37,461 nucleotides of DNA. Source: Clostridia bacterium. GTDB lineage: Bacteria > Bacillota > Clostridia > Christensenellales > CAG-314. Below the pieces are notes generated by a model. The model made no database searches. It saw only the letters and a program-made list of their open reading frames with translations, and was not told where the DNA came from. Below are positions 1 through 37,461 of this stretch, in pieces; position 1 is the stretch's first letter, and every line of letters starts with the position of its first letter. Location of the stretch: the NCBI GenBank assembly GCA_017500855.1, contig JAFVYC010000040.1:1-37461 (forward strand), given 5' to 3'. Both the position numbers and the translations under genes were made by a program.

Positions 1-159
1 GAGGGCAAAAAGATTCGGTACACGCCCGAACTTTTTGGAGTTTTGTTGAAAGCACCGACCAGGCGTTTGGTGGAATTTGCAAGCAGGGCAACAGGCACAA
101 TAATGACGGACCGTCGGGGACGCCGGTCCCTACGATTTTTTTTCGAGAACACGGATTAA
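1..159 (+). CDS. Possible 3' end of a gene cut by the window edge
   Basis: A frame is open from the first base to a TAA at 157-159 and would give 52 residues (begins EGKKIRYTPELFG). I do not recognise the family. The first 33 or so residues look protein-like, with mixed charge and hydrophobicity. The last 19 are encoded by a REP-like hairpin (108-143), so the original gene may have ended earlier and been extended by repeat insertion. A second frame (+3) is also open across this stretch, which weakens the call. Treat as tentative. Confidence 0.3.
   Translation, partial: EGKKIRYTPELFGVLLKAPTRRLVEFASRATGTIMTDRRGRRSLRFFFENTD
108..143 (+). terminator. REP-like hairpin with T-run
   Basis: Bases 108-113 (GGACCG) pair with 124-129 (CGGTCC) and a run of eight T follows at 136-143. 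It has the form of a rho-independent terminator. The core also resembles the GTAGGGAC...GTCC type of short palindromic repeat that is dispersed in many gut Clostridia, which is from general knowledge and not tested here. Confidence 0.55.
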
Positions 160-167
160 ACACAAAA

Positions 168-440
168 AAAATGTGTTTTGTGCTTATGTGAAAGAAAACT
201 CCCAAGGAACTTTTGTTATGTGAAATGTGCGAACACAGCAACAAATTACAAAGCACAGCAACAAATTATGTATTTCTATATTTATGTGAAACTGCACAAA
301 CAGGGTAGGCTTTTGTTCCGTGATACGGGCGAACACACAACAACAATTCTCTATGCAAGGCAACAAACAATGTGTTTTATGCTTATGTGAAAGAGAACTC
401 ACAAGGAACTTTTGTTTCGTGATGCGTGCCGGTACACACC
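168..440. repeat. Three degenerate direct repeats of about 100 bp
   Basis: Similar units begin near 168, 265 and 368. Each carries a T-rich start, TTATGTGAAA, and later a motif like CTTTTGTTNNGTGATNCG followed by CACA/AACA-rich sequence. Units one and three agree best (ATGTGTTTTNTGCTTATGTG, AACTCNCAAGGAACTTTTGT). The minus strand has an open frame across the area whose peptide repeats every 33-34 residues, but it lacks a ribosome binding site and is Cys/His-rich noise. I read this as non-coding repeat DNA. Bases 440-670 hold nothing I can assign. Confidence 0.5.
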
Positions 441-670
441 AACCATTTGAAACCAAAGCGAAAAAAACAGGGGCAAGGGTAGGGATGGCTTGCTCCTGTT
501 GGGATGAAAAAAATTGAAAATTTTTTTCAAAGGCGCTGGGAAACCGCAACTTTTGCCACAAGAATGCCTTGTTTGGGTGCAAATTGAAATGCTTTTTGCA
601 AGAAACGTTGCCCAAAACCGGCACGTTTGTGTTGGTATTGTGTTAGTTTGCGCTTGCTCCACAAAAAAGT

Positions 671-699
671 ATAAAATCCCCCCTTGTGGGAGGATTTTG
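671..699 (-). terminator. Hairpin terminator after the XRE gene
   Basis: The arms AAAATCC/GGATTTT with a C-rich/G-rich stem around TTGTG form a hairpin. Read on the minus strand it is followed by TATACTTTTTTG. It lies about 60 nt past the stop of the small XRE regulator and is probably its terminator. Confidence 0.55.
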
Positions 700-757
700 A
701 AATTTGATATTGCTTTTTGCGAAACAGTTTTGTCAACCAAACTGCTTTGAAAAAAAG

Positions 758-958
758 TTATGCTTCGATATTTTCTACGTCGATGCCGTTTGCTTTGCAG
801 AAATCAGCAAAAGCACGTTGCGCACGATAGTTGGGGTGGCAACGACCTGCTTCCCAACGGTTTACTGTTGCGAAAGCAACGCCCAATTCCTTGGCCATCA
901 TTTCTTGGCTGAGATAAAGCTTTTTTCTTACAAACTTAACTTTGTCCTTAAATTCCAT
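758..958 (-). CDS. Small XRE-family helix-turn-helix regulator
   Basis: A 66-residue protein that is essentially a lone Cro/C1-type HTH domain. The pattern RKKLYLSQEMMAKELGV...VNRWEAGRCHP gives the first helix, the SQ-start of helix 2, the turn and the recognition helix with the family's NRWE signature. There is no effector or dimerisation domain, so it would bind DNA as a small dimer. Such free-standing HTH proteins often act as autoregulators, but no target is visible. The ATG is preceded by an AGGAGAAG-type ribosome binding site. It stands alone between non-coding stretches. Confidence 0.85.
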   Translation of the reverse strand: MEFKDKVKFVRKKLYLSQEMMAKELGVAFATVNRWEAGRCHPNYRAQRAFADFCKANGIDVENIEA

Positions 959-1085
959 GATTCAACTTCTCCTACGTTAAAATAAGCGACGGTCAAACTT
1001 GTATTGTTGCGTCTGAACAAGCACGCCACTGTTTTGGTTGAATTTGCAACGCACCGTTGACAAATGCGCTACATTTTCTACCTGC

Positions 1086-1091
1086 ATTATA
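1086..1091 (-). promoter_or_regulatory. Likely -10 box for the XRE gene
   Basis: A perfect TATAAT on the minus strand, about 125 nt upstream of the XRE start. The -35 is not convincing: the nearest TTGCAA is 20 bp away instead of 17. The leader between this box and the gene has no recognised structure. The gap 1092-1260 holds nothing else I can assign. Confidence 0.4.
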
Positions 1092-1260
1092 CTACCACAT
1101 TTTTGACTTTTTTGCAATAGAAAATTGAAAAATTTATAAAAAATTATTGTAGATTATTGCACATCTCAAGGTTTGTTTATGATAGTTTAAATTTTTGCTA
1201 TGTTTTATGCGCCACACGCACCACACTTGCTTGCTGTTTGTTATACCGATGTGGCACGCA

Positions 1261-1295
1261 AAAGAAAAGTCCATTGCAAAAGCGCAATGGACCAA
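1261..1295 (-). terminator. Terminator of the chromate-transporter pair
   Basis: Perfect 9-bp arms GTCCATTGC (1269-1277) and GCAATGGAC (1284-1292) around a 6-nt loop. On the minus strand the stem is followed by TTTTCTTT. It lies about 50 nt after the stop of the second transporter gene. Confidence 0.75.
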
Positions 1296-1342
1296 AACAC
1301 CGTTGTTGTTGAAGGTGGGTTTTGACGTTGGAATTTGCCTGC

Positions 1343-2029
1343 CTACTGCTGAACGCCAAACACTCCGAACACAAGCAAGCCAAGCACTCCACTTGCCAAG
1401 ATGAGAAAAACGGGATTGATTTTTTTGTTGCCAATTTTGACAAAGGCAAATGGCGAAATGACACAAACAAGTAGCAACGAAACCCAATTGAACTCGCCAA
1501 AACTTTGCTCGGCAAAACCTTGCCATTGTTGTTGGAATTGGTCGCTAGGCAAGCCGATTGTTTGCAACAACTTTGCAACGGTTTGCTTGACGGAGAAGTT
1601 TGGCAAAATAACTTCCAACACCACGGAAACAACTGCCGACAAGATGAGGGCAACAACCACGGGGCGAATGCCGTTCAAAGCGCCCTTTACCCACTTGTTT
1701 TGCATGAACTTGTTGAGAATTTTGGTGACAACAACAATTACCACAAGGGACGGAAGCACCACGCCAACGGTGGCAATTGTTGCGCCAAGCACTCCACCGA
1801 ACACGCCAAGTTCCGCCATGCCAACCTTCATGCCAACAAAGGTTGCAAGATTGATGGAAAATGGCCCGGGGGTGGACTCGGCAATGCCCATGAAGTTGAG
1901 CAGTTCCGCCTGAGTGAGCCAGCCGTGCTTTTGCACCATTTGTTGCACCATGGGAATCATGGCGTAGCCACCACCGATTGTGAACAGACCAATTTGGAAG
2001 TACTCCCAAAAAAGCAAAAGGAAACTCAT
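1343..2029 (-). CDS. Chromate transporter family (CHR) protein, second subunit
   Basis: A 228-residue integral membrane protein of the short-chain CHR family. The N-terminus shows the family signature: FxIGLFTIGGGYAMIP followed by ESTPGPFSINLATFVG. Four to six hydrophobic helices follow. Short CHR proteins work as heterodimers of two half-size proteins encoded side by side, as here. The known activity of the family is chromate (and perhaps sulphate) transport across the cytoplasmic membrane, but many gut Clostridia carry these genes with unproven substrates. The start overlaps the stop of the upstream partner (ATGA), so translation is probably coupled. The family is secure; the substrate is inference. 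Confidence 0.88.
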   Translation of the reverse strand: MSFLLLFWEYFQIGLFTIGGGYAMIPMVQQMVQKHGWLTQAELLNFMGIAESTPGPFSINLATFVGMKVGMAELGVFGGVLGATIATVGVVLPSLVVIVVVTKILNKFMQNKWVKGALNGIRPVVVALILSAVVSVVLEVILPNFSVKQTVAKLLQTIGLPSDQFQQQWQGFAEQSFGEFNWVSLLLVCVISPFAFVKIGNKKINPVFLILASGVLGLLVFGVFGVQQ

Positions 2030-2628
2030 TGCGCACCCCCTTGCTTTTGGTCGAGCGCATTGTCGATGGGCAATTGTTGCTTTTTGCCTTGAACAAAGGT
2101 TGCCACAATTCCAACAAGGGCGCCAATCAAAATGAGAAAAATAACGTTGAAGTTAGTTGCCGTTGACACAACAAAACTGATTGCAAACATGGCAATGGAA
2201 AGTGCGTTCCACTGAACAAGTTTGGACATTTTGACAAATGCGTTGGCAATGAGCGCAACCACGCAACATTGAATTCCAGCAAAAAACGCATTGTACCACA
2301 CGTTGCCTTGGAAGGCATCCACCACGAAGTACAGCCCAATCATCAGCAAAAAGGACGGAAGCACAATGCCAAGCGTTGCCAACAGTGCGCCGGCAATGCC
2401 ACGCAATTTGTAGCCCACGTGTGTGGCTGAATTGACTGCAATGACACCGGGGGTGGACTCGGCAATGACAATCATGTCCAACATTTCTTGGGAAGTCATC
2501 CACTTTTTTTTGGCAACAAGTTGTTCTTCCAAAATGGAAATCATGGCAAGGCCACCACCAAAGGTGAAGGCGCCGGTTTTGAAGAACGTCCAAAAAAGTT
2601 GCCACAAACTTACTTTTTGTTTGTTCAT
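2026..2628 (-). CDS. Chromate transporter family (CHR) protein, first subunit
   Basis: A 200-residue membrane protein paralogous to its downstream neighbour, with the same motif order: FFKTGAFTFGGGLAMI near the N-terminus, then IAESTPGVIAVNSATHVG. The length fits a short-chain CHR half transporter. It overlaps the next gene by 4 bp, so the pair is one translational unit. No private promoter is obvious in the 88 bp upstream. It may be read through from the radical SAM gene upstream, whose good promoter is at 3641-3669. Substrate chromate is the family name, not shown here. Confidence 0.88.
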   Translation of the reverse strand: MNKQKVSLWQLFWTFFKTGAFTFGGGLAMISILEEQLVAKKKWMTSQEMLDMIVIAESTPGVIAVNSATHVGYKLRGIAGALLATLGIVLPSFLLMIGLYFVVDAFQGNVWYNAFFAGIQCCVVALIANAFVKMSKLVQWNALSIAMFAISFVVSTATNFNVIFLILIGALVGIVATFVQGKKQQLPIDNALDQKQGGAQ

Positions 2629-2716
2629 AGTTTACCACTCTCTAGTTTTTTCGCACCCTTTTTGTTGCGCAAAACCTGTTGAAAACTTGCGTTTTTTGCA
2701 ACACGGGGTGGGGTTT

Positions 2717-3619
2717 TTAGTTGTTGGGGAGCGTTGCAAGCAGTTGCAACACAAGGTCTTTGTCGAAGTTTGGCAGGTAGTCTTGCGTGGCAGATTGCAA
2801 GTCTTGCAAAAAGCCGTTTTGAAGCCCAACGTTGGAAAAATAGTCGACAATGCTGTTGTACTCGTGGCGGAAAAGTTTGCGATTGAGTTGGGGCAAAAGT
2901 TCGTCCGTCCGTGCGGGGAAGTACTGCGACATCAGGCTGACGATTGTTTGTTTGCCAAACTGCGCAATCCAATCCAACACAAGTTTGCTGTCTTCCACAA
3001 AGCCGGGAAGCACCAAATGGCGAATGATGAGCCCGTTTGTGATGTAGCCCTCGGCATTGAAAATGTCGTTGGGTTGCTGACGGCGCATTTCCTCGATTGC
3101 CTTGGTTGCCACTTGGAAATAGTTTGGGCAATTGGCAAGTTGCTTGGAAACTGTGGGGCTTGCAAACTTCAAATCCGGCAAGTACACGTCCACAAGGCCG
3201 TGCAACTGCTTCAAGGCTTCCACCTTTTCGTAGCTACCTGTGTTGTAGACCACGGGTATGGAAAGTTGGTGTTTTACCAATTGCAAAGCGCTGGCAATTT
3301 TGTTGGAAAAGTGCGTTGGAGTTACCAAATTTACGTTGGCAACGCCCATGTCTTGCAGGCGCAAAAACACGTCGGCAAGTTGCCTTGTGGTCACTTCCAC
3401 GCCCTTGGGAACGACACTTATTTCGTGGTTTTGGCAAAATCGGCATTGAAGGTTGCAACCTGCAAAAAACACCGTTCCACTGCCCTTTGTGCCGGAAACA
3501 CAAGGCTCTTCCCACATGTGTGGCGCAACACGAGAAAGCACCACGTTGTTTGTTTTACAAACTCCGTTTTGCGTGCTTCTGTTGACGTTGCAATTGCGTG
3601 GGCAAAGAGTACAGTTCAT
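2717..3619 (-). CDS. Radical SAM protein, PflA-like (COG1313 type)
   Basis: A 300-residue protein. A cysteine-rich N-terminus (MNCTLCPRNCNVNR) is followed by the radical SAM cluster motif GCNLQCRFCQNHEIS, a CX3CX2C that binds a 4Fe-4S cluster and S-adenosylmethionine. This arrangement matches the 'putative pyruvate formate-lyase activating enzyme' group (COG1313), which is distinct from true PflA. Its substrate is unknown; the extra N-terminal cysteines may hold a further cluster. The downstream gap before the transporter pair is 88 bp and includes a copy of the ACGGGGTGGGG repeat box. A strong promoter lies just upstream. Confidence 0.85.
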   Translation of the reverse strand: MNCTLCPRNCNVNRSTQNGVCKTNNVVLSRVAPHMWEEPCVSGTKGSGTVFFAGCNLQCRFCQNHEISVVPKGVEVTTRQLADVFLRLQDMGVANVNLVTPTHFSNKIASALQLVKHQLSIPVVYNTGSYEKVEALKQLHGLVDVYLPDLKFASPTVSKQLANCPNYFQVATKAIEEMRRQQPNDIFNAEGYITNGLIIRHLVLPGFVEDSKLVLDWIAQFGKQTIVSLMSQYFPARTDELLPQLNRKLFRHEYNSIVDYFSNVGLQNGFLQDLQSATQDYLPNFDKDLVLQLLATLPNN

Positions 3620-3640
3620 AGTGTTTCACCTTTTTTGTAC

Positions 3641-3669
3641 ATTATAGAACATTTTGCACCGTTTGACAA
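3641..3669 (-). promoter_or_regulatory. Promoter of the radical SAM gene
   Basis: On the minus strand TTGTCA (3669-3664), 17 bp, then TATAAT (3646-3641). This is close to the vegetative consensus. The expected transcript starts about 15 nt upstream of the gene's start codon. Confidence 0.75.
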
Positions 3670-3759
3670 GTGAAACAACTTGCTTCTGCACTTTTGTGGC
3701 AATTTTGGGTACGTTTTGCAAAAAGTACAAGTTGTTGCGCCTAGAAAACTGCCGTTGTT

Positions 3760-3780
3760 CATACACTAGCCACAAAGGAG
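3760..3780 (+). promoter_or_regulatory. Sporulation-type -10 box and RBS before sigK
   Basis: CATACACTA at 3760-3768 fits the CATAnnnTA -10 element of sigma-E/sigma-K promoters. AAAGGAG at 3774-3780 is the ribosome binding site that selects the TTG start at 3787. I cannot find a convincing -35, and a start point here would leave a very short leader. The RBS is firm; the promoter is a suggestion. Confidence 0.35.
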
Positions 3781-3786
3781 CGTGGT

Positions 3787-4464
3787 TTGTTTACCAATTT
3801 TTTGCAACTACTGAGGCACATTTTCTTTTTTACAGGCTATTTTTCCAACGGAAGTTACCCAAAGCCACTTTCGCCCAAGGAAGAAAAGGCGCTGTTGGAA
3901 AGATTTTTTCGTGGGGACAAAGGCGCACGGGAAAAATTGATTACGCACAACATGCGACTTGTGGCGCACATTGCCAAAAAGTACGGCAAAAACGACCTTG
4001 ACGACCTTGTTTCCATTGGAAGCATTGGCTTGATCAAGGGTGTGGAAAGTTACTCGCCAAACAAGGGCACGTCGCTAGCAACCTACCTTGCACGTTGCAT
4101 AGAAAACGAAATTTTGATGACTTTGAGAAGCAACAAAAAGTACCAAAACACCGTGTACTTGCAAAGCACATTGGGCGTAGACAACGAGGGCAACGAGTAC
4201 ACCCTGATGGACGTGTTGGCGGAAAGTGGCGAATCGGTTTTTCACCAGGCGGAAGTTGCCATTTTGAAAGACACTTTGCTGAAAGCCATAGACAAACACC
4301 TTTCGGAAAGGGAAGGCAAAATTTTGCACATGCGCTACGGCTTGGACGGAAGCGCACCACTGACGCAATTGGAAACTGCCGAAAAACTTGGCATTAGCCG
4401 AAGTTACATTTCTCGCATAGAAACGGGCGCATTGAAAAAACTGCGTGCCGTGTTGCAAAAATAG
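3787..4464 (+). CDS. sigK: Sporulation sigma factor sigma-K
   Basis: A 225-residue sigma-70 family protein closely following SigK. After an N-terminal hydrophobic stretch (about residues 1-22) come PKPLSPKEEKALLERF, region 2 (HNMRLVAHIAKKYG, DDLVSIGSIGLIKGVESY, LATYLARCIENEIL) and region 4 with the HTH LETAEKLGISRSYISRIE. Region 3 is reduced, as in SigE/SigK. The hydrophobic N-terminus resembles the pro-sequence that tethers B. subtilis pro-sigma-K to the mother-cell membrane until SpoIVFB cleaves it. The reading frame is uninterrupted, so no skin element is needed. The start is TTG, chosen for the AAAGGAG six bases upstream. It would direct late mother-cell genes. Confidence 0.9.
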   Translation: MFTNFLQLLRHIFFFTGYFSNGSYPKPLSPKEEKALLERFFRGDKGAREKLITHNMRLVAHIAKKYGKNDLDDLVSIGSIGLIKGVESYSPNKGTSLATYLARCIENEILMTLRSNKKYQNTVYLQSTLGVDNEGNEYTLMDVLAESGESVFHQAEVAILKDTLLKAIDKHLSEREGKILHMRYGLDGSAPLTQLETAEKLGISRSYISRIETGALKKLRAVLQK

Positions 4465-4473
4465 ATACTTTGC

Positions 4474-4509
4474 AAAAAAAAAGCGTGTTTTCCTTGGTGG
4501 AAAACACGC
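4474..4509. terminator. Shared terminator between sigK and the 73-aa gene
   Basis: Perfect 11-bp arms GCGTGTTTTCC (4483-4493) and GGAAAACACGC (4499-4509). On the minus strand the stem is followed by an uninterrupted T9, so it strongly terminates the 73-aa gene. On the plus strand the tail is only CAAATTTTG, a weaker stop for sigK 18 bp upstream. Confidence 0.8.
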
Positions 4510-4522
4510 CAAATTTTGTTGA

Positions 4523-4744
4523 TTAGATGTCGAGAATTCTCAAAATGCGTCCCTTGAGGATCATCAAAACGATGTCCGCAATGTAGATGATGTTCCAGCC
4601 GAGAACAATTCTCAAAATGCCGGCAAGAATTGCGCCTTCCTTGATTCTTGTGATGACACCACAAACAGCACTTGTGATTGGAATGATTGCCAAGATGATG
4701 CTGATGATTCTGTCAAGTCCAAAGTAGTCAGATTTTTTTGCCAT
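4523..4744 (-). CDS. Small two-helix membrane protein
   Basis: 73 residues that I do not recognise. A charged start (MAKKSDYFGLD) is followed by two hydrophobic segments (IISIILAIIPITSAVCGVI and a later stretch around GILRIVLGWNIIYIADIVLMIL) and a basic tail. The layout resembles small YqaE/Pmp3-like or similar stress membrane proteins, but the defining motifs are not clear. The start is well supported by GGAGGT eleven bases upstream. It has its own promoter and terminator, so it is an independent gene. Its amino-acid use (Ile-rich) differs from its Leu-rich neighbours. Confidence 0.75.
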   Translation of the reverse strand: MAKKSDYFGLDRIISIILAIIPITSAVCGVITRIKEGAILAGILRIVLGWNIIYIADIVLMILKGRILRILDI

Positions 4745-4770
4745 TGGTAGATACCTCCGTTTTTTGTTCT

Positions 4771-4799
4771 ATTATACCACATCTTAGCCAAACTTTCAA
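4771..4799 (-). promoter_or_regulatory. Promoter of the 73-aa membrane protein gene
   Basis: Minus strand TTGAAA (4799-4794), 17-bp spacer, TATAAT (4776-4771), about 25 bp from the start codon. Confidence 0.7.
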
Positions 4800-4868
4800 T
4801 AGGGTTTTTGAAAAAAGTTTGCTTTTTTATAGTACTGTTTTTGCAAGGTTTTTGTTACTTGAAGTTGG

Positions 4869-5348
4869 CTACTCCACCACAATTGTGCGCTTGTTGATGC
4901 AGTGCAAAAACTTTTGAAAACCGCTTTGGCAAAGCACCACCGTTGCAGTGTTGTCGCAAGGGTGAAACTTGACGTTTGGCGCCTCTAGCACGCTTTTGTG
5001 GATGAGCAGGGGTGCGTTTGTTTGTGTTTCGTTGAGAAAAGCAAATGGGGAAACGCAACCACGATGCACGCCCAAATGGTCGAAAAGCACCTGTTCGGTG
5101 GCAAATTCGAACTTGGCGCACCCAACGTAGCTTGCCAAACCACGCATTTCCGCACGCACGTCGAAGGGTAGCACCACCAGGTAGTAGTTGCTACTTTTTT
5201 TGTCCTTGACGTACAGGCTTTTGCACGACATGCAGTTTTCCACGTGCACAACTTGCTTGGATTCTTCCGTGGTGACAACGGCTTGGTGGCGAATGAGCGT
5301 GTACCCCACGCCAATGCTTTGAAGATAGTTTGTTACTTTTGCAATCAT
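4869..5348 (-). CDS. YbaK/ProX-type aminoacyl-tRNA deacylase
   Basis: 159 residues from the ATG at 5348, where the MIAKVTNYLQSIGVGYTLIRH opening matches the family N-terminus. A longer in-frame version to 5405 has no family similarity at its start. Family features are EESKQVVHVENCMSCKSLYVKD, with the conserved lysine of the deacylase pocket, and YYLVVLPFDVRAEM, followed by the end pattern HRGCVSPFAFLNE, close to the GSVSPFGL-type motif. These proteins hydrolyse mischarged tRNA, for example Cys- or Ala-tRNAPro. The precise substrate cannot be read from sequence. It follows cwlD by about 80 bp on the same strand. Confidence 0.82.
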   Translation of the reverse strand: MIAKVTNYLQSIGVGYTLIRHQAVVTTEESKQVVHVENCMSCKSLYVKDKKSSNYYLVVLPFDVRAEMRGLASYVGCAKFEFATEQVLFDHLGVHRGCVSPFAFLNETQTNAPLLIHKSVLEAPNVKFHPCDNTATVVLCQSGFQKFLHCINKRTIVVE

Positions 5349-5427
5349 GCTTGTATTGTAGTACACAATTGCAAATTTTGCAAGCCAAACGGGGGCATTT
5401 GGCAAAATTACTTGAAAATTTCCACGC

Positions 5428-6153
5428 CTAGGTGGAATACAAGTACAACATCATTCCGTTGAAGATGCTTTGGCAAATTTGCTGGCGGTACACGTCCGTT
5501 TGCAAGTTTTGCCAGTCGGTTGGGTTAGACAAAAATCCGCACTCCACAATTATGGCAGGGCAGGGGGAAACTCGGCACACAAAAAAGTCGCCACCTAGTG
5601 CGCTGTGGGCGTTGCCCGTTAAACTGTTCAAACTTTGTTGCACGCTTTGGGCAAATTGGCTGTCGCTTCCACTTTGGTAAAACACTTGCGGGCCACTGCG
5701 AATGCTTTGGGAAAACTTGTTCATGTGGATGCTGACAACCAAATTGGCGTTGCTTTGCAAAATTATTTGTTGGCGTTTTTGCATGTCTCGGCGCTTGAAG
5801 CCTTGGGTGGGCAATCCGTACAAGCCGTCCTTGCCGTGGCGAGTGTACACCACGTTGAAACCGCACGTTTCCAACAGGTTGCCAAGGCTTTTGCTGTAGG
5901 CAAGGTTGAGGTCGGATTCCTTCACGCCGTCCACTTGCACGCCACCGTCTATTCCACCGTGGCCGGCATCCACCACAATTGTGAAGTTGACAGAGCCCGT
6001 GCCTTGCGACGGATTTTTGTTGCAAAGGTACACGCACAGCACCAACTGCGATGCCACCAACAGCACAAGAAGCACAACGGCAATTTTTTTGGCAAACTTT
6101 TTCACATCCACCACCACACACAGGCAAGATTTCCACAACTTGTTGCAAGGCAA
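5428..6153 (-). CDS. cwlD: N-acetylmuramoyl-L-alanine amidase, CwlD type
   Basis: 241 residues. One membrane helix near residues 24-44 (VVLLVLLVASQLVLCVYL) is followed by an Amidase_3 domain. The zinc site is visible: DAGHGG (His65), KESDLNLAY (Glu79) and VSIHMN (His143), with the catalytic Glu204 in IIVECGFLSN. The RR/Q-type segment FKRRDMQKRQQI is typical of CwlD. Size and single-anchor layout match CwlD, which cleaves stem peptides so that GerS/PdaA can make muramic-delta-lactam in the spore cortex. That fits the nearby sigK. The start is TTG at 6153, chosen because AAGGG lies five bases upstream; in-frame GTG codons near residue 13-17 are alternatives. Confidence 0.88.
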   Translation of the reverse strand: MPCNKLWKSCLCVVVDVKKFAKKIAVVLLVLLVASQLVLCVYLCNKNPSQGTGSVNFTIVVDAGHGGIDGGVQVDGVKESDLNLAYSKSLGNLLETCGFNVVYTRHGKDGLYGLPTQGFKRRDMQKRQQIILQSNANLVVSIHMNKFSQSIRSGPQVFYQSGSDSQFAQSVQQSLNSLTGNAHSALGGDFFVCRVSPCPAIIVECGFLSNPTDWQNLQTDVYRQQICQSIFNGMMLYLYST

Positions 6154-6226
6154 AAATGCCCTTCAAAAGCAAACGTTTGTCATTTTTCGGCAAAAATAGA
6201 CAACTTTTGAGCAAAAGTGCAGTAAG

Positions 6227-6280
6227 TTGTGCACTTATCCACAAAGTTATCCACAGTTGTCCACAATGCGGTGGACAACC
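6227..6280. other. Cluster of DnaA-box-like 9-mers
   Basis: Two perfect TTATCCACA sites (6235-6243 and 6247-6255) and TTGTCCACA (6257-6265) lie head to tail. An inverted near-match TTGTCCACC reads on the minus strand at 6279-6271, and a looser TTGTGCACT begins at 6227. The cluster sits between the divergent cwlD and ferritin-like genes. It could be a DnaA-binding regulatory cluster of the kind known outside oriC in Bacillus, or part of an origin. No dnaA, dnaN, rpmH or gyrase gene is present in the window. The rest of the gap (6281-6490) has no other feature I can support. Confidence 0.6.
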
Positions 6281-6510
6281 TGTTTCACAACTGCTGTGGA
6301 ACGGACAAGTTGTTGGTTGTTGTACATTCTATGCCACAACAATGCTGTGTAGCACAGGTTTTTTGGCGCAAAACTCACGCTACTTTTGAAAATTCAACAT
6401 ATTTGAAGCATAGTATCAAAAGGCGCAAAGTTGCAAAAAAGGTTGCAAAACAGGTGTAAATTTTGCCAAGCAAGGCAACACTTGAACAAAAAAAAGGAGC
6501 GTGAAAACAA

Positions 6511-7752
6511 ATGTCTTTTAACCCATTTTTGGAAAAGCCACTAAAAGTCAAGCAACAGTTCTACAACTGGAAGGAACTTTCGCCCATGCCCTACAACAAG
6601 TTTGACGTGGACCCCTACACGAAGGTGCGAATCATTTTGGCAAACGGTGCCGAGTACGAAGCCGTGTGGTTTTCCCACCAGTACCACCGCCACGAAGTAG
6701 ACAACGACGTGAGGCGAGAACTTGCCGTGTTGCGCCGAAAGGAACAGCAACAACAAAAGCGCATTTCCGCATTGAAGCCCATTGGAGAGGGCATTTTGGA
6801 ACACACCATTGGCTACGAACAACTTGCAGTTGACTTGACGGCAATTTTTGCCCAACGAGAAAGCGACAAGTACGTGAAAAAAGCCATGGACTTTGCGTTG
6901 TTGGAGGATTTCGACCACTTGTACCGCTATGCCGACTTGTTGGAAATGGACAAGGGCATTCTTGCGGAAAAACTAGTGGGCAACTACACCGAACTTATGC
7001 CCGGGCGCCCCACCATTGCCGAACACCGCTACCCAATGGACGACATCAAGCGCTACGTCAACTACAAACAGGCAAATTTGCTGACCAAACTGCAAATAAA
7101 CATTCTTACCGCTGCCGAGCAACAAACAATGAACTACTACATGAGCCAAGCAGGCTTCTACCACAACAAACTTGGCAGACAACTTATTTCCGAAATTGGC
7201 ATGATAGAAGAGCAACACGTTTCGCTGTACGGCGGGCTGAAGGACACAACTTGCACTTGGGCGGAAGAACTTGTGATGCACGAGTACACCGAGTGCTACC
7301 TGTACTACAGTTTGTGGCAAGACGAAACGGACAACTACGTCAAATGCATTTGGGAACAGCACTTCAACGACGAACTTGCGCACTTGCACAAGGCTGTGGA
7401 ACTGTTGCAAAAAACGGAAAACAAAGTTTGGCAACAAGTTGTGCCTGATGGCGCATTCCCCGAGTTGTTGAAGTTTGGCTCCAACATCGACTACGTGCGC
7501 AAGGTGCTGAAAAACACCATCAACCTTACAGGCGACATGGAAGACTACGTTGACGTTGGAAAGTTGGGCAAGGACAGCAACTTTGCTTGCTACCAACAAA
7601 CTGTGAACAAGTGCGACAAGGACGTTGCAAGCCACAAAGTGATTGCAAAGTACATTGCCGACAACGACAAAGACTACCGTTTTGAAACAGCCGAACACCC
7701 CGTTGAAGAACTGCGAGACAGAACTTGCGACAACACCACCATTGCACGATGA
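6511..7752 (+). CDS. Ferritin-like protein of unknown function
   Basis: 413 residues, no named family recognised. Two helical regions carry the Glu/His spacing of ferritin-like di-metal proteins. Residues 95-145 have EHTIGYEQLAVDL and LLEDFDHLYRYADLL. Residues 228-300 have IEEQH (Glu233, His236), HEYTE (Glu258, Glu261) and DELAHLH (Glu288, His291). The second set could form a complete four-helix di-iron or di-manganese site, so this may be a tandem ferritin-like protein. No signal peptide is seen. Residues 60-85 are a charged, Gln-rich helix. The RBS AAAGGAG is ten bases before the ATG. Its stop overlaps a 42-aa frame, and a terminator follows. Peroxide or metal handling is inference only. 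Confidence 0.8.
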   Translation: MSFNPFLEKPLKVKQQFYNWKELSPMPYNKFDVDPYTKVRIILANGAEYEAVWFSHQYHRHEVDNDVRRELAVLRRKEQQQQKRISALKPIGEGILEHTIGYEQLAVDLTAIFAQRESDKYVKKAMDFALLEDFDHLYRYADLLEMDKGILAEKLVGNYTELMPGRPTIAEHRYPMDDIKRYVNYKQANLLTKLQINILTAAEQQTMNYYMSQAGFYHNKLGRQLISEIGMIEEQHVSLYGGLKDTTCTWAEELVMHEYTECYLYYSLWQDETDNYVKCIWEQHFNDELAHLHKAVELLQKTENKVWQQVVPDGAFPELLKFGSNIDYVRKVLKNTINLTGDMEDYVDVGKLGKDSNFACYQQTVNKCDKDVASHKVIAKYIADNDKDYRFETAEHPVEELRDRTCDNTTIAR

Positions 7753-7877
7753 AACACAAAGATTTGGTTGCCGACAGCCTTTCCGACGTGAAAGATTGCA
7801 ACGAAACACCCTTTTTGCCCGGCCAGTTTGTGCCCCTGGACATTGCCCTGTTTTGCCCCGCCGGACGCCTGCCGTAG
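7749..7877 (+). CDS. Small 42-aa protein overlapping the ferritin-like gene
   Basis: The ATG overlaps the stop of the ferritin-like gene (ATGA), the same coupling used by other operon pairs in this window. The frame encodes 42 residues (MKHKDLVADSLSDVKDC...) with a hydrophilic first half and a Pro/Leu-rich end (FVPLDIALFCPAGRLP). It has two Cys and no membrane helix. I do not recognise it. It ends only 12 bp before the terminator stem, so it lies inside the same transcript. Short Pro-rich partners are known next to the CotJC spore-coat catalase, but the match here is too weak to claim. Confidence 0.5.
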   Translation: MKHKDLVADSLSDVKDCNETPFLPGQFVPLDIALFCPAGRLP

Positions 7878-7888
7878 AAAAAAATAGA

Positions 7889-7917
7889 AAGGTCGCCTCA
7901 ACAAGGCGACCTTTTTT
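7889..7917 (+). terminator. Terminator of the ferritin-like operon
   Basis: Ten-base arms AAGGTCGCCT (7889-7898) and AGGCGACCTT (7904-7913) followed by T-rich sequence to 7917. A strong rho-independent terminator. Confidence 0.9.
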
Positions 7918-7937
7918 GCGTAGAATACTTGCAAAAA

Positions 7938-7955
7938 CCCCACCACGTGGTGGGG
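7938..7955. repeat. Perfect 18-bp palindrome, member of the CACCACGGGGTG family
   Basis: CCCCACCACGTGGTGGGG is a perfect palindrome followed by GAAATAG-like sequence. It is the most symmetrical copy of the palindrome seen in many intergenic regions of the window (see findings). It lies between two terminators of converging genes. Confidence 0.6.
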
Positions 7956-7997
7956 AAATAGTTGTTGCTAATTGATTTTACACACTAGTTATCTCTC

Positions 7998-8036
7998 AAA
8001 AAAGAGCGCCTTGCCGTTTTTTGGCAGGGCGCTGTT
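7998..8036 (-). terminator. Terminator of the pepT operon
   Basis: Arms AGCGCCTTGCC (8005-8015) and GGCAGGGCGCT (8023-8033) with one G-U pair. On the minus strand the stem ends in CTTTTTTG. It lies about 80 nt past the pepT stop. Confidence 0.85.
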
Positions 8037-8115
8037 TGGTGTTCTGTGTGTTTAGGTTATTCTGTAACCTCATGTAACGATTTTGAAGCAATGCCAAGTG
8101 TTCAGCATGGAAAAC

Positions 8116-9336
8116 TTACCTGTCCTTGTAGATGTCCACAAGGTTCAAGGCGACTTGAAGGCATTTTGCCATGTCGTCCAAGGTTACGTACTCGTAGCGA
8201 CCGTGATAGTTGTGGCCACCGGTGAAAATGTTGGGGCAGGGCAAGCCTTGGTAGGAAAGGCGAGCGCCATCGGTGCCACCACGAATTGGGCAAACAATTG
8301 GTGTTACGCCGGCACGTTGCATGGCAAGTTTGGCGTTGTCCACCAAGTGCATGTGGGGAAGGATTTTTTCCTTCATGTTGAAGTAGCTGTCCTTGAGGTC
8401 CAGCACAACGGTGCCTTTGCCGTACTTGGCGTTCAAGAAATCCACGGCTTGTTGCATCAGTTGTTTTTTTGCAAGGAACTTGTCCATGTCGTGGTCACGA
8501 ATGATGTAGTTGCCAACGGCTTTGTCGCATTGGCCAACCATGCTGTCCAAATGGAAAAAGCCTTCGTAGCCCTCGGTATACATGGAATTTTGGCACACGG
8601 GTAGCAGGTTTTGCAATTCCATAAGCACCAAATTGGCGTTGATCATGATGCCCTTGGCGTAGCCCGGATGCACGCTTTTGCCAAACACGGTAACTTTGGC
8701 GCTTGCTGCGTTGAAGTTTTCGTACTCCAATTCGCCAAGCCCACCACCGTCGATTGTGAATGCGCCGTCGGCATCGAAAGTTTCCACGTTGAAAAAGTCG
8801 GTGCCACGGCCAACTTCCTCGTCCGGAGTGAAGGCAATGCGAATTTCGCCGTGGGGAATGGATGGGTTGCTTGCCAAAGTTTGGGCAAGTTGCATGATGA
8901 CTGCAACGCCAGCCTTGTCGTCCGCACCAAGAAGCGTTGTGCCGTCCGAACAGACAAGCGTTTGCCCAACGTGCGTTGCCAAATCGGTAAATTCCTTGGG
9001 GTCAAGCACTCTGCCCTCGGCAAGTTGAATTGCGTTGCCTTGGTAGTTTTCCGTTACCATTGGCTTGACGTTTGCACCGCTCACTGCGGGGGACGTGTCC
9101 ACGTGGGCAATGAATCCAAGTTTGTAGGTTCCACAGGTGTTGGCAGGTATTTTTGCGTACACGTACCCGTGGTTTTGGTCCATGGAAACTTGCACGCCCA
9201 TTTGTTCAAGTTGTTGTTTGAGAAGATTGAGCAGGTTGAATTGCTTGCTTGTGCTGGGAACGTTGGCTTGTTCGTCGGCAGATTGCGTGTCAATTTGTAC
9301 GTACTGCAAAAACCTTTGCAAAAGTTGATTGTTCAT
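8116..9336 (-). CDS. pepT: Peptidase T (tripeptide aminopeptidase)
   Basis: 406 residues, the usual PepT length, M20B family. Visible active-site elements: GFIAHVDTSP (zinc ligand His78 and Asp80), LLGADDKAGVA (bridging Asp140), FTPDEEVGRG (general-base and zinc Glu at 173-174), and the C-terminal PIRGGTDGARLS and NIFTGGHNYHGRYE with the last zinc His. It removes the N-terminal residue from tripeptides in the cytoplasm. It is the last gene of a three-gene minus-strand unit, 15 bp after the HD-domain gene, and ends at a terminator. Identification is secure. Confidence 0.95.
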   Translation of the reverse strand: MNNQLLQRFLQYVQIDTQSADEQANVPSTSKQFNLLNLLKQQLEQMGVQVSMDQNHGYVYAKIPANTCGTYKLGFIAHVDTSPAVSGANVKPMVTENYQGNAIQLAEGRVLDPKEFTDLATHVGQTLVCSDGTTLLGADDKAGVAVIMQLAQTLASNPSIPHGEIRIAFTPDEEVGRGTDFFNVETFDADGAFTIDGGGLGELEYENFNAASAKVTVFGKSVHPGYAKGIMINANLVLMELQNLLPVCQNSMYTEGYEGFFHLDSMVGQCDKAVGNYIIRDHDMDKFLAKKQLMQQAVDFLNAKYGKGTVVLDLKDSYFNMKEKILPHMHLVDNAKLAMQRAGVTPIVCPIRGGTDGARLSYQGLPCPNIFTGGHNYHGRYEYVTLDDMAKCLQVALNLVDIYKDR

Positions 9337-9351
9337 TGTTGTGTACCCCTG

Positions 9352-9933
9352 TTAGTTGCGATGTTCGTCCAGGTAGGACGCAGAAAGGTCGGCAAGGTGC
9401 AAGTAGACTGCAAGTTTGTACTTGTCGTACGCTTCGGAAAGGGCGTAGCTTCCACCCTTGACACGTTCGTCGAACCCGCCCATGTGCCAGTTGATGCAAA
9501 TGGCTTCCTCGGCAGTAAGTTTGATGTACTGCGACACGATGAACACGGATTTTTCGCCGTGGCCGTAGGGGAAGCGCTCTTCCACCTTGTAGTAGGGCTT
9601 GGAAACCCATGCGCCGTTTTCCTTTACGTTGCGCATTTCCGTCACGTAGTAGTTGACCTTGCACACGTCGTGAAACAAACCGCAAATTGCCAACGTTTCG
9701 TCGGAAAAGTGCTTGGTGTAGTTTTCGCCAAAATCTGCCTTTACAAGTTTGAGCAAGCGATTGTACACGTTGATGGAGTGTTGACACAAACCGCCCTCCT
9801 CGGCAAGATGAAAGCGAGCCGAAGCAGGCGCGGTGAAAAAGTCGCTGTTGGAAAGATACTCCAACAATTTGGCGCTACCTTCCCTAGTTACGTACTTGTT
9901 GAAAATTTCCACAAATTGTTGTTTTGCTGTCAT
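9352..9933 (-). CDS. HD-domain protein, probable phosphohydrolase
   Basis: 193 residues from the ATG at 9933, which has GGAGTAGC upstream. The HD-type metal site is suggested by LCQHSINVYNRLL (first His), ICGLFHDVCKVNYY (the HD pair), a GHGEKS His, and INWHMGG. The order H...HD...H...H fits the HD/PDEase superfamily acting on phosphoesters or nucleotides. Related small HD proteins in Clostridia have no assigned substrate. It starts 4 bp after the stop of the glycosylase gene and is followed closely by pepT, so it is co-transcribed; no shared pathway is evident. Confidence 0.75.
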   Translation of the reverse strand: MTAKQQFVEIFNKYVTREGSAKLLEYLSNSDFFTAPASARFHLAEEGGLCQHSINVYNRLLKLVKADFGENYTKHFSDETLAICGLFHDVCKVNYYVTEMRNVKENGAWVSKPYYKVEERFPYGHGEKSVFIVSQYIKLTAEEAICINWHMGGFDERVKGGSYALSEAYDKYKLAVYLHLADLSASYLDEHRN

Positions 9934-9937
9934 GGTG

Positions 9938-10414
9938 CTACTCCTTGTTGAATTGTAGTTGTTGTTGCCAAAGGTCAAAATTGAACCGTGTGTTGGCAGG
10001 GCTTGTGGATGGCAAGCACACCACCGGCAAATTGCCGTGGTAGGCTTGTTGCGCAAACTTGTAGGCAGTTTTGCCGTTGCACAAAATTCTTTGCAAATTG
10101 GTGCCTTGAACAAACTTGTCCAAATCCACCAAAATGGGGTTTTGAATGTTGACATCCAACGAGCCAACGATGTTGCAACTGTCCACCACGTCCCACAGCG
10201 CAATGCCGTGTTTTTTGCACAGCGCAATTTTGCTGTCCACGTCGGAGACAGTTTCGCCAAACACTTGGCAAAGCACCTTCCAAAACCTGTTTTGCTTGTT
10301 GCCGTAGTAGAAACCTTGCGCCCTGCTTTGCACGCTGGGGAAACTGCCCAGCACAAGCACACGGCTGTTTTGGTCAATCAACGGCGAAAAACCTTTTTGT
10401 TGCAAAGTTGACAT
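9938..10414 (-). CDS. DNA-deoxyinosine glycosylase-like (uracil-DNA glycosylase superfamily)
   Basis: 158 residues from the ATG at 10414. The start region LVLGSFPSVQSRAQGFYYGNK, with NRFW right after, is the signature of the hypoxanthine (deoxyinosine) DNA glycosylase group of the UDG superfamily. Later come ALWDVVDSC and the C-terminal LPSTSPANT, where HPSPAN-type motifs occur in relatives. It would excise deaminated adenine from DNA as the first step of base-excision repair. The frame is open much further upstream (to 10891), but that part crosses the promoter and a divergent gene and has no similarity to the family. First gene of the operon. Confidence 0.85.
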   Translation of the reverse strand: MSTLQQKGFSPLIDQNSRVLVLGSFPSVQSRAQGFYYGNKQNRFWKVLCQVFGETVSDVDSKIALCKKHGIALWDVVDSCNIVGSLDVNIQNPILVDLDKFVQGTNLQRILCNGKTAYKFAQQAYHGNLPVVCLPSTSPANTRFNFDLWQQQLQFNKE

Positions 10415-10427
10415 CCCCTTTTTGTAG

Positions 10428-10456
10428 ATTATACACCTTTTTTGCGCATTTTGCAA
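10428..10456 (-). promoter_or_regulatory. Promoter of the glycosylase-HD-pepT operon
   Basis: Minus strand TTGCAA (10456-10451), 17-bp spacer, TATAAT (10433-10428), about 14 bp before the start codon. Confidence 0.7.
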
Positions 10457-10589
10457 GCCCTTTGCCACGAACAAGCACAACAATGCGCCACAAATGTTTT
10501 GTAACACTTTTTTGCAAATTTCCATATTGTGAAGTAGGCTTGTGATTCGAGCAAAAAAATATGCCTTTTGTTGGCAAAGGGAGGTAACA

Positions 10590-10805
10590 ATGTTCAACGG
10601 TTTGTTTAACGATGGTGGCTGCACAGACAACGGCGGTTGCTTTGGCGGTTGCAACAGCACTTGGATTTTGCTTGTGGTGTTGTTTTTGTGTTGCTGTGGG
10701 GGCAAAATTAGAAACTTCAACCTCAACATCAACCCAACCTGCTTGATTTTGATGGTGGCATTGTTGATGTGCTGTGGCGGACTGAAAGTTGGCGGTTGCA
10801 AATAG
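10590..10805 (+). CDS. 71-aa Cys/Gly-rich membrane peptide
   Basis: Starts at the ATG at 10590, preceded by GGGAGGT at seven bases. The sequence begins MFNGLFNDGGCTDNGGCFGGC and then has two hydrophobic helices, STWILLVVLFLCCCGG and CLILMVALLMCCGG, each ending in a Cys cluster plus Gly-Gly, and a GGCK tail. Eleven Cys in 71 residues is unusual. The layout recalls small sporulation membrane peptides such as the YjcZ type, which also has a Gly-rich head and one short helix, but it is not a clear match. Alternatives are a metal-binding membrane peptide or bacteriocin-like peptide. It is alone on the plus strand between two minus-strand genes. Confidence 0.72.
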   Translation: MFNGLFNDGGCTDNGGCFGGCNSTWILLVVLFLCCCGGKIRNFNLNINPTCLILMVALLMCCGGLKVGGCK

Positions 10806-10855
10806 TACATACAAAAGCGCACCACCAACCGTGGCACGGCACCAAAGAACAAAGA

Positions 10856-10880
10856 ATGGGCACGCAATTTGCGTGCCCAT
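10856..10880. terminator. Bidirectional terminator between the 71-aa gene and yitT
   Basis: A perfect 12-bp inverted repeat ATGGGCACGCAA / TTGCGTGCCCAT with a single central base. Tails are moderately T-rich on both strands (CATTTGAATT and CATTCTTTGTTC). It separates convergent genes. Confidence 0.65.
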
Positions 10881-10914
10881 TTGAATTGCAAAAAGTTTTG
10901 TTCTTGAACAATTT

Positions 10915-11868
10915 TTAGTTATCCAAAGTTTCTTCCTTGTTGGCAAAGCCCTTGCCGAGCACTTCCTTTACGTTTTCCACGTAGGCAAATGCGTTTGGAT
11001 CCACCTTGTGAATTACCCTGCGTGCGGCAATTAGTTGCGATTTGTTTACAACGCAAAGCACCAAGTGTTTTTCCTGCTTGGAGTAGCCACCCACAACTTT
11101 GATTGTACTTGTGCCGTGGTTTAGTTCCTTGTGGAGTGCTTGCGCCATTTCTTCCGGCTTGTCGGTGGTGATTTCCAACTCCATTGCCGAAGAAAAGCCC
11201 TTGAACATGCGTTCTTGCACAATTTGGCTGATAAACAGCGCCACAACGCTGAAAATAAACAAGTTGATGGCTTGCTCGCTGTTTTTTGTGATGAGGTAGT
11301 ACACCGCTGCCGAAACTGTGATGATGGCAACGTTGATGAACAAAATGAGGCGCATTGCTTCGCTACTGCTACGCTTTGTTTTGCGTTGAATCATGATGCC
11401 GACAATGTCGCTACCGCCTGTGGAAGCGCCAACGGAAAGCATCAACGGCAAGGAAATGCCTTGCAACGCACCACCGATGAGAAGTTGAATAACCTTGTCG
11501 TGCGTGCCACCTTCGGGGTACATCAAGTTGTGGAAAAGTTCGCCAACATTTGTCAAGCGCAACACAATAAGTTCCGTTGCAAGCAAACACAAGTAGTACA
11601 AAGTTTTGTTTGCAAAACGGCGTTCAAAAGTTACGTAGCAATAGATGACGATGGGAACGTTGATTAGCACAAGCCAAACTGCAACGGAAAAGTACCATTG
11701 ACCGTTGGTTGCCAAAAGCACGTCCAAAATGGAAGCAACACCCAGCACACCACCGATAACGACGTTTTCCGGCAACAGGAACAATTCCAACGAAACTGCC
11801 GTTGCCAAACTTGCCAAAAATATTGTTACAAATTGCTTTGCATTGTAAGCAAAAGATGGTTTTTTCAT
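10915..11868 (-). CDS. YitT family membrane protein (second of pair)
   Basis: 317 residues. Five or so N-terminal membrane helices (DUF161/YitT part, for example FLASLATAVSLELFLLPENVVIGGVLG and the Gly/Ser-rich LMLSVGASTGGSDIVG) are followed by a cytoplasmic DUF2179 domain from about residue 225 (MELEITTDKPEEMAQAL...GTSTIKVVGGYS...LLCVVNK). The family is widespread in Bacillota and its function is unproven. It overlaps the upstream paralog by 4 bp (ATGA), so the two are translated together and may form a heteromer. A terminator follows. Confidence 0.88.
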   Translation of the reverse strand: MKKPSFAYNAKQFVTIFLASLATAVSLELFLLPENVVIGGVLGVASILDVLLATNGQWYFSVAVWLVLINVPIVIYCYVTFERRFANKTLYYLCLLATELIVLRLTNVGELFHNLMYPEGGTHDKVIQLLIGGALQGISLPLMLSVGASTGGSDIVGIMIQRKTKRSSSEAMRLILFINVAIITVSAAVYYLITKNSEQAINLFIFSVVALFISQIVQERMFKGFSSAMELEITTDKPEEMAQALHKELNHGTSTIKVVGGYSKQEKHLVLCVVNKSQLIAARRVIHKVDPNAFAYVENVKEVLGKGFANKEETLDN

Positions 11869-12782
11869 TTTGTTTTGTAGCTCCTGTTGAAATTAGGTCT
11901 GGAAAACACGTCGTGCACGTCCTTGGCAAAGGAAAATGCCGAAGGGTCGTAGTACCGAATGAGACGTTTGAGGCGTGAACTTTGCCTGTACTGCACCACA
12001 ACGACAATCATTTTGTTGTCCGGGTGGCATGGATAGCAATCGTGCATGTCAATAATTTGCAAGCCCCTGCCAAATTCATCCACAATGGCTTGCGCAAGTT
12101 GCCCCGCATTGTTGGTGCAAATGATGAACTTTTGCGGATGATCCAGCCCCCTGCCCAAAATGCCAAGCATTGTGACACCGGAAATCACGTACACCAAGGA
12201 GTAGACAATTGTCCAAATGGACTCGCCTTGCAAAAACACAAGAAGCAAACTGCCTGACACAGACAAAAAGATGTTGGCAACGGAAAGAACGTTGGAAATG
12301 TCAATTTCCGGATTCTTGTTGGAAATGATTTTTGCAATGATTTCCGTGCCACCGTTACTGCCGTTGTGAATTGTGGCAATGTACATGGAAACGCCAATGG
12401 TCACACCACCAACGATGGCTGCAACAAGCCTGCTTCCGTGGAACTGAAATTCAACGGGTAAAAATCCCAAAAAAACCGTGCAAACAATTGTTGCCAAAAT
12501 GGTTTTGAAGGTGAAGTCGCCACGCAAGAAAATTAGCGAACAAGTAAGCAAAGGAATGTTGATGAGAAAGTACACAACAGACATTGTGCTTTCGAACTGA
12601 ATGTTGGGAACAAACAGCACCAACAAGTGCGTTACCGACGACGCCAGCCCGCTGAACCCACCTGCAATGAGATTGGAAGGGTTGACAAATGTAAACATGG
12701 AAACGGCGTTGAGAATACCTGCAAACGTCACCACGACGTAGTCCCACAACCATTGACCAAAACTGCGTTTTGAACTTTGCAA
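11865..12782 (-). CDS. YitT family membrane protein (first of pair)
   Basis: 305 residues with the same plan as its downstream neighbour: membrane helices with NPSNLIAGGFSGLA and IATIHNGSNGGTEIIAKI, then a DUF2179 end (IICTNNAGQLAQAIVDEFGRGLQIIDMHDCYPCH...MIVVVVQYRQ). The latter has a Cys/His cluster where the neighbour has none. The start is TTG at 12782, selected by GGAGGT seven bases upstream. A good promoter lies about 60 bp upstream. The duplication is old, since the two proteins are clearly related but divergent. Confidence 0.87.
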   Translation of the reverse strand: MQSSKRSFGQWLWDYVVVTFAGILNAVSMFTFVNPSNLIAGGFSGLASSVTHLLVLFVPNIQFESTMSVVYFLINIPLLTCSLIFLRGDFTFKTILATIVCTVFLGFLPVEFQFHGSRLVAAIVGGVTIGVSMYIATIHNGSNGGTEIIAKIISNKNPEIDISNVLSVANIFLSVSGSLLLVFLQGESIWTIVYSLVYVISGVTMLGILGRGLDHPQKFIICTNNAGQLAQAIVDEFGRGLQIIDMHDCYPCHPDNKMIVVVVQYRQSSRLKRLIRYYDPSAFSFAKDVHDVFSRPNFNRSYKTK

Positions 12783-12840
12783 ACTGCCACCTCCTCGTTG
12801 GAATTTTTCAAAAAATTTCCTTTGGAAATTTCACGCTATA

Positions 12841-12869
12841 AATATAGTATTGTAGGCAAAATATGTCAA
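12841..12869 (-). promoter_or_regulatory. Promoter of the yitT pair
   Basis: Minus strand TTGACA (12869-12864), 17-bp spacer, TATATT (12846-12841). The spacing is ideal and the -35 perfect. Confidence 0.78.
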
Positions 12870-13080
12870 TTGTTTTGTGGCAAATTGTTGCCAATTTTTT
12901 GCATTTTGTTGCACGTGCAAAAATGTGCAACAAAAACTGCCGTTGTTTGCCACCACAATGCAAAGTGCAAAATTGACAACGCTGAATGCACAGTGTTTGA
13001 ACGTGTTTTTGCCAACAAAACTTCCGCAAAACTTTGCCAAAAACACGCACCCGTGTGTGGAAAACTCCACAAAACAAACC

Positions 13081-13144
13081 TCAACTCATCACTTATCACC
13101 CATCACTTCTCACTTCATTCCCCCTACCCGTGGTGCAAAAAATG
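13081..13144 (-). repeat. Dispersed repeat copy (palindrome plus AGAAGTGAT units)
   Basis: Read on the minus strand: TTTTGCACCACGGGTAGGGG, then AATGAAGTGAGAAGTGATG with further GTGATAAGTGATG units ending in AGTTG. Same design as copies at 13250-13312, 30323-30386, 32161 and 32356. The rest of the gap 12870-13347 contains no gene I can support. Confidence 0.75.
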
Positions 13145-13249
13145 TAAAGTTTTGGGCAACAATGCTAGTTGAAATGAGTGTTTTAATGTAGTTGCAAACT
13201 CTGAGGGCAGTAGAAAGCAAGGTCTTGCTAACTGTCATCCAACAAAACA

Positions 13250-13312
13250 CACCTCAACTTATCACTTCTCACTCATCACTTCTCACTCATTTCCCCGGTA
13301 CGTGGCGCAAAA
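13250..13312 (-). repeat. Second dispersed repeat copy
   Basis: Minus strand order: TTTTTGCGCCACGTACCGGGG, AAATGAGTGAGAAGTGATG, AGTGAGAAGTGATAAGTTG. Both repeat copies in this gap are preceded on the plus strand by the same ACAAAAC-(A/C)-ACCTCAACT sequence, so the repeat unit extends a little beyond the GTGAT tract. Confidence 0.75.
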
Positions 13313-13340
13313 AAAAGCCCACCACAAACGTGATGGGCAA
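13308..13340 (-). terminator. Terminator of the glucan operon
   Basis: Arms GCCCACCAC (13317-13325) and GTGATGGGC (13330-13338) with an AAAC loop. On the minus strand the stem is followed by T8. It sits 10 bp past the stop of the GH13 gene. Confidence 0.9.
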
Positions 13341-13347
13341 AACGTGT

Positions 13348-15195
13348 TTAGCTTTTGGAAACCTTTTTGAGAATAACGTAGCCGTTGTGTTGCAAACCGC
13401 AACTTTCGTTGTAGTGACGGCCGGTTAGAACGTCCTCGTAGGTTGCGCCAAGGTACAAGTTGTAGGACTGCTTGCCACGGTTGACTGCAACAATGACTTC
13501 CGTTTGCGTTTTTTGGCAAACACGCTCGAATGCGTACACGCCGTTTTCCGCAACAAGTTGGTGGAAGTCGCCATCCGAGAACACCGACCAATTGCGCAAT
13601 TCGCCAAGACGTCGGTAGAAATCCAACAGCAACTTGTTTTCGCCACCCCAAGGGTAGCAAGCACGGCAGAATGGATCTTTGTAGCCTTCCAAACCCACTT
13701 CGTCGCCGTAGAAAACGCAGGGGAAGCCAAACATCGTGTACTGCAAAACTGCCGAAATACGCACAAGCCTGATGCCAAGTTTGTACTGGCTGTCCGTCAG
13801 CTTGGTGCGAGCCATGATGTTTTTGCTACTGTTGTCCAAATTGTCGCCTGCAAGTCGGGTGAGAATACGAACGGTGTCGTGCGTGCCCAAAATGTTCATC
13901 AAATTGTTGCGAACAAATGGGGGATAGTTGTTGACAAGGTCGAACACCACCTTAGAGAGCGCCTGTTCATTGCCATCTCGAACAAAGGCAATGATGCCGT
14001 TCATCAAGGGGTAGTTCATTACCGAATCCAACTGACTGCCGTCCAAGTAGTGACGGCGAAGTCCGTAGGCGCACTTGTTGGAAGCATCTTCCCACACTTC
14101 GCCAATGATGGCGCAATTGGGTTTTTGCTTTTTGGCAGAGGCAACAATTTTGTCCAACATTGTGTCGGAAATTTCGTCCACAACGTCCAAACGCCAACCA
14201 CTTGCGCCTGCCTTCAACCAACGTGGAACAATGCCACCACGTCCACAAAAATACTTTTGCGCACCCTTGCTTTCGGCGTTGATGCGAGGAAGCGTTTGGA
14301 AGTTCCACCAGCACTCGTAGGTGTTGTCGTCGTTGAACTTGAACCAATCACGGTAGGGAGAGTTTTTGTCGTTGTAGGCGCCACCTTCGCCGTACTTCTT
14401 TTGCCTGTTGAAGTACTTGGAGGAGGAACCAACGTGATTGAACACGCCGTCCAACACCACCTTGATGCCGAGTTTGTCGGCTTGTTGGCACAGTTCAACA
14501 AAGTCTTGTTCCGTGCCGAACATTGGGTCGATTTGTTCGTAGTCTTCCGTGTCGTACTTGTGGTTGCTGTACGCCTTGAAAATGGGCGTGAGGTACAAAG
14601 TTGCAACGTTCAAACTCTTGAGGTAGGGCAATTTTTGCGTGATGCCCTTCAAGTTTCCACCAAAAAAGTCACGGTTGCGCACTTCGCCATCTTCCTCCCT
14701 GTAGAAAGGTTGTTGGCCCCACACACGCATGATTTTGTCCTCGTTGGGAACGGTGTCGCCTGTGGCAAAAAACCTGTCCGGCATGATTTGGTACATCACA
14801 CCGCTGTTCAACCAAGTTGGGGTTTGATGCTGTTTTTTGTAGACGGAAAGTTGCCAAGGGCGCACGTTGTCGTAGAACAAGCATGCGTTGCGACTTTCGT
14901 CCATGCCCACAAAGTGTTCGTACTGCACGCCTTCCATGCGGAAGTAGTACCAGTACAAGCCCTTTTTGAGGGACAAATCGGCAAGGAAGTTGTCGAAGCC
15001 GTCGCTACCAACTTCCTTGTACATTGTGTACTGTGTGTTGAAAGTGCCGTCGTCGGAGTACACAACAAGCGTTACTTCCGATGGGTTGATGCACCTGTTG
15101 ACTTGCAAGCGCAAGCCAAAGCGCACGTCCTCGCCAACTGCACCAACAACGCTTTTGTAGAAAACGTCGGTTGGGTTGAATTTGACGTACTGCAT
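13348..15195 (-). CDS. GH13 alpha-glucan hydrolase (neopullulanase/cyclomaltodextrinase type)
   Basis: 615 residues. An N-terminal beta domain (about 1-125) precedes a GH13 barrel. Conserved regions: VFNH (251-254), GWRLDVVDE with nucleophile Asp337, IIGEVWED with acid Glu366, and LGTHD with Asp440. The N-terminal domain and size fit the GH13_20/neopullulanase-like group, acting on alpha-1,4 (and some alpha-1,6) maltodextrins. No signal peptide is seen, so it is cytoplasmic. The start is the ATG at 15195, overlapping the glgP stop (TAATG) with GGAGA upstream; a TTG at 15207 is also in frame but less likely. Last gene of the operon. Exact specificity is inference. Confidence 0.9.
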   Translation of the reverse strand: MQYVKFNPTDVFYKSVVGAVGEDVRFGLRLQVNRCINPSEVTLVVYSDDGTFNTQYTMYKEVGSDGFDNFLADLSLKKGLYWYYFRMEGVQYEHFVGMDESRNACLFYDNVRPWQLSVYKKQHQTPTWLNSGVMYQIMPDRFFATGDTVPNEDKIMRVWGQQPFYREEDGEVRNRDFFGGNLKGITQKLPYLKSLNVATLYLTPIFKAYSNHKYDTEDYEQIDPMFGTEQDFVELCQQADKLGIKVVLDGVFNHVGSSSKYFNRQKKYGEGGAYNDKNSPYRDWFKFNDDNTYECWWNFQTLPRINAESKGAQKYFCGRGGIVPRWLKAGASGWRLDVVDEISDTMLDKIVASAKKQKPNCAIIGEVWEDASNKCAYGLRRHYLDGSQLDSVMNYPLMNGIIAFVRDGNEQALSKVVFDLVNNYPPFVRNNLMNILGTHDTVRILTRLAGDNLDNSSKNIMARTKLTDSQYKLGIRLVRISAVLQYTMFGFPCVFYGDEVGLEGYKDPFCRACYPWGGENKLLLDFYRRLGELRNWSVFSDGDFHQLVAENGVYAFERVCQKTQTEVIVAVNRGKQSYNLYLGATYEDVLTGRHYNESCGLQHNGYVILKKVSKS

Positions 15196-17606
15196 TACAT
15201 TCTCCAAATTTTTTCTGCGTATTCTTTTACTGCACGGTCAGCAGAGAAACGTCCTGCTTCGGCAATGTTTTTCAAGGACATTTTGTTCCAAAGGTTTGTG
15301 TCTTTGTAGCATTTGTCCATTTTGTCGGTTATTGCCATGTAGCTTGCAAAGTCGCCAAAGCACATGTAGGGGTCGGCAAATTGTCCGTTGCGAAGCAAAT
15401 AGCGAGAGATGCTTTCGAAACTTTCCCCGGCAAAGCCCTTGTTGAGGTCTTCCACAATTTGGCGAAGCTTTGGTTGCTTGAAGTAGAAGTCGGTGGAGTT
15501 GTAGCCACGGCCCCACATGTCGGCAACTTCGTTGGCACGCATACCGAAAATGAAGATGTTGTCGTCGCCAACAGCTTCGTGCATTTCCACGTTTGCGCCG
15601 TCCATTGTGCCAACTGTCAAAGCGCCGTTGATCATGAACTTCATGTTGCCGGTACCGCTTGCTTCCTTGCCTGCCAAGGAAATTTGTTGGCTGATTTCCG
15701 CAGCGGGGATGAGAGTTTCCGCCATGGTCACGCAGTAGTTTTCCATGAACACAACGTTGATTTTTTCCTTGAGTTTTGGGTTTTGCTCCAATTCCTTTTG
15801 GATGTAGCACACAAGTTTGATGACTTCCTTGGCAACGTAGTAGCTGGGGGCAGCCTTTGCGCCAAAGATGAAGGTTTGTGGGGTAACGTCCAAATCGGGG
15901 TTTTCCTTGAGGTCATGAATCAAAGAAACAATTTTCAAAGCGTTGAGCAATTGACGCTTGTACTCGTGAAGGCGCTTTACTTGAACGTCGAAACGAGTGT
16001 TGGGGTCGATGACAACACCACTCTTTTTGTGGGCAACTTGCGCAAAGCGTTGCTTGTTGTGAAGCTTGATTTCCGCCATGCGTTGATGCACGGTTTTGTC
16101 ATCCAAAAATGCGTTGAGTTTTGTGAGTTGGCTTGCATCCTTGACAAAGCCGTCGCCAATAAGTTCCTTCAACAAACCTGTCAGTTCGGGGTTTGCTTGG
16201 CAAAGCCATCTGCGATGGGCAATACCATTGGTGACGTTGCAGAACTTTTCCTTGTCCATTTGGTAGAAATGGTTGAACAAGTCTTTCTTCAAAATGTCGC
16301 TGTGCAAAGCCGAAACGCCGTTGACGTGGTGAGAACCGATGATGGACAAGTTTGCCATGCGCACCTTGCCATAGGCAACAACTGCAAGGTCGGAAACTGT
16401 GTCCCAATTACCGCATTTGTCCCAGAAACGTCTGCAAGCACGTTCGTTGATTTCCATGACGATTTGGTAAATACGTGGTAGCAATTTTTGGAAAATGTAC
16501 TCCGGCCAGCACTCCAACGCTTCTTGCAAAACGGTGTGGTTTGTGTAGGCGCAAATTTTGCTTACAATTGCCCACGCATCGTCCCAACCAAAACGGTAGT
16601 CGTCCAAGAAAATGCGCATTAGTTCGGGTACGCAAAGCGCAGGGTGTGTGTCGTTGATGTGAACGGCAACCATTTCGGCAAAGTTTGCAAAGTTGCCGTA
16701 GCGCTTGTAGTGGTCGGTAACGATGTTTTGCATTGCCGAGGACACAAGGAAGTACTCTTGCTTGAGGCGCAAAACCTTGCCTTCCTCGTGGCTGTCGTTG
16801 GGGTACAGCACCTTGGTGATCATTTCCGCTTGCGTTTTTTCTTCCATTGCACGGAAGTACTCGCCTTGCGCAAATGCAGGGAAGTCGAATGCGTTTTTGC
16901 TACGAGCCGACCACAAGCGAAGCACGCCAACAGCAGGGCTGTCGTAGCCGTCCACTACCATGTCGTAGGGGAATGCTTCCACTTCTTGGCAGTTGACCAA
17001 TTTGTACACGGGGCCGTTGTTTGTGAAAATTTCCTTGACTTCGCCACCAAAGCGAATTGTTTGCACCTTGTCGGGACGTTCCTTCAACCACACTTCGCCA
17101 CCGGGAAGCCAGTTGTCGGGCAATTCCGTTTGCCAACCGTCAATGATTTTTTGTTGGAAAAAGCCGTACTCAAAGCGAAGCGAGTGGCCCATCACGGGGT
17201 AGCCTTCCTTTGCAAGGCAATCCAAGTAGCAAGCGGCAAGACGGCCCAAACCACCGTTGCCCAAGCCTGCGTCCGGTTCGCATTCGTACAAGTCGTTCAA
17301 ATCCACCTTGTAGTTCTTTTCCAAAACGTCGGCAAACAAATCGGCAAGGCCCATGTTGAACAAATTGTTCTTCAAACTTCTGCCCATCAAAAATTCCATG
17401 GACAAGTAGTGAATTCTTTTTCTTTCCCTTGCTTTGTGTTCTCTGTTGAAGGCCGTGCGTTTTTCCAACAACATGTCTCGTACCACAGTGGCTACGCATT
17501 TGTACATTTGGAACGTGGACAGTTCCTTTGCTTCTACGCCGTAGGTTTTGGTAGAAGCGCTTTCCACAAGTTCCTTGATGCGTGTTTTTGTGACGTTAGT
17601 TTTCAT
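15195..17606 (-). CDS. glgP: Glycogen/maltodextrin phosphorylase
   Basis: 803 residues, standard for family GT35. Clear landmarks: HYLSMEFLMGRSLKNN near the N-terminus, EPDAGLGNGGLGRLAACYLD, HINDTHPALCVPELMR, VKRLHEYKRQLLN, and the pyridoxal-phosphate lysine in EASGTGNMKF. It releases glucose-1-phosphate from the non-reducing ends of alpha-1,4-glucan using inorganic phosphate. The start ATG has GGGAGAGG upstream. It lies 27 bp after glgB and overlaps the next gene by one base, so expression is tied to the branching and debranching partners. Identification is secure. Confidence 0.96.
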   Translation of the reverse strand: MKTNVTKTRIKELVESASTKTYGVEAKELSTFQMYKCVATVVRDMLLEKRTAFNREHKARERKRIHYLSMEFLMGRSLKNNLFNMGLADLFADVLEKNYKVDLNDLYECEPDAGLGNGGLGRLAACYLDCLAKEGYPVMGHSLRFEYGFFQQKIIDGWQTELPDNWLPGGEVWLKERPDKVQTIRFGGEVKEIFTNNGPVYKLVNCQEVEAFPYDMVVDGYDSPAVGVLRLWSARSKNAFDFPAFAQGEYFRAMEEKTQAEMITKVLYPNDSHEEGKVLRLKQEYFLVSSAMQNIVTDHYKRYGNFANFAEMVAVHINDTHPALCVPELMRIFLDDYRFGWDDAWAIVSKICAYTNHTVLQEALECWPEYIFQKLLPRIYQIVMEINERACRRFWDKCGNWDTVSDLAVVAYGKVRMANLSIIGSHHVNGVSALHSDILKKDLFNHFYQMDKEKFCNVTNGIAHRRWLCQANPELTGLLKELIGDGFVKDASQLTKLNAFLDDKTVHQRMAEIKLHNKQRFAQVAHKKSGVVIDPNTRFDVQVKRLHEYKRQLLNALKIVSLIHDLKENPDLDVTPQTFIFGAKAAPSYYVAKEVIKLVCYIQKELEQNPKLKEKINVVFMENYCVTMAETLIPAAEISQQISLAGKEASGTGNMKFMINGALTVGTMDGANVEMHEAVGDDNIFIFGMRANEVADMWGRGYNSTDFYFKQPKLRQIVEDLNKGFAGESFESISRYLLRNGQFADPYMCFGDFASYMAITDKMDKCYKDTNLWNKMSLKNIAEAGRFSADRAVKEYAEKIWRM

Positions 17607-17633
17607 ATAGTTTCCTCTCCCATTTTGTGATGA

Positions 17634-19490
17634 TTAGTTTTTCTTTTGTTTTGTTTTTTGTGCTTTTTTGTAGAAGAACTGCACCGAAGATGCAGGAATT
17701 GTCATTTCTACGTAGCCGTGCTGATTGGTGCAAATGGTTTTGCTCACTTCAACACCACGTCCGCCGTACTTGCTTTCGTCGCTGTTGAGCACCAAAGTGT
17801 ACTCTCCGCAAGAAGTAGTCATGCCGTAGTTGTGGAAATCGTACAAGCTGAAGTTGACAACAACAAACATTTTGTTGCCCTTGCTGTCGGTGCGCTCAAA
17901 TGCAACAACGCTGTTGCGACTGTCGTCGGCTTGAACCCACTTGAAGCCTTCCCAAGTGCTGTCGTTTTGATACAACGGAGCATACTTTTTGTACGCCATG
18001 TTCAAATCTTTTACAAAAAGTTGGTGGCTGTCGTGCTTGGGATATGCAAGCAACATCCAGTCCAATTCCTTGTTTTCGTTCCATTCGTTCCATTGCGCAA
18101 GTTCAACACCCATGAAGTTGAGTTTTTTGCCCGGATGGCCGTACTGGAAGCCCAAAAGTGCCTTGAGCTGCGCAAACTTGGTGTCGTAGTCGCCAAACAT
18201 TTTGTTGACAAGACTGCCCTTCAAATGCACCACTTCGTCGTGGGAAAGTGGCAACACGTAGTTTTCGCTGAATGCGTAGCACATGGAGAAAGTCAGTTTG
18301 TTGTGGGCACCGATGCGCCACAAAGTGTCTGTTTTCATGTACGCCAAAATGTCGTTCATCCAACCCATGTTCCACTTGTAGTTGAAGCCAAGTCCGCCAA
18401 CGTCCGTTGGGTGCGTTACCTTGGGGAATGCTGTGGATTCTTCGGCAACGAACAATGCGTAGGGGCATGCTTGGAACACTTGGCGAGAAACCTTGCGAAG
18501 AAACTCGATGGCTTCCAAATTTTCCTTGCCACCCCACTTGTTGGCACGCCATTCGCCGTCGTTACGGTCGTAGTCGAGGTACAGCATGCTTGCAACGGCA
18601 TCCACACGAAGCCCGTCGAAGTGGAATTCTTTTAGCCAATAAATTGCGTTGCTCACAAGGAAACTTTGCACTTCGTACCTGGAGTAGTCGAAAATGCGAG
18701 TTCCCCAACTCTTGTGCTCCTTTTTGAATTCGTCGGCAGATTCGTAGCAACAGGAACCGTCAAATTCCATCAAGCCGTGTGCGTCCTTGCAGAAGTGCGC
18801 AGGAACCCAGTCCAACAGCACGCCAATGCCTGCCTTGTGGAATTGGTTGACGAGGTAGCGCAAATCGTCCGGTGTGCCGTAGCGAGAAGTTGGTGCGTAG
18901 AAACCTGTGACTTGGTAGCCCCAAGAACCGTCGAATGGGTGCTCCATCAAGGGCATGAATTCCACGTGGGTGTAGCCCATTTTCTTTACGTAGGGCACAA
19001 GGTACTTTGCCAATTCACGGTAGGTGTACATGCTTCCGTCGGGATGACGGCGCCAAGAACCCAAATGCACTTCGTAGATGTTGACGGGGGATTTGTACAC
19101 GCCCTTTTTGTTTTGTTTTTCCACCCAGGCTTGGTCTGTCCATTGGAAGTTTTCGTCCCTGTCGTAGATGACGCTTGCCGTTTTGGGGCGAACTTCCGCA
19201 CAGGTTGCGTAGGGGTCGGCTTTGTACAAAATTGCGCCGGTGTTGGTTGTGATGGCGTACTTGTAGGCGTCGCCGGGGCGAGCCTCCGTTGTTACTTGCC
19301 AAATGCCATCTTCCAGTTGCATTTTGGTGTGATGAACAAGCCAGTTGTTGAAATCGCCCACCAAACTTACGGCTTTGGCATTGGGCGCCCACACTGCAAA
19401 GTGGTAGCAGTTTTCGGCAACCTTGTGGCAACCGAGCAATTCGTAGGCATTGCTACTTTCGCCATTGTAGAAACTTGTGAATTTGTTCAT
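17634..19490 (-). CDS. glgB: 1,4-alpha-glucan branching enzyme
   Basis: 618 residues from the ATG at 19490, which has GGAGGAAATC directly upstream. An in-frame extension to 19628 lies inside malQ and is not used. An N-terminal CBM48-like domain (AYELLGCHKV...FAVWAPNAKAVSLVGDFNNW) precedes the GH13 barrel: YTHVEFMPLMEHPFDGSWGYQ, DGLRVDAVASMLY (nucleophile Asp), FVAEESTAFP (acid Glu) and LPLSHDEVVH (third Asp). It cuts alpha-1,4 chains and re-joins them as alpha-1,6 branches. Start and malQ stop share ATGA. Without glgA/glgC nearby, it may act on glucan made elsewhere in the genome. Confidence 0.95.
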   Translation of the reverse strand: MNKFTSFYNGESSNAYELLGCHKVAENCYHFAVWAPNAKAVSLVGDFNNWLVHHTKMQLEDGIWQVTTEARPGDAYKYAITTNTGAILYKADPYATCAEVRPKTASVIYDRDENFQWTDQAWVEKQNKKGVYKSPVNIYEVHLGSWRRHPDGSMYTYRELAKYLVPYVKKMGYTHVEFMPLMEHPFDGSWGYQVTGFYAPTSRYGTPDDLRYLVNQFHKAGIGVLLDWVPAHFCKDAHGLMEFDGSCCYESADEFKKEHKSWGTRIFDYSRYEVQSFLVSNAIYWLKEFHFDGLRVDAVASMLYLDYDRNDGEWRANKWGGKENLEAIEFLRKVSRQVFQACPYALFVAEESTAFPKVTHPTDVGGLGFNYKWNMGWMNDILAYMKTDTLWRIGAHNKLTFSMCYAFSENYVLPLSHDEVVHLKGSLVNKMFGDYDTKFAQLKALLGFQYGHPGKKLNFMGVELAQWNEWNENKELDWMLLAYPKHDSHQLFVKDLNMAYKKYAPLYQNDSTWEGFKWVQADDSRNSVVAFERTDSKGNKMFVVVNFSLYDFHNYGMTTSCGEYTLVLNSDESKYGGRGVEVSKTICTNQHGYVEMTIPASSVQFFYKKAQKTKQKKN

Positions 19491-21004
19491 GATTTCCTCC
19501 GTGTTTGAGAAAGTTCTGTTTGAAGAATAGGTTGCTCGTTTGCCCTGCCCGTTTGCACGGTGAGTTGAGCAAGCCATTTTGCTTTTGCATTGGAAAAGTC
19601 GCTTCGCTGAGCCATGTACTTCCAGCAACCAAGGGTGCCGGGGGTGTTCATTCGGCAGTCAGTATCCCTTTCGGCAACGTCTTGCATGGTGTAGATGACC
19701 ATGTCGGCATTGCTTTGGGCAAGCACTTGTATCATTTGCAAACTGATGTGTTCGTCGGTGGAAAAACCGCACTTTTGGAACACAACGTCCTTGTTATACT
19801 GTGGCAAACTGTTCCACCAACCAACGGTTGTGTCGTTGTTGTGAGTGCCAAGGTAGGCAACGCAGTGTTTGGGGAAGTTTTTGGGAAGGAAGGGATTTTT
19901 GTCGCTTCCGTCAAATGCAAATTGCACCACCTTCATGCCGGCAAGGCCACACTTGTCCCGAAGGTCCAAAACGCTTTGGGGGATGTCGCCAAGGTCTTCG
20001 GCAATGATGGTGAGATTGGGAAAAGTTTTTTGCAGGTGCTTGATGAAGCCTGCGCCAACGCCCTTGCACCACCTGCCAATGCGTGCAGTTGTTTGACCGT
20101 AGGGGATGCTGTAGTAGCTGTCGAAGGCACGGAAGTGGTCGATACGAAGCACGTCGAAAAGTTGACTGCATTTTTCCACACGCTTGGTCCACCATTGGTA
20201 CTTGTCTTTTTTCATCACGTCCCACCTGTACAGCGGGTTGCCCCACAACTGACCGTCAGCCGAGAAGTAGTCGGGCGGAACGCCTGCAACGCACTTGGGC
20301 TTTTTGTCCTTGGTCAGTTTGAACAGTTGGCTGTGCGCCCACACGTCGGCAGAGTCGTAGTTGACGTAGATGGGAATGTCGCCCACAAGTTGAATGCCAT
20401 TTTGTTGCAGTTTGTTGCGGAAGGTTTTCCATTGGGAAAAGAACACGTACTGTGTGAATGCAACAAAATCCATTTCGTCGGAAAGCAATTCCTTGTAGTG
20501 CTTGAGCGCTTCCGGCACACGGTTGCGAACGTCTTGGTCCTCCCAGTACAACCAACTTTTGCCACCAAAGTGTTTTTTTAGCGCACAAAACAGCGTGTAG
20601 TCGGCAAGCCAGTACTCGTTGTCGTCGCAAAACTGTTGGTAGTCCTTGGGTGGATCTTGCTTGATGAAGTTGCCGTACGCCTCCCGAAGCATGATTTCCT
20701 TGCGTTGCTTGGCGTAGACAAAGTCGTTGCCACGGGCAAGTTTGGAATCTGCCAAAGTTTGTTCGGAAACAAGCCCTTGTTCGGCAAGCGCATCCACGTC
20801 GATGACCAACGTGTTGCCAGCAAATGCCGATGGTGAAGCGTAGGGGGAGTTCACAAAGTCAGTTGGCGTGATGGGCAAAATTTGCCAATACGTTTGTTTG
20901 GACGCCACCAAAAAATCTATGAATCTGTCCACTTCGGCAAGGGTTCCCACCCCTGTTGCACTTGGTAAAGAAGTGATGTGCAACAAAATGCCACTAGATC
21001 TCAT
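19487..21004 (-). CDS. malQ: 4-alpha-glucanotransferase (amylomaltase)
   Basis: 505 residues, GH77. Visible motifs: RSSGILLHITSLPSATGVGTL at the N-terminus, GDIPIYVNYDSADVWAH, DVLRIDHFRAFDSYYSIP (nucleophile Asp), IIAEDLGDIP (acid Glu) and GTHNNDTTVGWW. It transfers maltosyl and longer units between alpha-1,4-glucans, releasing glucose. It is first in the operon, directly behind a promoter with a palindromic site, and its stop overlaps the glgB start. GGTGAAAA is a weak RBS. Identification is secure. Confidence 0.95.
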   Translation of the reverse strand: MRSSGILLHITSLPSATGVGTLAEVDRFIDFLVASKQTYWQILPITPTDFVNSPYASPSAFAGNTLVIDVDALAEQGLVSEQTLADSKLARGNDFVYAKQRKEIMLREAYGNFIKQDPPKDYQQFCDDNEYWLADYTLFCALKKHFGGKSWLYWEDQDVRNRVPEALKHYKELLSDEMDFVAFTQYVFFSQWKTFRNKLQQNGIQLVGDIPIYVNYDSADVWAHSQLFKLTKDKKPKCVAGVPPDYFSADGQLWGNPLYRWDVMKKDKYQWWTKRVEKCSQLFDVLRIDHFRAFDSYYSIPYGQTTARIGRWCKGVGAGFIKHLQKTFPNLTIIAEDLGDIPQSVLDLRDKCGLAGMKVVQFAFDGSDKNPFLPKNFPKHCVAYLGTHNNDTTVGWWNSLPQYNKDVVFQKCGFSTDEHISLQMIQVLAQSNADMVIYTMQDVAERDTDCRMNTPGTLGCWKYMAQRSDFSNAKAKWLAQLTVQTGRANEQPILQTELSQTRRKS

Positions 21005-21044
21005 TTTTCACCTTTAGTTGTTATTTTGCCGTGCGCAACCAGCG

Positions 21045-21063
21045 CATAGCAATCCATGCTATG
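21045..21063. promoter_or_regulatory. Palindromic operator candidate of the glucan operon
   Basis: Perfect 7-bp arms CATAGCA (21045-21051) and TGCTATG (21057-21063) around ATCCA. It lies just downstream of the -10 box and would cover the transcription start. That is a classical repressor position. A sugar-responsive LacI-type repressor is a guess; the gene for it is not in the window. A leader hairpin is the alternative. Confidence 0.5.
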
Positions 21064-21065
21064 GT

Positions 21066-21094
21066 ATTTTAGCATTTTCGGCGATATTATGCAA
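21066..21094 (-). promoter_or_regulatory. Promoter of the malQ-glgB-glgP-GH13 operon
   Basis: Minus strand TTGCAT (21094-21089), 17-bp spacer, TAAAAT (21071-21066), with very AT-rich DNA upstream (21095-21132) that could act as an UP element. Confidence 0.65.
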
Positions 21095-21160
21095 TACTTT
21101 TTTTGCAATATTTATTATTATTTTATTAAATATACCCAAAAAGTTACAATTTTGACACGC

Positions 21161-21203
21161 AAAAGGCAAAAAAGTGAGCCTGCGATGACGCCGGCTCACT
21201 TTT
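21161..21203 (-). terminator. Hairpin terminator upstream of the glucan operon
   Basis: Arms AAAAGTGAGCC (21170-21180) and GGCTCACTTTT (21193-21203). On the minus strand a T-rich tail follows (TTTTTTGCC). It would end transcripts from the cyclophilin operon before they enter malQ. Bases 21204-21446 contain a copy of the CACGGGGTGGG box near 21424-21440 and no gene I can support. Confidence 0.7.
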
Positions 21204-21446
21204 GAGAACGTTTGTGCAAAACTACTTTTCCAAACTTGCAACGAAGCTTGATTTAAGTTTGGGTTTTTGAGTTGCTTTGGTTTGACTTTGGAGTGTCTTG
21301 TTTTGGTATGAGTTTTGGGTTGATTGTAGTTTTTTGTTGGTTACAAAACTACAGTGCAACAAGCGCATTGCACACAATTTTGTTGGCACGAATTGCCACA
21401 AAACAAACGCCATTTTTTGCCAATTTGCCCACCCCGTGTGCAAAAA

Positions 21447-22403
21447 CTACAACACGTAGGTCACAAAGTACACGATGTGGTTGTGGCTGTCAATTCCCGC
21501 CCAGCCAATGTTTTCGGTTTCGGCATCGAACTTGCCGATTTTGCCAACGTTGTTGACAACTGTTGTGGCAAAAGTGCCAATTGTGGAAGTTAGTTGCTGG
21601 GAAGTAGCCACCTCGTCGTTGGAAAATGCAAGAAACAATGCATCCAACACAAGGGTGGAAATTTGCGTGTCTTGCCCGTTGATGGAAAGTGTGCCGTCTG
21701 TAAGAACAAGTTTGCCATTGTTGTCCACTTCCGCCTTGTAGTCCAAAACGACGAACACTGTTTTGGAAATAGCATCGCCAAGCAAGTCGAACTGACCAAC
21801 GTAGTTGGAAACGTCTAGCGAAAGCACGATTTTGCAATGCAAACTGCCCTCCACTTCCTCCAACGAAAGCCCACAAATTTCAACGTTGAACTGTTGCATC
21901 ACGGCAAGCACCGACAGCAAGTTTTCCATGCCGTTTTGTTGCAAAATCGAAGACACGTCCCCGTTGTTTTGCAAATCTACCAGTTGCGACAAGGCGCTGT
22001 TTGCAACGTAGCACAACTGCTTTTCCGACAGGTAAAATTGGTGCTTGGTTTGGAATTTGCAAGGCGTTGCAACAAGCAAGCCGTAGTTGACGGGTTCAGC
22101 GTGAATTGTGCTGTTTCGGAAGCAGTTGTCGGCATCCAACCCGTCCTGCTCCGACGGTCTGTTTTGCGCCAAACTGCTGTTGTCGTTGAACAGGGAAACT
22201 GCCAACGGAATGAGTTGACCAATTTTTGTTTCGGCAAGCCCAAGGTCTTGGAAGGATTTGCCGTTGATGACGGGTTGCGTTTCCACACCAATTTGCTTGG
22301 GGGAAAGTTGCGCCAACACAATGCAAAGCACAATTGCAACCACAAGCATAGACACCACGAAGGACAGCAGGCTTTCCAAAAGCCCCTTTTTTCTTTTTGC
22401 CAT
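21447..22403 (-). CDS. Membrane-anchored protein of unknown function
   Basis: 318 residues, not recognised. A basic N-terminus (MAKRKKGLLESLL) is followed by one hydrophobic helix (FVVSMLVVAIVLCIVLAQL), then a long extracytoplasmic domain rich in Asn, Gln, Ser and Val with three or four Cys. A repeated-looking beta content (LEEVEGSLHCKIVLSLDVSNYVG, FVVLDYKAEVDNNGKLVLTDGTLSINGQ) suggests a beta-sandwich or lipid-binding fold similar in feel to DUF-type envelope proteins. The ATG has GGAGGT at nine bases. It follows the cyclophilin gene by 14 bp, so the two are probably co-transcribed. Confidence 0.75.
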   Translation of the reverse strand: MAKRKKGLLESLLSFVVSMLVVAIVLCIVLAQLSPKQIGVETQPVINGKSFQDLGLAETKIGQLIPLAVSLFNDNSSLAQNRPSEQDGLDADNCFRNSTIHAEPVNYGLLVATPCKFQTKHQFYLSEKQLCYVANSALSQLVDLQNNGDVSSILQQNGMENLLSVLAVMQQFNVEICGLSLEEVEGSLHCKIVLSLDVSNYVGQFDLLGDAISKTVFVVLDYKAEVDNNGKLVLTDGTLSINGQDTQISTLVLDALFLAFSNDEVATSQQLTSTIGTFATTVVNNVGKIGKFDAETENIGWAGIDSHNHIVYFVTYVL

Positions 22404-22417
22404 TAGTAGATACCTCC

Positions 22418-22942
22418 TTACTTTTTGTAGTGTTGAGGTTCGGGGTAGACTTTGCCAAAAGTTTCCACCGTTACGCTTTCCATCACTTGTGGTGAGAATG
22501 GGCGATCTTGGAAGTCCGTGTACTCGTCGGCAATGTCGTCCACCACGCTCATGCCTTGGATGACTTCGCCAAACGCTGCGTAGTTGCCATCCAAATGTGG
22601 CGCATCTTCGTGCATGATGAAGAATTGGCTACCTGCCGAGTTTTTGTCTTGCGCACGAGCCATGGAAATAACGCCACGGCGATGAACCAGTTCGTTGGGG
22701 AAGCCGTTGGAAGCAAACTCGCCCTTGATTGAGTAGCCGGGACCACCAATACCAATGCCCTTGGGGCAACCACCTTGAATCATGAAGCCACGAATGACAC
22801 GGTGGAAAATAAGTCCGTTGTAGAAGCCTTTGTTTACAAGGCTGATAAAGTTGTTTACTGTGTTGGGGGCAACGTTGGGGTACAACCTGATTTGAAACTT
22901 TTTGCCACCCTTCATGTTGAACGTCACAATTGGATTTTGCAT
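22418..22942 (-). CDS. Cyclophilin-type peptidyl-prolyl cis-trans isomerase
   Basis: 174 residues, a single cyclophilin domain. Landmarks: NFISLVNKGFYNGLIFHRVIRGFMIQGG (with the catalytic Arg in FHRV), GGPGYSIKGEF, RGVISMARAQDKNSAGSQFFI, and the binding Asn/Asp region LDGNYAAFGEVIQGMSVVD. It accelerates proline isomerisation during folding. No signal peptide is present, so it is cytoplasmic. AGGAGAG upstream supports the ATG. First gene of a two-gene unit divergent from the M29 aminopeptidase. Confidence 0.93.
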   Translation of the reverse strand: MQNPIVTFNMKGGKKFQIRLYPNVAPNTVNNFISLVNKGFYNGLIFHRVIRGFMIQGGCPKGIGIGGPGYSIKGEFASNGFPNELVHRRGVISMARAQDKNSAGSQFFIMHEDAPHLDGNYAAFGEVIQGMSVVDDIADEYTDFQDRPFSPQVMESVTVETFGKVYPEPQHYKK

Positions 22943-23030
22943 AAAAAACTCTCCTTGTTGTGGATTTGCAAACCGATTGTTGCCCTACGCAAGCCATTTT
23001 TGCGCCAACAAACTATCTTTTGCACAAATA

Positions 23031-23058
23031 TTGTACCACATTCTACAATTATTATCAA
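23031..23058 (-). promoter_or_regulatory. Promoter of the cyclophilin operon
   Basis: Minus strand TTGATA (23058-23053), 16-bp spacer, TACAAT (23036-23031). It is back to back with the plus-strand promoter at 23064-23092. Confidence 0.6.
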
Positions 23059-23063
23059 TAAAA

Positions 23064-23092
23064 TTGACTTTATTTTTCAAGTTAGGTATAAT
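23064..23092 (+). promoter_or_regulatory. Promoter of the M29 aminopeptidase gene
   Basis: TTGACT (23064-23069), exactly 17 bp, TATAAT (23087-23092). Near-perfect vegetative promoter about 50 bp before the start codon. Confidence 0.85.
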
Positions 23093-23145
23093 AGTAGCAT
23101 AAATTTTTGCAAAGGCAAGCCACAACTTGCCAAAAGGAGAAAACA

Positions 23146-24378
23146 ATGCTTACACAAATTCAAATGGAAAAGTTTGCCGAACTTGCCGTGCTTGTTGGCG
23201 CAAACATGCAAAAAGACCAAATGGTTGTTATCCGTTGCGACGTGCAATGCAAGGACTTTGCGCACTTGATTGCCGAAAAGGCATACCAATTTGGCGCAAA
23301 AAAAGTTATTGTTCAATGGAGAGACGAAGTGCTTAGCCGTTTGACAATGCTCAACGCAAGCAAGGAAACTTTGTGCGAAGTGCCCGACTACCAAATTGCT
23401 CAATCGCAATACTTCATCGACAACAAAGTGTGCTTGATTTCCATTTCCGCAGGTAACCCCAACATCTTCAAGGGTTGCGACCCCGAAAAACTTGCTGCAT
23501 CCAACATTGCAGGGGCAAAGGCAATGGCTAACTTCCGCAAGGCTACAATGAGCAACTACTTGCGTTGGACAATTGTGTCCATCCCCACACCGGCTTGGGC
23601 AAAACAAGTGTTCCCCGATTTGAGCGAACAAGAAGGCATGGACAAAATGTGGGATGCAATTGGCCACATCATGAGGCTGGACCAAGAAGACCCAACGGAA
23701 GCGTGGAGAAAGCACATTGCAACGCTTCACAGACGTGCAGACTTTTTGAATGCGCACAACTTTGAGTACATTCACCTCACAAACAAACACGGCACCGATT
23801 TGCGTGTTGGTTTGGCAGTAGACCACGTTTGGCTTGCTGCAGAAGAAGAAGGTCAAGACGGACTTCCATTCACGGCAAACATGCCAACGGAAGAAATCTT
23901 CACAGCGCCACACAACAAAAAGATTGACGGCACGGTTGTCAACGCATTGCCACTTGTAAACAACGGCACCATCATCGACAACTTCAAGTTGACTTTCAAA
24001 GATGGCAAGGTTGTGGACTACAGCGCCGAAGTTGGCTACGAAGCGTTGAAGGGATTGCTCTCTACCGACGAAGGCGTGCTTAGCCTTGGCGAAATTGCCT
24101 TGATTGGCAAGAACTCCCCAATTGCCGAAAGTGGAATTTTGTTCTTCAACACGCTGTTCGACGAAAACGCAAGTTGCCACCTTGCATTTGGCGCAAGCTA
24201 CCCAACAACGGTAAAGGGTGGAAACGACATGGACGAAAAGGCGCTTGCAGAACACGGCATGAACACAAGTTTGCAACACGTAGACTTCATGATTGGCACA
24301 AAGGACATCGACATTGACGGCATCGACCACGACGGCAACGTGACACCGTTGTTCCGTGACGGCGAATGGGTTATCTAA
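23146..24378 (+). CDS. M29 family metallo-aminopeptidase (AmpS/PepS type)
   Basis: 410 residues from the ATG at 23146, which has AAAGGAGA seven bases upstream. The N-terminus MEKFAELAVLVGANMQKDQMVVI matches thermophilic aminopeptidase/PepS relatives. The C-terminal metal site is visible: MPTEEIFTAPH, then ALIGKNSPIAESGILFFNTLFDENASCHLAFG (metal Glu/His), and LAEHGMNTSLQHVDFMIGTKDIDIDG. These enzymes bind a two-metal (Co or Zn) centre and remove N-terminal residues from peptides in the cytoplasm. It has its own promoter and terminator. Confidence 0.92.
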   Translation: MLTQIQMEKFAELAVLVGANMQKDQMVVIRCDVQCKDFAHLIAEKAYQFGAKKVIVQWRDEVLSRLTMLNASKETLCEVPDYQIAQSQYFIDNKVCLISISAGNPNIFKGCDPEKLAASNIAGAKAMANFRKATMSNYLRWTIVSIPTPAWAKQVFPDLSEQEGMDKMWDAIGHIMRLDQEDPTEAWRKHIATLHRRADFLNAHNFEYIHLTNKHGTDLRVGLAVDHVWLAAEEEGQDGLPFTANMPTEEIFTAPHNKKIDGTVVNALPLVNNGTIIDNFKLTFKDGKVVDYSAEVGYEALKGLLSTDEGVLSLGEIALIGKNSPIAESGILFFNTLFDENASCHLAFGASYPTTVKGGNDMDEKALAEHGMNTSLQHVDFMIGTKDIDIDGIDHDGNVTPLFRDGEWVI

Positions 24379-24392
24379 ACAAAAAAACACAG

Positions 24393-24425
24393 AAATGGGC
24401 AAATGCAAATTTGTCCATTTTTTGT
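24393..24425 (+). terminator. Terminator of the M29 aminopeptidase gene
   Basis: Arms AATGGGCAAAT and ATTTGTCCATT around GCAA, with one G-U pair, followed by TTTTTTG. Located 15 bp after the stop. Confidence 0.8.
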
Positions 24426-24448
24426 TGCAACAAACAAGCAAAAATGTG

Positions 24449-24476
24449 TTGCATTATGGGAAAAGTGTGGTATAAT
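24449..24476 (+). promoter_or_regulatory. Promoter of the four-helix membrane protein gene
   Basis: TTGCAT (24449-24454), 16 bp, TATAAT (24471-24476). Confidence 0.65.
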
Positions 24477-24499
24477 GTAGAAAAAAGGATTTTTTACAA

Positions 24500-25123
24500 A
24501 TGATTTTTGGCAAAAAGAAGAGTGCCGACCAGGCTGTGGAAGAACAACGCCACAACAACAGTTTGTCGCAGAATGAACAACCCAAAAGGGGCAAATTCCG
24601 TGACACAGGGGTTGGAAAAGTTGTGGACGACCTTGGCGAAAAGGTTCAAGAAATAAGAACAAAGTGGAACAAGATTTCCATGTTCGTTTCCGTGTTGAGC
24701 GTGCTGTTTTTCACGCTGTTTTCTATTGTGGGAATTTGGAAGGAATGGGGCCAATCCAAACTGTTCCCCGTGATTGTTGTTGGCACAGCTTTGTACGTGA
24801 TTGTGTTTGTTGTGTACACCGTTGTTACCACGGTGCAAAGCAAAAACGTCAAAAAGGGCCTCAAGGACTTCAAATCTACAATGAAGTACTGGAAACTGGC
24901 AATGAACTTGCTGTTTTTGGTGCTTAACGTGCTTGTGTTTGCAAACAGTTGGCAAAGCTACAAATTGCAAGACGGATTTTTGCCCATCTTGACAATGTTG
25001 GCAAGCGGATCGTTGCTTTTGTGCAATTTATTTGTGACCGTCGTCAAGTTGATCACGCACACTATTTTTGACAAAATGCGCCGAAATCGGGACAAAAAAC
25101 GCATGCAAAAGAAAGGTAGATAG
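24500..25123 (+). CDS. Membrane protein of unknown function with charged ends
   Basis: 207 residues, not recognised. A hydrophilic N-terminus of about 58 residues (MIFGKKKSADQAVEEQRHN...LGEKVQEIRTKWNK) is followed by two hydrophobic helices (ISMFVSVLSVLFFTLFSIVG; LFPVIVVGTALYVIVFVVYTVV), a charged linker (KNVKKGLKDFKST), and two more (LAMNLLFLVLNVLVFANSW; FLPILTMLASGSLLLCNLFVTVV). The tail is very basic (DKMRRNRDKKRMQKKGR). The layout suggests a four-helix inner-membrane protein with both ends in the cytoplasm. AAAGGA is ten bases before the ATG. It has its own promoter and no close partner. Confidence 0.78.
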   Translation: MIFGKKKSADQAVEEQRHNNSLSQNEQPKRGKFRDTGVGKVVDDLGEKVQEIRTKWNKISMFVSVLSVLFFTLFSIVGIWKEWGQSKLFPVIVVGTALYVIVFVVYTVVTTVQSKNVKKGLKDFKSTMKYWKLAMNLLFLVLNVLVFANSWQSYKLQDGFLPILTMLASGSLLLCNLFVTVVKLITHTIFDKMRRNRDKKRMQKKGR

Positions 25124-25135
25124 CCACATAAACTG

Positions 25136-25285
25136 CAAAATTGCCACCACGGTGTTGGGTTTTGCAAAAAACACGATGGTATTTGAACTTAGAAAGTTTA
25201 CTTCAAGAAAACAGGCAACAAAAAAAGGTAAAGTTTATACCAAACCTATTATTTTGCAACCACGGGTGTTGGGTTTTGCATGATA
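25136..25285. repeat. Two copies of a palindrome-derived box
   Basis: GCCACCACGGTGTTGGGTTTTGCA at about 25142-25165 and AACCACGGGTGTTGGGTTTTGCA at about 25258-25280 are direct repeats about 115 bp apart, both related to the CACCACGGGGTG family. A further relative (TTGCACCACGGGTGCG) is near 25497-25512. No gene is supported in 25124-25420. Confidence 0.55.
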
Positions 25286-25420
25286 TTGATGTTCGCAGAT
25301 GTAAGCAAAGCGGTTGTTGGCGGGGAAAATATATCTAAACAAAAATAAGAAAATTGCACGAACGCTAGAGTAAACAACGCTTGGCACTGTAAATTTTGTA
25401 ACGTATTTTTGAAAAAGCAA

Positions 25421-25452
25421 AGGGAACAAACGACTTGTTTGTTCCCTTTTTT
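25421..25452. terminator. Terminator of nagB, bidirectional
   Basis: Perfect 11-bp arms AGGGAACAAAC (25421-25431) and GTTTGTTCCCT (25437-25447). The plus strand continues with T6. The minus strand continues TTTGCTTTTTC. It lies about 70 nt past the nagB stop and faces the plus-strand gene at 24500-25123. Confidence 0.85.
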
Positions 25453-25517
25453 GTGTGTTTGTTTTGATGAAGTTGTTTGGAAAAAGCACTGTTTTTTTGC
25501 ACCACGGGTGCGTTGTT

Positions 25518-26240
25518 TTAGTTCAATAGACTTGCCGACTCCTCGTCGCAAACAACAATGCAATTGGGGTGTGTTTGCAAAACGCTGGCAGGGCAACTGG
25601 TTGAGATAGGTCCTTTGACCATGTTGAAAACGGCTTGCGCTTTGTTTTTGCCGTTGGCAAGCACCAAAATGCATTGCGCTTTCATTATTTCGCCAATGCC
25701 CATTGTCAATGCGCTTGTTGGAACTTGGTCGATGCTGTCGAAAAACCTTGCATTATCGGCAATGGTTTTGGGTGAAAGTTGCACCACGTGTGTGGTACTT
25801 TGGAAAGACGTGCCCGGTTCGTTGAAAGCAATGTGGCCGTTGCCACCAATGCCCAAGATTTGCAAAGCAATTGTGTGCTTGGCAAGTTGCTTGCTGTAGT
25901 TTTGGCATTCTGCTTGCAAATCCGTTGCCACTCCGCAGGGAATGTGGCAATTTTGTGGCAAAATGTCCAATTCGTTGAACAAGTTGTGTTGCATGAAGTA
26001 CTTGTAACTTTGGGGATGACTTGCATCCAAACCAACGTACTCGTCCAAATTGAATGCCGAAACGTCCCGAAAACTCGTTCCATCTTTGCATGCTTGCTTG
26101 AGGTAGCCGTACAACCCCAACGGCGTGCTTCCCGTTGCAAAACCAAGGGTACATTGTGGGTTTTTTGCCACCACGTCCAGCACAATTTGGCTTGCGTACT
26201 TGCTCATTTCTTGATAATTTTTGAAAACTTTAAGTTGCAT
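25518..26240 (-). CDS. nagB: Glucosamine-6-phosphate deaminase
   Basis: 240 residues from the ATG at 26240, preceded by AAAAGGAG; a longer frame to 26300 has no RBS and runs through a repeat. Motifs: LGFATGSTPLGLYGYL (phosphate binding), FNLDEYVGLDASHPQSY (catalytic Asp), LGIGGNGHIAFNEPG (catalytic and general-base region) and MGIGEIMKA. It converts glucosamine-6-phosphate to fructose-6-phosphate plus ammonia in amino-sugar breakdown. No nagA or transporter is adjacent. A leader of about 320 nt separates it from its promoter, so leader-based control is likely. Confidence 0.95.
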   Translation of the reverse strand: MQLKVFKNYQEMSKYASQIVLDVVAKNPQCTLGFATGSTPLGLYGYLKQACKDGTSFRDVSAFNLDEYVGLDASHPQSYKYFMQHNLFNELDILPQNCHIPCGVATDLQAECQNYSKQLAKHTIALQILGIGGNGHIAFNEPGTSFQSTTHVVQLSPKTIADNARFFDSIDQVPTSALTMGIGEIMKAQCILVLANGKNKAQAVFNMVKGPISTSCPASVLQTHPNCIVVCDEESASLLN

Positions 26241-26562
26241 TTTTGCTCCTTTTTTTTGAGATTTTGCCACCACGGGGTGGGGAAAAGTGTGAATTGACAA
26301 GATGTGGTTGCTTTTGTCGGACTAAAGAATGGGCAGTAGCAAAATTGATTGTTGATGCCCGAACGCCAAACAGCACTGCACAGGGCCGACACTTGATATA
26401 CTTGTTTTTGAGTGTGCTACAGCCGTTGCCCTGTAGAGTGAAAGTTTTGTGAAAACTGCAACTCAAAACTGCCTACACTACTGTTATGCAAATCCGTTGG
26501 AAAATATGATTTACAGCGAATTTATGCACAGCAAACCCTTTTCCTTGCAACCACTTGTCTTT
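26241..26562 (-). ncRNA. Long nagB leader, candidate structured RNA
   Basis: A consensus promoter at 26569-26597 would start a transcript near 26562, leaving about 320 nt before nagB. The leader has hairpin potential, for example CTACAG and CTGTAG closing an 8-nt loop (minus-strand reading near 26436-26417), G/C-rich segments with complementary GGCCCTG/CAGGG elements, and a copy of the CCACCCCGTGGTGG palindrome next to the nagB RBS, where it could hide or expose the start. No known riboswitch, 6S, tmRNA, RNase P or SRP RNA pattern fits. It could also be a separate small RNA gene. Confidence 0.35.
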
Positions 26563-26568
26563 GTCAAC

Positions 26569-26597
26569 ATTATACACCATTGCACCAATAAAGTCAA
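26569..26597 (-). promoter_or_regulatory. Promoter of the nagB leader
   Basis: Minus strand TTGACT (26597-26592), 17-bp spacer, TATAAT (26574-26569). Nearly perfect. Confidence 0.8.
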
Positions 26598-26757
26598 CGC
26601 CGTTTTTGCCAACTACTTTTTTCAAACTTGACACAAAGGTTGCTATTGGCTCAATTTGCGAGTGTTACTTTTTGACACAAAATTATAATATTTTCTTCAA
26701 TATTTATAAACTTTTGTAATTTTGCAATTTTTCTTCAACAATATGGTCAAAATTGCT

Positions 26758-26785
26758 TTGCAAAACTGCATTTGGATGGTAAAAT
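26758..26785 (+). promoter_or_regulatory. Possible promoter of the HTH-nadE gene
   Basis: TTTGCA (26758-26763), 16 bp, TAAAAT (26780-26785), about 19 bp before the ATG. Moderate match. Upstream DNA (26675-26745) is very AT-rich with near-palindromic AATATTTTCTTCAATATT, a possible binding site for the encoded HTH domain. Confidence 0.45.
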
Positions 26786-26803
26786 AGTACAAAGAGGTGC
26801 AAC

Positions 26804-28936
26804 ATGAATATTGAAAAAACCGTTTTGAAACTTAATCAGTTGAAAAAAGAACGCAAACTTACTCTCAAACAGTTGGCGGAAAAAAGTGGGCTTTCCCTTG
26901 GAACTGTAAACAAAATTATGAGTGGCGCATTGCTTGGTATCAAAGCAGACAAATTGCAAAAACTTGCAAATGCTTTGGACGTTTCCTCCAACGTTTTTTT
27001 GGAAGAAACTCCCGAAACACCAACTGCCAAAACTAACTTTGGGTTGGTGAAAGTTGCCTGCATTTCCCCCGAAATTATCGTTGCCAACTGCCGACACAAT
27101 GCCGAACAAGTTGTTGCGCACGCAAAAAAAGCCAACGCAAACGGCGTTAGAATTGCTCTTTTCCCCGAATTGTGCTTGACGGGCTACTCTTGTGGAGATT
27201 TGTTCTTTCAACACGCATTGCGCACTTCCGCATTGGAGGCGTTGCATTTTGTTACCGACAGTTTGAAAAACCTCAACACCATTGTTGTGGTTGGTTTGCC
27301 ACTTGCCGACGACGCAGGCAAGTTGTTCAACGTTGCGGCAGTTTTGTACCAAGGCAAAATTTTGGGCATTGTGCCAAAAACACACTTGCCAACCTACAAC
27401 GAATTCCACGAAAAACGTTGGTTCTGCACACCACAGGGCAACACCACCGTTACCATTTTTGGCGAAGCCATCCCCTTTGGCACGGAGTTGCTTTTTGCCG
27501 ACAGCCTTGCAAAAGAGTTCCGCTTTGCTGTGGAAATTTGCGAGGACATGTGGACGACCTCTGCGCCAAGCAACAACCACACTCTTGCCGGCGCAAACAT
27601 GATTTTGAACCTTTCGGCAAGCAACGAAACTGTAGACAAATCCGACTTCCGCAAAAAGGTTATTGAAGTGCAATCTTCCAAAACAAACTGCATCTACGCC
27701 TACTGCTCGGCAGGCCCAAGCGAATCCACTTCGCAAGTTGTTTTTTCCGCACACAACATCATTTGCGAAAACGGCAGAATTTTGGACGAAGCGCTTCCTT
27801 TCACCACCGGCTACGCTTGCGCCGAAGTGGACTTCGACTTTATCGAAAACGAGCGCACTCGCTACATGAAAACAAGCATTGCCAACAACTACCAAATTGT
27901 TAGTTTTGCAATGAACTTGGGCGAATGCACACGTGTTTACCCACGCACACCGTTTGTGCCCACAAACAAAAAGCAACTTGCGCAAACTTGCGAACGCATC
28001 CTCACAATGCAAGCCTACGCTTTGAAAAAACGTGTTGCGCATTGCAAAGCGCAAAAAGTTGTTATTGGCGTTTCCGGCGGAAGCGACAGCACACTTGCGC
28101 TTGTGGTTTGCATGCGTGCAATGAAACTGCTTGGAAGGCCCATGACGGACATTTTGTCGGTGACGATGCCTTGCTTTGGAACAAGTTCTCGCACGCTTGC
28201 CAACAGCATTGCTTTGGCAAACGCAATTGGCACTTCCGTGATGAAAGTGGACATTTCCAAGGCTGTGAAGCAACACTTGGACGACATTGGCCACGACCTT
28301 GCCATTACCGACGTTACCTACGAAAACGCACAGGCACGTGAACGCACGCAAGTGCTGATGGACCTTGCAAACAAAACCAACGGAATGGTTGTGGGAACGG
28401 GCGACATGTCGGAATTGGCGCTTGGTTGGGCAACCTTCAACGGAGACCACATGAGCATGTACGGCGTGAACAGTGGCGTGCCCAAAACAATGGTAAAAGC
28501 GTTGCTTGCGTACCAAGCGGAAATTTCCACAGGGGAAGTGAAGCGTGTTATCAACGACGTTTTGGCAACGCCTGTAAGCCCGGAATTGCTTCCACCAAAG
28601 GACGACAAAATCAGCCAAGTGACGGAAGACCTTGTTGGCCCCTACGTGTTGCACGACTACTTCTTGTACATGTTTGTGCGCAAGGGATTTTCGCCATCCA
28701 AGGTGTTTACTCTTGCAACAATAACTTTCAAGGACGAATTTAGCCCACAAGAAATCTACAAATGGCTAGACAAGTTCATCTACCGCTTCTTTGCGCAACA
28801 GTTCAAGCGCAGTTGCTCGCCGGACAGCATCAAAATTGGCACGGTAAACCTTGCCCACGGAGAGTTTTTGATGCCTGCCGATGCGCACTACGAAGCCTGG
28901 AAAACCGACTTGTTGAAAGTTCGCCCACAGGAATAG
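26804..28936 (+). CDS. nadE: Glutamine-dependent NAD+ synthetase with N-terminal HTH domain
   Basis: 710 residues in three parts. Residues 8-65 form an XRE-type HTH (LKKERKLTLKQLAEKSGLSLGTVNKIMSG...KLQKLANALDV). About 80-380 is a nitrilase-type glutaminase with Glu122 (FPELCLTGY), Lys192 (VPKTHLPTYNEFHEKR) and Cys246 (VEICEDMW). About 395-700 is the synthetase with the pyrophosphate loop SGGSDST (424-430), GTGDMSELALGW and a C-terminal KIGTVNLAHGEF. It amidates deaminido-NAD using glutamine nitrogen and ATP. Ordinary two-domain enzymes start near the LVKVACISPE segment; the 70-residue HTH is extra and in frame, without a stop or second RBS. It may allow autoregulation. trmB follows after 7 bp. 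Confidence 0.93.
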   Translation: MNIEKTVLKLNQLKKERKLTLKQLAEKSGLSLGTVNKIMSGALLGIKADKLQKLANALDVSSNVFLEETPETPTAKTNFGLVKVACISPEIIVANCRHNAEQVVAHAKKANANGVRIALFPELCLTGYSCGDLFFQHALRTSALEALHFVTDSLKNLNTIVVVGLPLADDAGKLFNVAAVLYQGKILGIVPKTHLPTYNEFHEKRWFCTPQGNTTVTIFGEAIPFGTELLFADSLAKEFRFAVEICEDMWTTSAPSNNHTLAGANMILNLSASNETVDKSDFRKKVIEVQSSKTNCIYAYCSAGPSESTSQVVFSAHNIICENGRILDEALPFTTGYACAEVDFDFIENERTRYMKTSIANNYQIVSFAMNLGECTRVYPRTPFVPTNKKQLAQTCERILTMQAYALKKRVAHCKAQKVVIGVSGGSDSTLALVVCMRAMKLLGRPMTDILSVTMPCFGTSSRTLANSIALANAIGTSVMKVDISKAVKQHLDDIGHDLAITDVTYENAQARERTQVLMDLANKTNGMVVGTGDMSELALGWATFNGDHMSMYGVNSGVPKTMVKALLAYQAEISTGEVKRVINDVLATPVSPELLPPKDDKISQVTEDLVGPYVLHDYFLYMFVRKGFSPSKVFTLATITFKDEFSPQEIYKWLDKFIYRFFAQQFKRSCSPDSIKIGTVNLAHGEFLMPADAHYEAWKTDLLKVRPQE

Positions 28937-28943
28937 GTGAATT

Positions 28944-29618
28944 ATGAGAATGCGACTGAAAAAAAACCTAGACTCTAGGTTGGAAAAGTGTCAACGTTTG
29001 CTTGTTGCGCAAGAAGGCTACGACTTCTACCAACTGCCGGAAGAACAACGCTTCAAAGTGCAAACAGTTGAACAGTTGTTTGGCAACAACCACCCCCTCT
29101 ACTTGGAAATTGGTTGTGGCAAAGGCTCCTACGCCATCAAATGCGCAAAGGCGCACCCCGAACGCAACTACATTGCCGTGGAAAAACTTAGCAACGTGAT
29201 TGTTGCCGGATGTGAAATGGCGTTGGAAGAAAACTTGACCAATTTGAAGTTTTTGAACTGCTCGGCGGAAAACTTGCTGTACTACCTGCCACAGCACAGC
29301 GCAACGCAAATAATTTTGAATTTTTCCTGCCCGTACCCCAAAAAAACCTACGCAAATCGCAGGCTGACGTACAAAACGTTTTTGCAACTGTACACAAAAT
29401 TGCTGACGTCCGACGGCATTGTGTGCCAAAAAACCGACGACAAAAACTTTTTCGATTTTTCGTTGGAATCCTTTGCGGAAAACGGTTGGACAACCTACGA
29501 CGTGACCTACGACTTGCACAGCACCACGCAAGAAAACGTCACAACGGAGTACGAAGAAAAATTTGTTGCACAAGGCAAACAAATTTGCGCTTTGAAAGCA
29601 CAGCAACCCAAACGATAG
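28944..29618 (+). CDS. trmB: tRNA (guanine-N7)-methyltransferase
   Basis: 224 residues. The start MRMRLKKNLDSRL matches TrmB proteins. The SAM-binding motif LYLEIGCGKGSYAI (52-65), NYIAVEK and the RNA/catalytic region are present, but the motif normally reading SDPWPKKRH is SCPYPKKTYANRRLT here: Cys129 replaces the conserved Asp. The C-terminal KTDDKNFFDFSL and TTEYEEKF motifs are normal. It makes m7G46 in the tRNA variable loop. It follows nadE by 7 bp (AGGTGA as RBS) and ends at a strong terminator, so it is co-transcribed with nadE. The Asp change may alter activity. Confidence 0.9.
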   Translation: MRMRLKKNLDSRLEKCQRLLVAQEGYDFYQLPEEQRFKVQTVEQLFGNNHPLYLEIGCGKGSYAIKCAKAHPERNYIAVEKLSNVIVAGCEMALEENLTNLKFLNCSAENLLYYLPQHSATQIILNFSCPYPKKTYANRRLTYKTFLQLYTKLLTSDGIVCQKTDDKNFFDFSLESFAENGWTTYDVTYDLHSTTQENVTTEYEEKFVAQGKQICALKAQQPKR

Positions 29619-29622
29619 ACTA

Positions 29623-29655
29623 CAAAAACATCCCCACAAAGGGGATGTTTTTTTG
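29623..29655 (+). terminator. Terminator of nadE-trmB
   Basis: Arms AAACATCCCC and GGGGATGTTT around ACAAA, followed by T-rich sequence. Five bases past the trmB stop. Bases 29656-29840 hold no gene I can support. Confidence 0.9.
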
Positions 29656-29844
29656 CAAAAAGCAAAAAAGGGCAAAAGCACCTCGGCATTGTGGCAACAA
29701 CAGCAACATGTCAACGTGCCAAAAAATAGGTACTTTTTGGCAAGAACTCATCTGCTAAAACACGTTTGCATCGTGCACTGTTTGATAAATATAACTATAG
29801 TATACACAAGTACTATATTTTTGATAATTTTTGCTGAAAGATTG

Positions 29845-29917
29845 TTGACAATTGCAAAATAAAATATTATACTATATACAATAAAAGTGAACTCAAGCAA
29901 ACAAAGATATTTGTTTG
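29845..29917 (+). promoter_or_regulatory. Promoter and leader hairpin of the cold-shock gene
   Basis: TTGACA (29845-29850), 17 bp, TATACT (29868-29873), in a very AT-rich region. The leader of about 70 nt contains a perfect hairpin CAAACAAA (29898-29905) GATA TTTGTTTG (29910-29917). Long leaders that refold with temperature are known for E. coli csp mRNAs; whether this one does is inference. Confidence 0.75.
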
Positions 29918-29950
29918 TTTTCATTTTAGAAAAACGTGGAGGTACTGCAA

Positions 29951-30160
29951 ATGACAAGTACAGTGAAATGGTTTAGCGCAAGCAAGGGCTACGGATTTGT
30001 TATTGACCCCGATGGGGGAGAAGATATTTTTGTGCATTTTTCCGATATTCAAATTGAAGGCTTCAAAACGTTGAAGGACGGCCAAAAGGTTTCTTTCGAC
30101 ATCCAACCGGATGAAAAAAGCGGAAAGCCACGTGCAAAAAACGTTTGTCCAATTGAATAG
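29951..30160 (+). CDS. csp: Cold-shock domain protein
   Basis: 69 residues, a single cold-shock domain. TSTVKWFSASKGYGFVIDPDGGEDIFVHFSDI contains RNP1 (KGYGFV) and RNP2 (IFVHF), and GQKVSFDIQPDEKSGKPRAKNV completes the beta barrel. It binds single-stranded RNA and DNA and acts as an RNA chaperone. The start is the ATG at 29951, with GGAGGT at eight bases, and not the in-frame codon five residues earlier that overlaps the RBS. Monocistronic with its own promoter and terminator. Confidence 0.95.
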   Translation: MTSTVKWFSASKGYGFVIDPDGGEDIFVHFSDIQIEGFKTLKDGQKVSFDIQPDEKSGKPRAKNVCPIE

Positions 30161-30170
30161 TTTGCAACGA

Positions 30171-30197
30171 AAACGCACCACGGGGTGCGTTTTTTTT
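30171..30197 (+). terminator. Terminator of the cold-shock gene
   Basis: Arms AAACGCACC (30171-30179) and GGTGCGTTT (30184-30192) followed by more T. The stem GCACCACGGGGTGCG is a variant of the dispersed CACCACGGGGTG palindrome, which suggests that some repeat copies serve as terminators. Confidence 0.9.
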
Positions 30198-30322
30198 GTG
30201 CCTTGAAAGAGAACTTTGCGTGTTGCCCGTGTTGCGCATGTTGGTTTGTGGCAAAAATGTTGCAAACTTTTTGTTGTTTGGACTTGCGCTGTGAACAACT
30301 ATAGTTGCAACAAAACACCGTG

Positions 30323-30386
30323 TTTTTCGCACCACAGGGTAGAGAAATGAGTGAGAAGTGATGGGCGAGAAGTGATAAGTTGTGGT
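30323..30386 (+). repeat. Dispersed repeat copy
   Basis: TTTTTCGCACCACAGGGTAG, then AGAAATGAGTGAGAAGTGATG and GCGAGAAGTGATAAGTTGTG. Sequence beyond (GGTTTGTGGGAAGGGGAGTGA) also matches the tandem units at 32161-32584, so the full repeat is longer than the core. Confidence 0.75.
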
Positions 30387-30427
30387 TGGTTTGTGGGAAG
30401 GGGAGTGAGAGTTTTTAGTGTTGAAAT

Positions 30428-30530
30428 CTATACTTTGGGCAATGCCTTCTTGTAGATGTCGACAGAATAGTCAATGATTTGTGTGAGTGCCAGCCGTTAG
30501 ATGTTGTGTTTGACGATTTCAACATGATTT
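30428..30530 (-). pseudogene. Possible decayed gene end
   Basis: On the minus strand a short stretch reads LALTQIIDYSVDIYKKALPKV and then a TAG at 30430-30428. Upstream the frame is broken by a TAA after EIVKHNI. The composition looks like true protein sequence with an amphipathic helix, but there is too little to assign a family. The rest of 30198-30780 is repeats and AT-rich DNA. Confidence 0.25.
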
Positions 30531-30600
30531 CAAAATTATGATTGTAAAAACATCGCCACGTGTTGTTGTTTTTTTGTGTTTTGCGCCACGTATTGGCAAT

Positions 30601-30643
30601 TTTGAGTTTTGAACATCCCTAGCATTTGAGTTTTGAACATCCC
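30601..30643. repeat. Two 19-bp direct repeats
   Basis: TTTGAGTTTTGAACATCCC occurs at 30601-30619 and again at 30625-30643, spaced by TAGCA. This could be a pair of protein-binding sites or a slippage product. It lies about 70 bp upstream of the LRR gene promoter. Confidence 0.6.
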
Positions 30644-30714
30644 AAGTACAAGTTTGCTTGCCACGGCGTTGGTGCTTTGATTGAAAATACATTGTGCAAA
30701 ATTTATTTTTGCTG

Positions 30715-30743
30715 TTGACATTGATGCATTGCTATGATATAAT
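30715..30743 (+). promoter_or_regulatory. Promoter of the LRR protein gene
   Basis: TTGACA (30715-30720), exactly 17 bp, TATAAT (30738-30743): a perfect consensus promoter about 44 bp before the start codon. Confidence 0.9.
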
Positions 30744-30786
30744 TTCAAAAAAGGCTGTAAAGCCACCCAACAAGGAGATTTTTGCC

Positions 30787-32007
30787 ATGAAGTGCTACGT
30801 AGCATCCAAAAAACAATCCGACGACGCAATTGTTGCAAGAAAAGGCATTTTTCTTTGCCAACAAACAGCAACACAAGAGCAACAACAGGCAATTGCACAG
30901 TTTGTTGAAGAATTTTGCCTTGTGAAATACAGCCACTTCGACTGCTGGGCGGAAAACGACGGCGGAATTGACCAGCATTCCACGCAAGACTACGTGCTTG
31001 AAATGGACAGCAACGAGGTTGTGTTGATGGACGGACAAGTTGTTGGCATCTACCACGACGGCATTTTGCTTGTTGTTGGCGAAAGCGAAGTGGAAATTGC
31101 ATCCTCCCACAAGCAAGTTGGTGGCTGGGGCGAAATTGAAGAATCCGACGGACTTTGCTTGGAACGCAAGGACGGCAAAAAGGTGGAAATTCCTGTGGCT
31201 TTCCGCACAAAACCTGCACCACGTCCACAATTGGAAGACTTTGAAATGGCAAACGGCGTGGACGGCCCGTACTTGTCCAAATACAACGGAAGCGCAACGG
31301 AACTTGTTGTGCCGAAACACATCCGTAGTATTGGCTACGGCGCATTCAAAGGCAACGCAACGCTGAAAAAAGTTGTTATTCCCAACAGCGTGAAAAGCAT
31401 TGCCGTGAATGCTTTTGAAAACTGCACGGCGCTTGAAGAAGTTGTTTTGCCAACCAACACAACGTTTGTTCAAAGCCATTTGTTCGAGGGTTGCACGGCG
31501 TTGAAGCACGTTGACATCCCCGAAGGCTACACATCCATTGGCGCATTTGCATTTGCCAACAGCGGTTTGCAAAGCATTTGCTTGCCACAAAGCCTAAAAG
31601 AAATTGAAAGGGCAAGTTTTTTTGGTTGCAAGCAACTGAAGCACGTTGAAATTCCCCAAAATTGTGGAATTATTGACGGCCACGCATTTGCCGAAAGTGG
31701 TTTGCAAAGCATTTGCATCCCCAACGGCGTGCACACCATTGGCGACCAATGTTTTGACCAATGCAGAAGTTTGCAAAGCGCAACCATGGGCAAGGGCATC
31801 CAAAAACAACCCCACCACTTGTTTGCCGATTGCACGGCTCTTGCTGAACTACACTTGCCAAAGGCTTGGCAAGGCTTGAGAGCAAGTTGCATTGCCGGTT
31901 GCACAAGCTTGCAACACATCTACTTTGACGGCACCAAAGAGCAAGCAACAAACTTGCAAAACATTGTTGCCACCCTGCCCCACCAGGTTGAACTGCACAC
32001 AAAGTAG
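30787..32007 (+). CDS. BspA-like leucine-rich repeat protein, cytoplasmic
   Basis: 406 residues from the ATG at 30787 (AAGGAG eight bases upstream). The first 170 or so residues are an unrecognised beta-rich domain (VLEMDSNEVVLMDGQVVGIYHDG). From about 178 there are some nine repeats of 22-23 residues of the LRR_5/BspA type, such as IRSIGYGAFKGNATLKKVVIP, VKSIAVNAFENCTALEEVVLP and VHTIGDQCFDQCRSLQSATMG. Such repeats make a curved protein-binding surface. No signal peptide or anchor is visible, so it is probably intracellular, unlike secreted BspA. It is strongly expressed judging by its perfect promoter. Confidence 0.85.
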   Translation: MKCYVASKKQSDDAIVARKGIFLCQQTATQEQQQAIAQFVEEFCLVKYSHFDCWAENDGGIDQHSTQDYVLEMDSNEVVLMDGQVVGIYHDGILLVVGESEVEIASSHKQVGGWGEIEESDGLCLERKDGKKVEIPVAFRTKPAPRPQLEDFEMANGVDGPYLSKYNGSATELVVPKHIRSIGYGAFKGNATLKKVVIPNSVKSIAVNAFENCTALEEVVLPTNTTFVQSHLFEGCTALKHVDIPEGYTSIGAFAFANSGLQSICLPQSLKEIERASFFGCKQLKHVEIPQNCGIIDGHAFAESGLQSICIPNGVHTIGDQCFDQCRSLQSATMGKGIQKQPHHLFADCTALAELHLPKAWQGLRASCIAGCTSLQHIYFDGTKEQATNLQNIVATLPHQVELHTK

Positions 32008-32112
32008 GTGGAAAAGCCCACAAGCCAAACACCCAAGGTGGTTGAGAATGCCAAAGCGAAGATGTTTAGATGCACGGAATTGAACCGACCTGAAAGTTTA
32101 TACAAAATACTC

Positions 32113-32142
32113 AAAGCCATTGCAATTTGCAATGGCTTTTTT
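32113..32142 (+). terminator. Terminator of the LRR gene
   Basis: Arms AAAGCCATTGCAA (32113-32125) and TTGCAATGGCTTT (32127-32139) followed by T. Located about 105 bp past the stop. Confidence 0.85.
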
Positions 32143-32160
32143 GTTGGCAGTTGTTGTTTT

Positions 32161-32584
32161 TCGCACCACGGGGTGGGGAAATGGGTGAGAAGTGATAAGT
32201 TGCCGTTTGGTTTGTTGGAAATGAAGCGAAACAATTGATTTTGTTGGAAAGGGGAGTGAAAAAGTTGGTTTGTGTTTGGGTTGAAGTGTCGTTGTGAAAT
32301 AGTTCAAAAAAAGGCTTGGAAAACTCCAAGCCTTTTGCGTTTGTTAAATGTTTTTTCGCACCACGGGGTGGGGAAATGAGTGAGAAGTGATAGGTGAGAA
32401 GTGATGAGTTGTGGTTTGGTTTGTTGGAAATGGAACAAGATACTTGATTTTGATGGAAAGGGTAGTGAAAAAGTTGATTTGTTGTTTGGGTTGAAGTGCT
32501 GTTGTGATACAATTTAAAAAGGCTTGGAAAACTCCAAGCCTTTTGCGTTTGTTAAATGTTTTTTCGCACCACGGGGTAGGGAAA
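32161..32584. repeat. Tandem units of 195 and 208 bp plus a partial third
   Basis: Each unit begins TCGCACCACGGGGT(G/A)GGG (32161, 32356, 32564), runs through GTGAGAAGTGAT tracts, GGTTTGTTGGAAATG, GGAAAGGG(G)AGTGAAAAAGTT and TTTGGGTTGAAGTG. It ends with the hairpin AAGGCTTGGA AAAC TCCAAGCCTT and GCGTTTGTTAAATGTTTTTT. The hairpins are at 32311-32334 and 32519-32542. The third copy is cut by the gtrA stop. This is a local tandem amplification of the dispersed repeat. Confidence 0.85.
32513..32542 (-). terminator. Terminator of gtrA inside the tandem repeat
   Basis: Read on the minus strand the hairpin AAGGCTTGGA/TCCAAGCCTT is followed by TTTTTAAATTG. It lies about 45 nt past the gtrA stop. The duplicate at 32311-32334 would be a back-up terminator (tail TTTTTTTG). 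Confidence 0.75.
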
Positions 32585-33034
32585 TTAGTTGCAGGACGCT
32601 GTTGTGTCGGTTTCGTTTTCCGTGCTTTTTACAGCTGTGTCGATGCTTTTTCCAAACACAACAAATCTGTCGTACAGGTACTCCGTTACAAAGTTTACAA
32701 TCATTGTGATGGCAAGCACAAGGTACTCGTTCCAGCCGATGCCTTCGCCGGTAAGCACGGCAGTCCACCACGTTGAAAGGGGCGTGAACACAACGTAGAA
32801 CAGCGCCACTTTTAGCATGGCAATGGGCACGTTTCCTGCCGAACGGAAAGTGAATTTGCGGTTGAGCGTGAAGTTCCACACCACCGATGCCACCAAAGAA
32901 ATCAGGTTGGAAAGCCACGGTTCACAATGCAAAACTTCGTTTAGTAGCGCAAAACTTCCCGCTTGAATAATGCCTGCGCTGATGGAAAACAGCACAAATT
33001 TTACCGTGCGCAAAAATTCTTTTTTAGTTTCCAA
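32585..33034 (-). CDS. GtrA-like membrane protein
   Basis: 149 residues from a TTG at 33034, chosen because AAAGGAGG is five bases upstream; an ATG at 33076 lies before that RBS. Four membrane helices with the family pattern: FLRTVKFVLFSISAGIIQAGSFALL, LSNLISLVASVVWNFTLNRKFTF (the conserved N-x-x-WNF-xxN-R-K-FTF signature), and later hydrophobic segments ending in YDRFVVF. GtrA proteins help move lipid-linked sugars across the membrane for surface polysaccharide or teichoic acid decoration. No glycosyltransferase is adjacent, so the pathway is not known. Confidence 0.88.
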   Translation of the reverse strand: METKKEFLRTVKFVLFSISAGIIQAGSFALLNEVLHCEPWLSNLISLVASVVWNFTLNRKFTFRSAGNVPIAMLKVALFYVVFTPLSTWWTAVLTGEGIGWNEYLVLAITMIVNFVTEYLYDRFVVFGKSIDTAVKSTENETDTTASCN

Positions 33035-33154
33035 AATGCCCTCCTTTGCCCAACAATGCAATGCATTGCCAAACACAACATTTCACTTTTGTTAAATGTT
33101 AGCACAATTTTTGCAATTTGGCAAGAGGTTTGTTGAAAAAAATAAGGAAAATAT

Positions 33155-33262
33155 TTGCAACAAGTCAATAGGAACAAAAAACGAAGCAAATGCTTCGTTC
33201 CTTGATGAAATGATTTTGGTTGGTTGTTGAAGTGACACTGCATTTTTGTTGACGTGCCGTGA
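33155..33262. repeat. Intergenic repeat copy A (short form)
   Basis: Starts TTGCAACAAGTCAATAGG, contains the hairpin ACGAAGCA (33181-33188) / TGCTTCGT (33191-33198), then GATGAAATGATTTTGGTTGG and ends GACGTGCCGTGAA. On the minus strand the hairpin is followed by TTTTTTG, so it terminates the 33280-33801 gene. It lacks the left 75 bp found in copies B and C. Confidence 0.85.
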
Positions 33263-33279
33263 ATTTGAAACTTGTGTTG

Positions 33280-33801
33280 CTATTCCAACGGAAAACGCTT
33301 GTTAAACTCTTCGATGAAAGTTGCCCAATCTTTTTTGAGATGTTCCGCAGAAATACAAACCTCATCAAAGCCCATTTTTTTGTTGGTTTTTATAAAAAAC
33401 AATTGTAGCTTGTTCATTTTGTCTAGATATTGCGCTGGATTTTTTAGCTTGATGACAAAAAAGAAGCCTTTCAAGTACACTTTTTCAATATCCGACCATT
33501 CAATTCTTCCAAAGGAAATTGCAGAAGAATTATCCAAAAAATACTCGTCGCAAATCTCAATTAGCGGTTCATTAGAAAAGAGTTTTTTGAAGAAGTAGCC
33601 AGCACTCAATGTGGTAAATATAGCGCAAACAAGGCACAACACCTTGACAAACCAATACACAATTTCGTTGTCAAGAAAACCTCCCTCGTAGGATGGAATT
33701 TGTCGTACGTCAAAAATAAAAAAGCAAACAAATGCAACTGTTACGGCAATTAGGACGAGAACAAACAGCGCACCTTGCCCTTTGTTAAACTTAATTTTCA
33801 T
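33280..33801 (-). CDS. Two-helix membrane protein, possibly STM3941-like
   Basis: 173 residues. A basic start (MKIKFNKGQG), one helix (ALFVLVLIAVTVAFVCFFIF), a short loop, a second helix (VYWFVKVLCLVCAIFTTLSAGYFF), then a cytoplasmic beta-rich domain (LIEICDEYFLDNSSAISFGRIEWSDIEKVYLKGFFFVIKL) and a helical end. The PH-like pattern 'I.WSDIEKVYLKG' is typical of STM3941-family proteins of unknown function; I make this match from memory. The RBS is a run of nine G (33810-33818), so expression may be phase-variable. It is the only gene in its repeat-bounded module. Confidence 0.75.
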   Translation of the reverse strand: MKIKFNKGQGALFVLVLIAVTVAFVCFFIFDVRQIPSYEGGFLDNEIVYWFVKVLCLVCAIFTTLSAGYFFKKLFSNEPLIEICDEYFLDNSSAISFGRIEWSDIEKVYLKGFFFVIKLKNPAQYLDKMNKLQLFFIKTNKKMGFDEVCISAEHLKKDWATFIEEFNKRFPLE

Positions 33802-33809
33802 AGATGCAT

Positions 33810-33818
33810 CCCCCCCCC
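33810..33818 (-). promoter_or_regulatory. G9 tract acting as ribosome binding site
   Basis: On the minus strand G9, then ATGCATCT, then the ATG at 33801. No other purine-rich site is present, so the tract must pair with the anti-Shine-Dalgarno. The tract is in the RBS window at eight bases. A change in tract length would shift spacing. Confidence 0.6.
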
Positions 33819-33845
33819 TAAAAAAAATGCAGTTGATTTCTTTAT

Positions 33846-33874
33846 ATTATATCTTAGAGAAACAAATGTGTCAA
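33846..33874 (-). promoter_or_regulatory. Promoter of the 173-aa membrane protein gene
   Basis: Minus strand TTGACA (33874-33869), 17-bp spacer, TATAAT (33851-33846). Perfect consensus. Confidence 0.88.
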
Positions 33875-33918
33875 TAAAATATGTGATGAAACCATGCCGT
33901 TATAAGCATTGTACGTTT

Positions 33919-34097
33919 CCTACGTGGCAAGTTGTCAACAGCCAAACTTTCGTTTCGCAACCTTGGGCAAGTGGCAACAGCACGAGCTTGCAACAAGTCA
34001 ATAGGAACAAAAAACGAAGCAAATGCTTCGTTCCTTGATGAAATGATTTTGGTTGGTTGTTGAAGTGACACTACAATTTTTGTTGACGTGCCGTGAA
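33919..34097. repeat. Intergenic repeat copy B (long form)
   Basis: About 180 bp, nearly identical to copy C at 36782-36962. The left part has CTACGTGGCAAGTTGTCAAC and TTTCGTTTCGCAACCTTGGG. The right part equals copy A, with the hairpin ACGAAGCA (34014-34021) / TGCTTCGT (34024-34031) and T-run on the minus strand. It also carries TTGACA (minus, 33938-33933), but without a good -10 at 17 bp in this copy. It terminates the 409-aa gene. Bases 34098-34214 hold nothing else. Confidence 0.88.
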
Positions 34098-34214
34098 TAC
34101 ATTTTTTCAAATTCAACTAGAAGTAACTAAAATCGTTCTTTGCACAATGAAATCCGAGTTTGTTGTGATGAAATCTTGTGACCAATCGTCCTTGTTTTGC
34201 ACAATCAGGCGCTT

Positions 34215-35444
34215 TTACAAATAGTACTCTTTGTCCACTCGCTTGTAGGTGCGGATGCAATAGGTGTAGACTCCGTCAACTTTTTTGTTGATGGTTTGTT
34301 CCCCTGCAAACTGGTACACGCCCATGAAAACGTACCTTCCATCGGCTTGCTTTGCAAACGTAACACGGGGTGCATCGTCCTTTTCGTGGTCCACAAACCA
34401 CACTTCGTGGATTGTTTTGCCTACGTCTCGCATTACGTTAGACCAACTGCCACAACTTGTGCCCGTGTAGGTGCTGTGTGGCAACATCCAAACCGAGAAG
34501 CCTTCCCTTGTGGCTTGTGTTGCAAAAAGCAATTGCCTTGTTCCGAAAAGCCACTTGTGTTCCCACTTGAACTCCAAGGTGCGACAACATTGCCCGTAGA
34601 TTTCTTCTGCCACGTTACCGTAGATTCTGCCCCCTATAAGTTCTTCGAAATTGTCGGCAGTCCAAGCGGAAATAATTCGTGGTGTGGGGTAGGCATCCCC
34701 TTTTCCTTTGAGAAGCGCCAGCGCTTCTGCCAAAATTTTCATATACGAAAGCTCATTCGGAATTACGACACCATCTGTGTCTATTTCTGGTGGGGCAGGT
34801 GGCATGGGTGCGTAGTATACTTGCCGTGGGGCTAGCAGTTTGTCAATTTTCGCTTGAAAGTCCTTGTCTACAAAACTCAAATAACCTCGTAGCGCAATCA
34901 AAATGTCGTAGCCATTTTTGCCATCGTCCAACACAAGATAGGTTTTGTCGCTAAATTGCTTCACTGTGAACACCTGTCCACTGCTGTTCACAACTTGTTT
35001 GCCAACAAAGTCCAATTGCCCCAACTCGTTTTTTATTTCCGCATCGCCCATTTTTTGCAATAGCGGTTGAAATTTAGCCTTTTTCTCAATGGGCAACACA
35101 ACGATGGTACCATCGTAAATCTTGTCTATTAACTTTTCTTCAAAGTTAGAGTACAACCCCTCTTCACGCATTTTAAGTACAAAAGATTTGCATTTCCCCA
35201 CTTGAGCCTTTAGTTCTTCGGAACAATACCACCTTTGCATAGCAATGGTACACAAGTCTGCCACATAGTCGCACAACACCCAAAAACCAACAGACGACGA
35301 TGGGTTTACAAGCTGTTCATAGGAAAGGCAGTCTCTCGAAAACCTTTCCTTTTTTATTTGCAGAATGTTTTTCAATTCTAAGTTGATTTCTCCTACAAGC
35401 TTTTTCAACGGCATTTTGTGCGCATCGTTTTTGATTCTTATCAT
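34215..35444 (-). CDS. Unknown 409-aa protein in the repeat-bounded module
   Basis: 409 residues from the ATG at 35444. I do not recognise it. The first 130 residues are helical and charged (MPLKKLVGEINLELKNILQIKKERFS...FEEKLIDKIYDG). A middle segment, about residues 145-205, looks beta-rich (GKQVVNSSGQVFTVKQFSDKTYLVLDDG). Then comes a Pro-rich linker (YYAPMPPAPPEIDTDG) and a C-terminal domain with Trp-rich strands (TLEFKWEHKWLFGTRQLLF) and an end like RVTFAKQADGRYVFMGVYQF. The last part resembles small-molecule or nucleic-acid recognition folds only loosely. There is no signal peptide. The RBS is a G7 tract. It lies 20 bp after the HTH gene and is probably co-transcribed with it. Confidence 0.72.
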   Translation of the reverse strand: MIRIKNDAHKMPLKKLVGEINLELKNILQIKKERFSRDCLSYEQLVNPSSSVGFWVLCDYVADLCTIAMQRWYCSEELKAQVGKCKSFVLKMREEGLYSNFEEKLIDKIYDGTIVVLPIEKKAKFQPLLQKMGDAEIKNELGQLDFVGKQVVNSSGQVFTVKQFSDKTYLVLDDGKNGYDILIALRGYLSFVDKDFQAKIDKLLAPRQVYYAPMPPAPPEIDTDGVVIPNELSYMKILAEALALLKGKGDAYPTPRIISAWTADNFEELIGGRIYGNVAEEIYGQCCRTLEFKWEHKWLFGTRQLLFATQATREGFSVWMLPHSTYTGTSCGSWSNVMRDVGKTIHEVWFVDHEKDDAPRVTFAKQADGRYVFMGVYQFAGEQTINKKVDGVYTYCIRTYKRVDKEYYL

Positions 35445-35453
35445 TTGTACTTG

Positions 35454-35460
35454 CCCCCCC
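35454..35460 (-). promoter_or_regulatory. G7 tract acting as ribosome binding site
   Basis: Minus strand AAGGGGGGG then CAAGTACAA then the ATG at 35444. It is the only possible Shine-Dalgarno for the 409-aa gene and is one of three such tracts nearby. Confidence 0.55.
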
Positions 35461-35464
35461 TTCG

Positions 35465-35809
35465 TTATCTTTTCAAAAAACCGCCCAAGCAACTTTGCAA
35501 TTTGCCGCAAAGTTCCGTTTTGTTTACCTGCTCAACATCCTGCGCTTGCTCAATTGCTTGCAACACAAAGTCCACTTCCTGCATGGAAAAAACTTTGTTG
35601 TTCATGTAGAATCCCTTGCTTGTTTTTACAATTGGGTAGCCCACGCTTTGCAACGCCTTGATGTTGCGCCCAATGGTTTTTCTGTCGCAAGGAAACACGT
35701 CGGAAATATACTGCAAAATTTTGCTTTGCGTGATGGGATGGTGGCTGTCGGTGTGCGCCTCCAAAATTTTCAGCACCAACACAATCAAGAACTTTTTTGA
35801 TGTTTTCAT
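35465..35809 (-). CDS. HTH regulator resembling a WYL-less DeoR/YafY protein
   Basis: 114 residues. The winged-helix pattern KKFLIVLVLKILEAHTDSHHPITQSKILQYISDVFPCDRKTIGRNIKALQSVGYPIVKTSKGFYM is that of the HTH_11 domain of WYL-family regulators, with the DRKTIGRNIKAL recognition helix. The remaining 40 residues (MQEVDFVLQAIEQAQ) match only the start of the linker, and the WYL sensor domain is absent. The RBS AGGAGGG is ideal and a TATAAT lies at 35831-35826, so it is expressed independently of the lrp unit. It probably controls its own operon including the 409-aa gene. Confidence 0.78.
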   Translation of the reverse strand: MKTSKKFLIVLVLKILEAHTDSHHPITQSKILQYISDVFPCDRKTIGRNIKALQSVGYPIVKTSKGFYMNNKVFSMQEVDFVLQAIEQAQDVEQVNKTELCGKLQSCLGGFLKR

Positions 35810-35886
35810 TTTGCCCTCCTACTATATTATACCATTTTTGTTGTACCAAAAATAGCCCACGAAAAATTTTTGAAAAAAATACCAAA

Positions 35887-36264
35887 CTATTCTTCCGTGC
35901 AGTTAAGTTGCAAAAGATCAACGAAAAATTGCTTTTTTTGTTGTTCGGTCAACCATCCGTAGCCAAATGCCAAAATGCGTGTTTTTATTTCCACTTCCGT
36001 CTTTTTGCCAAGGTTGCGAATTTTCAACAGTTCATCGCTGGCAATCAAATCGATTGTTTGCCCAACGGTGGTCACTCCTGCCCTTTTCAAAGAGTTGAAG
36101 GCTCGAACGGAGTAGTCCAACTCTTCAATGCTTGTGTCGCACGCTTTGCTTCCAAAACCAATTTGTACCTTGATGTTTTTGCCAAAAACCGAGTGCAACG
36201 TTTGCACCACTCCAACTTGATTGGCAGTTTGCACAAGAATTTCGGCAGATTGTTTATACTTCAT
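35887..36264 (-). CDS. Free-standing RNA polymerase alpha-CTD-like protein
   Basis: 125 residues from the ATG at 36264. Residues 45-102 (SIEELDYSVRAFNSLKRAGVTTVG...LLKIRNLGKKTEVEIKTRI) are a clear match to the alpha-subunit C-terminal domain. The DNA-contact positions of E. coli alpha (Arg265, Asn268, Lys298) are kept here as Arg54, Asn57 and the GKK Lys at 87; Cys269 is Ser58. The N-terminal 40 residues (MKYKQSAEILVQTANQVGVVQTLHSVFGKNIKVQIGFG) are not alpha-NTD and may be a dimerisation or partner-binding region. It starts 13 bp after lrp with only a G9 tract as RBS. It could bind UP-element DNA or activators in place of alpha. Confidence 0.8.
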   Translation of the reverse strand: MKYKQSAEILVQTANQVGVVQTLHSVFGKNIKVQIGFGSKACDTSIEELDYSVRAFNSLKRAGVTTVGQTIDLIASDELLKIRNLGKKTEVEIKTRILAFGYGWLTEQQKKQFFVDLLQLNCTEE

Positions 36265-36267
36265 TTT

Positions 36268-36276
36268 CCCCCCCCC
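36268..36276 (-). promoter_or_regulatory. G9 tract acting as ribosome binding site
   Basis: The minus strand reads the lrp stop TAG, T, G9, AAA, then the ATG of the alpha-CTD gene. The whole gap between the two genes is this tract, so its length sets the translation of the second gene. Confidence 0.6.
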
Positions 36277-36277
36277 A

Positions 36278-36724
36278 CTAGACTTTGTCGATAATTGGAC
36301 GCTTGACAACACCTGTGACAGTGCTTGCACGCACGGCCTTGACGTTGTCTACTACGTTGCAAATTTGTTGCAACAAGCCCTTCATTGTGTTGACATCCGG
36401 CGCTTGGCAAATGGCAAACAACTTTGTTTTGCTTGTTGTTTGAATGACGTTGGAGACCAACGGCGAATTGCAAAGTTGTTGCATGCAAGCATTGTAGCTT
36501 TCGGCATCCATTTCCACTTCCACCAAAAAGGAAATTGCGCCACATGCGCTGTTGTTCAAAACCACAGTGTAGCCTGCAATCACACCACTTTGTTGCATTG
36601 CTTGCACCCTGTTTTTGACTGCTGTGCGGGACAAGCCCACCTGCTCGGCAATGTCGGTGAAGGACGTTCGTCCGTTTTGCAAAAGCAATTGCAAGATTTT
36701 GTTGTCAATTTTGTCTAGATTCAT
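36278..36724 (-). CDS. Lrp/AsnC family transcriptional regulator
   Basis: 148 residues from the ATG at 36724 (AAAGGGGAAAG upstream). A longer in-frame version to 36859 would read through repeat C and is not used. N-terminal HTH: LDKIDNKILQLLLQNGRTSFTDIAEQVGLSRTAVKNRVQAMQQSGVI, then the RAM/AsnC effector domain (AISFLVEVEMDAESYNACMQQLCNSPLVSNVIQTTSKTKLFAICQAPDVNTM). These proteins bind amino acids and form octamers that wrap DNA. It is transcribed from a perfect promoter whose -35 lies in repeat C and is followed by the alpha-CTD gene. Confidence 0.9.
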   Translation of the reverse strand: MNLDKIDNKILQLLLQNGRTSFTDIAEQVGLSRTAVKNRVQAMQQSGVIAGYTVVLNNSACGAISFLVEVEMDAESYNACMQQLCNSPLVSNVIQTTSKTKLFAICQAPDVNTMKGLLQQICNVVDNVKAVRASTVTGVVKRPIIDKV

Positions 36725-36772
36725 TTCTTTCCCCTTTTGTGTGTTTTTGCTTTGTAGCAATTTGATAGCCCT

Positions 36773-36801
36773 ATTATAAAGCCTACGTGGCAAGTTGTCA
36801 A
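36773..36801 (-). promoter_or_regulatory. Promoter of the lrp-alphaCTD unit, partly inside repeat C
   Basis: Minus strand TTGACA (36801-36796), exactly 17 bp, TATAAT (36778-36773). The -35 and spacer are within the repeat (from 36782) and the -10 sits at its edge, so the repeat supplies most of a working promoter. Confidence 0.88.
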
Positions 36802-36962
36802 CAGCCAAACTTTCGTTTCGCAACCTTGGGCAAGTGGCAACAGTACGTGCTTGCAACAAATCAATGTAGAAACAAGGAACGAAGCAAATGCTTCGTTCCT
36901 TGATGAAATGATTTTGGTTGGTTGTTTAAGTGAAACTACAATTTTTGTTGACGTGACTTGAA
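36782..36962. repeat. Intergenic repeat copy C (long form)
   Basis: About 180 bp matching copy B. The hairpin is longer here, GGAACGAAGCA (36876-36886) / TGCTTCGTTCC (36889-36899), but the T-run that follows in copies A and B is broken. Shared end ATTTTTGTTGACGTG(C/A)C. With copy B it brackets the 34215-36724 gene block as direct repeats in the same orientation. Confidence 0.88.
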
Positions 36963-37043
36963 ACTGAAATTTTTGTTGCTAACATATTGGTGTTTGCTAG
37001 TGTGATACCTACTTATTTATCCGGTTAATGTTTCACGCTTTCT

Positions 37044-37205
37044 CCAATCAATCAAGGCATAGCCTTGTATATCACCAATTCCGCAGGGATAGTATATCAT
37101 CATTGTGAAAGAAACACAACCTTCGGTTGATGAGATACAAGGGCGCATTGCGCCCTTGATGATATGCACGACTCCGTCGTGATGATATGCCAAGCCTGTG
37201 GCTTG
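37044..37205. repeat. Mosaic of short hairpins joined by GATGATAT
   Basis: Successive small palindromes: CAAGGCATAGCCTTG, AACCTTCGGTT, CAAGGGCGCATTGCGCCCTTG, CACGACTCCGTCGTG and CCAAGCCTGTGGCTTGG. They are linked by TATATCATC, GATGAGATA or GATGATATG. This is the build of a short non-autonomous repeat that I know from many Clostridia, where unit order varies by copy. Bases 36963-37043 hold no other feature. Confidence 0.75.
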
Positions 37206-37208
37206 GAT

Positions 37209-37240
37209 AAAAAAAACACTTTTGTCTTTTGACAAAAGTG
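37209..37240 (-). terminator. Terminator of the partial gene at the window end
   Basis: Arms CACTTTTGTC (37217-37226) and GACAAAAGTG (37231-37240). On the minus strand T8 follows directly. Located 50 nt past the stop at 37290. Confidence 0.85.
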
Positions 37241-37289
37241 CTTTTTGTTGCGAAAGAGCAGTAAAAAGGTGTGTGAGCGAGAATAAAGA

Positions 37290-37460
37290 TTAAAGCTTCA
37301 TAAAATAAGGACCGCAGGTGCTTTCGTGTGTTTTTATATAAGTCCACGAGAAATCTGGAGCTATGACATAAACTTCTACCATTCTGTCAAGTGCACTTGC
37401 CGAATTCAACTCCCATGTTATATCGTGTGTCTTTTCATCCTCAAACCACTCTATATATTG
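37290..37460 (-). CDS. C-terminal end of a gene cut by the window, possibly DUF4275
   Basis: 56 residues are visible, ending in TAA at 37292-37290; the start is beyond the window. The sequence contains WELNSASALDRMVEVYVIAPDF then SWTYIKTHESTCGPYF. The 'F.WTY..THE..CGPYF' ending is what I remember of DUF4275 proteins; this is from memory. Codon use (ATA, AGA, TAT, GAT, TTT) is unlike the TTG/AAC/GGC style of the core genes, which suggests a recent arrival. It ends at a good terminator. Confidence 0.6.
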   Translation of the reverse strand, partial: QYIEWFEDEKTHDITWELNSASALDRMVEVYVIAPDFSWTYIKTHESTCGPYFMKL

Positions 37461-37461
37461 A

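Follow-up and report, generated by a model that had tools for sequence, protein, structure and literature searches.

The window analyzed here, a stretch of 37,461 nt, contains only three G or C homopolymers of at least 7 nt, and all three occupy ribosome-binding-site positions. The plus strand reads C9, C7, and C9 at these places, so the G runs are on the minus strand, where an ATG lies 3-9 nt downstream of each of them. The first G9 (33810..33818) is separated by 8 nt from the ATG at 33801 (G9-ATGCATCT-ATG) of gene 1 (33280..33801), which encodes a 173-aa membrane protein of the STM3941 family (NF041635, 78 bits for a cut-off of 40). The G7 (35454..35460, in the context GAAGGGGGGG) stands 9 nt before the ATG at 35444 (G7-CAAGTACAA-ATG) of gene 2 (34215..35444), coding for a 409-aa protein with no assigned function. 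The second G9 (36268..36276) is 3 nt away from the ATG at 36264 (G9-AAA-ATG) of gene 3 (35887..36264), a 125-aa orphan that carries the alpha-CTD domain of RNA polymerase (PF03118, E = 5.6e-16). Each tract is a candidate Shine-Dalgarno (SD) site, and tracts and genes are all on the minus strand. The initial annotation had placed the three tracts directly before these starts and had noticed no comparable C or G tract in the rest of the window, and we recover the same picture on both counts.

The block is bounded by an interspersed repeat, with one copy at 33919..34116 (plus strand; its minus-strand reading carries TTGACA) and further copies at 36782-36981 and, partially, at 33155-33282. Upstream of gene 2, on the same strand, is a 114-aa ORF (35465..35809) with a weak match to HTH_11, below the Pfam cut-off, and a normal SD (AGGAGGG); the G7 tract begins 4 nt past its TAA. 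Upstream of gene 3, the minus strand encodes an Lrp/AsnC-type regulator of 148 aa (36278..36724), and the G9 begins 1 nt past its TAG. Gene 1 is preceded by a promoter-like site on the minus strand (33846..33874), with TTGACA, a 17-nt spacer free of any tract, and TATAAT. Since gene 1 has this site of its own, a shared operon of the three genes is not established. The protein of gene 2 has 6 matches among about 5.8 billion proteins searched, one of them 96% identical, and its AlphaFold model is poor (pLDDT 51.8) and inadequate for a fold search. The search of genome contigs for orthologues of gene 3 found none; in congeners, the matches were weak and fell in frames of 266-350 aa, the size of RpoA, with none in genome G020. 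The three genes had been read as one small accessory system, an idea based on their proximity only; we found no hint of the three proteins working together.

The window tracts are not promoter spacers of the fetA/porA type, because no -35/-10 pair is found at the right distance. Frameshift switching is ruled out because the tracts precede the ATGs, outside the reading frames, and for genes 2 and 3 also lie past an upstream stop codon. Mechanically, longer frames from upstream GTG or TTG starts do exist over the window tracts.

A run of at least five Gs would need a single G-U wobble to pair with CCUCC and could thus be a strong SD. With the consensus anti-SD, presumed to apply here (CCUCC in the 16S tail), the window tracts are complementary to this sequence at a suitable spacing from their ATGs. 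The computed duplexes range from -10.5 to -11.8 kcal/mol (-10.6 for gene 1), with best aligned spacings of 7, 8, and 4 nt for genes 1, 2, and 3. Twelve of the 15 other ATG-started ORFs in the comparison, from which 4 of 22 rows were excluded (one GTG start, three with wrong coordinates), are weaker than -10.5 kcal/mol (range -5.6 to -13.9). In terms of computed pairing, the tracts thus appear comparable to the stronger normal sites. That the tracts replace SD sites, with normal sites at other genes, is supported, and the absence of another purine-rich stretch near the three starts is a fair description, except that the tract itself is SD-competent. Some normal window sites are G-rich too, e.g., aagggggtg, which precedes the ORF whose start is at 2029.

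The modelled pairing levels off once a run reaches about 6-7 Gs. One-base slips therefore have next to no effect on the modelled rate of genes 1 and 2, whose translation is predicted to hardly change. A graded change with each slip would be expected only when the run is near the ATG, as in gene 3. For this gene, a simple rate model, which excludes mRNA folding and uses assumed spacing terms, gives 0.42, 0.74, 1.00, and 1.25 of the native rate for G7, G8, G9, and G10. Hence, of the three genes, the alpha-CTD-like one is alone in having a graded response in the model. The earlier proposal of on/off control at all three genes, through the strength or spacing of the ribosome-binding site, finds no support here, and neither does a strict on/off switch at the three window genes.

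G runs are not particular to this block. The genome (1,516,768 nt) contains 22 G/C runs of at least 7 nt, 19 of which are outside the block, although none of these 19 was found at a ribosome-binding site. The counts of runs of 7, 8, 9, and 10 nt (3, 6, 10, and 3) follow a non-geometric distribution with a peak at 9, as compared with 59, 14, 3, and 0.7 expected from independent bases at the window's GC. Judged by eye, 4 of the 19 runs of at least 8 nt in this genome lie between a -35 and a -10 element. The claim that the window tracts cluster beyond chance was borne out: the probability of any three of the 22 runs falling within 2,466 nt is 0.012, and that of at least 3 of the 22 falling inside a 7-nt window before a start is about 6e-5 (1,500 genes assumed). 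Such clustering of slippage-prone runs at three adjacent genes, one of which is length-sensitive in the model, would fit an on/off phase variation of a three-gene accessory system via the strength or spacing of the ribosome-binding site. However, genes 1 and 2 are insensitive to one-base slips in the model, G runs are found genome-wide, and nothing indicates joint action of the three proteins, which makes this explanation very unlikely.

Tracts in promoters are common in the genus. The pattern for G9-10 tracts in -35/-10 spacers had 157 raw matches, spread over 20 of the 25 genomes and reaching 17 in a single genome, whereas the backward control matched in 0 of 25. Five genomes lack any promoter match; in a tree of Fmt, with 5 of the 25 rows left out, three zero-count genomes cluster with weak support. 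Among the matches listed, the spacer measures 16-19 nt in 98 of 127 distinct promoter strings and the tract abuts the -10 element in 93 of the 127. The commonest layout is a spacer of 9 + n nt, and AC precedes the tract in 42 of the 49 promoters having a 9-nt lead. Tract lengths range from 7 to 18 and, in 81 of the 96 abutting tracts, show no correlation with the rest of the spacer (r = 0.06), indicating that length changes are uncompensated. Since the run would fill the end of the spacer in these promoters, every G would shift the spacer length by one. In the order sample, the pattern was present in 109 of the 396 genomes and in none of the other 287, with no control match in the table, while a sample of the phylum hardly rises above background (matches in 43 of 398 genomes, counting the window genome, versus 30 with control matches).

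An alternative is that the tract is a fixed promoter or leader element bound by a protein, rather than a mutable sequence. The AC before the tract and the retention of the tract of an aldolase promoter in three relatives would fit this idea, but lengths of 7 to 18 without compensation in the spacer do not, nor does the occurrence of runs before ATGs without the AC context, and we give it scarcely any weight. Some sequencing chemistry is known to give poly-G artefacts, e.g., two-colour poly-G calls. Yet, the runs are short, have unique flanks, and keep a fixed -35/-10 placement in 20 of 25 genomes with no match in the backward control, and the aldolase tract recurs in the records of three relatives; a sequencing or assembly artefact is therefore exceedingly improbable.

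Runs at ribosome-binding sites, like those of the window, form a second class. In congeners, an ORF of at least 80 aa follows 26 of the 48 non-promoter tracts that have an ATG nearby, versus 1 of the 16 promoter-like ones (Fisher P = 0.0009; this genus sample was chosen partly by eye). Within the 23 members of the genus that the order sample includes, a stricter SD pattern gave 24 raw matches versus 0 in the control; outside the genus, it gave 32 raw matches in 24 genomes versus 13 control matches in 9 genomes. With a loose pattern, the genus gave 139 raw matches versus 47 backward, so the control is substantial. Predicted lipoprotein genes are enriched in both the promoter class (10 of 23, P = 1e-7) and the SD class (6 of 26, P = 0.001) relative to 9 of 252 background ORFs, a liberal background that accepts an ATG anywhere within the first 100 codons, excludes tract-driven genes, and includes some mutual orthologues. 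The stricter first background was 2 of 221, with starts called less kindly and tract-driven genes possibly included. As for contingency loci, the tract population exceeds the background and is tied to surface genes. These results support the view that the window tracts belong to a genus-wide population of poly-G tracts which, with its uncompensated lengths and its excess at lipoprotein genes, resembles contingency loci.

Poly-G tracts also precede housekeeping genes, namely fmt and, in promoters, aldolase. A G8 is found before fmt in 1 of the 25 species, where 16 of the 24 others carry a GAGG/GGAG-type site (by eye). Loss of Fmt is expected to be costly to the cell, and tracts before housekeeping genes are odd for an on/off switch. 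The replacement at fmt, the saturation of modelled pairing at 6-7 Gs, and the context of gene 2 (GAAGGGGGGG), one change away from AAGGAGG, are all compatible with homopolymeric SDs that do not switch, having arisen from GGAGG by A-to-G change and slippage, and being strong but otherwise neutral. Nevertheless, a length peak at 9 exceeds the needs of an SD, runs of the same kind are found in promoter spacers, in which an SD would have no role, and a neutral origin sits poorly with the enrichment of the SD class in lipoprotein genes. We regard this alternative as rather unlikely.

During replication, a run of 8-10 Gs would be expected to lose or gain Gs. MutS and MutL score above the family cut-off in 23 of the 25 genomes, including the window genome, so loss of mismatch repair is not supported as a cause, and the presence of these genes should slow slippage. 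A G18 promoter tract does occur in genome G019, where neither protein was found, but this is anecdotal and to be set beside the G18 of genome G014, which has both. Two candidate proofs of slippage were discarded. The difference between G7 and G8 in a paralogue family of genome G401 tracks the subfamily and is thus no proof of fast slippage; the G10/G9 promoter pair of genome G001 has only ~60 nt of common sequence.

Phase variation by simple repeats is best known in pathogens: Neisseria, Helicobacter, and Campylobacter. In Neisseria, fetA has a poly-C between -35 and -10 whose length alters expression (PMC5320596), a layout like that of the promoter class described here, and porA has a promoter poly-G (PMC3639595). 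The present class differs in being found in likely uncultured Clostridia, with at most 17 raw matches per genome, tracts mostly abutting the -10, and many lipoprotein targets; the three window tracts are outside promoters. The espR gene of M. tuberculosis also has a G run upstream, a G7 in its 5'UTR whose length alters translation (PMC11898584), but that run starts 144 bp before the start codon, and folding of the leader is the mechanism proposed for it, whereas the present runs occupy the SD position itself. In Bifidobacterium breve, another gut commensal with a G tract, slippage at a pilus locus has been quantified within the population, with enrichment in vivo (PMC9187656); that tract is intragenic, whereas ours precede the start codon. 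A genome-wide set is that of Helicobacter canadensis, with promoter and coding classes of poly-G and a range of lengths in reads; we found no ribosome-binding-site class there, the word "ribosome" occurring 0 times in the main text (PMC2823697). Our literature searches, which did not cover bioRxiv as such, listed no paper describing a poly-G set of this kind for Clostridia or for SD positions.

The G runs are real, and they are part of a contingency-like poly-G system that seems to be unreported so far. The placement, lengths, and recurrence of the runs, their enrichment at lipoprotein genes, and the one replacement before fmt are observations, whereas SD function, slippage, and an effect on expression are inferred. 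It is probable that the three runs serve their genes as SD sites and are members of a population of 7-10-nt runs of G that extends across the genome and the genus, with slippage likely tuning translation here and switching promoters elsewhere. More tentatively, several families in one order of uncultured Clostridia may have a poly-G contingency system in which slippage switches up to about 20 promoters in each genome, many of them for surface lipoproteins, together with G runs that, mainly in one genus, replace the SD as a translational rheostat, including that of an orphan alpha-CTD protein that could pass the slip on to other genes. Poly-G as an SD would be a simple and testable rheostat of translation, and archived metagenomic reads could already quantify such slippage. 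If true, many uncultured Clostridia would diversify their surface through slippage.

The initial annotation had placed homopolymeric G tracts where three neighboring genes would carry their Shine-Dalgarno (SD) sites. A script run over the whole window confirmed G9, G7, and G9 before these genes and found exactly these three C or G runs of at least 7 nt, as had been claimed. All lie on the minus strand: gene 1, encoding a 173-aa protein, is preceded by G9-ATGCATCT-ATG; gene 2 (409 aa) by G7-CAAGTACAA-ATG, whose tract starts 4 nt past the upstream ORF's stop codon; and gene 3 (125 aa) by G9-AAA-ATG, with the tract beginning 1 nt after such a stop codon. Read directly from the sequence, gene 1 also has a promoter-like site of its own, TTGACA-17-TATAAT. 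An interspersed repeat was found at the borders of the block, in line with its description as repeat-bounded. The three tracts are real, and they are unlikely to be the product of chance. Gene 1 encodes a membrane protein of the STM3941 family (NF041635). Gene 2 had no family match above the cut-off, six matching proteins, and a poor predicted structure. Gene 3 encodes an orphan alpha-CTD-domain protein matching 45 proteins, one of them 99% identical; no orthologue was found in 24 congeners, where matches were weak and in frames of RpoA size, one genome having none.

Across this genome, on either strand, we counted 3, 6, 10, and 3 G runs of 7, 8, 9, and 10 nt, whereas independent bases at the window's GC content would give 59, 14, 3, and 0.7. 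Hence, runs of 7 are rare and those of 9 to 10 over-represented. Among the 19 runs of at least 8 nt, four were placed by eye in promoter spacers (poly-G at loci L005, L019, and L062, poly-C at L017), two are in the window, one is in a prepilin-like ORF, and the other 12 lie elsewhere or were left unclassified. Neither of the remaining two runs of 7 occupies an RBS position. The window is thus the one place in this genome where the SD class was found. The prepilin-like run, a G9 (L015, contig C27:11386-11394) within the frame of a protein of at least 611 aa, is possibly a frameshift-type tract. Two C runs directly follow stop codons: a C10 after a large ORF (L022, C31:69364-69373) and a C7 after an mnmE-like ORF (L288, C29:58845-58851).

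The promoter class was searched with the pattern TTGACN-(0..12)-G7-(0..12)-TATNNT, which matched 20 of the 25 genus genomes, with 157 raw matches in all, and had no match when reversed as a control. Among the 127 distinct strings in the matches listed, 98 have a spacer of 16-19 nt (18 nt in 46, 19 nt in 28), 112 carry G9 or G10, and in 93 the tract abuts the -10 element. By a slightly different rule, 96 tracts abut it; 49 of these have a 9-nt lead, and the lead does not compensate for tract length (r = 0.06, n = 81). Poly-C counterparts are rare: 5 of the 25 genomes hold 7 matches between them, with one control match. In the order sample the pattern occurs in 109 of 396 genomes and is absent from 287, with control columns at 0 throughout as read by eye; in family f32, 21 of 32 genomes match, with 183 raw matches between them. 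In the phylum sample it is near background: 43 of 398 genomes match, this one included, against 30 with control matches, the latter counted by eye. One genome, G019, has a G18 promoter tract (C4:8164-8200); it is 97% complete, and neither MutS nor MutL was found in it.

For the SD class, we searched for G8-(3..10)-ATG and found it in 21 of the 25 genomes of the genus. The raw matches number 139 and those of the backward control 47 (summed by eye); many of the matches are tails of -10 elements. The loci examined, a sample partly selected by eye that leaves out the window's own three tracts, hold 64 distinct tracts followed at 1-13 nt by an ATG; 16 are promoter-like by regular expression and 48 are not. 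An ORF of at least 80 aa is opened by 26 of the 48 but by only 1 of the 16 (Fisher P 0.0009); taking every ATG in these loci, also those within coding sequence, the figure is 24%. Tightening the pattern (G8, not T, ..ATGAAR) left matches in 34 of the 396 genomes of the order sample. The genus accounts for 24 raw matches, spread over 10 of its 23 genomes there, and for no control match; beyond the genus, 24 genomes hold 32 raw matches and 9 hold 13 control matches (all by eye). The longest SD-class run seen, a G18, lies 6 nt upstream of an ATG that starts a likely secreted protein (L113/L240, genome G014).

Lipoproteins, called with a simple lipobox rule, make up 10 of 23 promoter-class genes (P 1e-7) and 6 of 26 SD-class genes (P 0.001), compared with 9 of 252 ORFs in a liberally counted background; an alternative background, 2 of 221, is a less fair comparison. 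Exceptions include class II fructose-bisphosphate aldolase, with poly-G spacer promoters of G9, G9, and G8 in three relatives (L123, L124, and L125, upstream of position 3001) and one about 150 nt upstream in a fourth (L126). The L126 aldolase, from a MAG recorded as Corallococcus sp. (NALB_7823_15), shares 83% identity with a congener's enzyme, and the record name looks wrong. In genome G401, eight paralogues of a likely secreted-protein family (L245-L252) each follow a tract promoter that is nearly the same in all copies and carries G7 or G8.

The duplexes of the window tracts with the anti-SD core, taken as the consensus sequence, reach -10.6, -11.8, and -10.5 kcal/mol for genes 1, 2, and 3, and 12 of 15 other ATG-started ORFs scored are weaker than -10.5 kcal/mol. 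The G runs likely act as SD. The initial annotation had further proposed that tract length could change translation through RBS strength or spacing. We modeled rates as a sum over registers with assumed spacing penalties, mRNA folding being computed but kept outside the rate. For gene 1, predicted output is flat between G7 and G14; for gene 2 it declines slowly between G5 and G14; and for gene 3 it climbs from 0.17 at G6 to 1.00 at G9 and 1.39 at G11. The model therefore predicts tuning, of a graded kind, at gene 3 alone among the three. In the gene 1 leader (33802-33834, minus strand), TGCAT and a T run can also fold on the G run and ATGCA (-7.4 kcal/mol), a pairing that could mask the SD. 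We infer slippage of the tracts and its effect.

Published homopolymer systems include promoter tracts controlling fetA (PMC5320596) and porA (PMC3639595), a G7 upstream of espR that alters its translation, with leader folding proposed as the route (PMC11898584), intragenic G tracts switching bifidobacterial pili (PMC9187656), a genome-wide poly-G set in H. canadensis (PMC2823697), and poly-A/T tracts within coding genes (Orsi et al., PMC2831843). Our literature search found no description of a poly-G system in Clostridia or of poly-G as the SD itself.

The gene fmt, whose product was found in 25 of 25 genus genomes, has the leader G8-CGCA-ATG in one species (G021). By eye, a GAGG-, GGAG-, or GGAGG-type site precedes the same start in 16 of the 24 other genomes and is weak or not clear in eight (G001, G013, G015, G016, G018, G022, G023, and G024). 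This difference from the relatives supports the G run as SD. The three tracts of the window belong to a wide poly-G system, and the fmt leader shows that such a run can arise at a housekeeping gene.
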